A stretch of 64,000 nt of DNA from Streptomyces sp. SAI-127 (GTDB lineage: Bacteria; Actinomycetota; Actinomycetes; Streptomycetales; Streptomycetaceae). A model generated the notes under the pieces. That model made no database searches, was not told where the DNA came from, and saw only the letters and a list, made by a program, of their open reading frames with translations. Of the stretch, positions 1-64,000 are shown piece after piece (within the stretch, counting starts at the first letter, position 1; each line of letters begins with the position of its first letter). The stretch is taken from NCBI RefSeq assembly GCF_029894425.1, contig NZ_JARXYJ010000001.1, positions 4,030,001-4,094,000 on the forward strand, in the 5' to 3' direction. The translations under genes and the position numbers were made by a program.

Positions 1-1569
1 GGCATGCCAGTAGAACCAGAGGGTCCCGGCGAGCCGCAGCCCGGCGAGGGTGTCGGCGGGGGTCGGCGTGGCCCCCTCTCGGGGGTCGGCCGAGGTGGCC
101 GACGCGGTCGAGCCGGGCGCGGGGCGGGCCGCTGCGCCGGGGCCCGCGAGGGTCCCGGCGAGCCGCAGCCCGGCGAGGGTGTCGGCGGGGGTCGGCGTGG
201 CCCCCTCTCGGGGGTCGGCCGAGGTGGCCGACGCGGTCGAGCCGGACGCGGAGCGGGCCGCTGCGCCGGGGCCCGCGGCCATGACGGACGCCGCGCCCGG
301 GGCCCCCACGCCGAAAACCCCGTCAGGGCCCGACGCGGCGGCCGCCCCGCCCGCCCCTCGCAAGCTGAAGTCCAGTGCGGCCCGCAGGTTGTCCTGGTCC
401 GCGCGGAGCCGGGCGACGATCTCCCGCTGGCCGGGACCGAACCAGGCCTGTTCGCAGGCGGTGGCCCGCCGCAGCATCCAGTCCCGGTGCCGGCGCCGGG
501 TGGCGAGCTCCTCGCCCTCCATCCCGCGCAGCATCTCCAGGCCGTAATGGCGCAACGTGTCCAGGAGCCGGTACCGCACCCCGTCCGGCCCCGGCTCCCG
601 GGAGAGCACGGACTTGTCGACGAGGCCGGCGATCGCGTCGAGCACGTCGGCGCCGTGGACGAGGTCGCCGTCCGCGCAGACCGCCTCCGCCGTCTCGAGG
701 TCGAAGCCGCCGGCCGGGACCGAGAGGCGGGCCCAGACCAGCTGTTCGCGTGCGGTGCACAGTTCGTGGCTCCAGTCGACCGCGGCCCGCAGGGTCCGGT
801 GGCGCGGGAGGGCCGCGGGGCTGCCGGAGGTGAGGAGGCGGTAGCGGTCGTCGAGGCGTTCCAGGAGCTGTTCCACACCGAGCACGCGCATGCGCACCGC
901 GGCGAGCTCGATGGCGAGGGGAAGTCCGTCCAGGCGTCGGCACAGGCGGGCGACGGCGGCCCGGTTGCCGGCGGTCAGCGCGAAGCCGGGGACGACCGCG
1001 GCCGCCCGGTCGGCGAAGAGGGCCAGCGCCGGGTATCCGTCGGCCGCGGACAGGTCGCCGTCCGGATCGGGCACCGGCAGCGGTCGTACGTCGAGGAGGT
1101 TCTCCTCGGTGAGACCGAGCCGGTGCCGGCTGGTCGCGAGGATGCGCACCCCCGTGGTGCCGCGCAGCAGCGCCGCCGCGAGCCGGGCGCAGGCCCGCAG
1201 CAGGTGTTCGCAGTTGTCGAGGACCAACAGCACCTTGCGGTCCCGTACATGGGCGACGAGGGCGTCAGCCGGCGGCCCGGCGGAGTGGTCGTGGAGGCCG
1301 AGCGCGTCGGCGACGGCGAGCGGGACCAGCTCGGGCTCGCGCAGGCCTGCCAGGTGGACGAAGCGGACGCCGTCGGGGAAGGTGCGTTCCGCGCGGGCCG
1401 CGATGCGTGCGGCGAGGCGGGTCTTGCCGACGCCGCCGGGGCCGGTCAGCGTGACCAGGCGGGCGCGGCTGAGCAGTTCGCGGCCCGCGGCCTGTTCACC
1501 GCGCCGGTCGACGAAACTGGTCGTCTCGACCGGCAGGTGTCCGGCCCGCCGTGGCGCTGATCCGCCCAT
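1..1569 (-). CDS. NB-ARC (STAND) ATPase regulator, C-terminal part beyond window edge
   Basis: This is the N-terminal 523 codons of a large Streptomyces ATPase-type regulator; the gene runs off the left edge. The start is ATG with GGAGG about 12 nt upstream. The protein opens with VETTSFVDRRGE and goes directly into a P-loop, LTGPGGVGKTRLA, at about residues 40-52. A Walker B-like LLVLDNCEH, the GxP-like GLPLAIELAA and a winged-helix stretch follow. Proteins of this class usually continue with TPRs and often a C-terminal LuxR helix-turn-helix, which would lie outside the window. No N-terminal SARP/BTAD domain is present. Residues 432-474 are repeated almost exactly as residues 475-517, just before WFYWHA where the TPR domain begins. 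The target genes cannot be told. Confidence 0.85.
   Translation of the reverse strand, partial: MGGSAPRRAGHLPVETTSFVDRRGEQAAGRELLSRARLVTLTGPGGVGKTRLAARIAARAERTFPDGVRFVHLAGLREPELVPLAVADALGLHDHSAGPPADALVAHVRDRKVLLVLDNCEHLLRACARLAAALLRGTTGVRILATSRHRLGLTEENLLDVRPLPVPDPDGDLSAADGYPALALFADRAAAVVPGFALTAGNRAAVARLCRRLDGLPLAIELAAVRMRVLGVEQLLERLDDRYRLLTSGSPAALPRHRTLRAAVDWSHELCTAREQLVWARLSVPAGGFDLETAEAVCADGDLVHGADVLDAIAGLVDKSVLSREPGPDGVRYRLLDTLRHYGLEMLRGMEGEELATRRRHRDWMLRRATACEQAWFGPGQREIVARLRADQDNLRAALDFSLRGAGGAAAASGPDGVFGVGAPGAASVMAAGPGAAARSASGSTASATSADPREGATPTPADTLAGLRLAGTLAGPGAAARPAPGSTASATSADPREGATPTPADTLAGLRLAGTLWFYWHA
19..276. repeat. 129-bp in-frame tandem duplication (43 codons x 2)
   Basis: Bases 19-147 and 148-276 are the same 129-bp unit head to tail, with only two base differences. 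The unit starts and ends on codon boundaries of the minus-strand ATPase gene. It therefore adds exactly 43 residues of Ala/Gly/Pro/Thr-rich linker plus the LAGLRLAGTL stretch that starts the TPR domain. Near identity suggests a recent duplication. Confidence 0.95.
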
Positions 1570-1902
1570 GATCAGCCAGCCCTCCGGAGTGTGGTCGGAG
1601 ATCCCACTGTGCTCCGGCCCTCACATATATGCACCTACGGCTCACACCCGCGGGTGCACTTCCCCGGGGATCACGCCCCGGCGCACCCATCCGCGTACAC
1701 TGCCGCGGCTCCCGGGGCGCATCAAGAACCCACAGTCGGCGCACAGTTCACGCCATCGCGTCTTTATTCGCTCTTGACCTGACCATGTCACAAGCAGACG
1801 ATGAGCGGCACACCCGCACCGGCAGCACGTCGCTGAACCACCCCCCGCTCCACTCCCCCACTTCCGGAGATCCCGGAAACCCCGGAGAACCCAGGAGACT
1901 TC
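1570..1902. promoter_or_regulatory. Divergent intergenic region with an 11-bp dyad
   Basis: This 333-bp gap separates the ATPase regulator from the divergent carboxypeptidase gene. A perfect dyad, TGAC-CAT-GTCA, lies at 1780-1790, directly after TTGACC at 1774-1779 that could serve as a -35 element for the carboxypeptidase. The rest holds no ORF with convincing coding character. Whether the ATPase regulator binds the dyad is inference from position only. Confidence 0.4.
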
Positions 1903-3237
1903 ATGCGACTTCGCATACGCGGTTCCGGCGCCCGCGGCGGCACCCGCTACGCCGCCCTCGCCGCCGTTCTGGCCCTCGCCCTCGCGGCCCCGCTCTCCGC
2001 GAACGCCGACAGTGCCCCCAAGTCGGCCCCGAGCGCCGAGGACGTCCGGCAGTACGAGATCCACCAGCACACGACTCCCCTGACCCGTACGGCGATCCAG
2101 CAGAGCGGCGTGACCGTCGACGAGGCCGACGAGGAGACCGTCGTGGTCTCCGGGCGCACGGACCAGATCAAGAGGCTGCGCCAACTCGGCTACCAGGTCG
2201 TCCCATTGGGTGCGGCCCCGGACCGGATCGGCGAGGACGAGGCCCGGCTGTACGACTTCCCGTCGGCCGACTCGCGGTACCACAACTACGCCGAGATGAA
2301 CGCCGAGATCGACCAGCGCCTCGCCGCCTACCCGAACATCATGAGCAAGCGGGTCATCGGCAGGTCGTACCAGGGCCGGGACATCGTCGCCATCAAGATC
2401 AGCGACAACGTGGCCACCGACGAGGCCGAGCCCGAGGTGCTGTTCACCCACCACCAGCACGCCCGCGAGCACCTCACGGTGGAGATGGCCCTGTATCTGC
2501 TGCGCGAACTCGGCGCGGGCTACGGGAGCGACTCACGGGTGACGAACATGGTGAACAACCGTGAGATCTGGATCGTCCCCGACCTCAACCCGGACGGCGG
2601 CGAGTACGACATCGCGAGCGGCTCCTACCGCTCGTGGCGCAAGAACCGGCAGCCCAACTCCGGTTCCTCGGCCGTCGGCACCGACCTCAACCGCAACTGG
2701 GCCTACCGCTGGGGCTGCTGCGGCGGTTCGTCCGGATCGACGTCCTCCGAGACCTACCGGGGTACGGCCGCCGAGTCGGCGCCGGAGGTCAAGGTCGTGG
2801 CCGACTTCGTGCGCAGCCGGGTCGTCGGCGGGGTCCAGCAGATCAAGTCGAACATCGACTTCCACACGTACAGCGAACTGGTGCTGTGGCCCTACGGGTA
2901 CACGTACTCCGACACGGCGACCGGCATGACGGCGGACGACACCGCCGTGTTCAAGGCCGTCGGGCAGAAGATGGCCGCGAGCAACGGGTACACGGCGGAG
3001 CAGGCAAGCGATCTGTACATCACCGACGGGTCGATCGACGACTACCTCTGGGGCACGCACAAGATCTTCTCGTACACCTTCGAGATGTATCCGTCGTCGA
3101 GTTCCGGTGGGGGGTTCTACCCGCCCGACGAGGTGATCGAGCGGGAGACCTCGCGCAACCGGGACGCGGTGTTGCAGCTGCTGGAGAACTCGGACTGCAT
3201 GTACCGGTCCATCGGGAAGCAGGCGCAATACTGCTAG
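1903..3237 (+). CDS. Secreted M14-family zinc carboxypeptidase
   Basis: A 444-aa secreted metallo-carboxypeptidase that removes C-terminal residues from peptides outside the cell. The first 35 residues form a signal peptide: Arg-rich n-region, a long Ala/Leu core and a cleavage site near SANAD. The M14 zinc ligands are visible as HARE (H186, E189) and H321 in DFHTY. The catalytic glutamate is E394 in YTFEMY, and the substrate-binding DLNRNW lies between. Residues 40-110 are the usual propeptide-like region. The start is ATG with AGGAG 7 nt upstream. The length matches the Streptomyces carboxypeptidase T-like group. The stop codon lies in a palindrome shared with the converging gene at 3244. 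Confidence 0.93.
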
Positions 3238-3247
3238 GGGCCCCTAG
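3234..3247. terminator. 14-bp palindrome spanning two convergent stop codons
   Basis: CTAGGGG-CCCCTAG is a perfect palindrome whose two arms contain the TAG stops of the carboxypeptidase (plus strand) and of the hypothetical gene (minus strand). Only 6 bp separate the two genes. It may act as a compact bidirectional pause or terminator, but there is no loop or T-tract, so this is tentative. Confidence 0.4.
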
Positions 3248-3813
3248 TCGGACTCCTCGGGCTCTTCTTCCTTCGAGTCCGGGGTTTCGTCCTCGAAATA
3301 CCGGTCCATGACCGCGTCCAACTGCTCGTCCCAATCGGCGAACCGCGCCCTCGACTCCGCCTCGATCTCGATCGGGTACCAGCGGCGGTCGGGAGTGTGC
3401 ACCGTGATGGTGAACCGCTTGCCGAACCGTGGCGTCTCCGTCTCGATCGCGCCGATCTCGTCCCAGCGGAACTCGCAGGCCTGGTCGTCGAGGGCGAGCC
3501 GTACGCCCTGGTGGTCGGCGACGAACTTCGCACGCCGGTCGGAGGCCTCGAAGACGGGGCCGTCGGGAGCCTCCTCCTCGACGGCCTCCTCGGACTCCTC
3601 CGCCGTGGCCGTGGGCTCGTCGGCGTCGGCCTCCTCGACCGCCTCCTCGGGCTTGGCGTCCTCGGCCCCTGCGTCCTCCGTCTCGCCGGACACGGGTGAG
3701 GTGAGCCCGGGGATGAAAGCCGGGTCGAATCCGGCGCCTTCCAGGGGCTGGCTGCTCGAACCTATGCGCTGCTCCACAGCGGGCAGTATGGTCGACGATC
3801 CTGTGCCCGACAC
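3244..3813 (-). CDS. Conserved acidic hypothetical protein, 189 aa
   Basis: I do not recognise a named family. Residues 40-90 are a low-complexity Glu/Asp/Ala region. Residues 95-175 look folded, with alternating strands (FVADHQGVRLALDD, FRWDEIGAIETE, RFTITVHT) resembling a small PH-like or DUF beta domain. The tail is again very acidic. There is no signal peptide or membrane segment, so it is probably cytoplasmic. The start is GTG with AGGGG 8 nt upstream; the upstream ATG at 3828 is followed at once by a stop. It sits 47 bp downstream of the GntP permease gene on the same strand and could be its last cotranscribed gene. Confidence 0.75.
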   Translation of the reverse strand: MSGTGSSTILPAVEQRIGSSSQPLEGAGFDPAFIPGLTSPVSGETEDAGAEDAKPEEAVEEADADEPTATAEESEEAVEEEAPDGPVFEASDRRAKFVADHQGVRLALDDQACEFRWDEIGAIETETPRFGKRFTITVHTPDRRWYPIEIEAESRARFADWDEQLDAVMDRYFEDETPDSKEEEPEESD

Positions 3814-3860
3814 AGCCGGCCCCTACATCGTTATCGGACGCCTACATGGGGCTGCACCGC

Positions 3861-5333
3861 CTACACGAACACACTCAGGACCGCCGCCACCACGAACCCC
3901 GCCACCGACAGCACCGTCTCCAGCACGGTCCACGTCCTGAGCGTGTCCCGTTCGCTGATGCCGAAGTACTTGGCGACCATCCAGAAACCCCCGTCGTTGA
4001 CGTGCGAGGCGAAGATGGACCCGGCCGAGATGGCCATGATGACGAGCGCGACGAAGGCCTGGGAGTGGTCGCCCTCCGACAGCAGCGGCGCGACGATGCC
4101 CGCCGTGGTGACGATGGCGACCGTCGCCGAGCCCTGGGCGACGCGCAGGACCACCGAGATCAGGTAGGAGAGCACGAGCACGGGCAGGCCGACGTCGTTG
4201 AAGGTGTCGGAGAGCGCCTGGGCGACCCCGCTGGCCTTGAGGATCGCGCCGAAGACACCGCCCGCGCCGACGACGAGCAGGATGTTGCCGACCGGCTTGA
4301 GGGACGCGGTGGACACCGTCTCCAGGGACTTGCGGGACCAGCCGCGGCGGATGCCGAGCAGGTAGTACGCGAGAACCAGGGCGATCGTCAGCGCCACGAA
4401 CGGGCTGCCGAAGAACTCGATCACCGAACGGCCCGTGGACGGGTCGAGCGCGATCGAGGAGAAGGTGGCGGCGAGGATCAGGACCAGGGGAGTACCGATG
4501 ATGCCGAGGACCGTGCCGAGCGGTACGGGGTCCTCGCGCGGCACTACACCCTGCGACCGCTGCTCCTCGATCACCGCCTGCTTCGCCTCCGCGGCCGCCT
4601 CCACCATGTCCTGCGGTACGGCGACGAAGATGCGGCGGCCGACCCACGCCGAGTAGACCCACGCGGCGAGCACCGCGGGGATGCCGCAGACGATGCCCAT
4701 GAGGATCACCCAGCCGAGGTCCACGTGGAGCAGACCGGCCGCCGCGACCGGGCCGGGGTGCGGGGGCAGGAACGCGTGGGTCATCGAGAGGCCGGCCAGC
4801 AGCGGCAGACAGTAGAGCAGGATCGACTTGCCGCTGCGCTTCGCCGCCGCGTACACGATCGGCGCGAGCACGAAGATGCCGACGTCGAAGAAGACCGGGA
4901 TGCCGAAGATCAGACCGGTCAGGCCCATGGCGAGCGGGGCGCGCTTCTCGCCGAAGAGGTTCAGCAGCCGGGACGCCAACACCTCCGCACCGCCGCTGAC
5001 TTCGAGAATCGCCCCGAGCATCGTGCCCAGGCCGATGATGATCGCGACATGGCCGAGGATGCCGCCCATCCCGGACTCGATGGTGGACACGGCGTCCGAC
5101 CGCTGGACCGTGCCGAAGAGTTCGGTGACCGAGAGACCGGCGAGCAGGCCGACGGCTATGGAGACGCCGAGCAGGGCGACGAAGGGCTGGAGTCTCGCCT
5201 TGATGATCAGGAAGAGGAGCAGGGCGATACCGATGGCGGCGACCGTGAGGAGACCGGCCGTGCCGTCGATGAGGAGGAGCAGACCACCGGTGTGCGGGGG
5301 TGTCTCGGTGGTCGCGGCGAGCGGTAGGGACAT
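3861..5333 (-). CDS. GntP-family permease (gluconate or D-amino acid uptake)
   Basis: A 490-aa polytopic inner-membrane symporter of the GntP family, with about 12-14 hydrophobic segments from residue 16 to the end. Family-typical stretches include HAFLPPHPGPVAAAGLL and the C-terminal SHVNDGGFWMVAKYFG. GntP members carry gluconate and related sugar acids, but DsdX in the same family carries D-serine. Next to a D-serine-deaminase-like enzyme, both substrates must be considered. The chosen ATG has AGAGGA about 10 nt upstream; an ATG at 5360 would add 9 residues. It is the last gene of the kinase-iclR-ridA-permease run, 116 bp after ridA. Confidence 0.9.
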   Translation of the reverse strand: MSLPLAATTETPPHTGGLLLLIDGTAGLLTVAAIGIALLLFLIIKARLQPFVALLGVSIAVGLLAGLSVTELFGTVQRSDAVSTIESGMGGILGHVAIIIGLGTMLGAILEVSGGAEVLASRLLNLFGEKRAPLAMGLTGLIFGIPVFFDVGIFVLAPIVYAAAKRSGKSILLYCLPLLAGLSMTHAFLPPHPGPVAAAGLLHVDLGWVILMGIVCGIPAVLAAWVYSAWVGRRIFVAVPQDMVEAAAEAKQAVIEEQRSQGVVPREDPVPLGTVLGIIGTPLVLILAATFSSIALDPSTGRSVIEFFGSPFVALTIALVLAYYLLGIRRGWSRKSLETVSTASLKPVGNILLVVGAGGVFGAILKASGVAQALSDTFNDVGLPVLVLSYLISVVLRVAQGSATVAIVTTAGIVAPLLSEGDHSQAFVALVIMAISAGSIFASHVNDGGFWMVAKYFGISERDTLRTWTVLETVLSVAGFVVAAVLSVFV

Positions 5334-5449
5334 GGGGGGAGGTCCTCTGCGTAAGTACATGGAGCTTTCGGGCAGGGGGCATCGCGGTACGGCCCGGTCA
5401 GGGGCCGCACCGGTCACGGCGTGCGGGAGTGGGTGGAGCCGGCCGAGTC

Positions 5450-5860
5450 TCAGCCGAGAACGGCGAGCGCGTCGATCTCGATGAGGAGCCCGGCGGGAAG
5501 GCCGACGTAGACGGTGGTCCGCGCGGCGGGCGGGGCGGTGAGGCCCTGCTCCTCGAAGTAGGTGTTGTAGATCGAGTTCATCTCGGCGAAGTGGTCGACG
5601 TCCGTCAGATAGACGCGGATCATCATCGCGTCGTCCCAGGAGGCGCCGCCCTCCTCCAGGATCGCCCTGACGTTGGCGAGGGTCTGGAGGGTCTGCTCGC
5701 GCAGGGTGGGTCCGGCGGGCGTGGGCGGTTTGCCCTCCTCGGCCGGGAGGAAGCCGACCTGTCCGGCGACCTGGAGGATGTTGCCCTTCCTCACCCCGTG
5801 GGAGAACTTCGCGGGCGGGGTGGTGTGGGTCTTGGGGGTGAGCGCGATCTTGTCCGTCAT
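5450..5860 (-). CDS. ridA: RidA family enamine/imine deaminase
   Basis: A 136-aa RidA/YjgF/UK114-family protein, which hydrolyses reactive enamines and imines such as 2-aminoacrylate released by PLP-dependent dehydratases. Visible family features are the N-terminal KFSHGVRKGNILQVAGQVGF, the central LANVRAILEEGGASWDDAMMIRVYL and the C-terminal RTTVYVGLPAGLLIEIDALAVL. The usual catalytic Arg region is RTTVYVGLP. The ATG overlaps the iclR stop by 4 nt (ATGA), showing translational coupling. A RidA beside a PLP deaminase acting on serine-like substrates makes biochemical sense. Confidence 0.92.
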   Translation of the reverse strand: MTDKIALTPKTHTTPPAKFSHGVRKGNILQVAGQVGFLPAEEGKPPTPAGPTLREQTLQTLANVRAILEEGGASWDDAMMIRVYLTDVDHFAEMNSIYNTYFEEQGLTAPPAARTTVYVGLPAGLLIEIDALAVLG

Positions 5861-6627
5861 ACGGTGTCCTTGGGGTCCTTTGCTGGTGTTCTGCCGGAGT
5901 ACTCGCCGCTGATGGCGTCGGCCGTACGGCGGACCTGCGGAAGCAGGGTGAGGAGTTCCTCGGCGGTGACGACGACGTTCGGTGCGGAGACCGACATCGC
6001 GGCGACGACCCTGCCGTCGGCGCCGCGAACGGGGGCCGCGACGCAGTTGATGGACTCCTCGTGGCCACCGAGGTCGGTGGCCCAGCCCTGTTCGCGCACG
6101 CGCTCCAGCTCCTTGAGGAAGGCGGGGGCGTTGGGTGTCGAACGGGCCGTGTACAGGGGGTAGTCGAGCTTGTCCGCGAGGACGCGGAGCTCGGCTTCGG
6201 GGAGATCGGCGAGCAGCAGCTTCGCCACCGCCGCGACGGTGATGGCGACGGGCTTGCCGATCCGTGAGTACATCCGCACGGGGTAGCGGCTCTCGACCTT
6301 GTCGATGTACAGCACCTCGTCCTCCTCGTACACGGCGAGGTGGACGGTGTGGCCGCACAGCTCGTTCAGCCGTACGAGATGGGGGTGGGCGATCTCGCGG
6401 ATGTCGAGGTTCTCCATCGCCTCCTGGGCGAGGGCGATGAGGCGGGCGCCGAGGCGGTAGCGCTGGTCGGACTGGCGGTAGACCATGCCGTGTTCGTGGA
6501 GCGTGCGGAGGAGTCGCAGCGCGGTGGACTTGTGGACGCCGAGGCGTTCGGCGACCTGACCGAGGTCGGCGGGGCCCTCGGCGAGCAGCGGCAGGATGCT
6601 GAGTGCTCGGTCGACGGTCTGACTCAT
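5857..6627 (-). CDS. IclR-family transcriptional regulator
   Basis: A 256-aa IclR-type regulator. Residues 3-60 form the winged helix (TVDRALSILPLLAEG ... LGVHKSTALRLLRTLHEHG) and residues 75-245 the effector-binding GAF-like domain (VYEEDEVLYIDKVES, VAAPVRGADGRVVAAMSV). ATG was chosen over upstream GTG codons because it overlaps the kinase stop by 4 nt (ATGA) and has GGAGG 11 nt upstream. It sits inside the operon it probably controls. The dyads at 7900-7926 in the divergent intergenic region are candidate operators for both transcription units. Its effector is unknown but is likely a sugar acid or amino acid. Confidence 0.92.
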   Translation of the reverse strand: MSQTVDRALSILPLLAEGPADLGQVAERLGVHKSTALRLLRTLHEHGMVYRQSDQRYRLGARLIALAQEAMENLDIREIAHPHLVRLNELCGHTVHLAVYEEDEVLYIDKVESRYPVRMYSRIGKPVAITVAAVAKLLLADLPEAELRVLADKLDYPLYTARSTPNAPAFLKELERVREQGWATDLGGHEESINCVAAPVRGADGRVVAAMSVSAPNVVVTAEELLTLLPQVRRTADAISGEYSGRTPAKDPKDTV

Positions 6628-7808
6628 GGGGTGCGTACCTCCTCCGGGGCCGTACCGGCTTGCGTCCAGCCGGGGCCGAGTCGAAGTGTCCCCCACGCGT
6701 CGTCCGCGACGGCGGCCAGTCGGTCGGCGGTGTCGCGGGCGGGGGGTGTCGCGAGGTCGCCGGGGGTGGTGAGAGCGGCGGCGGCGTGAAGGTGACCATG
6801 GCGCAGGCGGGTCTGCAGGGGAAGGCCGCGGAGAGTGGCGGAGAGAAACCCGGCAGCAAAGGCATCACCGGCACCTGTGGTCGCTACGACGTCCACGTGC
6901 AGGGCAGGCACGAAGATGCCCGTCTCCGGGGCCGGCAAGGGGTGGGTGCCGCCCGCAGACTGCGCCGGACCGGGTGAAGGGCCAGCGCCTTGCGGCCGAG
7001 GGGCCGTGTCCGGTCTGAGGGGCGCGGGGCTGGGGCCATATGCGGCTCCGTCGCGGGGTGCCACCGGTCCCAACCGGTCCGCAGCCGACACGAATGCCGT
7101 GGCTCCCACCGCTCCCTGCTTCACCACCAACACCCCGGGCTCGGGCAGCGCGGCCCGAATCTCCGACGGCCCGCCCGAGATCCCCCACGCCTCCTCCGCC
7201 TCGTCCTCCCCCACGAACACGATGTCGGCCCCCCGGGCCAACTCCAGCAGCACGCGCGGACCGTCGGCGTCCCGCCACAGGCCGGCCCGGTGGTTGACGT
7301 CGAAGGACACCAGCGGCCGGTCCTCACCCGACGCCATCAGCGAACGCAGCAGCGCCAGACACCCTTCCGACAACGCGGCCGTGATCCCCGACAGATGCAG
7401 CACCCTGGCCGCCCGCACCGACGCCAGGTCCACGTTCTCCACCGACATCGCCGACGCGGCCGACCCCGCCCGGTAGTACGCGACCTCATGCGCGTCCGTC
7501 GCCCGGTCCCCCGCCGTACGGAAGTACACCCCCGTAGGACGCGAGGAATCCCGCCCCACGGCGGAGACATCGACCCCGTACCCCCCGACCGTCTCGACCA
7601 GGTGGTCCCCGAACCCGTCCGACCCGACCCGGCTGACCCACCGAACGGCGTGGCCGGCGGCAGCCAGCCCGCACGCCACGTTCGACTCCGCGCCCCCGAT
7701 CGCCCGGTCGAAGGACGGCACGTCGGCGAGCCGGCCCGCACGCGTGGGCAGGAACGTGACCATGGACTCGCCGAGCGCGACGACGTCCACGACGTCGGGG
7801 GCATTCAC
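6624..7808 (-). CDS. PfkB-family sugar kinase (2-keto-3-deoxygluconate kinase-like) with repeat-derived insertion
   Basis: A 394-aa ribokinase/PfkB-family kinase. Family signatures are the N-terminal GESMVTF, the first PfkB motif region GGAESNVACGLAAAG and the catalytic TTGAGDAFAAGF. Such kinases in GntP clusters usually phosphorylate 2-keto-3-deoxygluconate or a related keto-sugar acid. Residues about 240-292 are a Pro/Ala/Gly-rich insertion between two conserved strands. Its DNA (6930-7092) resembles an interspersed Streptomyces intergenic repeat. The start is GTG with GAGGAG about 12 nt upstream; a GTG at 7844 is less likely. First gene of the operon, divergent from the PLP deaminase. Whether the insertion affects activity cannot be told. 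Confidence 0.9.
   Translation of the reverse strand: MNAPDVVDVVALGESMVTFLPTRAGRLADVPSFDRAIGGAESNVACGLAAAGHAVRWVSRVGSDGFGDHLVETVGGYGVDVSAVGRDSSRPTGVYFRTAGDRATDAHEVAYYRAGSAASAMSVENVDLASVRAARVLHLSGITAALSEGCLALLRSLMASGEDRPLVSFDVNHRAGLWRDADGPRVLLELARGADIVFVGEDEAEEAWGISGGPSEIRAALPEPGVLVVKQGAVGATAFVSAADRLGPVAPRDGAAYGPSPAPLRPDTAPRPQGAGPSPGPAQSAGGTHPLPAPETGIFVPALHVDVVATTGAGDAFAAGFLSATLRGLPLQTRLRHGHLHAAAALTTPGDLATPPARDTADRLAAVADDAWGTLRLGPGWTQAGTAPEEVRTP
6930..7092. repeat. Interspersed Streptomyces-type repeat inside a kinase gene
   Basis: The stretch holds AGGGGCGCGGGG, then ATATGCGGCTCCG, then GGTCCGCAGCCGACA. I know this kind of word order from intergenic repeats scattered through Streptomyces genomes, and the AGGGGCGCGGGG and CCGCA(A)GCCGACA words recur in the copy at 15168-15240. 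Here the element lies in frame within the kinase and encodes about 53 Pro/Ala/Gly-rich residues. Its boundaries are approximate. Confidence 0.65.
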
Positions 7809-7899
7809 GATGGTCGTAGCTCCTCGTCGATGGCGGAGGGTCACGGAGGCTCCATTGACCCGGCGTTGGCCAGGATGTTAGACAGCTGTAAGCGATATA

Positions 7900-7926
7900 C
7901 GCAATGGCCGTTGCAGACTATGCAAC
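7900..7926. promoter_or_regulatory. Overlapping dyads, candidate IclR operator
   Basis: In the 139-bp divergent gap between the kinase and the PLP deaminase lies a perfect 6-5-6 dyad, GTTGCA-GACTA-TGCAAC, at 7910-7926. A second one, GCAA-TGGCCG-TTGC, at 7901-7914 shares its TTGC with the first. IclR proteins typically bind short palindromes of this size, so one dimer or tetramer could control both directions. It lies 22 bp from the deaminase start. Confidence 0.55.
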
Positions 7927-7947
7927 CCACCTGATCAGGGAGGCCCC

Positions 7948-9210
7948 GTGTCCCTCGCCCGCCTCGCAGAGGACCACGTCGACCACCGTTTCAAGGGCCT
8001 CCCCCCGGACGCGGACGGCCTGTCCGTCGCCGAGTTGACCGCCCAGCGCCGCAACCTCTTCACCGGCGGCTTCACGACCCCCGTGCTGGCCCTCTCCGCC
8101 GAGCGCCTGGACCACAACCTCGCGCTCATGGAGAGGTACGCCGCCCGCCACGGCCTCGCCTTCGCTCCGCACGGCAAGACGACCATGGCCCCCCAGCTCT
8201 TCCGCCGCCAGATCGAGCACGGCGCCTGGGGCATCACCCTCGCCGTACCCCATCAGGTGCGCGTCGCCCGCGACTTCGGCATCGAGCGGATCTTCCTCGC
8301 CAACGAACTCGTGGACCCGGCGGCGCTGAAGTGGATCGCCGCCGAGCTCGACACCGATCCCGCCTTCCGCTTCATCTGCTACGTCGACTCCGTGCGCGGG
8401 GTCGAGCTGATGGACGCGGCCCTCCGGGGCGCCGCCCGCCCCCTGGACGTCGTCGTCGAACTCGCCGCCGGCGAGGGCGCCCGCACCGGTGTCCGTACGG
8501 AGGCGGAGTGCGCGGCGGTCGCCGACGCGGTCGCGGCCACCGGGACGCTACGGCTCGTCGGCGTCGCCGGGTACGAGGGCGAGGTCCCCGGGGCGGACCC
8601 GGAGCGCGTCCACACCTGGCTGCGCCGGCTCGTCGCCCTGGCCGCAGACTTCGACAAGGCGGGACGGTTCGCCGCGGCGGGACCGGACGAGATCGTGATC
8701 AGCGCCGGCGGCAGCGCCTGGTTCGACGCGGTCGCCGACGTCTTCGCCGAGATCCCCGAACTCTCGCGTCCCGTCCTGAAGTTGCTCCGCTCCGGCGCCT
8801 ACGTCTCGCACGACGACGGCCACTACCGCAAGGTGACCCCCTTCAACCGGGTCCCCGAGGAGGGCGCCCTGGAGCCCGCGTTCCGCCTGTGGACGCAGGT
8901 CGTCTCCCGCCCCTCCCCCGACCAGGCCTTCACCAACGCGGGCAAGCGGGACGCCGCCTACGACCTCGACCTCCCCTTCCCCCAGGTGGTCCGCCGGGGC
9001 GACACCGAGCGCCCGGCCACCGGCATCGAGGTGACCGCCCTCTCCGACCAGCACGCCTGGCTGCGCACGGCTCCCGAGGCCGACCTGGAGGTCGGTGACT
9101 GGCTGGGCCTCGGCCTCTCCCACCCGTGCACGTCCTTCGACAAGTGGCAGCTCATCCCCGTGGCGCAGGCCGACGGCACCGTTGTGGAATACATCCGCAC
9201 GTTCTTCTGA
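7948..9210 (+). CDS. PLP-dependent D-serine/amino acid deaminase-like protein
   Basis: A 420-aa fold-type III PLP enzyme of the D-threonine aldolase/D-serine dehydratase (DSD1) group. The PLP lysine is K77 in APHGKTTM. The C-terminal D-serine dehydratase-like domain keeps the metal pair H392 and C394 in SHPCTSFDKW, as in eukaryotic zinc-dependent D-serine dehydratase. It should convert a D-hydroxy amino acid to a 2-oxo acid and ammonia via an enamine, the type of intermediate RidA removes. The start is GTG with GGGAGG 6 nt upstream. The deacylase gene follows after 36 bp, so the two are probably cotranscribed. The exact substrate is inferred from the family. Confidence 0.87.
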   Translation: MSLARLAEDHVDHRFKGLPPDADGLSVAELTAQRRNLFTGGFTTPVLALSAERLDHNLALMERYAARHGLAFAPHGKTTMAPQLFRRQIEHGAWGITLAVPHQVRVARDFGIERIFLANELVDPAALKWIAAELDTDPAFRFICYVDSVRGVELMDAALRGAARPLDVVVELAAGEGARTGVRTEAECAAVADAVAATGTLRLVGVAGYEGEVPGADPERVHTWLRRLVALAADFDKAGRFAAAGPDEIVISAGGSAWFDAVADVFAEIPELSRPVLKLLRSGAYVSHDDGHYRKVTPFNRVPEEGALEPAFRLWTQVVSRPSPDQAFTNAGKRDAAYDLDLPFPQVVRRGDTERPATGIEVTALSDQHAWLRTAPEADLEVGDWLGLGLSHPCTSFDKWQLIPVAQADGTVVEYIRTFF

Positions 9211-9246
9211 GACACGTTCTTCTTGAGACGCGAAGGGAGTCCGGCG

Positions 9247-10887
9247 ATGGAAGAGCTGGTCATCCGGGACGCCGACGTCGTCGACGGCAGCGGCGCCCCC
9301 TCGTACCGCGCCGACCTGGTGGTCGACGGCGGCCGGATCGTCTCGATCGTCAAGGAGGCGGCCGACGCGGGCTGTCAACGCCCCACGGCGAGAAGGGAGC
9401 TGGACGCCGAAGGCCTCGTCCTGTCCCCCGGCTTCATCGACATGCACGCCCACAGCGATTTGGCCCTGCTGCGCGACCCCGACCACAGTGCCAAGGCCGC
9501 GCAGGGGGTCACGCTCGAGGTGCTGGGCCAGGACGGGCTGTCGTACGCGCCGGTCGACGACCGCACCCTGGAGGAGGTGCGCCGCGCCATCACCGGGTGG
9601 AACGGCCACGGCGACGACATCGACTTCGACTGGCGGTCGGTGGGCGAGTACCTGGACCGCCTCGACCGCGGGATCGCCGTCAACGCCGCCTATCTGATCC
9701 CCCAGGGCACGCTCCGCGCGCTCGTCGTCGGCTGGGAGGACCGCGAGGCGACTGAGCAGGAGCTGGACCGTATGCGCCGGCTGGTCGCGGACGGCATGGA
9801 ACAGGGCGCGGTCGGTATGTCGTCGGGCCTGACCTACACCCCGGGCATGTACGCCAAGGACGCCGAACTGACCGAGCTGTGCCGGGTGGTGGCCGAGTAC
9901 GGCGGCTACTACTGCCCGCACCACCGCTCGTACGGGGCGGGCGCACTGGAGGCGTACGAGGAGATGGTCGCCCTGACCCGGGAGGCCGGCTGTTCCCTCC
10001 ATCTCGCCCACGCCACCATGAACTTCGGCGTGAACAAGGGCCGGGCGCCGGAGCTGCTCGCCCTCCTGGACGAGGCGCTGGCGTCGGGGGCGGACATCAG
10101 CCTGGACACGTATCCCTACACCCCCGGCTCGACGACCCTCGCGGCCCTGCTGCCGAGCTGGGCGAGCGAGGGCGGCCCCGAGGCCGTCCTGAAGCGGCTG
10201 GCGGACGACGACACGGCCGAGCGGATCCGGCACCACCTGGAGGAGATCGGCGCCGACGGGTGCCACGGTGTGCCCGTCGAGTGGGACACCGTCGAGATCT
10301 CGGGCGTCGGCGACGCGGCCTTCGCGGACCTCGTCGGCCGTACGGTCGCGGAGTCGGCCCGCTCGCGGGGCGAGAGCCCCTGGACGACCGCCCGGCGGCT
10401 CCTGCTCGCCGACCGGCTGGCCCCGTCCATCCTCCAGCACGTCGGCCACGAGGAGAACGTCCGGACGATCATGCGGCACCCGGTGCACACCGGCGGCTCC
10501 GACGGCATCCTGCAGGGCGCCAAGCCGCATCCGCGGGCGTACGGCACGTTCCCGCGGTATCTGGGCACGTACGTGCGGGAATTGGCCGTCCTCTCCCTGG
10601 AGGAGTGCGTCGCGCATCTCACCTCGCGCCCGGCGTCCCGACTGCGTCTGCCGGACCGCGGCCTCGTCAGGGAGGGTTACCGGGCCGACCTGGTCCTCTT
10701 CGATCCGGAGACGGTGGCGCCGGGGTCGACGTTCGAGGACCCGCGCCGGTTGCCGACCGGTATCCCCCATGTGCTGGTCGACGGACGATTCGTGATCGAG
10801 AACGGCCGGCGCACCGACGCCTTGGCAGGCCGGGCGGTCCGTCACAGTCCCGTGCGACGGAACGCCCCGCACGGCGCTACGGCTTAG
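9247..10887 (+). CDS. N-acyl-D-amino-acid deacylase (D-aminoacylase)
   Basis: A 546-aa amidohydrolase-superfamily enzyme that removes the acyl group from N-acyl-D-amino acids, giving free D-amino acids. Visible signatures are GFIDMHAHSDLALL (metal-binding HxH near residue 70), a histidine in SLHLAHATMNFG, and the C-terminal barrel closure ASRLRLPDRGLVREGYRADLVLFDPE typical of D-aminoacylases. The start is ATG with GGGAG about 6 nt upstream. It would supply substrate to the deaminase just upstream. The last 11 bp overlap tail to tail with the secreted protease gene on the other strand. Confidence 0.93.
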   Translation: MEELVIRDADVVDGSGAPSYRADLVVDGGRIVSIVKEAADAGCQRPTARRELDAEGLVLSPGFIDMHAHSDLALLRDPDHSAKAAQGVTLEVLGQDGLSYAPVDDRTLEEVRRAITGWNGHGDDIDFDWRSVGEYLDRLDRGIAVNAAYLIPQGTLRALVVGWEDREATEQELDRMRRLVADGMEQGAVGMSSGLTYTPGMYAKDAELTELCRVVAEYGGYYCPHHRSYGAGALEAYEEMVALTREAGCSLHLAHATMNFGVNKGRAPELLALLDEALASGADISLDTYPYTPGSTTLAALLPSWASEGGPEAVLKRLADDDTAERIRHHLEEIGADGCHGVPVEWDTVEISGVGDAAFADLVGRTVAESARSRGESPWTTARRLLLADRLAPSILQHVGHEENVRTIMRHPVHTGGSDGILQGAKPHPRAYGTFPRYLGTYVRELAVLSLEECVAHLTSRPASRLRLPDRGLVREGYRADLVLFDPETVAPGSTFEDPRRLPTGIPHVLVDGRFVIENGRRTDALAGRAVRHSPVRRNAPHGATA

Positions 10888-11809
10888 GCAGGGTGCACGC
10901 GCTCGCGTTCAGGTCGAGCTGGTTCCCCGTCGTGAAGCAGGCCGGGATGTTGTAGATCTCCTGGGCGTAGTTGATGCCTTCGCGGACGGTGACGTTGCCG
11001 TTCGCGTCGACCTCGCACGGGTTGTTGTCCGTGCAGCGCCCGCCGTCCTCGTTGCCGGTGTTGTTGACCGCGACGACCTTGCCGGTGGCCTGGTCGATGA
11101 CGGGCGAGCCCGAGGTGCCGCCGATGGTCTGGCAGGCGGAGGTGTAACGGACCGAGTCCTTCCAGGTCCAGTCACCCTCCTTCAGGCGGTACGCGAACCC
11201 GTCGATGTTGCAGCTGTAGAGCCTCTTCCAGTAGCCGGAGGCCACGGTGATGGCGGTACCGGCGGTCGGGTGCGTGTCCTGCACGGTGAGCGGGGAGATG
11301 CCGTACGAGCTCTTGATCGACGCGTACGTGCTGGTGAGCTGGTAGATCGAGACGTCCGTGTCGGTCATCGTCCCGTAGGCCAGCTTGCTGGCGCGCAGGG
11401 TGGCGACCTTGGTGCCGGCGGAGTTGAGCAGTCCGAAGGTCCGGCTGGAGGCCTGGTTGGTGAGCACCTCGCCCGGCTCCGGGAAGCCGGTGGTGAGGCA
11501 GTGCCCGTTGCTGAGCACCAGCGCCGGGGCGGTGTCCAGGGAGTTCGGGAACCGGATGACCGAGCCGGAACAGTTGCTGAGCGAGACGGTCCCGGCGAGG
11601 GTCACGGCCTTCAGCTTGGGCGAGGGTGACGTGAGCTGGGACAGGCTCGCCGTGGTGGACGTGACCACGTCGTGGACCACGGAGCTGACCGTGTCCGTGT
11701 CGACGCCCTTGCCCACGCTCGTGGCCGTGGGTTCGGCCGCGACCGCGGGTGCCGTACTCATCCCGGCGAAGGCCAGGATGCCGAGTGCGGCGACGAGAGG
11801 CTTTCTCAT
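10877..11809 (-). CDS. Secreted trypsin-like serine protease
   Basis: A 310-aa exported serine peptidase of the chymotrypsin fold. Residues 1-26 are a signal peptide (MRKPLVAALGILAFAGM ... APAVAA). The triad can be placed as H103 in LSNGHC, an Asp in TDTDVSIYQL near residue 160, and S233 in GGTSGSPV. Several cysteines (SNCSG, YSCN, SACQT, NPCEV, ACFT, ASACT) suggest disulphides. The ATG sits before the Arg/Lys signal start. The stop overlaps the convergent deacylase gene by 11 bp. Streptomyces encode several paralogues that release nutrients from protein. Confidence 0.92.
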   Translation of the reverse strand: MRKPLVAALGILAFAGMSTAPAVAAEPTATSVGKGVDTDTVSSVVHDVVTSTTASLSQLTSPSPKLKAVTLAGTVSLSNCSGSVIRFPNSLDTAPALVLSNGHCLTTGFPEPGEVLTNQASSRTFGLLNSAGTKVATLRASKLAYGTMTDTDVSIYQLTSTYASIKSSYGISPLTVQDTHPTAGTAITVASGYWKRLYSCNIDGFAYRLKEGDWTWKDSVRYTSACQTIGGTSGSPVIDQATGKVVAVNNTGNEDGGRCTDNNPCEVDANGNVTVREGINYAQEIYNIPACFTTGNQLDLNASACTLPKP

Positions 11810-11894
11810 GTGGGGGTCCCCTCTTGCGACTTGGGCGACCGGAAATCTTCCGGCCGCCCGCGATTTTGTCATGCACATTGTGAAGATAGGTGGG

Positions 11895-12336
11895 TTATTG
11901 GGCAAGAAGCTGTGCCGAGCCCGCGCGTTCGGCGTGGCCGGGAGGGGGGTCCGGCGACCGGAGCGGAGCGCGGCGTCGACGCGCTGAGACGACTCCCCGC
12001 TGGACATGACGATCTCCGCGCTCAACTCCCGGCAGCGGACCCCCTTGGTTCGGCGCGATGCGGCCCGCGGAGAAGATCGCGGGTCCGTCGTGCCGGCCGC
12101 CGTCCCGCCGGCGCCGTGGAGCCGTGGGCCCGGCGTCGCCGTCCCTCCCACGCGCCACGTCGGAGATCAGCAGGCCGACATGGGTAGGGCCGTCGAGAAT
12201 GCGCTCCGCCTGCCGCGCCCCCGACCACCGCCCGGGCGGCCCGGCCGGTGCCCAGCAGGTCGGACTCCCGGTCCGTCACCGGCTCGTCGTCCCACAACGC
12301 GAAGTCCATGCCCACCTTCCCGATCGGCATGGCCAA
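11895..12336 (-). pseudogene. Degenerate gene remnant, possible KAP-type NTPase N-terminus
   Basis: The minus strand reads VGMDFALWDDEPVTDRE followed by SDLLGTGRAA from 12336 downward. The pattern D-E-P-V-T-D then D-L-L-G recalls the N-terminal start of KAP P-loop NTPases. After about 45 codons the sequence loses family character, and no Walker A follows in any frame. The open stretches 12022-12336 and 11895-12158 are in different frames. I read this as a broken gene fused to unrelated sequence, and the family call is weak. The first 100 bp are also present in the second copy of the 218-bp repeat. Confidence 0.4.
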
Positions 12337-12680
12337 CTTACCCAGCCGGACAGCTACTTGGGACCTTTGGTACTGCCCTGTCCGCGTCCTTTGCGGTCGG
12401 AGTTGCCCGGACCTTCAGTGGAGGCGGAACTCGACGAGGGCGAAGCCGAGGGGGCGGCCCGGCCGGTGCCCAGCAGGTCGGACTCCCGGTCCGTCACCGG
12501 CTCGTCGTCCCACAACGCGAAGTCCATGCCCACCTTCCCGATCGGCACGGCCAACTTACCCAGCCGGACAGCTACTTGGGACCTTTGGTACTGCCCTGTC
12601 CGCGTCCTTTGCGGTCGGAGTTGCCCGGACCTTCGGAGGAGGCGGAGCTCAACGAGGGCGAAGCCGAGGGGGCGGCCCGG
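12234..12680. repeat. 218-bp tandem duplication with 11-bp boundary word
   Basis: Bases 12234-12451 and 12452-12669 are near-identical 218-bp units. The boundary word GGGCGGCCCGG occurs at 12234, 12452 and again at 12670, which points to unequal recombination at this microhomology. Each unit holds, on the minus strand, the last 33 codons of the Ser/Ala-rich membrane protein, the short gap, and the first codons of the downstream remnant. 218 is not a multiple of 3, so the copies are read in different frames. Confidence 0.93.
12354..12554 (-). pseudogene. Chimeric 66-codon ORF created by the tandem duplication
   Basis: This ORF starts like the KAP-like remnant (VPIGKVGMDFALWDDEP) and then, through the duplication joint at RAAPSASPS, continues as the C-terminal tail of the neighbouring membrane protein, ending GQGSTKGPK. 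It is best explained as a by-product of the 218-bp duplication rather than a selected gene, though it keeps a full reading frame and could be translated. Confidence 0.6.
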
Positions 12681-13246
12681 CTACCGGAGGCGGCAGACGG
12701 ACTCCCACCCGTCTCCGGGCTCCCGGACGCATCCGCGGAGGCGTCCACGCCGGACGTGGCGGCACCGGTCGCCGGCCCACCGGAGGCCGTCGCCCCCGGG
12801 ACCGCCGGACGGGCGGAGGACGCCGGGTCGGTGGCATCGCTCGTCCCGGCGGAGGCCGACGGGCTGCCGCCCCTCCGGTCCTGCGCGGGCCCCGAGGAGG
12901 ACAGCCCAGCGATCAGAGCCACCGCCGACACCACGCCGACGGCTCCGACGGCTCCGACGGCCACGATCACCCGCCGCGAGCGCCGGGCGTCCGTGCCGCG
13001 CGCGGCGCGCCGCCGGGCGGCCCGGCCGGCGGAATCGGGGCCGACGGAGTGCGGGCCGGGCGGCTGCCGGTCGTCGGGCTCCGGGGTCGCGGGTTCGATC
13101 CGGGGAAGCTCGGCCGTCGCGTCGTACGCGTTCTGCCAGCCGTGCGCCACCGCCGGATCCGCGTACTCCTCGTACGGCGGAGCCGATGCGGGCTGCGGCT
13201 GGTAGACCTTCGGCGCTCCGGACTCGTACTCGACTGGCCTCGACAT
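12572..13246 (-). CDS. Single-pass membrane protein with Ser/Ala-rich extracytoplasmic tail
   Basis: A 224-aa protein of no named family. Residues 1-85 are hydrophilic with Pro/Tyr-rich stretches, then a basic RRRAARGTDARRSRR run leads into one transmembrane helix at about 92-115 (VIVAVGAVGAVGVVSAVALIAGL). Residues 116-224 are low-complexity Ser/Ala/Gly/Pro, ending in a basic Lys/Arg/Gly tail. By the positive-inside rule the Ser-rich part is outside. No strong ribosome-binding site precedes the ATG. The last 33 codons lie in the 218-bp repeat. It is divergent from alaA with 126 bp between starts. Confidence 0.65.
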   Translation of the reverse strand: MSRPVEYESGAPKVYQPQPASAPPYEEYADPAVAHGWQNAYDATAELPRIEPATPEPDDRQPPGPHSVGPDSAGRAARRRAARGTDARRSRRVIVAVGAVGAVGVVSAVALIAGLSSSGPAQDRRGGSPSASAGTSDATDPASSARPAVPGATASGGPATGAATSGVDASADASGSPETGGSPSAASGSRAAPSASPSLSSASSEGPGNSDRKGRGQGSTKGPK

Positions 13247-13372
13247 GGCGACGAATTGTAGAGACGGAAGCGGCAGGTGGGACAGCTACCGGCGATAACA
13301 GCCCAAAAGGACGCGTCTCACGTGGCGGAAAGCACGGCCCGCGAAGCGTTACCGGGCCGTAAGCTCCCAGAC

Positions 13373-14584
13373 ATGCAGGTGATCCAGTCGACCAAGCTCG
13401 CCAACGTCTGTTACGAGATCCGGGGCCCGGTTCTCGAGGAGGCGATGCGCCTCGAAGCGGCCGGGCACCGCATCCTCAAGCTGAACACGGGCAACCCCGC
13501 CGCCTTCGGGTTCGAGGCGCCGCCCGAGATCCTGGAGGACGTCCTCCGGAACGTCTCGACGGCCCATGGCTACGGCGACGCGAAGGGACTGCTGGCCGCG
13601 CGCCGGGCCGTCGTCATGCACAACCAGACCATCGGCATCGAGACCGACGTCGAGCACGTCTTCATCGGCAACGGCGTCTCCGAGCTGATCGTGATGGCGA
13701 TGCAGGGGCTGCTCGACGACGGCGACGAGGTCCTCGTACCCGCTCCGGACTACCCGCTGTGGACGGCCGCCGTGTCGCTGTCCGGCGGCACGGCCGTCCA
13801 CTACCGCTGCGACGAGCAGGCGGACTGGATGCCCGACCTCGCGGACGTGGAGCGCAAGGTCACCGACCGCACCAAGGCGATCGTCATCATCAACCCGAAC
13901 AACCCCACGGGCGCCGTCTACGACGAGACCATGCTCAAGGGCCTGACCGACATCGCCCGCCGGCACAACCTGCTGGTCTGCTCGGACGAGATCTACGACA
14001 AGATCCTCTACGACGGTGCCACCCACACGCCGACCGCCGCGATCGCCCCCGACCTGCTGACCCTCACCTTCAACGGCATGTCCAAGGCGTACCGGGTGGC
14101 GGGCTACCGGGTGGGCTGGATGTCGATCTCCGGCCCCCGCGCGCACGCCGACTCCTACATCGAGGGCCTGACCGTCCTGGCCAACATGCGCCTGTGCGCG
14201 AACATGCCGGGACAGCACGGGGTGGTCGCCGCGCTCAGTGGGCGGCAGTCGATCAAGGACCTGGTGCTGCCGGGCGGGCGGCTCGTCGAGCAGCGGGACG
14301 TGGCGTACGAGCTGCTGACCCAGATCCCCGGCGTGAGCTGCGTGAAGCCGAAGGGGGCGCTGTACCTCTTCCCGCGACTCGACCCCAAGGTCTTCAAGAT
14401 CAAGGACGACCGGCGGATGGTCCTGGACCTGCTGCGCCAGGAGAAGATCATGGTCGTCCAGGGCTCCGGCTTCAACTGGCCCGAGCCCGATCACTTCCGG
14501 GTGGTCACCCTGCCGACGGTCGCGGACCTGCGGGACGCGGTGGGGCGGATCTCGAACTTCCTGGATGGGTACGGCCAACTTTAG
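13373..14584 (+). CDS. alaA: Alanine-synthesising aminotransferase AlaA
   Basis: A 403-aa fold-type I PLP aminotransferase that closely follows E. coli AlaA, the main glutamate-pyruvate transaminase making L-alanine. Shared blocks include LANVCYEIRGPVLEEAMRLE, IGNGVSELIVMAMQGLLD, DYPLWTAAVSLSGG, NPNNPTGAVY and SDEIYDKILYDGA. The PLP lysine is K238 in NGMSKAYRVAGYR. The start was set at the ATG giving MQVIQSTKLANVC, which matches the family N-terminus; in-frame codons upstream would add a non-homologous leader. The TAG stop lies inside a dyad that may belong to the promoter of the next gene. Confidence 0.95.
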   Translation: MQVIQSTKLANVCYEIRGPVLEEAMRLEAAGHRILKLNTGNPAAFGFEAPPEILEDVLRNVSTAHGYGDAKGLLAARRAVVMHNQTIGIETDVEHVFIGNGVSELIVMAMQGLLDDGDEVLVPAPDYPLWTAAVSLSGGTAVHYRCDEQADWMPDLADVERKVTDRTKAIVIINPNNPTGAVYDETMLKGLTDIARRHNLLVCSDEIYDKILYDGATHTPTAAIAPDLLTLTFNGMSKAYRVAGYRVGWMSISGPRAHADSYIEGLTVLANMRLCANMPGQHGVVAALSGRQSIKDLVLPGGRLVEQRDVAYELLTQIPGVSCVKPKGALYLFPRLDPKVFKIKDDRRMVLDLLRQEKIMVVQGSGFNWPEPDHFRVVTLPTVADLRDAVGRISNFLDGYGQL

Positions 14585-14603
14585 ACAGAATCTAAGCTAG
14601 GAT
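14581..14603 (+). promoter_or_regulatory. Dyad and promoter-like sequence overlapping the alaA stop
   Basis: TTAGA-CAGAA-TCTAA at 14581-14595 is a perfect inverted repeat whose left arm includes the alaA TAG. It is followed by a -10-like TAGGAT at 14598-14603. Placement 31 bp before the next start suggests a regulated promoter for the 14634 gene. No regulator gene is adjacent, so the binding factor is unknown. Confidence 0.4.
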
Positions 14604-14633
14604 GGTTTCCTGACAGCATCAGGAGGCCATCCC

Positions 14634-15053
14634 ATGTACGAACCGATCCGCACCAAGTCGGTCCACAGCACGATGGCCGACGCCCCTCTTGACTTCCCCC
14701 ACCGCTCACGCGAGGAAGAGCTGGACATCCAGCTCGCGGGACATCTCGCGGCGCTGCTCGCCGTCACGGACGAGCTGCGGGCGGTGGCGCCGTCCGCCGA
14801 CCTGGACACCGCGGCCGAGCGGCTCGCCGAGCAGGTGGCCCGGCTGCGCGGTGGAGGGGCACCGGCCCGCGTCCCGCCGACCGCGGCCACCTCGAACCGG
14901 GACGACCTCCACCGCCGCGCCCACGCCGTGGCAGGCCGCGCCCTGCTCGTGGCGGCGTCCCGGGCGGACACGGCGGCGGCGATTCTGGCGGCGGAGCGGA
15001 TGGACGCACACACCGCCGCTCTGGCCGACCCCCGCGAACTCACCGCCCACTGA
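14634..15053 (+). CDS. Conserved hypothetical protein, 139 aa
   Basis: A small, mostly helical cytoplasmic protein with no signal peptide, membrane helix or recognised domain. It contains a heptad-like stretch LAGHLAALLAVTDELRAVAPSA and ends in an Ala-rich helix. The start is ATG with AGGAGG 8 nt upstream. I recall very similar proteins in many Streptomyces (the opening MYEPIRTKSVH looks conserved) but not a function. It is followed by a strong hairpin at 15078, so it is probably a single-gene transcript. Confidence 0.75.
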   Translation: MYEPIRTKSVHSTMADAPLDFPHRSREEELDIQLAGHLAALLAVTDELRAVAPSADLDTAAERLAEQVARLRGGGAPARVPPTAATSNRDDLHRRAHAVAGRALLVAASRADTAAAILAAERMDAHTAALADPRELTAH

Positions 15054-15077
15054 GCCCTACGGCTCCCTCCTGAACGG

Positions 15078-15117
15078 CCCCGGCCCGCGCGCACCCGCAG
15101 CGACGCGCGGGCCGGGG
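15078..15117 (+). terminator. Rho-independent-like hairpin after the 14634 gene
   Basis: A perfect 14-bp stem, CCCCGGCCCGCGCG at 15078-15091 pairing with 15104-15117, closes a 12-nt loop 25 bp after the stop codon. There is no T-tract, as is common for Streptomyces terminators. Confidence 0.7.
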
Positions 15118-15167
15118 CGCCAGGGCACTGCGTTGGCTTGAGCCGGGGCGCCTCGCCGTAGGGGTTC

Positions 15168-15240
15168 TTGTCGGCTTGCGGGCGCGGGTTCGTTGTGGCT
15201 TGTCGCGCCGTTCCCCGCGCCCCTGACGGGGCGCTCCCGC
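15168..15240. repeat. Interspersed Streptomyces intergenic repeat with palindrome
   Basis: The stretch TTCGTTGTGGCTTGTCGCGC followed by GTTCCCCGCGCCCC is a word order I know from many Streptomyces intergenic regions. It includes the hairpin GCGCCCC-TGAC-GGGGCGC at 15217-15234. It shares words with the element inside the sugar kinase at 6930-7092. It lies just upstream of the binding-protein/TelA operon. Confidence 0.7.
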
Positions 15241-15327
15241 TCAGCCGTGTCGAGTCGGGACCGGTGCTACACCTTCCGTTCACCCTGTTCGCCGGGGAAT
15301 GTTGGGTTCCGCGAGCACGCTCCCCGT

Positions 15328-16392
15328 GTGAGACGAATCGCAGGGATCGTCCTCGCGGTCCTGCTGATCGGCGGCGTGGTGGCAGCCGTCGTGGCAGGCC
15401 GGGAAGCGGACGACAAGGGCACGGCAACGAAGACCGTGCAGGGAGTGATCGGATCGGAGAAGGCCGAGTTCTTCGCCGATCCCGACGTGGTGAAGGCCCT
15501 AGCCGCCAAGGGCTACACCGTGAAGGCCGAGACCTCCGGGTCCTGGGCCATGGAGGGCCTCGACCTCGACGGGTACGACTTCGCGTTCCCGTCCAGCCAG
15601 GCCCCGGCCACCGAGCTCGCCGCGAAGTACAAGGTACGGGGGACCCTCCCCCGCCCCTTCTACTCGCCCCTCGTCGTCGTGGCGCACAAGAGCGCCGCCG
15701 GGGTCCTCGCGAGCAACGGCCTGGCCACGCTGGACGCGGAGCACCGCGGCACCCTCAAGATGGCCGCCTACCTCGACGCGGCCCGCGAGGACCGCACCTG
15801 GCAGCAGCTCGAGGGGGCGGACAAGTACGGGGAGCTCACCGGCACCCTCTACCTCTCCAGCACCGACCCGGAGACCTCCAACTCCGGCGCCCTCTACCTC
15901 GCCGCCGCCTCCTGTGCGGCGAACGGCGGCAAGGTCGTCGCGAGCGACGCGGAGGTCAGGAGGACGGCCCCCCTGCTGCACAAGCTCGTCAGTGTGCAGG
16001 GCGCCCAGCAGTCCAGCACGGACGCGGCCTTCCGGGACTTCGTCAGCGGCGCCGGCAACCCGCTCGTCCTGGTCTACGAGTCCCAGGTCGCCTCGCTCCT
16101 CGCGGACGGGCAGCACCCCGACGACCTGGTCGTCCTCTACCCGGACACCACGGTCAACAGCGACCACACGGTCGTACCGCTGACCGAGAACGGCCAGGCC
16201 CTCGCCGGACTCCTCTCGACCGACCCGCGGTTGCGTGAGCTGGAGGTCCGGCACGGGTTCCGGCCGCAGGGCGAGGCCACCGAGTTCGCCGCGGCCGCCA
16301 CCTATCTCAAGCAGGAACTGACCGGCGTCCGCCAGGCGCCCGTGCCCACCTCCGCGGTGCTGCACGAACTGGCGCGACGGGCGCGCGGATGA
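15328..16392 (+). CDS. Membrane-anchored periplasmic-binding-protein-like protein of the TelA operon
   Basis: A 354-aa protein with an N-terminal uncleaved anchor (residues 5-25, GIVLAVLLIGGVVAAVVAG) and an extracytoplasmic type-II periplasmic-binding-protein-like domain. PBP-like features are FYSPLVVVAHKSAAGVLA, the serine-rich TLYLSSTDPETSNSG and LVYESQVASLLA. There is no lipobox cysteine. The start is GTG directly before RRIAG; no good Shine-Dalgarno is seen, so the start may shift. It heads a tight four-gene run and its domain resembles the binding half of the third gene at 17576. The ligand is unknown. Confidence 0.8.
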   Translation: MRRIAGIVLAVLLIGGVVAAVVAGREADDKGTATKTVQGVIGSEKAEFFADPDVVKALAAKGYTVKAETSGSWAMEGLDLDGYDFAFPSSQAPATELAAKYKVRGTLPRPFYSPLVVVAHKSAAGVLASNGLATLDAEHRGTLKMAAYLDAAREDRTWQQLEGADKYGELTGTLYLSSTDPETSNSGALYLAAASCAANGGKVVASDAEVRRTAPLLHKLVSVQGAQQSSTDAAFRDFVSGAGNPLVLVYESQVASLLADGQHPDDLVVLYPDTTVNSDHTVVPLTENGQALAGLLSTDPRLRELEVRHGFRPQGEATEFAAAATYLKQELTGVRQAPVPTSAVLHELARRARG

Positions 16393-16406
16393 CGGGGGAC
16401 ACAGCC

Positions 16407-17579
16407 ATGACATCCATCAACGACGACACTTTCGTACTGACGCCTCCCGAGGCCGTCGCACCCGTGCCCCGCGAGAAGGCCGGCGGACTCGTCCCCGTCG
16501 ACGACACCGTCCGCACGGACATGGCCAAGAAGGCCTCCGCGTACGTCGAGGGGCTCGCGACGCTCGACGCCCGCTCACCCGAGTTCGCCGGCAAGGTCGG
16601 TGAGATCACCACGCTCGGTGCCGGCGAGATGCGCAGCGCCGCCGCCCAGTCCAACCGGATGCTGGAGCGGACCGTGCGCAGCCTGCCGGACAAGGGCGGG
16701 GACGCGCAGTCCCTGGTGGCGGGCTCGCTCGTCGAACTGCGGCGCGTGGTCGAGGATCTGGACCCCCGGGACCTGCCCGCCGCCAAGGGCCGCAAGTTCC
16801 TGTCCCGGCTTCCCGGCGGCAACAGGCTGCGCGATCACGTGGCCAAGTACGCCTCCGCTCAAGGGACGTTGAACAAGATCGTGGGCTCGCTGCGCGGCGG
16901 CCAGGACGAACTGCGCCGTGACAACGCCGCGTTGCAGACCGAGCGGGTCCGCCTGTGGGAGACCATGGGCAAGCTCCAGGAGTACGTCGTGCTGACCGAG
17001 GCGCTGGACACGGCCGTCGAGCGGCACATCACCGCCGTAGGAGATCCGGAGGCGGCCGACTCGCTCCGCGCCGACGTCCTCTTCCCCGTCCGGCAGAAGC
17101 ACCAGGACCTGCTCACCCAGCTCGCCGTCTGCGCACAGGGCTACCTCGCCATGGACGTCGTACGCCGCAACAACGAGGAGCTGATCAAGGGCGTCGACCG
17201 GGCGGCCACGACCACCGTGTCGGCGCTGCGCATCTCCGTGATGCTGGCCTCCGCGCTCGACAACCAGAAGAAGGTCATCGAGCAGGTCAACGCGCTGCGC
17301 GGGACCACCGAGGACCTGATCCGGGGAAACGCCGAGATGCTCGCGACCCAGAGCGGGGAGATCCAGCGCATCGCCGCCGACCCGGCGGTCGGCGCCGAGA
17401 CCCTGCGCTCCGCCTTCCAGCAGATCTACCGGACCCTCGACGCGATCGACACGTACAAGGTCCAGGCGACCGAGGTGATGGCGGCGACCGTGGAGTCACT
17501 GACCTCCGAACTCCAGCACGCCAGTGGGTACCTGGAGCGCAGCCGGTCGCAGGGCGCACTGGAGGGGGGCCTCGGATGA
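16407..17579 (+). CDS. TelA family (toxic anion resistance) protein
   Basis: A 390-aa cytoplasmic, almost wholly alpha-helical protein of the TelA/KlaA family. Family blocks are LPAAKGRKFLSRLPGGNRLRD (residues about 125-145), QEYVVLTEALDTAVE, LTQLAVCAQGYLAMDVVRRN and TVSALRISVMLASALDNQK. TelA proteins are linked to tellurite and cell-envelope stress, but the molecular function is not established. I chose ATG at 16407, with GGGGGA 9 nt upstream; an ATG at 16389 overlapping the preceding stop (ATGA) is possible. Its TGA overlaps the next ATG by 4 nt, so it is cotranscribed with both binding-protein genes. Confidence 0.9.
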   Translation: MTSINDDTFVLTPPEAVAPVPREKAGGLVPVDDTVRTDMAKKASAYVEGLATLDARSPEFAGKVGEITTLGAGEMRSAAAQSNRMLERTVRSLPDKGGDAQSLVAGSLVELRRVVEDLDPRDLPAAKGRKFLSRLPGGNRLRDHVAKYASAQGTLNKIVGSLRGGQDELRRDNAALQTERVRLWETMGKLQEYVVLTEALDTAVERHITAVGDPEAADSLRADVLFPVRQKHQDLLTQLAVCAQGYLAMDVVRRNNEELIKGVDRAATTTVSALRISVMLASALDNQKKVIEQVNALRGTTEDLIRGNAEMLATQSGEIQRIAADPAVGAETLRSAFQQIYRTLDAIDTYKVQATEVMAATVESLTSELQHASGYLERSRSQGALEGGLG

Positions 17580-19135
17580 GACGACGCGCACTGGCCGCCT
17601 GTCTGGCGGCGCTCGGCCTGCTCACCGCCTGTACGGCACAGGAGGACGGGATCAGCGGCGTTTCGACGCCCGGCGTCCCCGGGCCCGCCGAGCCGGGCAC
17701 CCTCCGGGTCCTCGCGTCCAGCGAGCTGAGCGACATGGCCCCGGTTCTCGCCCGGGTCGAGAAGGACACCGGCATCAAGGTCCGGCCGACGTACATCGGC
17801 ACCCTGGACGCCGTGGACATGCTGGCGAAGGGCACGACCGACGGACAGTACGACGCCCTGTGGCTGTCGTCGAACGACTACCTCCGGCTGCGCCCCGAGG
17901 CGGCCGGGAAGGTGGTCTCCGAGACGCCCGTGATGTCGAGCCCGGTCGCGATCGGGGTGAAGCAGGCGACGGTGAAGGCACTCGGCTGGAAGCCCGATGA
18001 CGTCACCTGGTCCCAGGTCGAGCAGGCCGTCCAGGACGGAAAGCTGACGTACGGCATGACCGACCCGGCCCGCTCCAACTCCGGCTTCGCCACGCTGGTT
18101 TCGGTGGCCTCCGCCCTCTCCGGCGCCCAGTCGGCGCTCACCGACGCCGATGTCGGCAAGGCCACGCCCCGGCTGAAGGAGTTCTTCAAGGGCCAGAAGC
18201 TGACCTCGGGTTCCTCGGGCTGGCTGGCGGCGACGTACGACCGGCGCGGAGACGTCGACGCCCTGCTCAACTACGAGTCCGTCCTCAAGGGCATCCCCGG
18301 CCTGACCGTGATCCGCCCCCGCGACGGCGTGATCACCGCCGACTATCCGCTCACCACGCTCAAGTCCACGAGCACGCGGACCCGCGAGGACGTCCGCCGG
18401 CTGACGGAGGACCTGCGCACCGAGAAGATCCAGCGGGAGATCACCGCGCGCACCCACCGCCGCCCGGTCGTCGCCTCGGTCCCTCCGGCGAGCGGTCTGG
18501 ACACCACCCGCCGGCGTGAACTGCCCTTCCCGGGCACCCGTTCCGTCGCCGACGGCCTGCTCGACTCCTACGAGAACGAACTGCGCCGCCCGTCGAGGAC
18601 CGTATACGTCCTGGACACCTCGGGCTCGATGGAGGGCGACCGCCTGGACCGCCTCAAGACGGCCCTCACCGACCTCACCGGCGACTTCCGCGAACGCGAG
18701 GAGGTCACGCTGATGCCGTTCGGCTCGGAGGTGAAGAGCGTACGGACCCATGTGGTCGAGCCGGCGGACCCGCAGACCGGCCTGGCCGCGATCCGCGAGG
18801 ACACCTCGGCGCTCTCCGCCGACGGCGACACCGCGATCTACACCTCACTGGAGAAGGCGTACGGCCATCTCCGCGCCGACCGCGACACGTTCACGTCGAT
18901 CGTGCTGATGACGGACGGCGAGAACACGGCGGGCGCCGACGCCGGGGACTTCGACGACTTCTACCGGGACAGCCTGACCCCCGCCGCACAGCGGATCCCG
19001 GTCTTCCCCATCCTCTTCGGCGACTCCGACCGCTCCGAACTGGCCCACATCGCCGAGCTGACCGGCGGCCGCCTCTTCGACGCCCGGCAGGGCTCGCTGG
19101 ACGGCGCCTTCGAGGAGATCCGTGGCTATCAGTAG
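17576..19135 (+). CDS. Lipoprotein fusing a periplasmic-binding domain to a vWA domain
   Basis: A 519-aa secreted lipoprotein. The lipobox LLTAC puts the lipidated cysteine at residue 19. Residues 45-310 form an extracellular solute-binding-like domain (GTLRVLASSELSDMAPVL, TYGMTDPARSNSGFATLVS). Residues 340-515 are a von Willebrand A domain with a MIDAS: DTSGSM starting at D347, a Thr in DTAIYTSLE, and Asp in LMTDGENT. vWA domains bind protein ligands through a metal, so the protein may sense or scaffold at the membrane surface. The start overlaps the telA stop (ATGA) and the next gene begins 14 bp inside its end. Confidence 0.9.
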   Translation: MRRRALAACLAALGLLTACTAQEDGISGVSTPGVPGPAEPGTLRVLASSELSDMAPVLARVEKDTGIKVRPTYIGTLDAVDMLAKGTTDGQYDALWLSSNDYLRLRPEAAGKVVSETPVMSSPVAIGVKQATVKALGWKPDDVTWSQVEQAVQDGKLTYGMTDPARSNSGFATLVSVASALSGAQSALTDADVGKATPRLKEFFKGQKLTSGSSGWLAATYDRRGDVDALLNYESVLKGIPGLTVIRPRDGVITADYPLTTLKSTSTRTREDVRRLTEDLRTEKIQREITARTHRRPVVASVPPASGLDTTRRRELPFPGTRSVADGLLDSYENELRRPSRTVYVLDTSGSMEGDRLDRLKTALTDLTGDFREREEVTLMPFGSEVKSVRTHVVEPADPQTGLAAIREDTSALSADGDTAIYTSLEKAYGHLRADRDTFTSIVLMTDGENTAGADAGDFDDFYRDSLTPAAQRIPVFPILFGDSDRSELAHIAELTGGRLFDARQGSLDGAFEEIRGYQ

Positions 19136-19733
19136 GTATCTGGAGTCCCGCAAGAACATCGCGGGAAGCGCGTGCGGTCTGGTCGGCCTGGTGCTGACCT
19201 TCGCGGGGGTGGCCGGCCCGTACTGGCCCGTGGTCGTGGCCGGGCTCTACGGCGCGGGCGCGCTGATCGCCCCGCCGGAACGCCCCGCGCTGCCCGACCT
19301 CCCGGACCCGTCGGCCCAACTGGACGAGGTGCGGAGCGACTTCGAGAAGGTCCGCGCCTACCTGGCGGACATCGACCTGTCGGTCACGGCGGCGGCGCGG
19401 CTCCGTGAACTCACCGAGCTGCTGACCGCGTTGCTCGACCAGGGCTGGAGCAAGGAGCTGCTGGCCCATGACCCGGAGGGTGTGCACTCGCTGTCCCGGA
19501 TCGTCCGGCGCGACCTGCCCGAGGCCGTCGACAGCTTCGTACGCACCCGGTGGTGGACGCGGATGACACCGGGCACGGAGTCCCCCGAACTCCACCTGGA
19601 ACAGCAGCTGGGCCTCATGAAGCAGGACGCACAGCAGCTGGCGGCGGCCCTCCGGGACACGGAGGCCCGCCGCCAGGAGACCCACACCCGGTATCTGGAG
19701 GACCGGGGCGGGCACAACGGGGTCAGTGCGTGA
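19122..19733 (+). CDS. Two-TM helical membrane protein, XpaC-like position and shape
   Basis: A 203-aa protein with two close transmembrane helices at residues about 13-30 and 34-50, then a charged helical cytoplasmic domain (LDEVRSDFEKVRAYLADIDLS, HLEQQLGLMKQDAQQLAAAL). This is the architecture of XpaC proteins, which lie next to TelA in Firmicutes. Sequence-level homology is not certain by eye, so XpaC-like is an inference from shape and context. The start is GTG, 14 bp inside the vWA gene, showing strong coupling. It ends the operon. Confidence 0.75.
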   Translation: MAISRYLESRKNIAGSACGLVGLVLTFAGVAGPYWPVVVAGLYGAGALIAPPERPALPDLPDPSAQLDEVRSDFEKVRAYLADIDLSVTAAARLRELTELLTALLDQGWSKELLAHDPEGVHSLSRIVRRDLPEAVDSFVRTRWWTRMTPGTESPELHLEQQLGLMKQDAQQLAAALRDTEARRQETHTRYLEDRGGHNGVSA

Positions 19734-20075
19734 CCGACGGTCAGGGGCAGCAGATGCGGAGGTCGCCCGGGGCGGCGACCGCGATGCCGGGGAAGGTCGG
19801 GAACCGGGGCCAGGACGGTCGCCGCGGCGGTCCCGGCCCGGTTCCAGGAGGGGCCGGTGGCCGCGTTCGTCCCGTCGGCGTCGCCCTCACCGGGCGCGGT
19901 GATCCGTCCCGGTGGGTGAGTGGGCAGCACGCCCCGCACGCCGTTGTGCGGGGCCGGTTCGTGACTCAGGGCCTGTCCTGCGGACCTGCCCTCGTGCCGC
20001 CCACCCGCGGCCGGCCCGTGACGATCACGGGTCAGGGCTCCCATCGGGGGCCGGCCGCGGGGGTTCTCGGGGGAC
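19734..20075. other. 342-bp gap with a nested hairpin near the pckG end
   Basis: No coding sequence is convincing here. The right end carries a nested hairpin at 20004-20061, described separately. The rest is G+C-rich and without a repeat or promoter that I recognise. Confidence 0.5.
20004..20061. terminator. Nested double hairpin between converging operons
   Basis: An outer 13-bp stem pairs CCCGCGGCCGGCC at 20004-20016 with 20049-20061. Inside it, CCCGTGA-CGA-TCACGGG at 20015-20031 forms its own hairpin, sharing two bases with the outer arm. It lies 14 bp past the pckG stop and also faces the TelA operon, so it could end transcription from both sides. Confidence 0.65.
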
Positions 20076-21899
20076 TCAGCCCAGGCGCTGCACCAGCGCG
20101 CGGTACTCGTCCCACAGCTCCTTCGGCGTGTGGTCACCGAAGGTGTTGAGGTGCTCGGGGATCAGGGACGCCTCCTCCCGCCACACCTCCTTGTCGACCG
20201 TGAGCAGGAACTCCAGGTCGGAGGGGGCCAGGTCGAGGCCCTTGGTGTCGAGCGCGTCCTTGGTCGGCAGGATGCCGATCGGGGTCTCGACGCCCTCCGC
20301 CTTGCCCTCCAGCCGCTCCACGATCCACTTCAGAACGCGGCTGTTCTCGCCGAAGCCGGGCCAGACGAACTTGCCCTCGTCGTTCTTGCGGAACCAGTTG
20401 ACGTAGTAGATCTTCGGCAGCTTCGACTGGTCCTTGTCCTTGGCCACGTCGACCCAGTGCCCCATGTAGTCGCCCATGTTGTAGCCGCAGAACGGCAGCA
20501 TGGCGAAGGGGTCGCGGCGCAGCTCGCCGACCTTGCCCTCGGCGGCGGCGGTCTTCTCGGAGGCCACGTTGGCGCCGAGGAAGACGCCGTGGTTCCAGTC
20601 GAAGGACTCCGTCACCAGCGGCACCGCGCTCGCGCGCCGCCCGCCGAAGAGGATCGCCGAGATCGGCACGCCCTTGGGGTCCTCCCACTCGGGCGCGATG
20701 ATCGGGCACTGGGCGGCGGGCGTGGTGAAGCGGGCGTTGGGGTGGGCGGCCGGGACGTCCGAGGAGGGCGTCCAGTCGTTGCCCTTCCAGTCGGTGAGGT
20801 GGGCCGGGGTCTCCTCCGTCATGCCCTCCCACCAGATGTCGTTGTCGTCGGTGAGGGCGACGTTGGTGAAGACGGAGTTGCCCCACAGCGTCTTCATCGC
20901 GTTGGCGTTGGTGTGCTCACCGGTGCCGGGCGCGACGCCGAAGAAGCCGGCCTCGGGGTTGATCGCGTAGAGGCGGCCGTCCTCGCCGAAGCGCATCCAG
21001 GCGATGTCGTCGCCGATCGTCTCGACGGTCCAGCCGGAGATCGTGGGTTCCAGCATGGCGAGGTTGGTCTTGCCGCAGGCGCTCGGGAAGGCGGCGGCGA
21101 CGTACTTGGACTCGCCCTGCGGGGGCGTGAGCTTGAGGATGAGCATGTGCTCGGCGAGCCAGCCCTCGTCGCGGGCCATCACCGAGGCGATGCGCAGGGC
21201 GTAGCACTTCTTGCCGAGCAGGGCGTTGCCGCCGTAGCCCGAGCCGTAGGACCAGATCTCGCGGGACTCCGGGAAGTGCGAGATGTACTTGGTGGAGTTG
21301 CACGGCCACGGGACGTCCGCCTCGCCCTCCGCGAGGGGGGCGCCGAGGGTGTGCACGGCCTTCACGAAGAAGCCGTCGGAGCCGAGTTCGTCGAGGACCG
21401 GCTGTCCCATGCGGGTCATCGTGCGCATGGAGACCGCGACATAGGCGGAGTCGGTGATCTCGACGCCGATCGCGGAGAGGTCCGAGCCGAGGGGGCCCAT
21501 GCAGAAGGGGACGACGTACATCGTCCGGCCCTTCATCGAACCGCGGAAGACGCCCTTCTCCCCGGTGAAGATGTCGCGCATCTCCGCCGGTGCCTTCCAG
21601 TGGTTCGTGGGCCCCGCGTCCTCCTCCTTCTCCGAGCAGATGAAGGTGCGGTCCTCGACGCGCGCGACGTCGGTCGGGTCGGAGGCCGCGTAGTAGGAGT
21701 TGGGGCGCTTGATCGGGTCGAGCTTCTTGAAGGTGCCCTTCGCCACGAGCTCCTCGCACAGGCGCTCGTACTCCGCTTCGGATCCGTCACACCAGACCAC
21801 GCTGTCCGGCTCGGTCAGTTCGGCGATCTCGTTCACCCACGAGATCAGTTCCTTGTGCTGGGTGGGGATGACGGGGGGAGCCGCGATGTCGCGCGCCAC
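20076..21899 (-). CDS. pckG: Phosphoenolpyruvate carboxykinase (GTP)
   Basis: A 607-aa GTP-dependent PEP carboxykinase, which converts oxaloacetate to PEP with GTP at the start of gluconeogenesis. The kinase-1a loop is [13 protein letters not shown] with K277, followed by the metal-binding [10 protein letters not shown]. Other family blocks are [20 protein letters not shown] [29 protein letters not shown] and [10 protein letters not shown]. The GTG start has AGGAGC 5 nt upstream. An ATG at 21995 would add a basic 32-residue leader lacking family similarity, so I rejected it. The length agrees with actinobacterial PckG. Confidence 0.97.
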
Positions 21900-22228
21900 G
21901 ATTGCTCCTAGATGAGGGATTTTTTGTTTGGAGGCCCCGTGGGGGCTGCGACCCGGATGCTTTTCGTGCCTTTTGGTGGTGACCTTGGCGCTCATCCGGT
22001 GTCGACCGCACTCATTTGATCATCCGACCGAACCGCCCATCTGTCCAGAGGGCATCACAGGTGAGCGGAGTGAGGATCGCCACGCCCCCTTTGGGCACAG
22101 CGCGTTTATTTGCGTGCACTTAACGTTCAGCCAACCGTTTCTTTACTGATCAACTCCCGTGAGACGATGGCCACTCTTGGCCGTTCCTCACGCTCTACTC
22201 ATGCGTAACTTACGGTCCCGTAGGTACG
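21900..22228. promoter_or_regulatory. Divergent promoter region of pckG and hemolysin III gene
   Basis: This 329-bp region is locally AT-richer than its surroundings, as expected for promoters. On the pckG side an A/T-rich leader is followed upstream by a small hairpin, GCCCC-GTG-GGGGC, at 21934-21946. On the other side TACGAT at 22225-22230 is a good -10 element but runs into the first ATG of the hemolysin gene, suggesting a leaderless or nearly leaderless transcript from a slightly later start. I see no clear operator. Confidence 0.4.
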
Positions 22229-22951
22229 ATGCCGGGCATGACGCCGCCCGCCCACGACGCCGACGCACCCTCTCTGCCGCACCAGATCAAGCAGCACGCC
22301 CAGCACCTGGCCGAGCCCATCAAGCCGAAGCTGCGCGGCTGGCTGCACCTCGGCATGTTCCCGGCCGCCCTGGTCGCGGGGCTGGTACTGACCGCCCTCG
22401 CGGACTCCACGAGAGGCCGGATCGCCTGCGGGATCTTCGCCCTGACCGCCTGCCTGCTGTTCGGCGTCAGCGCGCTGTACCACCGGGGCACCTGGACTCC
22501 GCGCATGGACGGCGTGCTGCGACGGCTGGATCACGCCAACATCTTCCTGATCATCGCGGGCACTTACACCCCGCTGACCATGCTGCTCCTGCCGGGCAGC
22601 AAGGGACGGTGGCTGCTGTGGGGCATCTGGGGTGCCGCGGTGGCCGGCATCCTCTTCCGGGTCTTCTGGGTCGGCGCCCCGCGCTGGCTCTACACCCCCT
22701 GCTACATCGCGATGGGCTGGGCCGCGGTCTTCTTCCTGCCCGACTTCATGCGCGCCGGCGGTGTCGCGGTCCTGGTCCTGGTCGTCATCGGCGGCCTGCT
22801 CTACAGCGCGGGCGGTGTGATCTACGGCCTCAAGCGGCCGAACCCGTCACCGCGCTGGTTCGGCTTCCACGAGGTGTTCCACTCCCTCACCGTGGCCGCC
22901 TTCGCCGTCCACTACGTCGGCATCTCACTGGTGGCGTACCAGCACACGTAG
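22229..22951 (+). CDS. Hemolysin III / PAQR family membrane protein
   Basis: A 240-aa integral membrane protein with seven predicted helices from about residue 42. The conserved PAQR/Hly-III metal-site residues are seen in SALYHRGTW, LDHANIFLIIAGTYTP and the C-terminal FHEVFHSLTVAAFAVHY. Members are proposed membrane hydrolases with a zinc site; haemolysis is historical and not a safe function. The first ATG coincides with a TACGAT promoter word, so the ATG at 22238 is an alternative start that would give a leaderless message. A strong terminator follows. Confidence 0.92.
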   Translation: MPGMTPPAHDADAPSLPHQIKQHAQHLAEPIKPKLRGWLHLGMFPAALVAGLVLTALADSTRGRIACGIFALTACLLFGVSALYHRGTWTPRMDGVLRRLDHANIFLIIAGTYTPLTMLLLPGSKGRWLLWGIWGAAVAGILFRVFWVGAPRWLYTPCYIAMGWAAVFFLPDFMRAGGVAVLVLVVIGGLLYSAGGVIYGLKRPNPSPRWFGFHEVFHSLTVAAFAVHYVGISLVAYQHT

Positions 22952-22970
22952 ACCGTTCCACGCACTTTCC

Positions 22971-23002
22971 AGGGCCACGGCTTCCGAGCCGTGGCCCTTT
23001 TT
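22971..23002 (+). terminator. Intrinsic terminator with T-tract
   Basis: A perfect 12-bp stem, AGGGCCACGGCT-TCCG-AGCCGTGGCCCT, is followed by a TTTTT run ending at 23002. It is the most classical intrinsic terminator in the window and ends the hemolysin III transcript just before the MFS promoter. Confidence 0.93.
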
Positions 23003-23017
23003 GCATGTCGAAACCGA

Positions 23018-23050
23018 TTGACAGTCCCTAGCTTTTGAGAGTTACTGTCA
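23018..23050 (+). promoter_or_regulatory. MFS pump promoter with long-spaced inverted repeat
   Basis: TTGACA at 23018-23023 is a consensus -35. TGACAGT at 23019-23025 and ACTGTCA at 23044-23050 form a perfect 7-bp inverted repeat with 18 bp between the arms, bracketing the core promoter. The second arm ends 4 bp before the ATG, so the transcript is likely leaderless. The linked TetR protein is the obvious candidate to bind here. Confidence 0.55.
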
Positions 23051-23054
23051 TTTC

Positions 23055-24599
23055 ATGGAAACTATCACTCCGGACCCCCGTCGCTGGTGGGCCCTGGCCG
23101 CCCTCGTCGCGAGCATGCTGACGCTCGGCTTCGACCTGACGATCCTCAATGTGGCGCTGCCGACGATGGCCGCCGACCTCGACGCCGGCACCGGCGCGCA
23201 GCAGTGGATGGCGGACGCGTACGTCGTCGTCTTCGCGGCCCTGATGCTCCCCGCGGGTCTGCTCGGCGACCGGTTCGGGCGGCGCCGGATGCTGATCACC
23301 GGACTCGCGATCTTCCTCGCCGGATCACTGGTCGGCGCGCTGGCGGGCGATGTCAACGCGGTGATCGCCGCCCGCGCGGTGATGGGCGTCGGCGGCGCCC
23401 TGGTCACCCCGCTCGCACTCTCCGTGCTGCCCACGCTCTTCGCCCCCGACGAGCGCACCAAGGCCGTAGGCATCGTCTCCGCCGCCTCCGCGCTCGGCCT
23501 GCCGCTCGGCCCGATCATCGGCGGCTGGCTGCTGAACCACTTCTGGTGGGGCTCGGTCTTCCTGGTCAACGTCCCGATGGCCGCGATCGGCATCGCCGCC
23601 TGCGTCTTCCTGCTCCCCGAGACCCGCGACCCCTCCTCCCCCAGGGTCGACGCCCTGTCCGCCGCACTCACCGTCACCGGACTCGGCGCCCTGGTCTACG
23701 CGATCATCGAGGCGCCCACCCGCGGCTGGGGCGACCCGCTGGTGCTGGGCATGCTCACGGCGTCCGTCCTGCTGATCGCCGCGCTGGTGCTGCGCGAACG
23801 CCGGGTCCGGCGCCCCATGCTCGACATGACCCTGCTCACCCATCGCGGCTTCCTCTTCAACACCGTCGCCGCGACCCTGGTGAACTTCATCCTGTCCGGC
23901 CTGCTGTTCGTGCTGCCGCCCTTCCTCCAGGCCGTCCTCGGCCACGACGCCCTGGGCACCGGCGTCCGGCTGCTGCCGATGATGGGCGGACTGCTGGTCG
24001 CCTCCCGCCTCGCCCCCAAGGTCGTCGCCCGCTTCGGCGCGCGCGCCACGGTGAGCGCCGGCCTGGTGGTGCTGGCCTTCGCCGGGCTCCTGGGCAGCCG
24101 TACGACAGTGGACTCCGGCTACGGATTCGTCGCGCTGTGGCTTTCTCTCACCGGCTTCGGCTTCGGCCTCTCGCTCATCCCCGCCATGAACGGCGGCCTG
24201 AGCGCCCTGCCCCGCGACCGCGCCGGCAGCGGCTCCGGACTCCTGATGACCATGCGTCAGGTCGGTGGCGCGATCGGCATCGCCCTGCTCGGCAGCCTGC
24301 TCTCCAGCACCTTCCGGGACCGCCTCGACGTCACCGGGCTGCCCGCCCGGGCCGCCGACACCGCCGGGGAGTCCGTGGTCGCCGCGCACCTGGTCGCCCA
24401 GCGCACCGGCTCCGCCGATCTGCTGGCCTCCGCGAACAGCGCGTACATCCACGGCATGGGCGTCGTCCTGCTGGTCTGCGGGATCGCGGCCCTCGTCGCC
24501 GCGCTGCTCGCCGCGGCCTTCCTGCCGGGCACGCCCCGTCCGGCCGAGACCTCCACAGCCCCGGACATGGCTGCCGAGGAGGCGGATGCCCGACAATGA
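23055..24599 (+). CDS. DHA2-family MFS drug efflux transporter
   Basis: A 514-aa proton-driven efflux pump of the 14-helix EmrB/QacA (DHA2) group. Motifs seen are the N-terminal LTLGFDLTILNVALPTMAADL (motif D1-like), GDRFGRRRML (motif A) and LGLPLGPIIGGWLL (motif C of antiporters). Substrates are probably hydrophobic or cationic toxins. No Shine-Dalgarno precedes the ATG, consistent with a leaderless message. The tetR gene starts within its stop codon (ATGA), forming a classical pump-repressor operon. Confidence 0.93.
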   Translation: METITPDPRRWWALAALVASMLTLGFDLTILNVALPTMAADLDAGTGAQQWMADAYVVVFAALMLPAGLLGDRFGRRRMLITGLAIFLAGSLVGALAGDVNAVIAARAVMGVGGALVTPLALSVLPTLFAPDERTKAVGIVSAASALGLPLGPIIGGWLLNHFWWGSVFLVNVPMAAIGIAACVFLLPETRDPSSPRVDALSAALTVTGLGALVYAIIEAPTRGWGDPLVLGMLTASVLLIAALVLRERRVRRPMLDMTLLTHRGFLFNTVAATLVNFILSGLLFVLPPFLQAVLGHDALGTGVRLLPMMGGLLVASRLAPKVVARFGARATVSAGLVVLAFAGLLGSRTTVDSGYGFVALWLSLTGFGFGLSLIPAMNGGLSALPRDRAGSGSGLLMTMRQVGGAIGIALLGSLLSSTFRDRLDVTGLPARAADTAGESVVAAHLVAQRTGSADLLASANSAYIHGMGVVLLVCGIAALVAALLAAAFLPGTPRPAETSTAPDMAAEEADARQ

Positions 24600-25237
24600 A
24601 CCCCATGACGGCCGCACGCTCCCCCCTCTCCCCCGCCGACCGCCCCCGACTGGGCCTTCGTGAGCGCAAGAAGATCAAGACCCGCGAGGCGATCCGCACC
24701 GCGACCTACGCGCTGATCAAGGAACAGGGCTACGACGCCACGACGGTCGAGCAGATCGCCGAGCGCGCCGAGGTGTCACCGTCGACCGTCTTCCGCTACT
24801 TCCCGACCAAGGAGGACATCGTCCTCACGGACGAGTACGACCCTCTGATGGTCGAGGAACTGCGCGCCCGGCCCGCCGACGAGCCGTGGATCGACTCGCT
24901 GCGGCACGTGATGCGCCTGGCCCTGGACGGCACCATGGCGGAGGACCCCGAGGCGATCCGCGTCCGGGCCCACCTCGGGGTCCAGATCCCCGCCGTGCGC
25001 GCCCGGATGCTCGAGAGCATGTCGGAGACCGGGCGCATGCTCTGCGAGGCCATCGCCGAACGCTCCGGCCTGGCCGCGGACGGCCTCCAGGTCCGCGTCT
25101 ACGCGATGTCCCTCATCGGCGGCCTCATGGAGGTCTCCATGTACTGGGCGGAGAACGGCTTCGAGGGCGACCTGCGCGACCTGGTGGACCAGGCCCTGGA
25201 CGTCCTGGACCAGGGCCTGCCGACGAAAAAGCCCTGA
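24596..25237 (+). CDS. TetR-family repressor of the MFS pump
   Basis: A 213-aa TetR-type regulator. The helix-turn-helix is at residues about 25-70 (RERKKIKTREAIRTATYALI, TTVEQIAERAEVSPSTVFRYFPTKED), followed by an all-helical ligand domain. The start is the ATG overlapping the pump stop by 4 nt; it adds MNP before a second ATG. Autoregulation through the inverted repeat at 23019-23050 is likely but inferred. Confidence 0.92.
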   Translation: MNPMTAARSPLSPADRPRLGLRERKKIKTREAIRTATYALIKEQGYDATTVEQIAERAEVSPSTVFRYFPTKEDIVLTDEYDPLMVEELRARPADEPWIDSLRHVMRLALDGTMAEDPEAIRVRAHLGVQIPAVRARMLESMSETGRMLCEAIAERSGLAADGLQVRVYAMSLIGGLMEVSMYWAENGFEGDLRDLVDQALDVLDQGLPTKKP

Positions 25238-25270
25238 ATCCGCTCTCCCCTCCCGTGGCATCCTGACCGG

Positions 25271-26029
25271 GTGAACGGTCCCGAGATCCACGTCGAGTTC
25301 GCCCCCGGCCTGGCCGTGTTCGTCGCGAGCGGCCGCCGCCGGGGGCCCACCCGCCTCACCACCGACGGCGTCTCCTCCCTCGGCCACGTCGTCGAGTCGA
25401 CCGGCGTCCCGCTCACCGAGGTCGGGGCCCTGCGGGTGAACGGCCGCGAGGTCCCGAGGTCCTACGTCCCCGTCGCGGGCGACTCCGTGGAGATCAGCGC
25501 CGTCGCCCGCCCCCAGCAGATCCCCGGCGCTCCCCTGCGCTTCCTCCTCGACGTCCACCTCGGCACCCTCGCCCGCCGCCTGCGCCTGCTCGGCGTGGAC
25601 ACGGCGTACGAGTCCACGGACATCGGCGACCCGGCCCTCGCCACCCGCTCGGCGACCGAGAAACGCGTCATGCTCAGCCGCGACCGGGGCCTGCTGCACC
25701 GCAGGGAACTGTGGGCGGGCGCCTTCGTCTACAGCACCCGCCCCGAAGACCAACTCCGCGACATCCTGGACCGCTTCCGCCCCGAACTGCGCCCCTGGAC
25801 CCGCTGCACGGCCTGCAACGGCCTGCTGCGAGAGGCGACCAAGGAGCAGGTGGCCGACCGGCTGGAGGGCGGGACGGAACGGTCGTACGACGTCTTCGCG
25901 CAGTGCCAGGAGTGCGGCCGCGCCTACTGGAAGGGCGCACACCACGAACAGCTGGAGGCGATCGTGGCGAACGCCCTGGCGGAGGTCAACCGCCCAACGC
26001 CACCCGCAACGCCTCCGCGTCGGTCGTAG
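25271..26029 (+). CDS. Mut7-C RNase-domain protein with N-terminal ubiquitin-like domain
   Basis: A 252-aa protein with two domains. Residues 5-80 resemble the Mut7-C-associated ubiquitin/MoaD-like fold ([37 protein letters not shown] in part). Residues 88-235 are the Mut7-C PIN-like domain ([34 protein letters not shown]) with a zinc ribbon (RCTACNG and [12 protein letters not shown], four cysteines). Mut7-C proteins are predicted RNases. The start is GTG. Its last 44 bp overlap the convergent thioredoxin-like gene. Confidence 0.87.
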
Positions 26030-28016
26030 GCGCCTCACAGGTGAAGTGCCTGCAGACGTAAGCGGTGGGTTCGCCGTTGACGAGGATCCGGTCGGCGAGC
26101 AGCGGGAGTTCGTCGCTGTCCGGAGTGCCCACCGCGACCACGGCACCGGGGGCGGTCCCCAGAAGCGCCGTTCGGTGCAGGGCCCTTGTGGCGTCGTCGG
26201 TCAGCGCGGGTCCCACGATCGCGACCTCCTTCGGCCCGTCGAGGTGTGCCTCCGCCACCGCGAGCCCCCAACCGACGAACCGCGGCACCCGGGGCCCGAG
26301 CGCCTTCACCACCCCGAGTGCCTTCTCCGCGGCCGCGCGATGGGGCTCGGCCCCGGTCTGCGCGGCGTAGGACAACAGCGCCCCTGCCGCGGCCGTCCAC
26401 CCGGAGGGCACCGCGTTGTCGGTCGGATCCTGCGGCCGGCGAATCAGCCGCTCGGCGTCGGCGGCCGTGTCGAACAGCCCGCCTTCGGGCCCGGTGAACC
26501 GCGTCAGCACATGGTCGAGCAGGAACCCGGCGAAGTCGAGCCAGACCCCCTCCCCGGTCACGGACGCCAGCGCGAGGAAACCCTCGGCGACATCCGCGTA
26601 GTCCTCCAGCACACCGGCGTTGGCACCGACCTGACCGTCCTTGCTGGTACGGGACAGACGGGCCTGCTCGTCCAGATGCAGCCGTACGAGAAGATCGGCG
26701 GCCCCCAGCGCGGCCTCGACCAGGTCGGGACGGTCGAAGTAGGCGCCGGTCTCGGCGAGCGCCGCGATCGCGAGCCCGTTCCACGCGGCGACGACCTTGT
26801 CGTCCCGGCCGGGAGCGGGACGCTGCGCCCGCGCGTCCAGGAGCCGCCGCCGGATCGACTCGATCTTCCCGGCTTCGAACACGGTGTCCTGCTGAGGCAG
26901 CTGGAGGACGGACTGCCCGTGCTCGAACGTGCCCTCCTCGGTGACGCCGAAGTACTGGGCGGCGAGGTCGGCGTCCTGCTCGCCGAGCACCTCACGCAAC
27001 TGCTCCGGCGTCCACACGTAGTACGCGCCCTCGACGTGCTTGCCCGTCCCGTCGTCACTGTCGGCGTCCAGCGCGGAGGCGAACCCGCCCTCGTTCGTGC
27101 GCAGTTCACGGACCATGAAGTCGGCCGTGTCGAGGGCGACCCGACGGGCGAGGTCGGAGCCGGTGGACCGCCACAGATGGGCGTAGACACGGCACAGCAG
27201 GGCGTTGTCGTAGAGCATCTTCTCGAAGTGCGGCACGATCCAGTCGCGGTCGACGGAGTAGCGGGCGAAGCCGCCGCCGAGCTGGTCGTGGATGCCGCCG
27301 CGGGCCATGCGCTCGCAGGTGTCCCGGGCCATCTGGAGGGCACCCTCGGCGCCGGTGCGGGCGTGGTGCCGCAACAGGAACTCCACGACCATGGACGGCG
27401 GGAACTTCGGCGCCCCGCCGAATCCGCCGCGCTGCGCGTCGTACTCCCTCGTCAGCCCGAGCAGAGCCGCGGCGAGCTGCTCCTCGCCGGGTGCCTGCGC
27501 GTCGCCGTAGGACATCTCCCGCCCGGCGAGATCCCGCACGATCTTCCCGGCGACCTCGGCGACCTCGTCCCGCCGGTCGGTCCAGGCGGCCCGGACACCC
27601 TCCAGGACCTGCCGGAAGGAGGGCATGCCCTGGCGGGGGGAAGGCGGGAAGTAGGTGCCGAAGTAGAAGGGCTCGGCGTCCGGCGTGAGGAACACGGTCA
27701 TGGGCCAGCCGCCCTGCCCGGTGGCGGCCTGCACGGCCTCCATGTAGACGGCGTCCACGTCGGGGCGTTCCTCGCGGTCGACTTTGATGCTGACGAAGTG
27801 CTCGTTCAGGAAGTCGGCGGTGACCCGGTCCTCGAACGACTCGTGTGCCATGACGTGACACCAGTGACAGCTCGAATATCCGACGCTCAGCAGAACGGGT
27901 TTGTTCGCCTTCCGGGCCTCCTCGAAGGCCTCGGCCGACCAGGGCCACCAGTCGACGGGATTGTCCGCGTGCTGGAGGAGGTAGGGGGACGTCTCGTGGG
28001 CCAGTCGGTTCGGCAT
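25986..28016 (-). CDS. DUF255 thioredoxin-domain protein (YyaL/SPATA20-like)
   Basis: A 676-aa cytoplasmic protein with an N-terminal thioredoxin-like DUF255 domain ([31 protein letters not shown] with a Cxx[17 protein letters not shown]) and a large (alpha/alpha) barrel-like C-terminal region. The family is universal but its substrate is unknown. I chose the ATG giving [15 protein letters not shown], the usual family start, with AGGA about 10 nt upstream; an ATG 9 bp upstream is possible. Its 3' end overlaps the Mut7-C gene by 44 bp. Confidence 0.93.
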
Positions 28017-28166
28017 GGGGTCCATCCTGCCGCAGTACCCCGCGGGTCAGGCGTCAGGCGTGTCCCGACGGCGCCGTCGAGCTTCCCGGTGCGGCCCTCT
28101 CGCCCCGATGCCCCGTCCGCAGCACACTTGACCAAGAAAGCCGTTGCCGCCGGAGGGGGAAGTGAC

Positions 28167-31100
28167 ATGCGGGACAGTCATCGGGCGGAAGCCGAACGGC
28201 TGTTGGGCCGGGCCGTGGAGGAGGAGGTGCGGCGTTCGGGCGGACGGGTCGACGGGGCCGTACTGCTCGCGCGGGCCCGGGGATCACTGGACGCGATGGC
28301 GCAGACGGCCGCCGAGGAGTACGAGGCCTACACACGCGCGCTGGACGAGGCGCAGGCAGGTCAACTCACCTTCTGGCAGCGGTACTCCAAGGAGGCGTCC
28401 GGGACTCCTCTGCTGGTGGCCGCGGTCGCCGCCATGGCTGCTGCCGTGGCCGACCTGGCGCTCGGCACCGACACGGGCACCGCGCTGGGCGCGGGCGTGA
28501 CCGTGGGCGTCGTGGCCGCGGCGGCGACCGTGGTGAAGGTGGCCGGCTCGCATCTGCCGGCCGCGCACCACCGGGCGGGCGCCATCGGCCAGCCCGGCGG
28601 CCCGGAGCAGCTCCGGCTCCAGTGGCTGACGGCCCTGGAGGTACGGGGCATCCGGCCCTTCCTCGACCAGCAGCGGGTGCTGAGCGCGTCGACCGGCCCG
28701 AAGAAGGCGGGCCCGCGGCTGCGCGGCACGGACAAGAGCGCGGCGGCCCGCGGCAGGAGTGTGCTGGAGCAGTCGTTCGGGCAACTCCCGGAGCCCATAA
28801 GCGAGTTCGCGGACCGTCGGACGGAGATGGGCCGCATCCGGCAGTGGGTGCAGGCCTCGCGCGCGACGACCGAGACCCGGCCCACGGTGGTCGTGCTGCA
28901 CGGACCGCCCGGCAGCGGCCGGACGGCGCTCGCCGTGCGGGCGGCGCACGACCTCAAGGACTACTTCCGCGGCGCCTGCGTCGTGGACCTGCGCGGCGAC
29001 AACCCGGAGGAGTCCCCGCTCTCCACCCGGGACGCGCTGCTGCATCTGCTGAACCGGCTCGGCGCCCCGCGCGAGCAGCTGCTGTTCCGTGAGCGTTCCT
29101 CGCCCGACCAGCAGGTCAAGCGGCTGAGCGAGCTGTACCACCAGCATCTGACCGGCCTGCCGGTGACGATCGTGCTGGACGACGCCTCGGACCCCGAGCA
29201 GGTCCGCACGCTCGTCCCCGAGCGTTCCGACAGCCTGGTCCTGGTCACCGCGCGCGAGCCGCTCGGCCTGCCGTCGGACCTCGCCGCCCAGGTGCACGAA
29301 CTCCCGGTCACCGCGCTGGACGCGGCGGGCGCCGAGGAGCTCCTGGACGCGGCCGCGCAGTCCGCCGGCGGTCCCTATGACGCCCAGTCCGCCGACCGGA
29401 TCAGGGAGTTGTGCGGCGGCCTGCCCCTGGCCCTGCGCATAGCGGGCTCGTCCCTCGGTCCCCGCTCCCCGCGCCAGCTGGCCACCGATCTCGGCGCGTA
29501 CGGCCCGGTCGGGCCCGTCGAACGCGTCCTGTGGCTCCGCTACACCGACCAGTCGGAGCAGGCCCGCCGGCTGCTGCGCCGCCTCGCGCTGGCCGGCCGG
29601 TCCTCGCTCGGCGCCGCCGCGGCCGCCGCGCTGCTGGCCACCGACGAGACGGAGGCGACCCGGCACCTGGTGGCGCTGGCCCGCGCGGGCCTCATCGACC
29701 ACGTCCGCGGGAGCCGTTACCGCGTCCACGACGTGGTCCGCGCCTTCGCCCAGGCCAGACTGCTGGACGAGGAGGAACCGGCCGAGCGCACGGCCGCGCA
29801 GGAACGCCTCATCGTCAACTACGCCGACCTCGCCGACTCCGTGCTGCGTCTGGTCGACGGCAACATGTCGACCCGCTCGGACCGCTTCAGTCCGCACGGC
29901 TTCACCTCCCTCGACGAGGCGCTGCGCTGGCTGGACGACGAGTCGAGTTTCATCACGGCGGCGCTCAGGCACGCGGAGGGCGTCAACCAGGGAGCGGTCC
30001 TCAACCTCCTGGGCGCGCTGTGCGACTACTGCCTGCTGCGCGGCGACCTCTACCGCCTGGGCGAGATCAGCGAGTTGGCGCAGGCGGTGGACCAGGGGCT
30101 GCTGGTTCGCTCGGTGCAGTGGCGCACCGGTATCGCCGCCCGCCAGCTGGGCGAGCTCGACAAGGCTCGCACCACACTGACCTCGGTGGTCGACCTCTAC
30201 ATGGAGGCCCACCACGACGCGGGCGCCGCGCGCGCCCTGTGTTCCCTGGGCATCACCCTCCACCACCAGGGCCATCTGACCGAGGCGGCGGCGAAGCTCG
30301 AGGAGGCACTGGCCCTCCAGTCACCTCCCGAACTGGCCACGGACCGCGCCTGGACCATGCACGCCCTGGCGGCCGTCGAACGCGACCGCGGCCGCGTCGA
30401 GCAGGCACAGGACCTGCTGACCCGTTCCCTGGTCCTGCACCGCGCCGGAGAGTCCGTCCACGGCGAGGCCTGGGCCCACTTCCAGCTCGGCCAGCTGGCC
30501 CTGCGCATGGGCGACGTGCCGCGCGCGGAGACGGAGCTGAGAACAGCCCTCGACCTGTACGGCCGCACCCGCGACGCCCGCGGCGAGGCGTGGGCGCTGA
30601 CCCAGCTGGCGCGGGCCCGCCTGGTGGCCGGGGACCCGTCGGCGGCGGTGGACGGCCTGCGCCAGGCGGCCTCCCGCCACCGCGACAACGAGGACGCGCG
30701 CGGCGAGGCGTGGACGGTGTACTACCTGGGCCAGGCGCTGGAGGAGACGGGCAACCTGGATCTGTCGGTCCGCGAGCTGGAGCGCTCGCGGACGATGTTC
30801 TCCCGTATGCGGGACGTCTACGGCCTGGCCTGCGCCCGCCACCACTCGGCCCGTGTCACCCGCGACCAGCGCGCCGCGCAGACGGGTTCGTTGCGCAACT
30901 CGGGCTTCGCCCGCCAGCTCCTGGTCGACGCCCGCGCCGACTTCCAGCGCATCGGCGTCGCCCACGGGGAGGCGTGGACCTGCCTCGAACTGGCGGTGGT
31001 GGACGCGGGCAACGGCCGTACCCCCCAGGCCCTCGCCCTGTGCGACGAGGCGGCGGCTCTGTTCGCCTCCTACGGCGACCAGCGGGGCGAGGACTGGGCC

Positions 31101-31370
31101 CGCTTCCTGCGCTGCACCCTGCTGCCGTACGCGGCGCCGGGCGGCGTGGAGATCGGCGCGGCGGTCGCCCAGGAGGAACTGGCGGAACTGAGCCGCCGGG
31201 AGCACGGGGCACGGGACGAGAAACTGGACGACTACGTGGGGGCGTACGGACTGCTGCTGGAGCGGGGCGTGAACCTCGACACCGGGTGGCAGGCATGGCG
31301 GCTGGGCATGGTCCCGAACCGGCATGCCCGTGAGGTGATGGGGGTGGCGGTGGCGCCGGCGCGGGGCTGA
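28167..31370 (+). CDS. Membrane-associated NB-ARC/TPR (STAND) protein
   Basis: A 1067-aa STAND protein. Residues 1-75 are charged and helical; residues about 80-132 contain two hydrophobic helices (LLVAAVAAMAAAVADLAL, ALGAGVTVGVVAAAATVV). An NB-ARC ATPase follows, with Walker A LHGPPGSGRTALAV near residue 253 and Walker B-like VTIVLDDASD, then a winged helix and at least five TPRs of about 40 residues marked by repeating GEAW (HGEAWAHFQLGQLALRMGD, RGEAWALTQLARARL). There is no DNA-binding or nuclease domain. The start has GGAGGGGGA upstream. It seems part of the conserved Streptomyces core near mca, so regulation or envelope signalling is more likely than defence. Confidence 0.87.
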   Translation: MRDSHRAEAERLLGRAVEEEVRRSGGRVDGAVLLARARGSLDAMAQTAAEEYEAYTRALDEAQAGQLTFWQRYSKEASGTPLLVAAVAAMAAAVADLALGTDTGTALGAGVTVGVVAAAATVVKVAGSHLPAAHHRAGAIGQPGGPEQLRLQWLTALEVRGIRPFLDQQRVLSASTGPKKAGPRLRGTDKSAAARGRSVLEQSFGQLPEPISEFADRRTEMGRIRQWVQASRATTETRPTVVVLHGPPGSGRTALAVRAAHDLKDYFRGACVVDLRGDNPEESPLSTRDALLHLLNRLGAPREQLLFRERSSPDQQVKRLSELYHQHLTGLPVTIVLDDASDPEQVRTLVPERSDSLVLVTAREPLGLPSDLAAQVHELPVTALDAAGAEELLDAAAQSAGGPYDAQSADRIRELCGGLPLALRIAGSSLGPRSPRQLATDLGAYGPVGPVERVLWLRYTDQSEQARRLLRRLALAGRSSLGAAAAAALLATDETEATRHLVALARAGLIDHVRGSRYRVHDVVRAFAQARLLDEEEPAERTAAQERLIVNYADLADSVLRLVDGNMSTRSDRFSPHGFTSLDEALRWLDDESSFITAALRHAEGVNQGAVLNLLGALCDYCLLRGDLYRLGEISELAQAVDQGLLVRSVQWRTGIAARQLGELDKARTTLTSVVDLYMEAHHDAGAARALCSLGITLHHQGHLTEAAAKLEEALALQSPPELATDRAWTMHALAAVERDRGRVEQAQDLLTRSLVLHRAGESVHGEAWAHFQLGQLALRMGDVPRAETELRTALDLYGRTRDARGEAWALTQLARARLVAGDPSAAVDGLRQAASRHRDNEDARGEAWTVYYLGQALEETGNLDLSVRELERSRTMFSRMRDVYGLACARHHSARVTRDQRAAQTGSLRNSGFARQLLVDARADFQRIGVAHGEAWTCLELAVVDAGNGRTPQALALCDEAAALFASYGDQRGEDWARFLRCTLLPYAAPGGVEIGAAVAQEELAELSRREHGARDEKLDDYVGAYGLLLERGVNLDTGWQAWRLGMVPNRHAREVMGVAVAPARG

Positions 31371-31492
31371 GGTGCGCGGTCGGTCTGCCCGGCGGCCCCG
31401 TGTCTGTGCCTGCGCCCGCGCCTGTGCTAGGCGGTGTACGCCCTCGGCGTGGGCGGCCCATCGGCTGCTGCCGTCGGCCGAGCACGGCCGTT

Positions 31493-31525
31493 GACGGGAG
31501 GGGGCCTCGGGTGTCCCCTCCCGTC
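31493..31525. terminator. Hairpin between converging genes
   Basis: GACGGGAGGGG at 31493-31503 pairs perfectly with CCCCTCCCGTC at 31515-31525 across an 11-nt loop. It lies between the NB-ARC/TPR gene and the small membrane gene, so it can serve both strands. The remaining 120 bp of the gap show no gene. Confidence 0.7.
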
Positions 31526-31538
31526 GCCGCCGCGTGGC

Positions 31539-31790
31539 TCAGCCCTTGGCCGGCGAGGTCTTGCCGGACGGGCTGTCGGTGGTCTCCTTGCCGGAGGCCC
31601 CCTCGTCCGGGGACTCCTTGAAGTCGACCTTGCCCATGTGCTTGCTCATGGACTTCATCAGGGCCCACACCGCCAGGGCCATCGCCGCGAAGACGATGAA
31701 GCCGAGGACGCCGGGGGTGACCTTGTCCTCGTCGACCTCCTGGGCGAGGGTCGCGAGGTGCGTCATTGCCAGGCTTGCGCTTGCGCTCAT
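31539..31790 (-). CDS. Small single-pass membrane protein downstream of mca
   Basis: An 83-aa protein with one transmembrane helix at about residues 28-45 (GVLGFIVFAAMALAVWALM) and a charged, Ser/Lys-rich cytoplasmic tail. The ATG lies 1 nt after the mca stop codon, so it is almost surely coexpressed with mca. I do not know a function for this family. Confidence 0.75.
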   Translation of the reverse strand: MSASASLAMTHLATLAQEVDEDKVTPGVLGFIVFAAMALAVWALMKSMSKHMGKVDFKESPDEGASGKETTDSPSGKTSPAKG

Positions 31791-31791
31791 G

Positions 31792-32673
31792 TCAGGCATT
31801 GTCGCGGATGCCCGCAAAGAGGTCGTCCTCGGGGAGGGAGGTATCGACGAGGGACTTCGCGAGCTCGTACTCCTCCGTCGGCCAGACCTCCTTCTGGAGA
31901 TCCAGCGGGACCTTGAACCAGCCGCCGTCGGGGTCGATCTGCGTGGCGTGCGCGATCAGGGCCTTGTCGCGGATCTCGTAGAACTCCGCGCACGGAATGT
32001 GCGTGGTCAGGGTGCGGTCGCGCATCGGCGACTCGTCCCAGCGCTTGAGCCAGTCCCCGTACGGCGACTCCATGCCGCGCTCGATCAGCGCGTGGTGCAG
32101 CGCCTCGGTGCGGGGGCGGTTGAAGCCCTGGTTGTAGTAGAGCTTCAGCGGCTGGTAGGCCGGGCCGAACTCGGACTCGGGGAACTTCTCGGTGTCCGCC
32201 GCGCCCTCGAACGCCACCATCGAGATCTTGTGGGTCATGATGTGGTCGGGGTGCGGGTAGCCGCCGTTCTCGTCGTAGGTGGTGATCACCTGGGGACGGA
32301 AGGTGCGGATCTGCCTCACCAGCTCACCGGCCGCCTTGTCGACGTCCTCCAGGGCGAAGCAGCCGTCGGGCAGCGGCGGCAGCGGGTCACCCTCGGGCAG
32401 GCCGGAGTCGACGAAGCCGAGCCACTCCTGCCCCACGCCGAGGATCTCGCGGGCCTCGTCCATCTCCTTCTTGCGTACCTCGTGGATGTGCTCCTCGATG
32501 TACTTGTCGCCCTGAAGCTTCGGGTTGAGGATGGAGCCGCGCTCCCCGCCCGTGCAGGTCACGACCAGCACGTCCACCCCCTCGGACACGTACTTCGCCA
32601 TGGTCGCCGCGCCCTTGCTCGACTCGTCGTCGGGGTGGGCGTGCACGGCCATCAGTCGCAGCTGGTCAGTCAA
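31792..32673 (-). CDS. mca: Mycothiol S-conjugate amidase Mca
   Basis: A 293-aa zinc amidase that cleaves mycothiol S-conjugates of electrophiles, releasing mercapturic acids for export and recycling the GlcN-inositol part. The LmbE-type zinc motif is AVHAHPDDE (H13, D15, D16 region), with a second histidine set in GGYPHPDHIMTHK. The start is TTG, giving MTDQLRLMAVHAHPDD as in other actinobacterial Mca proteins, with GAGG about 10 nt upstream. It is divergent from the DUF4307 gene. Full mycothiol use supports the actinobacterial origin. Confidence 0.95.
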   Translation of the reverse strand: MTDQLRLMAVHAHPDDESSKGAATMAKYVSEGVDVLVVTCTGGERGSILNPKLQGDKYIEEHIHEVRKKEMDEAREILGVGQEWLGFVDSGLPEGDPLPPLPDGCFALEDVDKAAGELVRQIRTFRPQVITTYDENGGYPHPDHIMTHKISMVAFEGAADTEKFPESEFGPAYQPLKLYYNQGFNRPRTEALHHALIERGMESPYGDWLKRWDESPMRDRTLTTHIPCAEFYEIRDKALIAHATQIDPDGGWFKVPLDLQKEVWPTEEYELAKSLVDTSLPEDDLFAGIRDNA

Positions 32674-32788
32674 GACTCAATCCTCAGTAAGTCGGCGCCC
32701 CGGTGTCTTCGGGTGCGAACGGCGGCTTCTATAGTGACCGAATCGGGGGGCGATTAATTCCACGGCCTTGCTTTACCAGGAGACGATC

Positions 32789-33187
32789 ATGAGCACGGCG
32801 AGCACCCAGCTGCCCGAGGGACGCTACGGCCGCTCCTCGGACGAGCGTGCCGACCACAAGCTCCGTATCGCCGGTGCCGTCCTCGGCGCCCTCCTGCTCG
32901 CGCTGATCGGCTACTTCGCCTACCACTACGTCGTCGAGAACAAGATCAGCGCAGAGGTGATCACGTTCGACGCGCAGAAATCCGCGGTGCAGGTGCATCT
33001 GGAGGTCCGCAAGGACTCCGGCACCTCCGGCTACTGCACGATCCGCTCCCAGGCGGCGGACGGCTCCGAGGTGGGCCGGGCCGACTTCCGCTTCGGTGGT
33101 GACGCCACCCGCATCGACAAGCTCGTCACGCTCCGTACGACGGCCCCGGGCACCACGGCCGAGCTGCTGGGCTGTCACGCCGACTGA
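32789..33187 (+). CDS. DUF4307 single-pass membrane protein
   Basis: A 132-aa protein with one transmembrane helix at residues about 27-48 (IAGAVLGALLLALIGYFAYHYV) and an extracytoplasmic beta-rich domain containing two cysteines (GYCTIRS, LLGCHAD). It matches my memory of the DUF4307 family, found next to mca and greA in actinobacteria. The start is ATG with AGGAG 7 nt upstream. Confidence 0.85.
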   Translation: MSTASTQLPEGRYGRSSDERADHKLRIAGAVLGALLLALIGYFAYHYVVENKISAEVITFDAQKSAVQVHLEVRKDSGTSGYCTIRSQAADGSEVGRADFRFGGDATRIDKLVTLRTTAPGTTAELLGCHAD

Positions 33188-33355
33188 CGTCACCCTCGAT
33201 ACGTGGCCGCTGACCTGCGCTGACGTATTTCTGATGGCTTATGTCCTCCCCCTTCGGCCACTGAATTGTTAGGCTCGTGGTTTCGCCCATCCGTGAAGGC
33301 ACATTCTTCTGGGTAGGGCGATGCTTTGTATTCCCAGTACCTACGAGGAGCACCT

Positions 33356-33856
33356 GTGACCCAGACCAGCGAAGACGTCACCTGGCTGACCCAGGAGGCG
33401 TACACCAAGCTCAAGGAAGAGCTGGCGTACCTGTCTGGTCCCGCGCGCGAGGAAGTCACCGCGAAGATCGCGGCCGCGCGCGAGGAGGGGGACCTGCGCG
33501 AGAACGGCGGGTACCACGCGGCCAAGGAAGAGCAGGGCAAGCAGGAGCTCCGCATCCGCCAGCTGACTCAGCTCCTGGAGAAGGCCAAGGTCGGTGAGGC
33601 TCCGGCGTCCGCGGACGGTACCGTGGCGCCCGGCATGGTCGTGACGATCGCCTTCGACGGTGACGAGGACGACACCATGACCTTCCTGCTCGCCTCCCGC
33701 GAGTACGCGAGCGCGGACGTCGAGACGTACTCGCCGCAGTCCCCGCTGGGCTCCGGCGTGATCGGCCACAAGGTCGGTGAGGACGCGGAGTACGAGCTGC
33801 CGAACGGCAAGAAGGCCTCCGTGACCATCCTCAAGGCCGAGCCCTACAACGGCTGA
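33356..33856 (+). CDS. greA: Transcription elongation factor GreA
   Basis: A 166-aa GreA. The N-terminal coiled coil (TQEAYTKLKEELAYL ... AREEGDLRENGGYHAAKEEQ) carries the acidic tip residues that reach the RNA polymerase active site and stimulate cleavage of backtracked RNA. The C-terminal FKBP-like domain ends SPLGSGVIGHKVGEDAEYELPNG. The start is GTG with AGGAG 5 nt upstream. A terminator hairpin follows at once. Confidence 0.97.
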   Translation: MTQTSEDVTWLTQEAYTKLKEELAYLSGPAREEVTAKIAAAREEGDLRENGGYHAAKEEQGKQELRIRQLTQLLEKAKVGEAPASADGTVAPGMVVTIAFDGDEDDTMTFLLASREYASADVETYSPQSPLGSGVIGHKVGEDAEYELPNGKKASVTILKAEPYNG

Positions 33857-33889
33857 CCCCGACCCCGGTCCACCGTCTGTCCTTGGCGG

Positions 33890-33918
33890 GCCCCCGGCGC
33901 CCTCGCGGCGCCGGGGGC
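33890..33918. terminator. Terminator hairpin between greA and ABC permease gene
   Basis: GCCCCCGGCGCC at 33890-33901 pairs with GGCGCCGGGGGC at 33907-33918 over a 5-nt loop, a perfect 12-bp stem. It sits between the convergent ends of greA and the ABC permease gene, and a short CTCTGTC follows on the plus strand. Confidence 0.85.
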
Positions 33919-33922
33919 TCTG

Positions 33923-34768
33923 TCATGCGGTGGCCGAGCGGTACTTGCGGACCGCCAGGGTCCTGAATATGACGATGATCAGGATCGAGTAGATCAGCGA
34001 GGCCCAGACCGGGTGCTGCATGGGCCAGGCGTCGGAGGGGGACACACCGGGGTTGCCGAACAGCACGCGACAGGCCTGGACCGTGGCACTGAACGGGTTC
34101 CAGTCGGCGACGTGCTGCAGCCACGGGGTCATGCGGCTGGAGTCCACGAACGCGTTCGAGATGAACGTCACCGGGAAGAGCCAGATCAGCCCACCCGAGG
34201 TGGCCGCCTCGGGCGTGCGCACGGACAGGCCGATCAGGGCGCCGACCCAGGTGAACGCGTACCCGAGCAGGAGCAGCAGACCGAAGGCGCCGAGTACCTC
34301 GCCGATGCTGGTGTGGGTGCGCCAGCCGACCAGCAGGGCGACCATGGCCAGCACGAACAGGGTCAGCGCCGTCTGCACCAGGTCGGCGAGCGTCCGTCCG
34401 GTGAGCACCGCGCCGCGGGCCATGGGCAGTGAGCGGAAGCGGTCGATGAGCCCCTTGTGCATGTCGTCGGCGATCCCCGCGCCGGCGCCCGCGGTGGCGA
34501 AGGTGACGGTCTGCGCGAAGATGCCGGCCATCAGGAACTCGCGGTAGACCAAGGAGTCCGTGGTGCCGCCGATGTTCATGGAGCCGCCGAAGACGTAGCT
34601 GAACAGCACCACGAACATGATCGGCTGGATGAGGCCGAAGATGACCATCTCGGGGATTCTGGACATCCGGATCAGGTTGCGCTTGGCGATGACCAGCGAG
34701 TCGCGGACGGACTGGCTGAGGGGGTTGCCGGGAGCCGCGACCCGCGCGGTGTCGGTGACGGCGCTCAC
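33923..34768 (-). CDS. ABC-2 type export permease (DrrB-like)
   Basis: A 281-aa membrane subunit with six transmembrane helices. The N-terminus has the DrrB-like ARNLIRMSRIPE equivalent (KRNLIRMSRIPEMVIFGLIQP) and the first helix contains FVVLFSYVFGG. The central FRSLPMARGAVLTGRTLADLV and VADWNPFSATVQACRVL are typical of the daunorubicin-resistance type exporters. The start is GTG overlapping the ATPase stop (GTGA), so the two are coupled. Substrate unknown. Confidence 0.92.
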   Translation of the reverse strand: MSAVTDTARVAAPGNPLSQSVRDSLVIAKRNLIRMSRIPEMVIFGLIQPIMFVVLFSYVFGGSMNIGGTTDSLVYREFLMAGIFAQTVTFATAGAGAGIADDMHKGLIDRFRSLPMARGAVLTGRTLADLVQTALTLFVLAMVALLVGWRTHTSIGEVLGAFGLLLLLGYAFTWVGALIGLSVRTPEAATSGGLIWLFPVTFISNAFVDSSRMTPWLQHVADWNPFSATVQACRVLFGNPGVSPSDAWPMQHPVWASLIYSILIIVIFRTLAVRKYRSATA

Positions 34769-35745
34769 TTGGCGTCCTCCTTCTTGTCGTTGTCCTCGTC
34801 CTTCGCCTCGGCCGCATGTCCCGTCAGCGACAGGAACACGTCGTCGAGGGTGGGGCGGCGCAGGCCGATGTCGTCTATCTCGATGCCGCGGGTGTCGAGT
34901 TCGCGGATGACCTCGGCGAGCAGCTTGGCGCCGCCGGTGACGGGCACGGTGAGCTTGCGCATGTGGTCCTCGACCGAGGTGTCGCCCTTGCCGAAGCCGC
35001 GCAGGATCTCCGAGGCGGCCTGGATGTGCTCGCGCTCGTGCACGACGACCTCGACGCGCTCGCCGCCGGTGCGGGCCTTGAGCTGGTCGGAGGTACCCGT
35101 GGCGATGACGTGGCCGTGGTCGACGACGGCGATCTCGTGGGCGAGGTGGTCGGCCTCCTCGAGGTACTGGGTGGTCAGCAGCAGGGTGGTGCCCGCGGAG
35201 ACCAGCTGTTTGATGACCTCCCACAGCAGTTGTCGGTTGCGTGGGTCGAGACCGGTCGTCGGTTCGTCCATGAACATCACGGGCGGTGAGACCACCAGGG
35301 CGGCCGCGAGGTCGAGGCGGCGGCGCATGCCCCCGGAGTAGGTCTTGGTGGGGCGGTCGGCGGCGTCGGCGAGGTCGAACTGCTCCAGCAGCTCGATCGC
35401 GCGGACCTTCGCCTGCTTCGCCCTCATCTGGTAGAGCTGACCGACCATCTGCAGGTTCTCGCGGCCGGTGAGGTATTCGTCGACAGCCGCGAACTGGCCG
35501 GAGAGGCCGATGGAGCGGCGCACGGCGTCGGGGTGCTTGAGGACGTCGACGCCCGCGACGACCGCCGAGCCGCTGTCCGGCTTCAGGAGAGTCGTCAGGC
35601 AGCGGACGGCCGTCGTCTTGCCCGCGCCGTTCGGTCCGAGGAGGCCCAGGACGGTGCCCTCGGGGACATCGAGGTCGACGCCGTCCAGAGCCCTTACGTC
35701 ACCGAAGGTCTTGACCAGGCCTTCGGCATAGATGGCGCCAGGCAT
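34765..35745 (-). CDS. ABC exporter ATPase (DrrA-like)
   Basis: A 326-aa ATP-binding subunit. Walker A is LGPNGAGKTTAV (about residues 38-49), the signature is KTYSGGMRRRLDLAAAL, and Walker B is PPVMFMDEPTTGLDP. The C-terminal 90 residues are the regulatory extension seen in DrrA-type ATPases (GDTSVEDHMRKLTVPVTGG). The ATG chosen has GGAGA about 7 nt upstream; a GTG 12 bp further upstream is possible. It is the first gene of a two-gene exporter operon, preceded by a 16-bp palindrome. Confidence 0.94.
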   Translation of the reverse strand: MPGAIYAEGLVKTFGDVRALDGVDLDVPEGTVLGLLGPNGAGKTTAVRCLTTLLKPDSGSAVVAGVDVLKHPDAVRRSIGLSGQFAAVDEYLTGRENLQMVGQLYQMRAKQAKVRAIELLEQFDLADAADRPTKTYSGGMRRRLDLAAALVVSPPVMFMDEPTTGLDPRNRQLLWEVIKQLVSAGTTLLLTTQYLEEADHLAHEIAVVDHGHVIATGTSDQLKARTGGERVEVVVHEREHIQAASEILRGFGKGDTSVEDHMRKLTVPVTGGAKLLAEVIRELDTRGIEIDDIGLRRPTLDDVFLSLTGHAAEAKDEDNDKKEDAK

Positions 35746-35856
35746 ATGAGTCTCCACGTCGTCGGGGATTCTTGGGAAAGCCTAGGTTTGTGCGCTTTCT
35801 CCCGCCCGTCATTTTCTTCCGCGGGCGGTGTGAGCGGCGGCACGAGACACACCATA

Positions 35857-35872
35857 ACGCGATGTATCGCGT
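35857..35872. promoter_or_regulatory. 16-bp perfect operator-like palindrome
   Basis: ACGCGAT-GT-ATCGCGT is a perfect 7-2-7 inverted repeat 112 bp upstream of the DrrA-like start. Such AT-containing CGAT/ATCG palindromes are typical binding sites for TetR- or PadR-type repressors of exporters. No such regulator is encoded beside the operon. Confidence 0.5.
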
Positions 35873-35928
35873 CTCTCAATGGACTTGCTCGAAAGAGTGA
35901 CTCCTGCGTGCTGGAGGGGGTCCTGACC

Positions 35929-37158
35929 TCAGTCGATGACCGTGTAGCCCGCCTCGCGGAGGGCTCGGCCGACCTCGGCGCAGTGCTCCGGCCCCTTCGT
36001 CTCCAGGTGCAGCTCGACCTCCGCCTCCGCGAGCCCGAGCCGTGGATCGGTCCGGACGTGGCTCACGTCCAGGACATTAGCGTCGACCACTGACAACACC
36101 CCGAGGAGCGTCGCGAGGGCACCGGGCCGGTCCGTGAGCCGGAGCCGAACGGCCAGGTAGCGGCCCTGCGCGGCCATGCCGTGCCGCAGCACCCGCTGCA
36201 GCAGCACCGGGTCGACGTTGCCGCCGGACAGCACGGCGACGACCGGCCCCTCGAAGGCGCCCGGGTCGCTCAGCAGCGCCGCGACCGGGCTCGCCCCGGC
36301 CGGCTCGACGACCAGCTTGGCCCGCTCCAGGCACAGCAGCAGCGCGGCGGACAGCTCGTCCTCCGTCACCGTGCGCACCTCGTCCACGAGTTCGTCCACG
36401 ATCCCGAACGGCACGTCCCCCGGCCGCCCGACCTTCATGCCGTCGGCCATCGTCACCGGGTTCTCGATCGACATCGGGCGCCCGGCCGCCAGCGAGGGCG
36501 GATACGCGGCCGCGCCGGCCGCCTGCACACCCACGATCCGCACGTCCGGCCGCAGGGCCTTCACTGCGATCGCGACACCGGCCGCGAGTCCGCCGCCGCC
36601 GATCCCGAGAACGACCGTGCGCACCTCGGGGCACTGCTCCAGGATCTCGAGGCCGACCGTGCCCTGGCCCGCGATGACGTCGGGGTGGTCGAAGGGATGG
36701 ATGAACACCGCGCCCGTCTCGTCCGCGTACTCCTGTGCGGCGGCCAGCGTCTCGTCGACCACCTGACCGTGCAGACGCACCTCGGCGCCGTAGTGCCTGG
36801 TGGCGCTGATCTTCGGCAGCGGGGCGCCCTTCGGCATGAACACCGTGGAGCGCACGCCGAGCAGCGTGGACGCCAGCGCGACGCCCTGCGCGTGGTTACC
36901 GGCGCTCGCGGCCACGACACCCGCGGCCCGCTCCTCGGGCAGCAGTCCGGCGATCCGGACGTAGGCACCGCGGAGTTTGAACGACCCCGTCCGCTGGAGG
37001 TTCTCGCACTTGAAGTGCACCGGCGCGCCCACCAGCTGGGTCAGATGGCGGCTGCCCTCCATCGCGGTCGTCCGCGCCACGCCCGACAGCATCTTCTGCG
37101 CACCGCGCACGTCGTCGAGGGTCACCGGCGGCACGGGGTGGGCCTTGCGGTAGTTCAT
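35929..37158 (-). CDS. ilvA: Threonine ammonia-lyase (threonine dehydratase)
   Basis: A 409-aa fold-type II PLP enzyme turning L-threonine into 2-oxobutanoate and ammonia, the first step to isoleucine. The PLP lysine is K61 in TGSFKLRGAY, and the glycine loop is GIGGGGLAAGVAIA. The C-terminal 80 residues are an ACT-like regulatory domain (RLRLTDRPGALATLLGVLSVVDAN). It is of the shorter TdcB/actinobacterial type rather than the E. coli IlvA with two ACT-like domains. The start is ATG; it diverges from the marR gene with 144 bp between. Confidence 0.93.
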   Translation of the reverse strand: MNYRKAHPVPPVTLDDVRGAQKMLSGVARTTAMEGSRHLTQLVGAPVHFKCENLQRTGSFKLRGAYVRIAGLLPEERAAGVVAASAGNHAQGVALASTLLGVRSTVFMPKGAPLPKISATRHYGAEVRLHGQVVDETLAAAQEYADETGAVFIHPFDHPDVIAGQGTVGLEILEQCPEVRTVVLGIGGGGLAAGVAIAVKALRPDVRIVGVQAAGAAAYPPSLAAGRPMSIENPVTMADGMKVGRPGDVPFGIVDELVDEVRTVTEDELSAALLLCLERAKLVVEPAGASPVAALLSDPGAFEGPVVAVLSGGNVDPVLLQRVLRHGMAAQGRYLAVRLRLTDRPGALATLLGVLSVVDANVLDVSHVRTDPRLGLAEAEVELHLETKGPEHCAEVGRALREAGYTVID

Positions 37159-37302
37159 GACTCAAGTCTCGCAGTTCACACGTGCGTGCTCGCGCTGTGA
37201 CCAACGTCCGAGACGGGTTTACTCAGCGCCGGTACGGCCTGCCTCCGGGCCGCGTACCCTGTCCCCCAACCCAGCAGCCCTTCATGAAGTGAGCCCCCGG
37301 CC

Positions 37303-37824
37303 ATGCCCACAACACCTGAAATGTCGATGGACATGACGACCGTCGGTGACACCGGTCTCCTCGACACCCTGCAGCACGAGGTGGCGGTCTTCGCCCGTCG
37401 TGCCGAACAGACCCGGCTCGGCGGGGTGGGGCAGGTGCGCAACTCCATGGACCGCGCCGCGTACCTGCTGCTCAACCGGCTCGACAAGGAAGGCCCGATG
37501 GGCGTCAAGGCGCTCGCGGCGAGCATGGGGATCGACTCGTCCACGGTCACCCGGCAGGTGGCGCCGCTCGTCGACACCGGGCTGGTCAAGCGCACCTCGC
37601 ACCCCGAGGACGGACGCGCGGTGGTGCTCCAGCTGTCCCCGCGCGGGCAGTCCCGGCTGGAGGAAGTGCGCTCATCACGGCGTCAGTTGATGGCCGAGCT
37701 GACACACGACTGGGCGCCGGAGGAGCGCGAGGCGTTCTGCACGCTCCTCACACGCTTCAACACCGCCCTCTCCTCCCGGATGGCGGTCCAGGGGGTCCCG
37801 GGACCGGAGGCGCAGTCCTCTTAG
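37303..37824 (+). CDS. MarR-family transcriptional regulator
   Basis: A 173-aa MarR-type regulator. The winged helix lies at about residues 60-125 (LNRLDKEGPMGVKALAASMG, DSSTVTRQVAPLVDTGLVKR, DGRAVVLQLSPRGQ). N- and C-terminal helices would form the dimer interface. The first ATG has no strong Shine-Dalgarno; ATGs at 37321 and 37333 are alternatives. It is divergent from ilvA, but no known link between the two exists. Confidence 0.9.
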   Translation: MPTTPEMSMDMTTVGDTGLLDTLQHEVAVFARRAEQTRLGGVGQVRNSMDRAAYLLLNRLDKEGPMGVKALAASMGIDSSTVTRQVAPLVDTGLVKRTSHPEDGRAVVLQLSPRGQSRLEEVRSSRRQLMAELTHDWAPEEREAFCTLLTRFNTALSSRMAVQGVPGPEAQSS

Positions 37825-37963
37825 GCGCCGCGCGCACGCGTGTACCGCCCCGCCTCTTGACCGGACGGCCGTGCCGGGCCTCATATGAGACCGGGTCCTC
37901 TGAGACCGGGTCCTCCTGGTCGTACGAAGCCGTCGTACGGCCCTCCGCAGGCGGGGAGGTGCG

Positions 37964-38467
37964 GTGCGGCAACGGCAGGTGGTCCAGGGCACACGTCGGG
38001 CCCGGGAGTTCGAGGCGTTCGTCGCGGGCGCTGCCGGGCGGCTGCTGCACGCCGCGACGCTCCTGACCGCGGAGGCACCGGACGACAACCCGCGCGCGCG
38101 ACGCCTGCTGACGCTCGCGCTCGCGCACACGTACGCGTGCTGGGACCGGCTGCGTGGTGAGGATCCCTACGACCGCGCCCGCCAGCACCTCGCCCTGCGC
38201 TTCGCACACGGAGCATGGCGCCGCCACGGCGTCCTGCTCCGCGGCCGCACGCACCCCGACAGCCCGCTGTCCCGGCTCGCCCCCCAGGAGCGGCTGATCC
38301 TGGTGCTGCGCCTCTACGAGGGTGTGGCCGAGGAACAGGCGGCGGCCCTGCTCGGCCTGCCGGCGGAACGCGTTCACACGATCTGCGACCGGGCGACGGC
38401 CACGCTGCTGCACCCGGCGCGCGGGCCCGCACCGGCCGTGGTGAAGGCGAAGGTGGCGGCGTCATGA
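37964..38467 (+). CDS. Sigma-70-like helix-turn-helix protein
   Basis: A 167-aa protein that looks like a diverged ECF sigma factor. Residues 10-60 could be a degenerate region 2 (AREFEAFVAGAAGRLLHAATLLT), and residues 100-150 resemble region 4 (LSRLAPQERLILVLRLYEGVAEEQAAALLGLPAERVHTICDRATAT). Region 2 lacks the usual DA-E-D-VQ-TF motif, so whether it directs transcription is uncertain. The start is GTG with GGGGAGG close upstream. A short membrane protein gene follows after 61 bp and could be its partner. Confidence 0.75.
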   Translation: MRQRQVVQGTRRAREFEAFVAGAAGRLLHAATLLTAEAPDDNPRARRLLTLALAHTYACWDRLRGEDPYDRARQHLALRFAHGAWRRHGVLLRGRTHPDSPLSRLAPQERLILVLRLYEGVAEEQAAALLGLPAERVHTICDRATATLLHPARGPAPAVVKAKVAAS

Positions 38468-38528
38468 GGAGAGGGGACGGGAGTGGCGGCCGTGCCGTGA
38501 GACACCCGCGTCACCCCGGGAGGTGCGC

Positions 38529-38777
38529 GTGAACCGGACCCAGCGTGAGGCCGCCGTGCGGCAGATCATGGAACGGGGAGCGCCGCAGGTGCCCGCGGAT
38601 CTGTACGGGGACGTCGTACGGCGTGGATCGCGCATGCTCAGGCGCAGGACAGCGGCGCGCCGGATCATGTGGCTGCTGATGTTCGCCGCGAGTGTGGCGT
38701 TCGTGGTGTGGGCGCTGACCGCGCGCCCCTGGGTGGAGCCGCCGTCCACGACGACTCCACCGATGAGGGGCTGGTGA
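38529..38777 (+). CDS. Small single-pass membrane protein, possible partner of the sigma-like protein
   Basis: An 82-aa protein with a basic N-terminal cytoplasmic segment, one transmembrane helix at about residues 45-64 (IMWLLMFAASVAFVVWAL) and a short Pro/Thr-rich tail outside. The start is GTG with GGGAGG 5 nt upstream; a GTG 6 bp earlier is also possible. Its place after a sigma-like gene suggests an anti-sigma-like role, but no anti-sigma domain is visible. Its stop is 12 bp from the convergent metB stop. Confidence 0.7.
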   Translation: MNRTQREAAVRQIMERGAPQVPADLYGDVVRRGSRMLRRRTAARRIMWLLMFAASVAFVVWALTARPWVEPPSTTTPPMRGW

Positions 38778-38789
38778 GCCCCGCCCGGC

Positions 38790-39947
38790 CTACTTGGCGA
38801 GCGCCTGCTGGAGGTCCTCCAGCAGGTCGTCGACGTTCTCGATGCCCACGGACAGGCGCACGAGGTCGGCGGGGACCTCGAGCGCCGAGCCCGCCACGGA
38901 CGCGTGCGTCATACGGCCCGGGTGCTCGATCAGCGACTCGACGCCTCCCAGGGACTCCCCCAGCGTGAAGATCCTGGCGCGGTTGCAGACCTCGACGGCC
39001 GCCTCCTCGCCGCCCTCCACCCGGAAGGAGACCATGCCGCCGAAGGACCGCATCTGCTTGGCCGCGACCTCGTGACCGGGGTGCTCCTCCAGGCCCGGGT
39101 AGAGCACCTGCGTCACGCGCGCGTGCCGGGTCAGCATGTCGGCGACCTTCGTGGCGTTCTCGCTGTGCCGGTCCATGCGCACCGACAGCGTCTTGGCGCC
39201 GCGCAGCACCAGCCAGGAGTCGAAGGGCCCGGCGACCGCGCCCATCGCGTTCTGGTGGTACGCCAGTTCCTCGCCGAGTGCCTCGTCGGCGGTGACCAGG
39301 GCGCCGCCCACGACGTCGGAGTGGCCGCCCATGTACTTGGTCAGGGAGTGCACGACGACATCGGCGCCGAGCGACAGCGGCTGCTGGAGGTAGGGCGTCG
39401 CGAAGGTGTTGTCGACGACGAGCTTCGCGCCCGCGTCCCGGGAGATCTGGGCGACGGCGGCGATGTCGGTGATGCCGAGCAGGGGGTTGGAGGGGGTCTC
39501 CACCCACACGACCTTGGTCTTCGGGGTGATCGCGGCCCGTACGGCGGCCGGGTCGCTGGTGTCGGCGACCGACCACTCGACGCCCCATCGGGCGACGACC
39601 TTCGCGAAGAGGCGGAACGTGCCGCCGTACGCGTCGTTGGGGATGACCACGTGGTCGCCGGGGCTGAGCAGCGTACGCAGCAGGCAGTCCTCGGCCGCCA
39701 GTCCGGACGCGAACGCGAGGCCCCGGCGGCCGCCTTCGAGGGCGGCGAGGTTCTCCTCCAGGGCGGTGCGGGTCGGATTGGCGCTGCGGCTGTACTCGTA
39801 TCCGCCGCGCAGACCGCCCACGCCGTCCTGCTTGTAGGTCGAGACCTGGTAGATCGGCGGGACCACCGCTCCGGTGACGGGGTCCGCGGTGTTGCCCGCG
39901 TGGATCGCGAGGGTCTCGAAGTGCTGACTGATGTGCCTGTCGCTCAT
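38790..39947 (-). CDS. metB: Cystathionine gamma-synthase/lyase
   Basis: A 385-aa Cys/Met-metabolism PLP enzyme. The start MSDRHISQHFETLAIHAGN, the YEYSRSANPTRTALE block, the PLP lysine K204 in HSLTKYMGGHSD and the C-terminal SLGGVESLIEHPGRMTHASV are typical of actinobacterial proteins annotated as cystathionine gamma-synthase. Synthase and lyase activities are hard to separate by sequence. The ATG has GGAG 5 nt upstream; upstream in-frame ATGs lack family sequence. Confidence 0.93.
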   Translation of the reverse strand: MSDRHISQHFETLAIHAGNTADPVTGAVVPPIYQVSTYKQDGVGGLRGGYEYSRSANPTRTALEENLAALEGGRRGLAFASGLAAEDCLLRTLLSPGDHVVIPNDAYGGTFRLFAKVVARWGVEWSVADTSDPAAVRAAITPKTKVVWVETPSNPLLGITDIAAVAQISRDAGAKLVVDNTFATPYLQQPLSLGADVVVHSLTKYMGGHSDVVGGALVTADEALGEELAYHQNAMGAVAGPFDSWLVLRGAKTLSVRMDRHSENATKVADMLTRHARVTQVLYPGLEEHPGHEVAAKQMRSFGGMVSFRVEGGEEAAVEVCNRARIFTLGESLGGVESLIEHPGRMTHASVAGSALEVPADLVRLSVGIENVDDLLEDLQQALAK

Positions 39948-40015
39948 GGGCTCCGAGGGTAGTCCGCCCGGGGGGCCGATGACGGACGGCGGGCTCCGCA
40001 CGGCCGTACGGCAGG

Positions 40016-40093
40016 GTTTTCCCCAGGCGTTCGGGCCGGCCGCGGGGAGTTTCCCCCAGGACATTCGGGCCGCTCCGGGAGTTTTCCACAGGG
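40016..40093. repeat. Two and a half degenerate 32-33-bp repeats upstream of metB
   Basis: The word GTTTTCCCCAGG at 40016 recurs as GTTTCCCCCAGG at 40049 and GTTTTCCACAGG at 40081, each of the first two followed by a TTCGGGCCG tail. Spacing is 33 and 32 bp, about three helical turns. They lie in the divergent gap between metB and the 40142 gene and might be binding sites, or decayed duplication. Confidence 0.6.
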
Positions 40094-40141
40094 CGCCGAC
40101 CGGGTTGGGCAATTGTCGGCGGCGTCTGGAACTCTTGAGGC

Positions 40142-41260
40142 ATGGAGATTCTCTGGGTCCTGATGGCGGCGGTCATGCTGGGCTTCGTGCTGCTTCCGTT
40201 CCTGCGGCGCAGGCGAGGCGGGATCGAACAGGTCCCGGCGGGCCACCCGGACGCCGCGGACCCGGAGGACTACGGCTTCGTGCGGCAGGAGGAGCTGGAC
40301 ATCCGCATGCCCGGCCCCGACCAGGATCTGCTGGACGTCCTGGACCTGGTGCAGCGCACACAGGACTACAAGGCGGCCTCCCAACTCCTCGCCGGCACCG
40401 AGCGGGAGGGCGAGCTGCGCTGGCAGCGTGTGCAGGCCTTCGCCGGAGCCGCCTCGCTGGAGCTGCAGCAGCGTCCGGGCGGGGTCAGCGAGGCACCGGG
40501 CGGGCAGTGGCTGCGGGTGTGGCGGGCCGAGCAGCCCAAGGACGCGGGCGGCGCGGCCGTGCACGCGGAGTTCCTGGTCCATCAGGCGTGGCGGACCTCG
40601 ACGCCGGGCACGGACGAGTTCCGGATCATCATGGAGGAGGCGAAGGTGGCCTGCGGCGACGCGGCGCTGCTGGCGCCGGGCGATCCGGTCCCGTACATCG
40701 TCGAGCTCTCCGTGGCGCGCGGACTGGCCTATTCGCAGGCGGAGTTCGAGCAGCTGTGGCTGAAGATCCTGGACCGCGCCCCGGCCCACATGGGGGCGCA
40801 CCTGGCCGCGCTGCACTACTGGTGCGAGAAGTGGCACGGCTCGCGGGAGCTGGCGTACAGCTTCGCGGAGGCGGCCGCCGCCCGGGCCCCGCATGGCTCC
40901 CTCCTCGCCGCGATGCCACTGTTCGCGGTCTTCGAGCACCTGCCCGAGGTGAACCTGGTCAGCGGCTTCTACCGGAGCGAGGTCGTGACCAAGGCCATCC
41001 ACGGCGCGCTGCACGCGGTCCACTCGGCCCGCGCCGACGATCCGATGCTGGCCCACGTCCGTCATCTGCTGGTCTTCTTCCTCGTGCGCGGCGAGCGCTG
41101 GGCGGAGGCCATGAGCCAGCTCGTCCACATCGACGGCCATGTCGGTGCCCTGCCCTGGACGCTGTCCGCCGATCCGGCCGCGGAGTTCGCGATATACCGG
41201 GCACTGGCGGTGGCGGGGTACGAGGCGAACGGCGGGAGTCCGGCGACGCTGGCGCAGTGA
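40142..41260 (+). CDS. Conserved hypothetical membrane-anchored protein, 372 aa
   Basis: Residues 3-20 form an N-terminal anchor (ILWVLMAAVMLGFVLLPFL), followed by a basic RRRRGG stop-transfer. The rest is helical, soluble and probably cytoplasmic, with repeats that recall TPR-like packing (LLDVLDLVQRTQDYKAASQLL, AHLAALHYWCEKWHGSRELAYSFAEAAAARAP). I recall similar proteins across Streptomyces but not a function. The start is ATG without a clear Shine-Dalgarno; the region just upstream carries the 33-bp repeats. Confidence 0.78.
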   Translation: MEILWVLMAAVMLGFVLLPFLRRRRGGIEQVPAGHPDAADPEDYGFVRQEELDIRMPGPDQDLLDVLDLVQRTQDYKAASQLLAGTEREGELRWQRVQAFAGAASLELQQRPGGVSEAPGGQWLRVWRAEQPKDAGGAAVHAEFLVHQAWRTSTPGTDEFRIIMEEAKVACGDAALLAPGDPVPYIVELSVARGLAYSQAEFEQLWLKILDRAPAHMGAHLAALHYWCEKWHGSRELAYSFAEAAAARAPHGSLLAAMPLFAVFEHLPEVNLVSGFYRSEVVTKAIHGALHAVHSARADDPMLAHVRHLLVFFLVRGERWAEAMSQLVHIDGHVGALPWTLSADPAAEFAIYRALAVAGYEANGGSPATLAQ

Positions 41261-41444
41261 TCGCGCCACCGTGGCGGTACGAGGGTGATCCGGCGGGCGG
41301 GCACGGCACCTTCGGACTGACGGCGGGCTCAGGCCGGCGAACTCACCTCCACGTCGGGCTTGTCGGAATGCGGCCCCGCGCGGAAGCGTTCTCGGTGCCG
41401 ACCCGCATCCCTGTGCGACGCGCACGTACGAAGGAGCCCACATC

Positions 41445-42110
41445 ATGCTGTTCGGCCGTACGCCCGTCCTGCCCACCCCCGAGCAGGCGCTGAAGGGCCG
41501 CCCCGAGCCGATGTACACGCTCCCCGACCGCCACACCATCCTCGGCACCCCGCTGCTCGGCCCCTACCCCGAGGGCTATCAGATCGCCGACTTCGGCCTG
41601 GGCTGTTTCTGGGGCGCCGAGCGCACGTTCTGGCGGCTCCCGGTGGGGGTGTGGACGACCCTGGTCGGCTACCAGGGCGGCTACACCGAGAACCCCGCGT
41701 ACGAGGAGGTCTGCTCGGGCCTCACCGGCCACACGGAGGCGGTCCGCGTGGTCTTCGACCCCGCCCTCATCTCGTACGAGCGCCTCCTGAAGACCTTCTG
41801 GGAGGCCCACGACCCGACGCAGGGCTTCCGCCAGGGCAACGACGTCGGCACCCAGTACCGCTCGGCGATCCACACCCACACTCCCGAGCAGGCAGCCGCG
41901 GCCGAGGCCTCCCGAGCCGCCTACCAGCAGGTCCTCACGTCCTCGGGCCACGGCAGGATCTCCACGGAGATCCTCCCCGCGACGGGCCGGACCTTCTATC
42001 CGGCGGAGGGGTACCACCAGCAGTACCTCGACAAGAACCCGGCGGGTTACTGCGGGATCGGCGGGACCGGGGTCTCCTGCCCGATCGGCGTGGCCAAGGC
42101 CGATGGCTGA
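41445..42110 (+). CDS. msrA: Peptide methionine (S)-S-oxide reductase MsrA
   Basis: A 221-aa MsrA that reduces methionine-S-sulfoxide in proteins and as free amino acid. The catalytic cysteine is C54 in [41 protein letters not shown] and [14 protein letters not shown] are family blocks. The C-terminal [12 protein letters not shown] has the resolving cysteines. An extra N-terminal region matches the longer bacterial MsrA type. A second, shorter MsrA is at 49104. Part of its 3' coding sequence is duplicated downstream at 42457. The stop overlaps the next gene by 8 bp. Confidence 0.95.
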
Positions 42111-42441
42111 GCCGCTGTCGCCGGAGGCCACGGCGACCCTGCGGGCGCTGCTGTCCGGCCCGGATCCGGTAAGCGGCGCCCTGCTGGCCCAGGTTCCCCA
42201 CGCACGCGTGTCGGGCCGATGCGGGTGCGGCTGCGCGACGGTCGATCTGGAGGTGGACCGTACAGCGGTCGCTCCCGCGCCGCCGCACGACAATCCGGCT
42301 GTGGAGGCCGGTTACACCACCCCGCACCGGGCCGGTGCCATGGTCTGCTCCGAGGACGGCTACCTGTCGCTCCTGGGGATCCACTCGGTCTCCGACGCAC
42401 CGATCTCGACATGGCCGGACCCCCGCTTCATCGAGCGCTGA
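42103..42441 (+). CDS. Conserved hypothetical protein, 112 aa
   Basis: A small soluble protein with a Cys cluster [14 protein letters not shown] at residues about 38-51 that could bind metal, and a C-terminal stretch [19 protein letters not shown]. No family recognised. The ATG overlaps the msrA end by 8 bp, so it is coexpressed with msrA. Confidence 0.7.
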
Positions 42442-42456
42442 GCAACCCGGCGCACG

Positions 42457-42514
42457 CACCAGCGGTACCTCGACAAGAGCCTGGCCGGCTCCTGCGGGAT
42501 CGGCGGGACGGGCA
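42457..42514 (+). pseudogene. Duplicated fragment of the msrA 3' end
   Basis: This stretch can be read as HQRYLDKSLAGSCGIGGTGR. It matches bases 42015-42071 of msrA ([20 protein letters not shown]) over about 57 bp with scattered changes. It lies 16 bp after the stop of the 42103 gene. No start or further MsrA sequence surrounds it, so it is a non-functional tail left by duplication or recombination. Confidence 0.8.
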
Positions 42515-42603
42515 GGCTTGGTGATCCGCTCGGGACGAACCTGGGGCTTCCTGCCCGAGAAAATCAGTGGCCGCCTGAACCGGCCGACTCCACGCTGTAC
42601 GCC

Positions 42604-42759
42604 ATGGAAGAACCGCAACACCGGATCCGTGCGGCCCACTCGGAATCCACGATCACCGTCTACCAGGCGTACTCCCCGGAAATCGGGCTGCCCGCCGCCC
42701 GCGACGGCCGTTTCCCCGCCGCGTGGAAGCGGGACAGGATGACGTGGATCATCAAGCCG
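42604..42759 (+). pseudogene. DUF4291 gene, N-terminal fragment
   Basis: From the ATG, 49 codons follow the DUF4291 family start: IRAAHSESTITVYQAYSPEI, then GRFPAAWKRDRMTWI. After MTWI-IKP the family sequence breaks off at 42759 and unrelated codons follow. The missing part continues in the same strand at 43962, beyond an inserted two-gene cassette. Together the two parts would give about 200 residues, the usual length of DUF4291 proteins. Confidence 0.8.
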
Positions 42760-42808
42760 CGTTCACAGACCCTGTCGTGGCAGATCATCGAGCGTGTGAG
42801 AGATGCGC

Positions 42809-43474
42809 CTACCTCTGTGAGTCGGCGCGCCTGTCGTTCGAGGGGACGTGAGGGACGGCGGAGCCAGGGTCGAAGCCTGCGAAGGCCAAGCCGATCACGA
42901 ATCCCGCCACCTCCTCCAACTGGCGGACGCGATCAAGCGTCCCCAGCGTCGCCGGGATTCCGCCGACGTCACGGACCAGTTCACCGACGACTTGCAGCGC
43001 GGTCGCATCGTCGCCGCACATCGCCACCGTCACGCGGGACTGGCCACCACCGATCGGGCTCGTCCACTGGTCAGCGGGAAAGAGATGGAACGCCTTCACG
43101 ACCCGGGCTCCCGGAGCAAGTCCGGCGATCCGCCCCGCCATCGCCTCGCCGTGTTCAGTGAGCAGAGTGCCGACGCCATGCGTAACGGCGTTCGTGGGAT
43201 CGATCAATGGCATCCCTTGGAGCACGCCGTCGGACGCGCCGACCATTCCGAGCATCTCTTCGACACCGTCCCAAGACACGGCGAGGAGCACCGCATCGCG
43301 CCCGGTGACCGCCTCACGCGGTGCGACAGCGAGCACTTCGTGGTCCAGCCGCTCAGCAAGCTTCTCCGCCTTGACCTGCGACCGTCCGCCGATCACCACC
43401 TCATGCCCCGCACGTGCCCAGCCCTCACCCAGGGCCGCCGCCAGTGTCCCTGTCCCCAGAATCCCGATACGCAT
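42809..43474 (-). CDS. NADP oxidoreductase, F420-dependent-reductase-like
   Basis: A 221-aa Rossmann-fold protein starting MRIGILGTGTLAAALGEGWARAGHEVVIGGR, the pattern of NADPH-dependent F420 reductases (Fno) and related coenzyme F420-linked NADP reductases. LIDPTNAVTHGVG and VVKAFHLFPADQW are also family-like. It may reduce F420 or use another electron partner. It is divergent from an HxlR regulator with a dyad between them, forming a regulator-target cassette. The cassette separates the two halves of the DUF4291 gene. Confidence 0.85.
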   Translation of the reverse strand: MRIGILGTGTLAAALGEGWARAGHEVVIGGRSQVKAEKLAERLDHEVLAVAPREAVTGRDAVLLAVSWDGVEEMLGMVGASDGVLQGMPLIDPTNAVTHGVGTLLTEHGEAMAGRIAGLAPGARVVKAFHLFPADQWTSPIGGGQSRVTVAMCGDDATALQVVGELVRDVGGIPATLGTLDRVRQLEEVAGFVIGLAFAGFDPGSAVPHVPSNDRRADSQR

Positions 43475-43527
43475 CTGTCTGTGCCTCTCCCAAAGTGGTC
43501 GGGTCGGGTGGTCACGGTAGGGAAGGC

Positions 43528-43551
43528 GTTACGCACCGATCAGTGCGTGAC
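43528..43551. promoter_or_regulatory. Dyad between HxlR and oxidoreductase genes
   Basis: ACGCAC-CGATCA-GTGCGT at 43531-43548 is a perfect 6-6-6 inverted repeat, extendable by imperfect GTT/GAC flanks. It lies centrally in the 86-bp divergent gap, just before the HxlR start. It is the likely operator through which HxlR controls both genes. Confidence 0.5.
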
Positions 43552-43560
43552 CGGCGCGCG

Positions 43561-43953
43561 ATGATGGATGGCGAGATGACTGATCACGACGCCCACTGCT
43601 ATGAATTTGTTGCTGATTGCCGTTTGCGCGCGGCCACCGATCTCTTCGCCCATACCTGGGATCCCGTCGTACTGGCGGCGCTTCGCTTGGGACCGCACCG
43701 ACGCCGCGAGTTGCACGCCGCGATCGGCGGCATCAGCGACAAGGTTCTGACCGACTCCTTGCACCGCCTGCTCGCGAACGGACTGATCGAGCGCCACGCA
43801 CATCCCGAGGCGCCGCCACGCGTCGACTACGCCCTGACCGGCTTGGGGCAGAGCCTGGTCGAGGGCCCGATGATGGCGCTTGGACGCTGGGCGATCGAGC
43901 ACGGTGACGAACTTCTTGAAGCCCAGGAGAGCAGTACCGCAAGAGGTCTGTGA
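43561..43953 (+). CDS. HxlR-family transcriptional regulator
   Basis: A 130-aa HxlR-type winged-helix protein. The family pattern is visible in LFAHTWDPVVLAALRLGPHRRRELHAAIGGISDKVLTDSLHRLLANGLIERH in order, with a cysteine near the N-terminus (HDAHCYEF) where redox- or electrophile-sensing HxlR proteins keep one. Possible starts are ATG at 43561, 43564 and 43576; none has a good ribosome-binding site. It faces the oxidoreductase gene across a dyad. Confidence 0.87.
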   Translation: MMDGEMTDHDAHCYEFVADCRLRAATDLFAHTWDPVVLAALRLGPHRRRELHAAIGGISDKVLTDSLHRLLANGLIERHAHPEAPPRVDYALTGLGQSLVEGPMMALGRWAIEHGDELLEAQESSTARGL

Positions 43954-43961
43954 GCGAAGCT

Positions 43962-44419
43962 TGACATGGATCAAGCCGTCGTTCCTGTGGATGATGTACC
44001 GCTGCGGTTGGGGCACCAAAGAGGGGCAGGAGACCGTTCTCGCGGTCGAGATCAGCCGTGACGGCTTCGATCGGGCGCTGCGCAACGCGTGTCTGTCGAG
44101 CTACGTCCGCGGAGTGCACGCCGACCGAGCCACGTGGCAGCGCCAGTTGAAGCGGGCGCCCGCTCGCGTGCAGTGGGACCCGGAGCGGGACCTGCGCCTC
44201 CAGCCCCTGCGGTATCGGTCCTTGCAACTGGGTCTCTCCGGTGAAGCTGTACGGCTCTACGCGGACGAGTGGACGGTCGCCATCCGCGACGTGACCCCGC
44301 TCGCCCACGAGATCCGTGCCCTCGTCAGCGGAGACGACTTGACCGCCGCCACGCGACTGCTCCCCCAGGAACGCCCTTATCCCGCTGGAGACGAGTTGCT
44401 TGCCAACGTCCTGGGATGA
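43962..44419 (+). pseudogene. DUF4291 gene, C-terminal fragment
   Basis: From TWIKPSFLWMMYRCGWGTK the sequence is typical DUF4291 to its end, including ETVLAVEISRDGFDRALRNA, ARVQWDPERDLRLQPLRYRS and DVTPLAHEIRALV. It has no own start; the frame is open from within the end of the HxlR gene. The junction repeats TGACATGGATCAAGCCG (43962-43978), also present at 42740-42759 with a 3-bp insertion. So the gene was cut at TWIKP and both parts kept this word. Confidence 0.82.
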
Positions 44420-44971
44420 CGCCCGACGGGCATCAGGCCCGCACCGGAGCCCACGGAGACGTCACGGCCCTCTGAGCTACCGTCCTGCGCCACCCCAGGT
44501 CAGCTGACTCGTACGGGAACACGCCTACGATCGCGTCGCAGCGGTGGGCCAGTACGGTGAACCTGTGCGGTCGCACCACGGGCAACCTGGATGGCCGCGC
44601 TTTCGGTGTCGAGTCCAGGGGACCCAGGGGTGACCCAGACCGAGTGACTCATGCAGGGCGAGGTGCGGGTTGGTGAACTCCCTGAGTACGGGACCGACCA
44701 GCCGACGGTCTTGTGCCACTTCTCGCCTGGGCCGGGCTGGGAGCCCGTCAGACCGCTGTTCGAGGCGTGGGCGGTCGTGCGGGGTCCTGACCCTGACGGG
44801 AGCCGGCACGCGAACGCCATAGCGCATCCATGGGGACACGGCCCACCTCCGTTGCTGATCAGCCGATAAAGGCGCGCGCTGGTCAGGCCGGTGCGTTGCC
44901 GACGGCTGAGGCCGAGGTGCGTCACGTCCGTCGGGCGTCGCCGTGACCCTCGATGGGCTGTGTCCCGGTGA
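44420..44971. other. 552-bp region with one possible short gene
   Basis: Apart from the 72-codon frame at 44651 I see no gene, RNA or repeat here. Codon-position bias is weak in all frames, in keeping with decayed sequence beside the broken DUF4291 gene. Confidence 0.4.
44651..44869 (+). CDS. Short hypothetical protein or truncated remnant, 72 aa
   Basis: The frame reads MQGEVRVGELPEYGTDQPTV and then LCHFSPGPGWEPVRPLFEAW, with a coherent protein-like start that resembles Streptomyces hypothetical proteins I have seen but cannot name. The C-terminal third turns to low-quality sequence, which suggests loss of the original end. No ribosome-binding site is clear. Confidence 0.35.
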   Translation: MQGEVRVGELPEYGTDQPTVLCHFSPGPGWEPVRPLFEAWAVVRGPDPDGSRHANAIAHPWGHGPPPLLISR

Positions 44972-45811
44972 TCATCGGCGTCGTGTGTGGTGTGCGGTCG
45001 GCCGTTCGAGGCTTTCGGTGGTGGAGCTGTCGGCATAGACCACGAGTGTCTGTTCCGGCGCTTCGGCCAGGTGGAACGCGGTGTACGCGTACTCGGTCGG
45101 GCCGTGCAGTGGGTGGTGCAGGCGTTTGCGGCCGCTGTGGCGGGGCTGGATGTCGTACTGGGGCCACCAGGCCCTTACTTCGGGGCTGCCTTCGTGCAGT
45201 TCCCGGACCAGGCGGGTGTAGCGGGGGTCGTCGGGGTGGCGGGTGGACAGGGTGCGGAGGCGGGCGAGGAGGCCGCGGGCCTCGGGTTCCCAGTCGATGA
45301 CGACGGACCGGGCGACCGGCTCCAGAAAGACCCAGCGAACGAAGTTGGGCGGGCGTCCGGTGTCGTCGACAAGGCCCGGGAAGAGCTCTTCGGCCGCCTG
45401 GTTGTGGCTCAGGACGTCGTAGTTGCCGGCGATGACGTACGCCGGGTTCGGCTGGAGCAGGTGAGGGACCGCGGCCGCTTCCCTGGTGAGCGCCTCGGGC
45501 TCCTCGGGCCCGGGTGTCGCCGGGCCGTGCCCGGCGAGGTGGAACAGGTGATCACGCTCGTGCGCATCGAGCCGCAGGGCTGCCGCGAGCGCGTTCAGCA
45601 CCTGTTCGGAGGGGCGGATGTCCCGCCCCTGCTCCAGGTACGTGTACCAAGTGGCACTCATCCCGGCCAGCAGGGCCAGTTCCTCCCGGCGCAGGCCCGG
45701 CGTCCGACGGCGGCCGGTGCGGGGCAAACCGACCTCGTCAGGAGTGAGGCGCTCCCTGCGGCTGCGCAGAAAGCTGCCCAGTTGGGTGCGGCGGTCGGGC
45801 TGCTCGGACAT
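44972..45811 (-). CDS. XRE-family regulator with MmyB-like C-terminal domain
   Basis: A 279-aa regulator. Residues 8-75 are the helix-turn-helix ([46 protein letters not shown]). Residues 100-260 form the MmyB-like PAS-type ligand-binding domain (NYDVLSHNQAAEELFPGL, RWVFLEPVARSVVIDWE). Such pairs often control the divergent oxidoreductase gene, here the SDR at 45919. The ATG giving MSEQPDRR was preferred over a GTG 33 bp upstream. Direct repeats in the gap are likely binding sites. Confidence 0.92.
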   Translation of the reverse strand: MSEQPDRRTQLGSFLRSRRERLTPDEVGLPRTGRRRTPGLRREELALLAGMSATWYTYLEQGRDIRPSEQVLNALAAALRLDAHERDHLFHLAGHGPATPGPEEPEALTREAAAVPHLLQPNPAYVIAGNYDVLSHNQAAEELFPGLVDDTGRPPNFVRWVFLEPVARSVVIDWEPEARGLLARLRTLSTRHPDDPRYTRLVRELHEGSPEVRAWWPQYDIQPRHSGRKRLHHPLHGPTEYAYTAFHLAEAPEQTLVVYADSSTTESLERPTAHHTRRR

Positions 45812-45823
45812 GACGCGTAGCAC

Positions 45824-45863
45824 CTCTGATTCCAGGATAAACACACTCTGGATACCAGGCTAA
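45824..45863. promoter_or_regulatory. Direct repeats in the XRE-SDR divergent region
   Basis: CTCTGATTCCAGGATAA at 45824-45840 and CTCTGGATACCAGGCTAA at 45846-45863 repeat with a 22-bp period, about two helical turns, so both copies face the same side of DNA. This fits cooperative binding by the adjacent XRE regulator. Confidence 0.55.
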
Positions 45864-45918
45864 TCCCTGGCGAGACTGAGGTGAGAGCTCAGACCGCACA
45901 CCACGAGAGGACCGCATC

Positions 45919-46665
45919 ATGGCCGAGACCGACGGACTCCACGGCAAAGTCGTGGCCATCACCGGAGCGAGCGGCGGCATCGGCGAGGCGACCGCCCTCC
46001 TGCTCGCCGAACGTGGGGCGCGGCTCGTTCTCGGCGCCCGTCGGACCGAGCGGCTGGCGGAGCTGGTGGCCCGGATCGAGAAGGCGGGCGGTACGGCCGT
46101 ACAGATCCGCACCGACGTGACCCGGCGGGACGACCTGCACGCCCTGGTCGCGCTGGCCCATGAGTCCTTCGGCCGGCTCGACGTGCTCGTCGGCAACGCC
46201 GGGGTCGGCACCATCTCTCCCCTCGACGATCTGCGTGTCGAGGAGTGGGACCACATGGTGGACGTCAACGTGAAGGGCGTGCTGCACGGGATCGGCGCCG
46301 CGCTGCCGGTCTTCCGCGCGCAGGGCGGCGGTCACTTCGTCACCGTCGCGTCCACGGCCGCGTTCCGCGTCGTCCCGACCATGGCGGTCTACGCCGGTAC
46401 GAAGTTCGCGGTCCGGGCCATCTGCGAGGGGCTGCGCCAGGAGGCGGGCGAGTCCGTGCGGGTGACCACCGTCTCGCCCGGTCCCATCGCGACCGAGTTC
46501 GCCGAGGCGTCCTCCAACAGCCGGGTCAGGGCGGAGATCACGAAGATGCGCGACGAGATCGCGATCCCTCCCGACGCGATCGCCCGGGCCATCGCGTTCG
46601 CGGTCGAACAGCCCGCGACGGTCGATGTGAGCGAGATCGTCGTACGGCCCACTGCGCAGGCCTGA
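45919..46665 (+). CDS. Short-chain dehydrogenase/reductase
   Basis: A 248-aa classical SDR. The cofactor motif is TGASGGIGEA at residues about 15-24, with an arginine-rich ARRTER after strand 2 suggesting NADP. VGNAGVGTIS, the catalytic Ser in VTVASTAAF and YAGTK (YxxxK) are present. The substrate is unknown. The gene is divergent from the XRE/MmyB regulator, a common arrangement in Streptomyces. Confidence 0.93.
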   Translation: MAETDGLHGKVVAITGASGGIGEATALLLAERGARLVLGARRTERLAELVARIEKAGGTAVQIRTDVTRRDDLHALVALAHESFGRLDVLVGNAGVGTISPLDDLRVEEWDHMVDVNVKGVLHGIGAALPVFRAQGGGHFVTVASTAAFRVVPTMAVYAGTKFAVRAICEGLRQEAGESVRVTTVSPGPIATEFAEASSNSRVRAEITKMRDEIAIPPDAIARAIAFAVEQPATVDVSEIVVRPTAQA

Positions 46666-46696
46666 GCGCGACCCACCGGAGGGGGATCATGGTGAG

Positions 46697-47290
46697 GTGA
46701 CGGAACCCTCCCCCTACCAGCGGGACTTGCGGGACCGGCTGGCGGCGGTCCCCGTGCTTCCCGCGCCCGCTCCCTGGCAGCCGGTGTTCGAGCCGTGCGC
46801 CGCCGTCGGAGGGCTGCTCGGGATCGGGTTCGCCACGCACCCCGACAGCGGCAACGACCTGCTGATGGTCGTCTCGACCGCCGGTCACGGTCTCTTCGAC
46901 GCCCTCACCGGCGCGAGGATCGCCCGCGACCGGGACCCCGATCCCGAGACCGGCACGCCGGATGCGGCAGCGGATCTGACCTGCCCCGGCCTCGGGCCGG
47001 TCGCCGGCGGCAGGGTGCACATCGCCGGGCTGTACGGCGGTGGACTCCACTCCACCACCGCCGACGGCTGGCATGTGGAGGTCGTCTCGCCGGTCTGGCC
47101 CAACCACCGCGTCCTGCTTTCCCAGGGCAGCGGCATGCCCCACCGTGGTCCGCACGGCGAGCGGTGGTGGCACGTCTTCCACTCCGACTACTCCGAGCTC
47201 CGGGCCGTCGGCTTCTCCCCCTCCGGCCGCACCCTCGCCGTGGCGACGAGCAGCGACGTATCCCTGTGGAGGCGCCCGCCGCGTCCGTGA
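46697..47290 (+). CDS. Hypothetical protein, 197 aa
   Basis: A soluble protein without signal or membrane segments. Strand-turn patterns such as LMVVSTAGHGLFDALTGARIARD and LRAVGFSPSGRTLAVATSSDVSLWRR recall single WD40/beta-propeller blades, but there are too few for a propeller. No family named. The start is GTG, 31 bp after the SDR stop, so it may be in the same transcript. Confidence 0.7.
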   Translation: MTEPSPYQRDLRDRLAAVPVLPAPAPWQPVFEPCAAVGGLLGIGFATHPDSGNDLLMVVSTAGHGLFDALTGARIARDRDPDPETGTPDAAADLTCPGLGPVAGGRVHIAGLYGGGLHSTTADGWHVEVVSPVWPNHRVLLSQGSGMPHRGPHGERWWHVFHSDYSELRAVGFSPSGRTLAVATSSDVSLWRRPPRP

Positions 47291-47359
47291 TTCGGGTTCG
47301 GTGCGCTTGACCTTGACACCGTGACAAGCCCTTCACTGCCTGCTCAGGAGGTGGTCTCG

Positions 47360-48049
47360 GTGACCATGACGGAACAGGGACAGGAACGGGAACAGGACGC
47401 GGGGGCGGTGCGCGCGCTTCAGGGGCTGGAGGACGGTCGTTCCTCCGTACGGCTGCGGGCGGCCCTCGCGGTCGGTACGGCGCCGGATCCGCGGTTCGTC
47501 GACAGGCTCGTCGAGCGGTGCGGGGTCGAACCCGAGTTCTACGTCCGGGACATGCTCACCTGGGCCCTGACCCGCCACCCGGTGTCCGTGACGCTCCCCG
47601 CGCTGCTCCGCGAAGTCGGCTCGGAGCGTGCGCAGGCGCGGAGCCAGGCGTTGCACACGCTGTCCAAGATCGGGGACCGGCGGGCCTGGCCTGCGATCAC
47701 CAGGGCGCTCCTGTCCGACGGCGACGACGAGGTGGCGCGCAGTGCCTGGCGGACCGCGGTCGTGCTGGTGCCGGAAGGCGAGGAGTCCGGGTTGGCCACG
47801 GTACTGGCGACACAGCTCGGCCGCGGCGAGCGCGAGACGCAGCTGAGCCTCAGCAGGGCGCTGGTCGCGCTGGGTGAGGTCGTGCTGCCGGTACTGCGTG
47901 CCGCGACGACGGCCCCTGACCGACATGTGCGCACGCACGCGCTGGCCACGGAACGGCTGCTGAGCGACCCTGATGCCGGATTCGAGTTCGCGATCGAGGA
48001 GGCGAAGCGCGTAGTGGCCCTCGGCGGGAACGGCCGGGAGGGACGATAG
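47360..48049 (+). CDS. HEAT-repeat protein
   Basis: A 229-aa all-helical HEAT-repeat protein. Repeats can be seen as paired helices: GLEDGRSSVRLRAALAVG, DMLTWALTRHPVSVTLPALL, SQALHTLSKIGDRRAWPAITRAL and SRALVALGEVVLPVLRAA. Such proteins act as protein-binding scaffolds. I chose the GTG with AGGAGG 8 nt upstream; ATG at 47366 and GTG at 47321 are alternatives. The MerR-HEAT gene follows after 3 bp, suggesting they work together. Confidence 0.8.
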   Translation: MTMTEQGQEREQDAGAVRALQGLEDGRSSVRLRAALAVGTAPDPRFVDRLVERCGVEPEFYVRDMLTWALTRHPVSVTLPALLREVGSERAQARSQALHTLSKIGDRRAWPAITRALLSDGDDEVARSAWRTAVVLVPEGEESGLATVLATQLGRGERETQLSLSRALVALGEVVLPVLRAATTAPDRHVRTHALATERLLSDPDAGFEFAIEEAKRVVALGGNGREGR

Positions 48050-48052
48050 GGC

Positions 48053-49059
48053 GTGTTGATCGGTGAGGTGGCGCGACGGTCCGGGGTCAGTGCCCGCATG
48101 CTCAGGCACTACGAGTCGCTCGGCCTGCTGCGCCCTTCGGGTCGTACGGGTTCCGGGTATCGGGAGTACTCCGGCGACGACATCCGGCGGATCTTCCACA
48201 TCGAGAGCCTGAGGTCGCTGGGACTGTCGCTGCGTGAGATCGGACGCGCGCTCGACGATCCCGGCTTCGCACCCTCGGCGCTCGTCGAGGACCTCATCCG
48301 TCAGACGCGCGAACGCATCGCGGCCGAGACCGAGCTGCTCACGCGGCTCCGCCGGATCGATGCCGCGGAACCCGCCGGCTGGGAGGACGTACTCCAGGTC
48401 GTCGTGATGCTTCGGGCGCTGGGGTCGAAGAGCGCCGCCGCCCGCCAGCGTGCCGCGCTGTCCTCGGTCGACGAGATCCGCGCGTGCCGGTGGAGGCCCT
48501 GGTCGAGGCGGTCCTCAGGGAGACGGATCCGAACGTCGCCGGAGCCCTTCGATGGGCGCTGGCACGATCGGGCGACGGCAGCGCGGCACTGCTGGCGGAG
48601 GGTCTCGGCTCACCGTCGGCCGCGGTACGGGAACGTGCCGTTCGGTCCCTGGCCGAGATGCCGGGTGAGGAGCCCGCCGCCGGGTTGCGTGAGGCTCTCG
48701 CGGACCCCGATGCCGTGGTCCGCGGCCAGGCGGCGCTGGCGCTCGGGACGCGTGGCGTGGCCGATGCCGTCCCGGCGCTCATCGACATGATCGTGGCGGG
48801 GCGGAACGACACCGACGCGGCCGACGCACTGAGCATGCTGGCGGGCGACACCGCGACCGCGGAACGGATCGCCACCGGGCTCGTCGGCCGCCTCGCCCAC
48901 GGCGCCGCCGAGGCGCCCGCCCGCGCCCGGCTGACCCAGGCGCTGGCGGACATCCCCGGAGCCACGGCCGCACGCGCCCTCGTGGAGCTGTCGTACGACG
49001 CCGACCCGGCCGTCGCGCTGACCGCGACGTATCTTCTTCGGCTCCGCGAGGCACGGTGA
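48053..49059 (+). pseudogene. MerR-family regulator with HEAT repeats, interrupted by a frameshift
   Basis: The first frame gives a MerR helix-turn-helix (MLIGEVARRSGVSARMLRHY, SGYREYSGDDIRRIFHIESL) and a dimerisation helix to about 48480. Then homology jumps by one frame: VPVEALVEAVLRETDPNVAG and the following HEAT repeats are open from 48484 to the stop at 49059. The natural protein would be about 335 residues with a MerR domain and C-terminal HEAT repeats. The shift lies near 48470-48484 in a G+C-rich stretch, so a sequencing error is possible. It follows the HEAT gene by 3 bp. Confidence 0.8.
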
Positions 49060-49103
49060 CGGATCTCGCCGCGGCGGAGCAGGCCTGCGGGCCCGCCTCG
49101 CGG

Positions 49104-49616
49104 TCAGCCCTCCGCGCGGGCGGGCAGCCGCCATCCCGGGCGCGGGAAGTGGCAGGTGTAACCGTCCGGGTAACGCTGGAGGTAGTCCTGGTGCTCGGGC
49201 TCGGCCTCCCAGAAGGGGCCCACCGGCTCCACCTCGGTGACGACCTTGCCCGGCCACAGACCCGAGGCGTCGACGTCCGCGATCGTGTCCTCGGCGATCC
49301 GCTTCTGCTCGTCGTCCACGTAGTAGATCGCCGAGCGGTAGCTGAGGCCGATGTCGTTGCCCTGGCGGTTCTTGGTGCTCGGGTCGTGGATCTGGAAGAA
49401 GAACTCCAGGAGCGTGCGGAAGTCGGTCTTCTCGGGGTCGAAGAGGATCTCGATGGCCTCCGCGTGCGTGCCGTGGTTGCGGTACGTCGCGTTCGGCACG
49501 TCGCCCCCGGTGTATCCCACCCTGGTCGCCGTCACGCCCGGAAGCCGGCGGATCAGTTCCTCCATGCCCCAGAAACATCCGCCCGCCAACACGGCCCTCT
49601 GTGTCTGCGCAGCCAT
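49104..49616 (-). CDS. msrA: Second peptide methionine (S)-S-oxide reductase MsrA
   Basis: A 170-aa short-form MsrA. Catalytic C14 is in [44 protein letters not shown] and [15 protein letters not shown] are the family blocks, with a C-terminal [19 protein letters not shown]. It differs clearly from the longer MsrA at 41445, so the two are not a recent duplication. The ATG has GGAGG 7 nt upstream. It diverges from the AI-2E family gene. Confidence 0.95.
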
Positions 49617-49783
49617 CGCTGTCCTCCCATATCTGCTCACTCGAGCCGCTCGGCCGGCACAACGCCGACACCCCTGCCCGCTGCCCACTCCCCCACAACG
49701 CGCGAGGGCGCCGGGCGATTCCACGGCCGCAGGGTGACGCAGCCATGGTGCCGGTGTGACGTGAGTACCCATAGGGTCCCCCC

Positions 49784-50899
49784 GTGACCTCCAACTTGAG
49801 TTCCACGAGAACCCGCTCAGCGCTGCGCACGTCGGCGCGGGCCTCCGCGGAGTTGCTGCTCATATTGCTGATGCTCGCGGTGAGCCTGTGGGTCCTGGGC
49901 CGGATGTGGTCGGTCGTGTGGCCGCTCGTGATCGGTTTGCTGCTGACCACGCTGACCTGGCCGCCGACCCGCTTCCTGCTGCGCCGCGGGTGGAAGCCCG
50001 CTCTCGCGGCGTCGACGGTGACCGTGCTGTTCCTGCTGGTCGCCGCGGGGGTCGTGGCCCTGATCGCGGTGCCGGTGGCGTCCCAGTCCGGCGAGTTGAC
50101 CGACGGGGTGGTCGACGGCGTCCAGAAGGTGCGCGAGTGGGCCTCCGGGCCGCCGTTGAACATCGGTGACGCCCAGATCGACAAGGCCTTCGACTCCGCG
50201 GTCTCCCGAGCGCAGGACGGTCTCGGCAGCATGGTCGGCGCTGTCGTCACGGGAGTGAGCACCGTGGTGAACGGCCTGGTCACCGGCGTCCTGGCCCTGT
50301 TCCTGATGTTCTTCTTCCTCAAGGACGGCCCGCGGTTCCTGCCGTGGCTCGCCCGTCAGCTGCCCGGTCGGCTCTCCACCGACGTCCCGACCGTGGCCGC
50401 GCGCGGCTGGGACACGCTGGGCTCCTTCGTACGTTCCCAGGCGGCCGTCGGCCTGATCGACGCGGTCCTGATCGGCCTGGGCCTGTGGATCCTGGGGGTT
50501 CCGCTGGTGCTCCCGCTGGCGGTGCTGACCTTCGTCTCCGCGTTCGTGCCGATCATCGGTGCCTTCTTCGCCGGTTTCGTCGCGGTTCTCATCGCGCTGG
50601 TCTCCAACGGCCTGACGGACGCGCTGATCGTGCTGGCCATCATCGTGGTGGTGCAGCAGCTCGAGGGCAACGTGTTCCAGCCCATGATCCAGAGCCGGGG
50701 GCTCGGCCTTCACGCGGCGGTGGTCCTGCTGGCGGTGACGTTGGGCGGCAGCCTCGCCGGAATCGTGGGGAGTCTGCTCGCGGTACCGGTCGCCGCGCTG
50801 ATCGCGGTGATCTGGAACTACGTGCGCGAGCAGCTCCAGGAGCCGTCACACGATCCGGGCACCGACGAGCCGGAGACCGGCATCGCCGTCCCGTCCTGA
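49784..50899 (+). CDS. AI-2E family (PerM-like) membrane protein
   Basis: A 371-aa inner-membrane protein with eight predicted helices in the family pattern: four before an extracytoplasmic helical part ([19 protein letters not shown]), then [23 protein letters not shown] and the C-terminal helices [21 protein letters not shown] and [24 protein letters not shown]. Members include export or proton/sodium antiport proteins; the autoinducer-2 role does not apply generally. The start is GTG. Confidence 0.9.
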
Positions 50900-51059
50900 G
50901 GAGCGGTCCCGTCCCTCGAGGCGACCGCCCACGCCGTGGCCCGAGCCGACGGCCGTCGGGCGGTGCCATGCGGCACCTCGTCGAACCCCAGGTGTCAAGC
51001 ATTTCGGCCTCGTTGAAAATGAACCGCGGCCGCAGCCTCCCCGCCCTACGATCGCCTGC

Positions 51060-52004
51060 ATGCTGATTCATCGGACATTACGGATGATCGTCGTACTCGC
51101 TCTGGCCGTCACCGGAGCGCTCGGGGGTGCTGTGGGGACGGCACAGGCCGAAGGGAGCCGGCCCTCTTCAGACCGGCAGTTGTTGTTCTACAACCACTCC
51201 TACGGGGTTCTCGACCGGGAGACCGCCAATGCCATCGAACACTCCGACTACCTGAGGGACTTCGCCAACTTCCAGGTCCGCACCACGACCGGTACCGGCG
51301 GACAGACCTGGACCGGCCGCTACCTGATGGGCCGCCAGACCTACCTGGAACTGTTCGGAGTCGGTGACATCGCCGGCCCGGACGGCACCCTCGGCTCCGG
51401 CGGGCTCGGCCTGTCGACCGAACGGGACGGAGACCTGGCGACGGTCACCGAGCGACTGAAGAGCGAGGGGGTCGCCGACCCCGTCGAGTTCCTCCAGACC
51501 CGCGACTTCGGTGACGGTGTACCCGTGCCGTGGTTCGACGCCATCCTCCCCACCACCGAGTACGACGCCTTCCAGGCCTGGGCGATGGAGTACCGGCCGG
51601 AGTACTTCGCCGACCCTCGCAGCAACACCGAGCCCGCCAGCTTCCCCGGCGACGTCGGCAGGGAGCGTGTCCTGTCCGACGACTACCGCACCCACCTGAT
51701 GCGTGACGTGACCTACGTCCGCTTCGCCGTCACCGAGGGCGACCTCGCCGACAACGTGCCGCTGTTGCGGGCCGGCGGGTTCGCCGTCAAGAACGTGCCG
51801 GGCGGTGGCGTCGTCGCGGAGGGCGGCGGCACCACGATCAGGTTCGACGCCGTCCCGCGCGAACAAGAGGGGTTGCAGCGGGTCGAGATGTCACTCAACC
51901 GGCCCGAGAAGGACCGGCACGTGGAGCAGATCGGCCACTCGACCCTCACCGTCGGCCCCGGCAGCCATGCCGTGTGGACGTTCGCCGGCAACGGCACTCG
52001 GTAG
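51060..52004 (+). CDS. Secreted DUF5829-like protein with a TTA codon
   Basis: A 314-aa protein with a signal peptide (RMIVVLALAVTGALGGAVGTAQA, core shown in part, cleavage after AQA). The mature part contains LLFYNHSYGVLDRETANAIE, TGRYLMGRQTYLELFGVGD and YFADPRSNTEPAS, which fit my memory of the DUF5829 family; function unknown. Codon 7 is TTA (51078-51080), the rare leucine codon read by bldA tRNA, so expression may be tied to development. If the ATG at 51084 is used instead, the TTA lies outside the gene. TACGAT just upstream is a possible -10. Confidence 0.8.
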   Translation: MLIHRTLRMIVVLALAVTGALGGAVGTAQAEGSRPSSDRQLLFYNHSYGVLDRETANAIEHSDYLRDFANFQVRTTTGTGGQTWTGRYLMGRQTYLELFGVGDIAGPDGTLGSGGLGLSTERDGDLATVTERLKSEGVADPVEFLQTRDFGDGVPVPWFDAILPTTEYDAFQAWAMEYRPEYFADPRSNTEPASFPGDVGRERVLSDDYRTHLMRDVTYVRFAVTEGDLADNVPLLRAGGFAVKNVPGGGVVAEGGGTTIRFDAVPREQEGLQRVEMSLNRPEKDRHVEQIGHSTLTVGPGSHAVWTFAGNGTR

Positions 52005-52009
52005 ACAGT

Positions 52010-52037
52010 GGGTGCGCCCCCGACGCGGGGCGCACCC
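52010..52037 (+). terminator. Terminator hairpin after the DUF5829-like gene
   Basis: GGGTGCGCCCC at 52010-52020 pairs perfectly with GGGGCGCACCC at 52027-52037 over a 6-nt loop, 6 bp after the stop codon. No T-tract follows. Confidence 0.8.
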
Positions 52038-52137
52038 CGAGACCGGACGAAAAAGCCCGGCACACCGATGAGTCCTCGTGCCCGCGGACGTCTACAGGCG
52101 CGACAGTTCCGCGAGGCATGAAACGAGGCGACGAAGC

Positions 52138-52590
52138 ATGAGCACCGAGCAGACGACCCCGGCCAACGGCTTCTCCTACGAGCTGACCCGAACGCTGGAC
52201 GCTCCGGCGGCGCGGGTGTGGCGGGCGTGGACCACCGCCGACCAGTACGCGCAGTGGGCCTACGCCGCTCCCGGCTCCGTCGAGATGGACGTACGGCCGG
52301 GCGGCGCGTGGAAGGCCACGATGGTCACACCCGACGGCGGACAGTTCCCGCTGACCGGCTCCTATCTCGACGTCGACGAGAACCGCGTTCTGGTGGTCGG
52401 TATGGACGTACCCGGCAAGCCCGCGCCCGCGGTCATGACCATGAAACTCGAGGAGCAGGGCGACCGCAGTACGCAGATCGTGCTCCGCCAGACCTGTGAC
52501 ACCGTCGAGGAACGCGACATGGCCGAGCAGGGCAGCACCATGCTTCTCGACAGCCTGGGCGCCTTCCTGGCCGGTGGGGCGAAGGGCTGA
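52138..52590 (+). CDS. SRPBCC/AHSA1-domain protein
   Basis: A 150-aa START-like (AHSA1) protein with a hydrophobic-ligand cavity fold. The N-terminal ELTRTLDAPAARVWRAWTTADQYAQW and the DVRPGGAWKATM block are typical, as is the C-terminal helix MAEQGSTMLLDSLGAFLA. The ligand is unknown; such genes are often near glyoxalase-like genes, as here. The ATG has an AGG about 10 nt upstream. Confidence 0.9.
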   Translation: MSTEQTTPANGFSYELTRTLDAPAARVWRAWTTADQYAQWAYAAPGSVEMDVRPGGAWKATMVTPDGGQFPLTGSYLDVDENRVLVVGMDVPGKPAPAVMTMKLEEQGDRSTQIVLRQTCDTVEERDMAEQGSTMLLDSLGAFLAGGAKG

Positions 52591-52629
52591 TGCACGGCCC
52601 GCTGACCCGCCCGTGCCCCTCGGAGAACG

Positions 52630-53007
52630 TCAGCCCCCGCTGCCGTACGGCCTCGTCAGGATCTCCAGCCGATGGCCGTTGGGATCGTCGAAGTACGCGC
52701 CCCGGCCCCCGTCGTTGCGGTTGATCTCGCCCGGGCGGTGGTGGAAGGGGTCCGCCCAGTAGGTCAGCCCCGCCTCCTGGACCCGGGCGAAGATCGTGTC
52801 GAAGTCGTCCTCGGTGACGAGGAGCGCGTAGTGCTGGGGCGTGATCTCGTCGCTCGTGTCCATGTAGTCGAGGGTCACGCCGTTGGGGATCTCGACCGGG
52901 ACGAAGGGGCCATACTGCGGGCTCACCCTCAGGCCCAGGATGTCGGCCAGGAAGCGGGCCGAGGCGTGCTTGTCGTGTGCGGCGACGATGGTGTGGTTCA
53001 GGTCAAC
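52630..53007 (-). pseudogene. Glyoxalase/VOC-family gene, main part, disconnected from its start
   Basis: The frame reads VDLNHTIVAAHDKHASARFL, then a vicinal-oxygen-chelate fold with HYALLVTEDDFDTIFARVQE and PFHHRPGEINRNDGGRGAYF, ending DPNGHRLEILTRPYG. It begins abruptly at GTT next to the right end of an IS element. The missing start codon, with a strong AGGAGG site, is found at 54451 on the other side of the element. Removing the element restores ATG-ACC-GTT-CAG-GTT-GAC-CTG-AAC in frame. An internal GTG at about 52926 could still start a 98-residue fragment. Confidence 0.85.
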
Positions 53008-54439
53008 TACCCAGCGCTAAAGCGCCGGGCTTGCACAACGGGCATCACTGGCGGTGATGCTGCGTTTGCGTCCAGTCCCGCCCCGAGGTGTCCGGGGCGG
53101 GGCAGGGGCCGCTGACTGGGCCCCGCGTCGCCACAACTCCCACGCTCTGGCGCGGATGTTGCGGGAGCTGTTGCTGTCTGCGTGATCAACGAATCCGCAG
53201 CTCCGGCACGCGAACCAGGCCTGCGAGACCCGGTTCGCCTTGTCGATGTGGCCGCATTCGGCGCAGGCGCGGGAGGTGTACGCCGGATCGACGTGCACCA
53301 CCGGAACCCCCGCCCGACGTGCCTTGTACGCGATGAACTGCCCCAGCTGGGCGAAGGACCAGCTGGAGTGGGTGGCCCGTTGGGGCTTTCGAAGCCGTAC
53401 CCGCTCGCGGATGCCCGTCAGATCCTCCAGGGCGATCCCGCGACCGGTGCGTTCCGCCTCGGCCACCACATGCTTCGCGATCTTGTGGTTGATGTCCTTG
53501 GCCCGCCGCGCTTCCTTGCGCCGCCGCTTCCTCAGCCGGCGCTTGGCGGACGGGGTGTTCTTCTTCTGCAGCTTGGCGCGCAGGCCGCGCTCACGGACGC
53601 GGATCCGGTTGAGCTCGCGCCCGGTCATGATCTCGCCGTCGGAGGTGGTGGCGATGTTCACGATGCCCAGGTCGATGCCGAGAAAGTCCACCGGCTCGGT
53701 GTTCAAGGGGGCTTCGGGCACCTCACAGGTGGCGTTCAGGAACCACATGCCGTCCCGCTCCAGCAGGTCGGACTCACCCTTGCGGTACAGGTCCAGGGTG
53801 GCCAGCTGCTCAGTCGAGGCGGTGAACGCAACGCTCTTGAGCCGCCCACCAGTGGTCCAGATCGACACCGTTCGATCCGGGATCTGCCAGGACAGCATGC
53901 GGTCGTCGTAAGGCTGCGCCCCCTGCGGGCGGAAGACGACCGGCTTCTCGGCGGCACGGCGGTAGCGCGTGGAGCCGGGCCTGCCGAGGTTTCCGGCCTT
54001 CAGGTTCGCCCTCAGGGTGGTGTACGCGTCGCATGTCTTCTTGAGACGTGCTGGGCGGCCTGGGCGCCCAGCTCTCAGCGGGACTTGACGGTGTCGTAGG
54101 TGTGTCGGCGCAGGGCGAAGTTCTTGAACTCACCGCGCGCGAAGGCCGCTTCGCTCACCCAGGAGGCGGCCTTGTTGCAGGCGCGCAGGGTTGCCTCCAG
54201 TGCCGCCGCCTGCTCGGGCGTCGGCAGCAGCCTGACCTGCACCACCAGCTTCACAAGCACCGAACGTACACACCCACTCGACAGACCACCGCACGTTCGA
54301 AGTTGATCACCTGAACGAGTGACACACGGTCGCGTGCCGGACCCTCGAGCGAACCAGTGACCCGGCCGCTCCGCGCCGCCTGATCCAGGATGCGATTCCT
54401 CCCGGGCGTGAACGCCCGGGGTTCCTTGCAAGAAACAAG
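53008..54439 (-). mobile_element. IS200/IS605-type element (tnpB only), inserted in a glyoxalase gene
   Basis: About 1.43 kb on the minus strand with no terminal inverted repeats and no tnpA. Subterminal hairpins typical of the family are seen: CCCGGGCG-TTCA-CGCCCGGG near the left end (54399-54418 region) and GCCCGGCGC-TTTA-GCGCTGGG at the right end (53011-53030). The tnpB stop lies in the right hairpin. The ends were set by the point at which the glyoxalase reading frame is restored, with a few bases of uncertainty. The bases 5' of the left end on the element strand are GTTCAG. Confidence 0.83.
53017..54254 (-). pseudogene. tnpB: tnpB (OrfB) RNA-guided nuclease gene, inactivated
   Basis: The N-terminus KLVVQVRLLPTPEQAAALEA is intact to KSR, then a TGA at 54075-54077 replaces the Trp codon expected before ELGAQAAQHV. 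About 35 bp on, near 54040, one base is lost so that KKTCDAYTTLRANL continues in another frame. From there the long frame to 53017 keeps the RuvC residues (FLGIDLGIVN, IALEDLTGI, DHADSNSSRN) and the zinc finger CAECGH ... CRSCG. TnpB cleaves DNA with a guide RNA from the right end. With a nonsense and a frameshift this copy should be dead unless an internal start makes a shortened protein. Confidence 0.85.
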
Positions 54440-54451
54440 CTGAACGGTCAT
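54440..54451 (-). pseudogene. Glyoxalase gene, 5' end with its ribosome-binding site
   Basis: ATG-ACC-GTT-CAG (MTVQ) at 54451-54440 is preceded by AGGAGG 6 nt upstream. It then runs into IS element sequence. MTVQ followed by VDLNHTIV after removal of the element gives a typical start for this glyoxalase group. Confidence 0.75.
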
Positions 54452-54487
54452 CGCTACCTCCTCGTTCAGAGGCTACTCCGCCACGGG

Positions 54488-54508
54488 TTAAGGTAAGCCT
54501 TGCCTTAG
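54488..54508 (+). promoter_or_regulatory. Iron box (DmdR/IdeR-type operator)
   Basis: TTAAGGTAAGCCTTGCCTTAG contains the dyad AAGGTAAGC-CTTGCCTT (one mismatch pair), which follows the actinobacterial iron box shape of TTAGGTTAGGCTAACCTAA. It lies 55 bp upstream of the siderophore-binding lipoprotein start, where repression under high iron by a DmdR/IdeR protein would be expected. Confidence 0.8.
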
Positions 54509-54563
54509 CAAACCTCCCCCACAGTCTCAGGCCCATCGGCCCCAGTACTTCCCCGGAGCAACC

Positions 54564-55616
54564 GTGCGTGCAGCAGCAGTGAAGGCCGTCGTGGCCGCGA
54601 CCGTCGTCGGAGGGCTGCTCGCCGGCTGCTCGTCGTCCTCGTCGGGGACGAACGGGACCGCCGACAAGGCGGCCGGTGACCGCAACCCCGTGCTGGGCGC
54701 CTCCGAAGGCCCCTCCGCCGCACCGAGCACCCTCGCCGACGGTATGGGCTCCGACCAGGACACCGACGGGACGTTCCCGCGCACGGTCACGCACTTCGAG
54801 GGCAGGACCACGGTCGAGGCCCGGCCGAAGAGGATCGCCGTGCTCAGCACCGGGCAGCTCGACGACCTGCTGTCCCTGGGGGTCGTCCCCACGGCCACCA
54901 CCCGCGCCGACAACGCCGGGCTCGTGCCCGGCTATCTCGCGGACGCCTTCCCCACGGACAAGAAGCGGCTCGACGGCATGACCGACGCGGGCACCCGGCA
55001 GGCCCCCAACCTGGAGACCCTCGCCGCCGCCAAGCCCGATCTCATCCTCGCCAACGACTCCCTCGGCGACCTCTACCCCAAGCTGTCGAAGATCGCGCCC
55101 ACCGTGATCACCGCCGGCAACGGCATCAACTGGAAGCGTGACCTGCTGCTCGTCGGCGACGCGGTCGGCAAGGGCGAGGCGGCGCGGAAGCTGCTGGACG
55201 ACATCGTCGACGACGCCCGGGCGAAGGGGCAGATGATCGAGGGCGACCCGGCCGTCTCCATGGTCCGCTTCACTCCCGACCGCACCCGGATGTTCGGCGT
55301 GTCCTCGTTCACCGGGTCCATCGCCGTCGACATGGGGCTCTCCCGGCCCAAGTCCCAGCAGTTCAAGGCCATCTCGGAGGACATCGGCGCGGAGAGCATC
55401 GACACCGCCGACGGGGACTGGATCTTCTACTCCGTGCAGGGGGACGCGTCGAAGACGGATGCCGAGAGCGTCGTGGCCGGGCCGCTGTGGAAGTCGATGA
55501 AGGCGGTGACGGCCGGGCAGGCCGTGAAAGTCGACGACGACCCCTGGTACCTCAACGCCGGCCCGTCCGCCGCGCGGCTCGTCATCTCCCAACTCGCCGA
55601 CGCCATCGGCAAGTAG
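54564..55616 (+). CDS. Iron-siderophore ABC transporter substrate-binding lipoprotein
   Basis: A 350-aa lipoprotein. The signal peptide ends in LLAGC with C22 as the lipidation site. Residues 25-65 are a Ser/Gly/Ala-rich linker. The type-III binding fold follows: RPKRIAVLSTGQLDDLLSLGVVP in part, APNLETLAAAKPDLILANDS and a long interdomain helix region. It captures ferric siderophores outside the membrane. The start is GTG. It is the first gene after the iron box, and two permease genes follow directly. Confidence 0.93.
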   Translation: MRAAAVKAVVAATVVGGLLAGCSSSSSGTNGTADKAAGDRNPVLGASEGPSAAPSTLADGMGSDQDTDGTFPRTVTHFEGRTTVEARPKRIAVLSTGQLDDLLSLGVVPTATTRADNAGLVPGYLADAFPTDKKRLDGMTDAGTRQAPNLETLAAAKPDLILANDSLGDLYPKLSKIAPTVITAGNGINWKRDLLLVGDAVGKGEAARKLLDDIVDDARAKGQMIEGDPAVSMVRFTPDRTRMFGVSSFTGSIAVDMGLSRPKSQQFKAISEDIGAESIDTADGDWIFYSVQGDASKTDAESVVAGPLWKSMKAVTAGQAVKVDDDPWYLNAGPSAARLVISQLADAIGK

Positions 55617-55620
55617 TCGC

Positions 55621-56607
55621 GTGATACGTCGTCTCGCCTGGCCTGCGGCCGTCCTCGCGGTGGCCTGCGCCGGGATGCTCAGCCTCGCGGTCGGGACCCG
55701 GGCGGTGCCGCTGTCCGCCGTCGTGGACGCCCTGTTGCACGGCGGTGGGTCGCCGGACGCGCTCGTCGTACGGTCGCTGCGGGTGCCGCGGACCGAGATC
55801 GGGCTGACGGCGGGAGCGGCGCTGGGAGTCGCGGGGGCCGCGCTGCAGGCCGTGACGCGCAATCCGCTCGCCGATCCCGGGATCCTCGGGCTGAGTCAGG
55901 GGGCCGCGGCGGGGGTCGTGGCCGCCATCGGGCTCGGGCTCACGAACGGGTTCTCCGGGTATGTCTGGTACGCCTTCGCCGGAGCCGTTCTCGCGGCCTG
56001 CCTCGTGTACGGGATCGCGGCTCGGGGGCGGGGCGGGGCGTCGCCGGTGAAGCTGGCGCTCGCGGGGACGGCGCTGTCGGCGATGACCGCCGGGGGCACG
56101 ACCGTTGTCCTGACGTCGAGTTCGGCGACCCTCGACCAGTTCCGGTTCTGGCAGGTGGGGGCGTTGAGCGGACGGGACGCGGGGACGGTCGTACGGGTAC
56201 TGCCGTTTCTCGTCGTCGGGGCTGTGCTGGTGCTTGGGTGCGCGCGGGGACTGGACGCGCTGGCGCTGGGCGACGAGACGGCTCGGGCGCTCGGGCACCG
56301 GGTCTCGTGGGTGCGGGGGGCCGCGGCGCTGGGGGCGGCGCTGCTGACCGCGGCGGCGGTGGCCGCGGCGGGGCCGATCGCGTTCGTGGGGCTCGCGGTG
56401 CCGCATCTGGCCAGGCGGCTCGTGTCGGGCGGGCACCGGGCGGTGCTGCCGCTGTCGGCGTTGCTCGGGGCCGCGTTGCTGGTGGGGGCGGATGTGGTGG
56501 GGCGGGTCGTGCGGGCTCCCGCGGAGGTGCCTGCGGGTGTCATGACCGCGCTGGTGGGGGTGCCTGTGCTGGTGGTTCTCGTACGGCGTCGGGGGGCTGT
56601 GTCGTGA
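55621..56607 (+). CDS. FecCD-family siderophore permease, subunit 1
   Basis: A 328-aa BtuC/FecCD-type permease with about ten transmembrane helices. Family blocks are LRVPRTEIGLTAGAALGVAG, QAVTRNPLADPGILGLSQGA and GPIAFVGLAVPHLARRLV. It forms half of the import channel with the next gene product. The start is GTG, 4 bp after the binding-protein stop; its TGA overlaps the next GTG (GTGA). Confidence 0.93.
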   Translation: MIRRLAWPAAVLAVACAGMLSLAVGTRAVPLSAVVDALLHGGGSPDALVVRSLRVPRTEIGLTAGAALGVAGAALQAVTRNPLADPGILGLSQGAAAGVVAAIGLGLTNGFSGYVWYAFAGAVLAACLVYGIAARGRGGASPVKLALAGTALSAMTAGGTTVVLTSSSATLDQFRFWQVGALSGRDAGTVVRVLPFLVVGAVLVLGCARGLDALALGDETARALGHRVSWVRGAAALGAALLTAAAVAAAGPIAFVGLAVPHLARRLVSGGHRAVLPLSALLGAALLVGADVVGRVVRAPAEVPAGVMTALVGVPVLVVLVRRRGAVS

Positions 56608-57719
56608 ACGGTTCCCGGAGTGCTGCGGCGCCTACGGAGGTACCTCGCCAGGTGGTCTCGCGACTGCGGGCCGGTGGGGGCCGGTCGCGCAGCCGAACCC
56701 TTGTCCTGCGGCCCCATCCCCGGTTGTCGCTCGTCATCCACCGTCGGTCCGTCCTCGTCGCCCTCGTCCTGCTCACCCTCCTCCTCGCCGTCATGACCGC
56801 CTCCGCCTCCCTCGGCCAGACGTACATCTCCCCCACCGAGGTCTGGCGCACCCTTCGCAGCGGATCCGGCCCCTACGACCTGGTCGTCAACGAACTCCGC
56901 GTGCCCCGGATCGTGCTCGGCGCTCTCGTCGGGGCGGCCTTCGGGCTGTCCGGGGCGCTCGTGCAGACCGTCACCCGTAATCCTCTGGCCAGCCCCGACG
57001 TGATCGGCGTCGGGCACGGGGCGGCCGCCGCGACCGTGCTAGCCCTTGCCACCGGGGTCGTCTCCTCACCCGGGGCCATGCCCCTCGTCTCGGTAGGGGG
57101 CGGACTTGCGGCAGCAGCCCTCGTTTACGTGCTCGCCTGGCGGCGCGGTATGCAGACCGGTCGGTTCGTGCTCGTCGGTGTGGGGATCGGGGTCGCCCTG
57201 TCCGCCGTCGTGCAGCTGTATCTCACCGACTCCGAACTCGAGGCCGCCGAGCAGGTCAAGCTGTGGCTGACCGGGAGCCTCAACGGGCGGGGTTGGCAGC
57301 AGGCGGGGCCCCTGGGCGTCGTACTCCTGGTGTGTCTGCCCGCGCTGGCGTGGGCGAGCAGGGCCGTGCGGCCGCTCGGGCTCGACGCGGACACCGCCGC
57401 CGCGCTGGGCGTGCGGGTGGACCGGGTGCGGCTCGGGCTGACCGTGCTCGGGGTGGTGCTCGCCGCCACCGCGACCGGTGCCGCGGGGCCGATCGGGTTC
57501 GTCGCGCTGACCTCGCCGCAGCTGGCCCGGCGGCTCACCCGGACGCCCCAGCTGCCGCTTTTGTGCTCGGCGCTGACGGGTGCCGTCGTTCTGGTAGCCG
57601 CCGATCTCACCGCGCGGACACTGTTGCCCCCGCTGGAGATCCCGGTCGGTGCGCTGACCTCGCTGGTCGGCGGACCGTATCTGCTGTGGCTGCTGGGTCG
57701 GCGGACGGCCGTACGCTGA
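56604..57719 (+). CDS. FecCD-family siderophore permease, subunit 2
   Basis: A 371-aa permease pairing with the upstream one. It shows LRVPRIVLGALVGAAFGLSG, QTVTRNPLASPDVIGVGHGA and GPIGFVALTSPQLARRL. The first 48 residues form a basic cytoplasmic extension. The start is GTG overlapping the previous stop. No ATPase gene follows in the window; instead the stop lies in the first unit of a 32-bp repeat array. The transporter must borrow an ATPase from elsewhere in the genome. Confidence 0.92.
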   Translation: MNGSRSAAAPTEVPRQVVSRLRAGGGRSRSRTLVLRPHPRLSLVIHRRSVLVALVLLTLLLAVMTASASLGQTYISPTEVWRTLRSGSGPYDLVVNELRVPRIVLGALVGAAFGLSGALVQTVTRNPLASPDVIGVGHGAAAATVLALATGVVSSPGAMPLVSVGGGLAAAALVYVLAWRRGMQTGRFVLVGVGIGVALSAVVQLYLTDSELEAAEQVKLWLTGSLNGRGWQQAGPLGVVLLVCLPALAWASRAVRPLGLDADTAAALGVRVDRVRLGLTVLGVVLAATATGAAGPIGFVALTSPQLARRLTRTPQLPLLCSALTGAVVLVAADLTARTLLPPLEIPVGALTSLVGGPYLLWLLGRRTAVR

Positions 57720-58042
57720 AGGACCTCCAGCGGGAGCGAGCCGTGCCCCGAAGGCCCCCGGCCGGAGCAAGCCGTACGCCCGTAGCCCCGCCCCGCAGGA
57801 GCGACCCGTACACCGAGGCACCTCCCGCCGAAACGACCCGTACCCCGAAGGCCCTCCCGCGGAGCGAGCCTTTCACCGAAGGCCCCCGGCGGAAGCAAGC
57901 CGTACGCCCAAAGCCCCGCCCCGCGGGAGTGAGCCGTGCGCTGAAGGCCCTCCCGCGGGACCGAGCCGCACACCGAAGCATCTCCGGCACGACCCAGCCG
58001 CACACCGAAGCCCCCCCCCGGCACACCCCACCTGCACGCCAA
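57713..58042. repeat. About ten degenerate 31-34-bp tandem repeats after the siderophore operon
   Basis: The array starts on the last codons of the second permease (GTACGCTGAAGG) and runs to the terminator. The unit is roughly GTACACCGAAGGCCC then TCCCGCGGGAGCGAGCC, 31-34 bp, repeated ten to eleven times with substitutions and small indels. Every unit ends in a GAGCGAGCC- or GACCC-like word. No spacers, no coding function on the plus strand; reading frames on the minus strand are repetitive and unlikely to be genes. Confidence 0.85.
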
Positions 58043-58070
58043 AGGGCCCCGGCATCAGACCGGGGCCCTT
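58042..58070. terminator. Bidirectional terminator between siderophore operon and adh
   Basis: AAGGGCCCCGG at 58042-58052 pairs with CCGGGGCCCTT at 58060-58070 across a 7-nt loop, a perfect 11-bp stem with A/T ends on both sides. It sits between the repeat array and the convergent dehydrogenase stop. Confidence 0.88.
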
Positions 58071-58087
58071 CGTTCACGCCATGCGGA

Positions 58088-59128
58088 TCAGATCGTCGCC
58101 GTGTCGATCACGAACCGGTAGCGCACGTCGCTGTTGACGACCCGCTCGTACGCCTCGTTGATCTCCGACGCGGCGATCAGCTCGATCTCGGAGCCGATGC
58201 CGTGCTCGGCGCAGAAGTCGAGCATCTCCTGGGTCTCGGCGATGCCGCCGATCATCGAACCGGCGAGGGTCTTGTTGCCGCCGATGAGGGAGAACAGGTT
58301 CAGCGCGATGGGCTCCTCGGGGGCGCCCACGTTGACCAGCGCGCCGCCCGTCCTGAGCAGGCTCAGGTAGGCGCCGAAGTCCAGCGGGGCCGAGACCGTG
58401 GAGAGGATGAGGTCGAAGGTGCCGGCCAGCTCCTTGAAGGTGTTCTCGTCGCTGGTCGCGTAGTAGTGGTCCGCGCCCAGCTTCAGGCCGTCGTCCTTCT
58501 TGCGCAGGGACTGCGACAGGACGGTGACCTCGGCGCCGAGCGCGTGCGCGATCTTGACGCCCATGTGGCCGAGACCGCCCAGGCCGATCACGGCGACCTT
58601 CTTGCCGGGGGCGGCGCCCCACTGCTTGAGCGGGGAGTACGTGGTGATGCCGGCGCACAGCAGCGGGGCGGCCTCGTCGAGGGCCAGGCCCTCGGGGATC
58701 CGGACGACGAAGTTCTCGTCGACGACGACCTTCTCGGAGTAGCCGCCGTAGGTGGGCTCGCCGTCCTTGCCGATGGCGTTGTACGTGCCGACCGAGCCCC
58801 CGGTGCAGTGCTGCTCGAGGCCTGCCTTGCAGTTGTCGCACTCACGGCAGGAGTCGACCAGGCAGCCGACGCCGACCCGGTCGCCGACCTGGTACTTGGT
58901 GACGCCGGGGCCGACCTCGGAGACGACGCCGGCGATCTCGTGGCCCGGGACCATCGGGAAGATGGCCTCGCCCCAGCCCTCGCGGGCCTGGTGGATGTCC
59001 GAGTGGCAGATGCCGGCGAACTTGATGTCGATCAGGACGTCGTGCTCGCGGACCGCCCGGCGCTCGATGGTGGTGCGCTCCAGCGGAGCCTTCGAGGCGG
59101 GGGCGGCGTATGCGGCAACAGTGGTCAT
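58088..59128 (-). CDS. Zinc-dependent NAD(P) alcohol dehydrogenase
   Basis: A 346-aa medium-chain alcohol dehydrogenase, close to the YahK/AdhC-type aldehyde reductases. Catalytic zinc ligands are in [13 protein letters not shown] (Cys, His) and GHEIAG; the structural zinc lobe is [15 protein letters not shown]. The Rossmann motif is [13 protein letters not shown]. It reduces a broad range of aldehydes in family members. The ATG giving MTTVAAYAA has GAGGAG about 12 nt upstream. The divergent XRE regulator may control it. Confidence 0.93.
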
Positions 59129-59311
59129 GAGGGTGGTTCTCCTCGGGAGAGTGCGTGCCCGGCTGCCTTCTGTCTTGTCCATCCGTCCGGGCACGCTCCA
59201 CAGCCTGCCCCATGAATCGACGCCCACCCAGGCCACAGCTTTGCGTACGTTCGGCGGTCCTACTACTGGCGGGGACAGGATGGTGGGCGTACGACCGTGA
59301 ATACTTGACGT

Positions 59312-60214
59312 ATGGACGACATGGCCGAGGAACTGCCCGGGGGCCGCTCACTGGACCGGCGCGCCGAGCTCAGCGAGTTTCTGCGCACCCGGCGGGCCCG
59401 GCTGAAGCCGGAGGACGTGGGGCTGCCGGACTTCGGACGGCACCGCAGGGTACCGGGGCTGCGCCGCGAGGAGCTGTCGCAGCTGGCGGGCGTCTCGGTG
59501 GCGTACTACACGCGCCTGGAGCAGGGCAACGGGCGCAATGTCTCGGCGGAGGTCCTGGACGCCATCGCCCGCGCGCTCCGGCTGACCGACGCCGAGCGCG
59601 CGCACCTCACGCATCTGGCGAAGCCCAAACAGCACAAGAAGAAGACGACCGCGCGCACCGAGCAGGTGCGCGGGTCGATCCGGCAGCTGCTGGACTCGAT
59701 CAACGTTCCGGCGTACGTCTCGGGGCGGCGGTCGGACATCGTCGCCTGGAACCGGATGGCGGCGGCGGTCTTCGGGGACTGGGCCGAGCTCCCGGCGCAG
59801 GAGCGGAACTGGGCCCGGTTGATCTTCCTGCGGCCGGAGTACCAGAACCTGTTCGTGCCGTGGGAGCAGAAGGCCAGCGACGTGGTCAGCTACCTGCGCA
59901 TGGACGCCGGCTGCCATCCCGACGACCCGCGGCTGTCCGCCCTGGTCGGCGAGCTCTCCGTGAAGAGCGAGGAGTTCAGGCGGCTGTGGGCCACGCACGA
60001 CGTCAAGGAGAAGAACTTCGGCGTCAAGCAGCTCCGCCACCCGCTGGTCGGTGACCTGACCCTGAACTTCGAGTCGTTCCCCCTGTCCGACGGCACCGAG
60101 CAGGCCCTGATCACCTACCACGCGGAACCGGGCTCGCCGTCGGCTGAGGCGCTCAGGCTGCTGGCGAGCTGGGGCGCGGACGCGACCCGGGCGGGCGAGT
60201 CCGCGCACTCCTGA
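59312..60214 (+). CDS. XRE-family regulator with MmyB-like domain
   Basis: A 300-aa regulator of the same type as the one at 44972. The helix-turn-helix is at residues about 18-85 ([40 protein letters not shown]) and the MmyB-like domain at 120-285 ([22 protein letters not shown] in part). The ATG follows TACTTGACGT closely, which hints at a leaderless message. It is divergent from the alcohol dehydrogenase, the usual target arrangement. Confidence 0.92.
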
Positions 60215-60221
60215 GCCGGTC

Positions 60222-60992
60222 TCAGCCCTGGTACGGCGGCGCCGCTCCCCAGTTCCACTTCGGCACCGGCTGCTCCGCCGGCGGCGTGGCGTCCGGTCCT
60301 GAGAAGTGGACCGCGAGCCGGGTGCCCCACTCCACGTAGGCGAGGAACGCCGAGCGGAACTCCGCGTCGGTGGGCAGGCCGGCCTCGTCGGCCGCGTCCT
60401 GGATGAGGTTCACCCAGCGGCGGCGCTGCGGCTCGGTGATGCCACGGCCCAGGTGCTTGGCGACCATGTGGCCGTGGCCGCCCTGGGTCTCGGAGTAGGC
60501 GGCCGGGCCGCCGAAGACCTCCGCGAGCCAGAGGGCGACGTGCTCGGCGTGCTCGGGGGCCAGCCCCTCGAACACCGGGGCCAGTAGATCGTCGGCCAGG
60601 ACCTTCTCGTAGAACACCGTGGTGAGCCGGCCGAAGGCCTCCGCGCCGCCCGCCCACGCGAACAGGGTGGGCACGGCGGCGCCCCGGCCGCGGACCGTCG
60701 TCGGTTTGTAGTGGCGCATCTCCTCGATGTTCTCGATGTACGGCCGGATCTCGGCGAGGAAGTCCGGGAAGAGCTCCGACTTGCGGAAGCCCTCCAGGTG
60801 GTCCTCGGTGGAGGTCCAGGTGATGCGCAGGACGAAGTGCTCGAAGTCCTCCTCGCAGCGCGCCAGTTCGTAGTCGACGCACTGCGGGGCCGCCGCCAGC
60901 TGGGTCGCGGCGTGCGTGTAGGCGGACAGGAACTCCGCCGAGCGGTCTTCCGGGATGTGGTAGCGGATGTACTCGACGGTCTCTGTGGTCAT
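60222..60992 (-). CDS. Fusion of antibiotic-monooxygenase domain and truncated haemoglobin
   Basis: A 256-aa chimera. Residues 1-95 are an ABM-type ferredoxin-like domain (VEYIRYHIPEDRSAEFLSAY, ITWTSTEDHLEGFRKSELFP). Residues 108-245 are a group II truncated haemoglobin: PTLFAWAGGAEAFGRLTTVF, YEKVLADDLLAPVFEGL, the proximal histidine in GHMVAKHLGRGIT, and the RRRWVNL segment. Fusions of this kind are known from Streptomyces, including S. avermitilis. A link between oxygen or NO binding and oxidation of a small molecule is plausible. The ATG gives MTTETVEY. Confidence 0.9.
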   Translation of the reverse strand: MTTETVEYIRYHIPEDRSAEFLSAYTHAATQLAAAPQCVDYELARCEEDFEHFVLRITWTSTEDHLEGFRKSELFPDFLAEIRPYIENIEEMRHYKPTTVRGRGAAVPTLFAWAGGAEAFGRLTTVFYEKVLADDLLAPVFEGLAPEHAEHVALWLAEVFGGPAAYSETQGGHGHMVAKHLGRGITEPQRRRWVNLIQDAADEAGLPTDAEFRSAFLAYVEWGTRLAVHFSGPDATPPAEQPVPKWNWGAAPPYQG

Positions 60993-61056
60993 GGCCTCAC
61001 ACAAACACGGACACCCCGCCGGAAGCTGCCCCTCCGACACGGAGTTCGCTGTGGGC

Positions 61057-61599
61057 TCACCCCGGGCCGCGCCGGACCACGGCCACGTCGAGTTCCAGGG
61101 CCACCTTCCCGGCGATCATGCCCCGCCCCCAGGTGATCCCCCAGTCCCCGCGGTCGAGGGTGCCCCTGGCCGCGAATCCGAGCCGGAGGGCACCCTGGGG
61201 GTCGGTCCCGGTGCCGGTCCGCTCGAGGTCGAGGACGACGGTCCTGGTCATGCCCCGCACGGTCAGGTCGCCGGTGACCCGGAACCCCGGGCCGGCCGGT
61301 GCCACGGCGGTCGAGGAGAAGGTGAGGAGCGGGTGGCGGTCCGCGTCCAGGAAGTCGCCGCCGCGCAGATGCTCGTCGCGCTTGTCGTGGTCGGTCCGGA
61401 TGCTCCGGGCCCGGATCGTGAGCCGGACGGCGGACCGCGAGGGGTCGTCACCGTCCAGACGGGCGCTCCCCTCGAACTCCTCGAACCGCCCGCGCACCTT
61501 CATGACCAGCAGGGACCGGCTGACGAAGCCGAGCCGGGTGCGGGCGGTGTCGAGGACGTAGTCGCCGGTCAGCTCTCCGGCTCCGGTCGTGGCCGTCAT
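61057..61599 (-). CDS. YceI-family lipid-binding protein
   Basis: A 180-aa YceI-type lipocalin-like protein, binding polyisoprenoid or similar lipids. Family blocks are GDYVLDTARTRLGFVSRSLL, DEHLRGGDFLDADRHPLLTF and the WGITWGRG near the end. No signal peptide is present, so this form is cytoplasmic. Its ATG overlaps the SnoaL gene stop by 4 nt (ATGA). It is the second gene of a two-gene operon divergent from the ECF sigma factor. Confidence 0.92.
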   Translation of the reverse strand: MTATTGAGELTGDYVLDTARTRLGFVSRSLLVMKVRGRFEEFEGSARLDGDDPSRSAVRLTIRARSIRTDHDKRDEHLRGGDFLDADRHPLLTFSSTAVAPAGPGFRVTGDLTVRGMTRTVVLDLERTGTGTDPQGALRLGFAARGTLDRGDWGITWGRGMIAGKVALELDVAVVRRGPG

Positions 61600-62075
61600 G
61601 CCTCGGCGCTCCCGGCGGGAAGGGACACGGTCAGTCCGGGCTCGGGCGGGGCGCCCGTGAGCGCGGTGGTGTCGAGGTAGCGGATCTCGTAGGAGCGCTC
61701 GGTGAACCTCCAGCCGTCCGGGGTGCGGCGGTAGCGGTCGTGGTACAGGGCGTGGTTGGCGTGTGAACTGCCGTCGCGCATCCGCCCGAACTCCACGATG
61801 TACGCCCGTCCGTACGCGCTGTCGCCGTCGACCCCGACCACTCCCGGGTGCACGGTCTGCACGAAGTACTCCCACACGCCCCGCAGCCGTTCGATCCCCT
61901 CGCGGATCTCCTCGGGGCCGGTGAACTCGACGCCGGCGGCGGGTATCCGCAGGACGCCGTCCTCGGCGAACAGCGCGGCGAGGCGGTCGTAGTCCCGCAG
62001 CATCCCCGCGTCGGTGAACTCTCCCGCCAGTGCCTGGATCTCGATGCGGTCGGCGATGGCCCGCAGATCGGTCAT
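61596..62075 (-). CDS. SnoaL-like (NTF2-fold) protein
   Basis: A 159-aa protein with the cone-like NTF2 fold of the SnoaL-like group: EIQALAGEFTDAGMLRDYDRLAALFAEDGV in order, then VHPGVVGVDGDSAYGRAYIV and HDRYRRTPDGWRFTERSYE. Such proteins are polyketide cyclase-like or isomerase-like enzymes or binding proteins. The ATG has AGGAGG just upstream. It is directly divergent from the ECF41-type sigma gene, which itself carries a SnoaL-like C-terminal domain. Confidence 0.9.
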   Translation of the reverse strand: MTDLRAIADRIEIQALAGEFTDAGMLRDYDRLAALFAEDGVLRIPAAGVEFTGPEEIREGIERLRGVWEYFVQTVHPGVVGVDGDSAYGRAYIVEFGRMRDGSSHANHALYHDRYRRTPDGWRFTERSYEIRYLDTTALTGAPPEPGLTVSLPAGSAEA

Positions 62076-62100
62076 GGTTCCTCCTCGGTCTCTCCGCTAC

Positions 62101-62155
62101 GACGACACGGCCACCGAGAATGTGAGGACCTCACTTTTCGGGGTGTGGTCTCGTC
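62101..62155. promoter_or_regulatory. Mirror-image ECF-type promoter pair
   Basis: A palindrome GTGAGG-A-CCTCAC lies at 62122-62134. On the plus strand CCTCACT (62129-62135) is followed after exactly 16 bp by CGTC (62152-62155). On the minus strand CCTCACA (62127-62121) is followed after exactly 16 bp by CGTC (62104-62101). This matches the known ECF41 promoter layout (TGTCACA, 16-17 bp, CGTC) except for the first two bases. Both the sigma gene and the SnoaL-YceI operon would be read from it. Confidence 0.75.
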
Positions 62156-62179
62156 GTACCGGCAAAGGAGGCGACCGTC

Positions 62180-63079
62180 ATGAGCACACCGTCCGAGCCG
62201 GCCCTGAGCGCGATCATGGGTGAGCGGCGCCGGCTGATCAATCTCGCGTACCGGCTCCTCGGGTCCCTCGCGGACGCCGAGGACGTCGTGCAGGAGACGT
62301 ACGCCCGCTGGTACGCCATGCCGCCCGAGCAGCAGGCGGCGATCAGGTCGCCGGGCGGCTGGCTGACCACGGTCGCCGGGCGGATCTGCCTGGACGTGCT
62401 CGGCTCGGCGCGGGCCCGGCGGGAGAGGTACGTCGGTGAGTGGCTCCCGGAGCCTGTGCCGGACAGCACGGAGTGGGCCGGCACCCCGGTGGATCCCGCC
62501 GACCGGGTCACGCTCGACGAGTCGGTCGGGATGGCCTTCCTCGTGCTGCTGGAGTCGATGACCCCGGCCGAGCGGGTGACGTTCGTCCTGCACGACGTCT
62601 TCCGCTACCCGTTCGCCGACGTGGCGGAGATCGTCGGCCGTACCCCGGCGGCCTGCCGTCAGCTGGCCGTCTCGGCCCGCCGGCGCGTGGGCGAGGCCCG
62701 GCCCCCCACGACGTCGACGGCCCGGCACGCGGGCGTGGTGCGGGATTTCAAGGAGGCCTGGCAGGCGAAGGACATCGGCGCTCTCGTCCAGCTCCTCGAC
62801 CCGAACGCCGTGGCGACCAGCGACGGCGGCGGCCTCGTCACCGCCCTGCCCGTCCCGCTGCACGGCGGTGAGCCGATCGCCCGCTTCCTGGCCGGTCTCC
62901 TCACCGGCGCCCCCGAGACGGCCCTCCTGGAACGCACGGTGAACGGCCGGCCGGGCCTGGTGGTCCAGGTGGACGACACCGTCCAGGCGGTCCTCGCCCT
63001 CGATGTCGAGGACGACCGGGTCACCCGTATCTGGGCGGTACGGAACCCGGAAAAGCTGCGGCCCTGGACGGCGGGCTGA
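62180..63079 (+). CDS. ECF41-type sigma factor (SigJ-like) with SnoaL-like C-terminal domain
   Basis: A 299-aa extracytoplasmic-function sigma factor. Region 2 is RRRLINLAYRLLGSLADAEDVVQETYARW in order, and region 4 has TPAERVTFVLHDVFRYPFADVAEIVGRTPAACRQLAVSARRRV. Residues 195-295 are the SnoaL-like extension that regulates activity in ECF41 members in place of an anti-sigma factor. The ATG has AAAGGAGG 8 nt upstream. Autoregulation and control of the divergent SnoaL-YceI operon are supported by the mirror-image promoters. Confidence 0.93.
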   Translation: MSTPSEPALSAIMGERRRLINLAYRLLGSLADAEDVVQETYARWYAMPPEQQAAIRSPGGWLTTVAGRICLDVLGSARARRERYVGEWLPEPVPDSTEWAGTPVDPADRVTLDESVGMAFLVLLESMTPAERVTFVLHDVFRYPFADVAEIVGRTPAACRQLAVSARRRVGEARPPTTSTARHAGVVRDFKEAWQAKDIGALVQLLDPNAVATSDGGGLVTALPVPLHGGEPIARFLAGLLTGAPETALLERTVNGRPGLVVQVDDTVQAVLALDVEDDRVTRIWAVRNPEKLRPWTAG

Positions 63080-63086
63080 GGCACGC

Positions 63087-63125
63087 GAGGGGCCCGCCGG
63101 AAGCGGTGCTTCCGACGGGCCCCTC
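63087..63125. terminator. Long terminator hairpin between ECF gene and the secreted protein gene
   Basis: GAGGGGCCCGCCGGAAGC at 63087-63104 pairs with 63108-63125 with one mismatch in 18 bp and a 3-nt loop. It lies between two convergent genes and can stop both. Confidence 0.85.
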
Positions 63126-63144
63126 AACTACCGCTTCCTACAGG

Positions 63145-64000
63145 TCACTTCCCGTAGTAGGCGTTGTAGATCGAGATCGTCGACTTGTTGCCCTTCTTGT
63201 CGGCGATCTTGGCGTGGAAGGAGATGGCCTTCCCCTTCGCCGGGTTCTTCACGGTGATCTTGCCGCCCGAGACCGTGACCTTCTTCCAGGTCTGGCCGTA
63301 GTCGTACGACACGTACACCGCGAGGGACTTCAGGTTGGAGCCCTTGGCGGAGCCCTCGACGGTCAGCGGGATCTTGACCGTCTTACCGGCCTCGACCCTG
63401 CTGTCCAGACCCGTGGCCGCGTTGAAGCGGACCATGGAGGCGGGCAGCTTGGTGAAGTCGGCGGTCTTCTTGGACGAGAACGTCCAGCTGGCGTCGATCC
63501 GGGTGGAGGCCGCCGCGACCTTGACGCTGCGCTTGACCGAGGTCGTCAGCTTGTACGAGGCCTGGCCGGCCGGGACCTTGAAGGTCTTCTCGCCGAACAG
63601 CGGGTCGTCGTTCGAGCCGACCTTGACGCCGTTCTTGTACAGCGTCGTGTTGACCGAGGTGAACAGCGACGAGCCGGCGTGGCCCTGGCCGTCCGCGAAC
63701 AGCGGGAGCGAGCCGAGGATCTCGTTGCCGTTGCGGAACAGACCGAAGTCGGCGTTGAGATGCGGGCCGAAGACCGCGGTGTTGAAGGTCTTCCCGTAGG
63801 ACTTGCCGCCCTGGAAGGACTGCGAGGCACCGAGCGTGTAGAACGCCTCGGCGAGCGGGAAGCCGTCCGGGTCGACGCCACCGTCCTGCTCGAAGTCCAT
63901 CTGCCACTTCACACCGCTGAGGGTGGACAGGTGCAGGGTGCGGGTGCCCGGCAGGGTCTGCTGGATACCCATCGAGGAGGCGGAGAAGGAGCCGGGCAGC
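63145..64000 (-). CDS. C-terminal part of a large secreted protein, probably S8-type protease
   Basis: The gene runs off the right edge; 285 C-terminal codons are present. The sequence is beta-rich and Lys/Thr/Ser-rich: LHLSTLSGVKWQMDFEQDGG, a KVGSNDDPLF segment, then SLAVYVSYDYGQTWKKVTVS, with Asp-box-like turns, and it ends ISIYNAYYGK. I recall such tails at the end of 1100-1250-residue secreted subtilisin-like peptidases of Streptomyces, where they are accessory domains. No catalytic residues lie in the window, so the peptidase call is an inference. Confidence 0.7.
   Translation of the reverse strand, partial: LPGSFSASSMGIQQTLPGTRTLHLSTLSGVKWQMDFEQDGGVDPDGFPLAEAFYTLGASQSFQGGKSYGKTFNTAVFGPHLNADFGLFRNGNEILGSLPLFADGQGHAGSSLFTSVNTTLYKNGVKVGSNDDPLFGEKTFKVPAGQASYKLTTSVKRSVKVAAASTRIDASWTFSSKKTADFTKLPASMVRFNAATGLDSRVEAGKTVKIPLTVEGSAKGSNLKSLAVYVSYDYGQTWKKVTVSGGKITVKNPAKGKAISFHAKIADKKGNKSTISIYNAYYGK

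Follow-up and report, generated by a model that had tools for sequence, protein, structure and literature searches.

PspA, a member of the ESCRT-III superfamily, is the membrane-protecting protein of the phage-shock (PSP) response, and in the GlnH-GlnX-PknG system a binding protein (PBP) is used as a signal sensor without transport. TelA is known from the XpaC-TelA pair of Listeria (lmo1966-1967), in which it stands beside a membrane-associated partner and which is linked to envelope stress. Expression of the pair rises under bacteriocin stress, disruption of telA is reported to increase susceptibility 4-fold to nisin and 2-fold to tellurite, the mechanism of the Listeria TelA is stated as unknown, and the Bacillus TelA is named YaaN (portion of PMC12791056 used here). 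TelA is also a component of Ter systems (TerD, TerC, TerF, TelA), for which a vWA component (TerF) has been proposed, as has a sub-membrane structure; such structures were proposed earlier for TelA itself (PMC7824862, in the part drawn on). The main text of a survey of PSP systems contains neither TelA nor vWA or von Willebrand (PMC11237479).

The locus considered here lies in a window of 64,000 nucleotides, the whole stretch analysed, from Streptomyces sp. SAI-127 (GCF_029894425.1, NZ_JARXYJ010000001.1, positions 4,030,001 to 4,094,000, forward strand). An initial sequence-only reading described a four-gene operon at 15328-19733 with overlaps of 4 and 14 nt; all the open reading frames were found there, as one coupled operon on the + strand encoding an anchored binding protein, TelA, a lipoprotein-like PBP-vWA protein and a two-TM protein, and the overlaps are exact:

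15328..16392, + strand, gene 1: GTG start, 354 aa, PBP on a single N-terminal TM anchor
16389..17579, + strand, TelA: PF05816, first ATG at 16389, alternative start at 16407
17576..19135, + strand, gene 3: lipoprotein-like PBP-vWA fusion, SBP_bac_11 and VWA_2
17690..18478 (approximate limits), + strand, PBP domain of gene 3: from Pfam, structure model and fold comparison
18590..19093 (approximate limits), + strand, vWA domain of gene 3: from Pfam, structure model and fold comparison
19122..19733, + strand, gene 4: 203 aa, two N-terminal hydrophobic segments, then a soluble tail

TelA overlaps gene 3 by 4 nt and gene 3 overlaps gene 4 by 14 nt; gene 1 and TelA also share 4 nt, provided that TelA starts at 16389. 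The operon is flanked by an SCO4983-family gene on one side and PEPCK on the other, with an aminotransferase and an HlyIII gene further out, and Pfam matches uphold the gene labels xpaC, PEPCK, MurJ, HlyIII and aminotransferase used in the analysis. No permease and ATPase of an ABC importer stand beside the binding proteins in the operon or its flanks. The description of a coherent set that has components inside and outside the membrane but lacks a transporter is upheld.

The identity of the two external proteins rests on different kinds of evidence. Gene 1 has one hydrophobic segment (residues 4-22) and gives no Pfam match at the gathering score, yet hhalign aligns its family profile with the gene 3 PBP domain (98.4%, E 6e-15); among the 120 relatives listed, about 40 carry a precomputed PF13531 match (hand count). 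By profile kinship gene 1 is a PBP relative, as had been supposed. Gene 3 matches SBP_bac_11 (8e-18) and VWA_2 (2e-11), carries a lipobox read by eye as LLTAC, and its structure model (pLDDT 87.7) has a PBP fold. The closest folds to the PBP domain of gene 3 include sulfate binders, hexose-phosphate binders and 6lkg, an entry titled two-component signal transduction. The five MIDAS residues of the vWA domain (DxSxS, T, D) are present in 24 of 24 aligned proteins. In Ter systems TelA is likewise associated with a vWA protein; in the studied operon, by contrast, the vWA domain lies outside the cell, in one protein with a PBP domain. Compared with binding proteins that sense without transport (6lkg; GlnH-GlnX-PknG), the operon has neither a histidine kinase nor PknG and would instead act through a helical protein on the membrane side. 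The fusion itself had been considered unusual, a view that does not hold for this phylum: about 46 near-full-length PBP-vWA places occur in the 246 genomes of the phylum sample (hand count), so that it is not rare there.

TelA matches PF05816 over profile positions 3-331 of 332 (E 4e-84, 283 bits against a cut-off of 30) and has no TM segment. The family name, together with the reported 2-fold rise in tellurite susceptibility of the Listeria telA mutant, would favour an operon for resistance to tellurite or other toxic anions. However, the same disruption acts more strongly on nisin (PMC12791056, same portion), no reductase or pump is found among the operon's open reading frames (ORF list and Pfam), and none of the 14 TerD places of the genome falls within the window, which also separates the locus from Ter systems; we regard a resistance operon as very unlikely.

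Within the genus, the inheritance of the four-gene set is near all-or-none. TelA was found in 45 of 121 Streptomyces genomes, a sample separate from the 80 loci fetched with gene 3 as query, and gene 3 occurs at 59% identity or more in exactly these 45 genomes and in no others. Gene 4 is present in all 45 and gene 1 in 44, and in 43 the four genes are adjacent, in order, on one contig; all four are also present in 80 of 80 fetched loci, so the expectation that the genes travel together holds. In four of the 45 genomes (G281, G315, G322, G341) the gene 4 match reads through a single TGA close to its end, and in G273 the gene 3 match is in two pieces. The TelA alignment was made without L139 and the gene 4 alignment without L017, whose references crossed stops; the remade gene 4 alignment also leaves out L011 and L045.

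Outside Streptomyces, TelA occurs together with both binding proteins and a two-TM gene in four genomes, which fall under two other family codes; the order is 1-3-4-TelA in G074 and 3-4-1-TelA in G116, G096 and G209 (in the last, split across two contigs). It could be argued that the linkage reflects shared descent alone, with no common function, as gene order is expected to be common to close relatives anyway. We disfavour this explanation as barely credible, because the whole set is present or absent inside one genus, the sequences of 79 of 80 relatives allow each of the two overlaps (4 and 14 nt), and three gene orders are found across family codes.

A second version of the locus contains PspA. 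Thirty-five of the near-full-length PBP-vWA places were read, the 11 others being G153:C48, G192:5729737, G206:3204387, two in G237, G133:C4, G049, G038, G143, G093 and G214. Eight of the 35 stand with TelA and 10 with PspA, 15 have neither, one neighbours a Ser/Thr kinase, and another has nothing but a gene-1-like protein beside it; the TelA-type PBP-vWA proteins form one clade (support 1.0). The PspA type is represented by 10 further genomes with six family codes, in which a PBP-vWA protein, a two-TM gene and PspA occur together, often with an AAA ATPase and the TM-anchored PBP as further members. PspA scores above the Pfam cut-off in all ten, and the two-TM gene lies between PBP-vWA and PspA in all eight PspA loci that were not profile seeds, although in L154, L157 and L158 other sequence of 1.4-2.6 kb separates it from PBP-vWA. 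In other lineages, PspA occupies the slot of TelA. The swap is positional only, because TelA shows no sequence kinship to PspA (hhalign 0.3%) and its structure model gives no diagnostic fold match. The likeness to the PSP system consists in this slot, with similar outside parts in ten genomes; however, the studied operon has no PspA (PF04012), and the sole PspA match of its own genome lies about 3.5 Mb away. The swap suggests that TelA does a job similar to that of PspA and gives new support for an envelope role.

The relation of gene 4 to XpaC is less direct. Four XpaC-TelA pairs were found in the phylum sample, with XpaC above the PF10112 cut-off in each; they differ from the operon in that no extracellular binding protein or vWA protein was matched in those four loci, and in that gene 4 gives no Pfam match at the gathering score, PF10112 included. 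The description of gene 4 as XpaC-shaped holds for size and topology, and in G096 its slot belongs to a member of the XpaC family, which scores 39.5 bits for PF10112 (cut-off 29.8), with a sub-threshold PF10112 match in the same slot of G116. In sequence the similarity to XpaC is weak (hhalign 10.8%) and equals that to the two-TM genes of other lineages. The two-TM proteins of the Streptomyces, other-TelA and PspA versions have at best weak matches to one another (19.5%, 13.3%, 10.8%, 1.9%), and those of G074, G096, G116 and G209 escaped detection by the profile of Streptomyces gene 4; they are therefore equated by position and topology. A kinship of gene 4 to XpaC draws support from the slot position in G096 but is itself unproven.

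The model that we prefer, with about an even chance of being correct, is a four-part trans-envelope cassette without a transporter, in which external PBPs act through the two-TM protein on TelA as a PspA-like membrane protein. Gene 1, held by its TM anchor, and gene 3, a lipoprotein with a metal-dependent vWA adhesion domain, would sample a ligand or the state of the cell surface. Gene 4, with its tail placed in the cytoplasm, would connect them to TelA at the inner face, and TelA, as a PspA-like helical protein, might stabilise or remodel the membrane or anchor a sub-membrane assembly. The direction of the signal and the contacts between the proteins are inferred. In favour of this model we also count XpaC, the Listeria partner of TelA, in the slot of gene 4 in G096, the AAA ATPase that follows a TelA in G133 and shares its two Pfam domains with the ATPase of the PspA operons, and the bacteriocin, nisin and tellurite data on the Listeria pair. 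The role of the cassette is probably envelope protection; the envelope-stress or assembly function read earlier from the sequence is supported in part, through the coherence of the set and the swap with PspA. More tentatively, and with rather more doubt than belief, it can be proposed that external solute-binding and vWA proteins govern directly, with neither a transporter nor a kinase in between, an inner-face membrane-remodelling protein that can be exchanged, PspA in some Actinomycetota and TelA in others; TelA would then be a non-homologous functional counterpart of PspA. No description of the cassette, or of such a class, was found in the literature searched. Should one external sensing cassette be able to use either TelA or PspA as its output, membrane protection would become a role for which TelA can be tested directly, and an arm that senses extracellular ligands would be added to the PSP response.

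The AAA ATPase of the PspA loci bears on another possibility, that of a surface-assembly or chaperone system which builds or repairs and does not sense stress. Here the vWA and PBP domains would keep hold of clients that are secreted or bound to the wall, and the inner scaffold would consist of the ATPase with TelA or PspA. The complete MIDAS is consistent with it, as is the ATPase, which is found in seven of ten PspA-type loci (Pfam AAA and AAA_lid_6) and once after TelA, in G133, with the same domains (E 4e-93 to the PspA-operon ATPase profile); MoxR-vWA chaperone pairs are discussed in PMC7824862 (same part). However, the TelA and PBP-vWA regions of seven genomes scanned gave no AAA ATPase match, no client gene was seen travelling with the set, and the ATPase carries AAA_lid_6, which is not known to be of the MoxR type. 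We consider such a system unlikely.

Two sites precede gene 1:

15270..15283, + strand, Pho-box-like site (CA-N9-CA), 58-59 nt upstream of gene 1
15296..15310, + strand, inverted repeat GGAAY-N6-TTCC, 32-33 nt upstream of gene 1, promoter or operator

The first promoter alignment left out 44 of the 80 loci, and the final counts, over 83 loci, took all of them in. The Pho-box-like site, whose repeat geometry was taken from PMC7244524 (part used here), lies at most 150 nt upstream in 81 of 83 loci and keeps a constant spacing in 36 loci as well as in the window; its pattern matches once in the window, yet at least once in 59 of 100 whole-window shuffles. This conserved motif suggests control of the operon by PhoP. 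Together with the sulfate binders, hexose-phosphate binders and 6lkg among the nearest folds of gene 3, it would fit a PhoP-controlled sensor of phosphate, sulfate or sugar phosphate with TelA as output and secondary envelope effects, an explanation that we hold to be distinctly unlikely. The GGAAY-N6-TTCC repeat is present in 83 of 83 loci, whereas about 1.5% of 200-nt stretches taken at random from these loci contain it, and a longer pattern containing it had 0 matches in 100 window shuffles.

The operon occupies the plus strand between an SCO4983-family gene and a PEPCK gene, in a window covering 4.03-4.09 Mb of a 10.7-Mb genome. The top named relatives for genes 1 and 4 place the host genome close to Streptomyces canus, and gene 3 of S. 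canus DSM 40017 shows 96% identity to the window's gene 3. The features are as follows.

14634-15053, SCO4983-family gene, flanking the gene 1 side of the operon
15328-16392, + strand, gene 1, single N-terminal hydrophobic segment
16389 or 16407-17579, + strand, TelA, zero hydrophobic segments
17576-19135, + strand, gene 3, signal peptide ending LLTAC (by eye), SBP_bac_11 domain and von Willebrand A (vWA) domain
19122-19733, + strand, gene 4, two N-terminal hydrophobic segments (lenient threshold) and a soluble tail
20076-21995, PEPCK gene, converging on the operon

The 4-nt and 14-nt overlaps described in the sequence-only reading are real in the window, and each is available in 79/80 relatives. 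Gene 1 itself has zero Pfam matches; a search of its own genome with gene 3 recovers it (30% identity, E 3.8e-6), and precomputed PF13531 matches are present in about 40 of the 120 listed gene 1 relatives. The gene 1 family profile matches the binding-protein (PBP) domain of gene 3 with 98.4% probability (E 6e-15, 256 columns), and this kinship bears out the earlier suggestion that the first protein is PBP-like; gene 1 is thus predicted to encode a binding protein. Upstream of it, a Pho-box-like CA-N9-CA repeat was found in 81/83 loci (repeat geometry as given in PMC7244524) and an inverted repeat, GGAAY-N6-TTCC, in 83/83; their distances are constant across the window and 36 loci. Each of the two turns up in about 1.5% of 200-nt pieces taken at random from these loci, and the composite has one exact occurrence in the genome. 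Because the loci are close relatives, these patterns indicate conservation, short of proof of PhoP binding. Elsewhere in the window (12234-12681), a 218-bp unit is tandemly repeated (2.1 copies, 97% matches).

Across the genus, the four-gene set is nearly all-or-none. TelA is present in 45/121 Streptomyces genomes, and gene 3 (at least 59% identity) occurs in exactly those 45 and no other; gene 4 accompanies them in 45/45 and gene 1 in 44/45. The coherence claimed for the set holds, the four genes being adjacent and in order, by coordinates, in 43 of the 45. In one further genome (G351) the set is divided between two contigs, and in another (G296) the TelA match is truncated and gene 1 is absent. 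Of the 76 TelA-less genomes, three retain close forms, and these only as fragments: G335 has pieces of gene 1 (with a stop) and of gene 4, G306 of gene 1 and G355 of gene 4. In the decayed remnant of G335 (G335:C1:483259-484073), the stop-containing gene 1 piece runs into the gene 4 piece, as if the operon's middle had been deleted. A separate collection, assembled from a gene 3 query, holds the four genes in 80/80 loci, with some gene 4 copies truncated at contig ends.

Beyond the genus, a sample of 246 genomes spread over the phylum was searched, and TelA exceeded the Pfam cut-off at 15 places in 13 genomes. In eight of these 13 genomes a PBP-vWA gene accompanies TelA, namely in G074, G096, G116, G209 and four Streptomyces, one of them the window's own. 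Streptomyces shows the order 1-TelA-3-4 and G074 the order 1-3-4-TelA; G096, G116 and G209 share 3-4-1-TelA (with a contig break inside gene 1 in G209). In the four non-Streptomyces genomes, genes 1 and 3 were located with Streptomyces profiles and TelA with Pfam; the Streptomyces gene 4 profile missed their two-TM gene, which was assigned from position and topology. By Pfam, this gene is XpaC in G096 (39.5 bits against a cut-off of 29.8); the G116 gene is a sub-threshold XpaC match (22.5 bits), and the G074 gene gives no clear match. A later gene 4 profile included these genes, so its matches to them follow from its design. A further four TelA places (G012, G165, G233, G185) are xpaC-telA pairs, with XpaC above the Pfam cut-off in 4/4. 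In G133, one TelA stands beside an independently found gene 4 homologue (E 5e-18) and another beside an AAA ATPase; the second TelA of G185 is partnerless by the profiles used.

Near-full-length PBP-vWA places number about 46 in the 246 genomes (PBP-vWA profile, hand count). Among the 35 whose neighbourhoods were read, 8 have TelA, 10 PspA, 1 a Ser/Thr kinase, 1 a gene-1-like protein only and 15 none of these. PspA is an established membrane-protection protein, and it exceeds the Pfam cut-off in 10/10 PspA-type loci. These loci also carry a two-TM gene (nine by profile, G196 by eye), an anchored PBP in eight (seven by profile; G223 by eye, with no Pfam match) and an AAA ATPase in seven. Two of them (G129, G154) were profile seeds; the two-TM gene and PspA are found in 8/8 of the independent loci. 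In L154, L157 and L158, 1.4-2.6 kb of other sequence separates PBP-vWA from the two-TM gene. The ten genomes span six family codes (f44, f31, f39, f47, f20, f57). In the PBP-vWA tree, the TelA-type proteins form one clade (support 1.0) that includes a TelA-less Streptomyces pair; a 0.999 clade holds nine of the ten PspA-type proteins and one place without PspA (G237), the tenth (G028) lying outside it. The TelA-adjacent AAA ATPase of G133 carries the same set of Pfam domains as the PspA-operon AAA ATPases and matches their profile at E 4e-93. MurJ, a lipid II flippase (E 1e-86), is encoded within one PspA-type operon (L151 8054-9685, G129).

The swap shows that the PBP, PBP-vWA and two-TM parts accompany two different cytoplasmic proteins, TelA or PspA. 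It does not show homology: no kinship was detectable between TelA and PspA, and the fold search with the TelA model, which is of moderate quality (pLDDT 67.9), matched generic helical proteins only. Different kinds of two-TM protein matched each other weakly (19.5%, 13.3%, 10.8%, 1.9%), and the remaining comparisons and controls gave <1%. The four-gene operon noticed from the sequence is confirmed as a real module and extended by the PspA swap and further gene orders, and the proposal that it is an envelope system gains independent support from the swap. The cassette may be a variant of TelA/PSP-type (phage shock protein) envelope protection that adds an external sensing arm.

In one Listeria study, bacteriocin stress raises xpaC-telA, and a telA disruption mutant is reported to be 4-fold more susceptible to nisin and 2-fold more to tellurite, by a mechanism reported as unknown (PMC12791056). 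Sub-membrane structures were proposed for TelA and the TerF vWA protein (PMC7824862). A PSP survey covers AAA partners and links to lipoproteins of the cell surface, and its main text mentions no TelA, vWA or von Willebrand (PMC11237479). In the accessible literature searched, no description was found of this cassette or of an external sensing arm of TelA/PSP-type protection. A 2012 survey of Ter-dependent systems may contain similar TelA neighbourhoods.

PBP-vWA genes also occur in other contexts. Another, the second in the genome that holds the window, is at G000:C1:8672786-8674471 (L162), near which no TelA, PspA or two-TM partner was found. Gene-1-like and PBP-vWA genes also form a second, distant pair, with about 28-43% identity to the window's genes and with neither TelA nor gene 4 adjoining. 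This pair lies in L148 (4692-8345, G123) and, judged by coordinates, in a further 13 of the 121 Streptomyces genomes sampled; in L148 it is followed by a 257-aa membrane protein of unassigned family. At 6394-9891 of L150 (G192), a PBP-vWA gene is immediately preceded by the gene of a Ser/Thr protein kinase, perhaps a kinase-output version.
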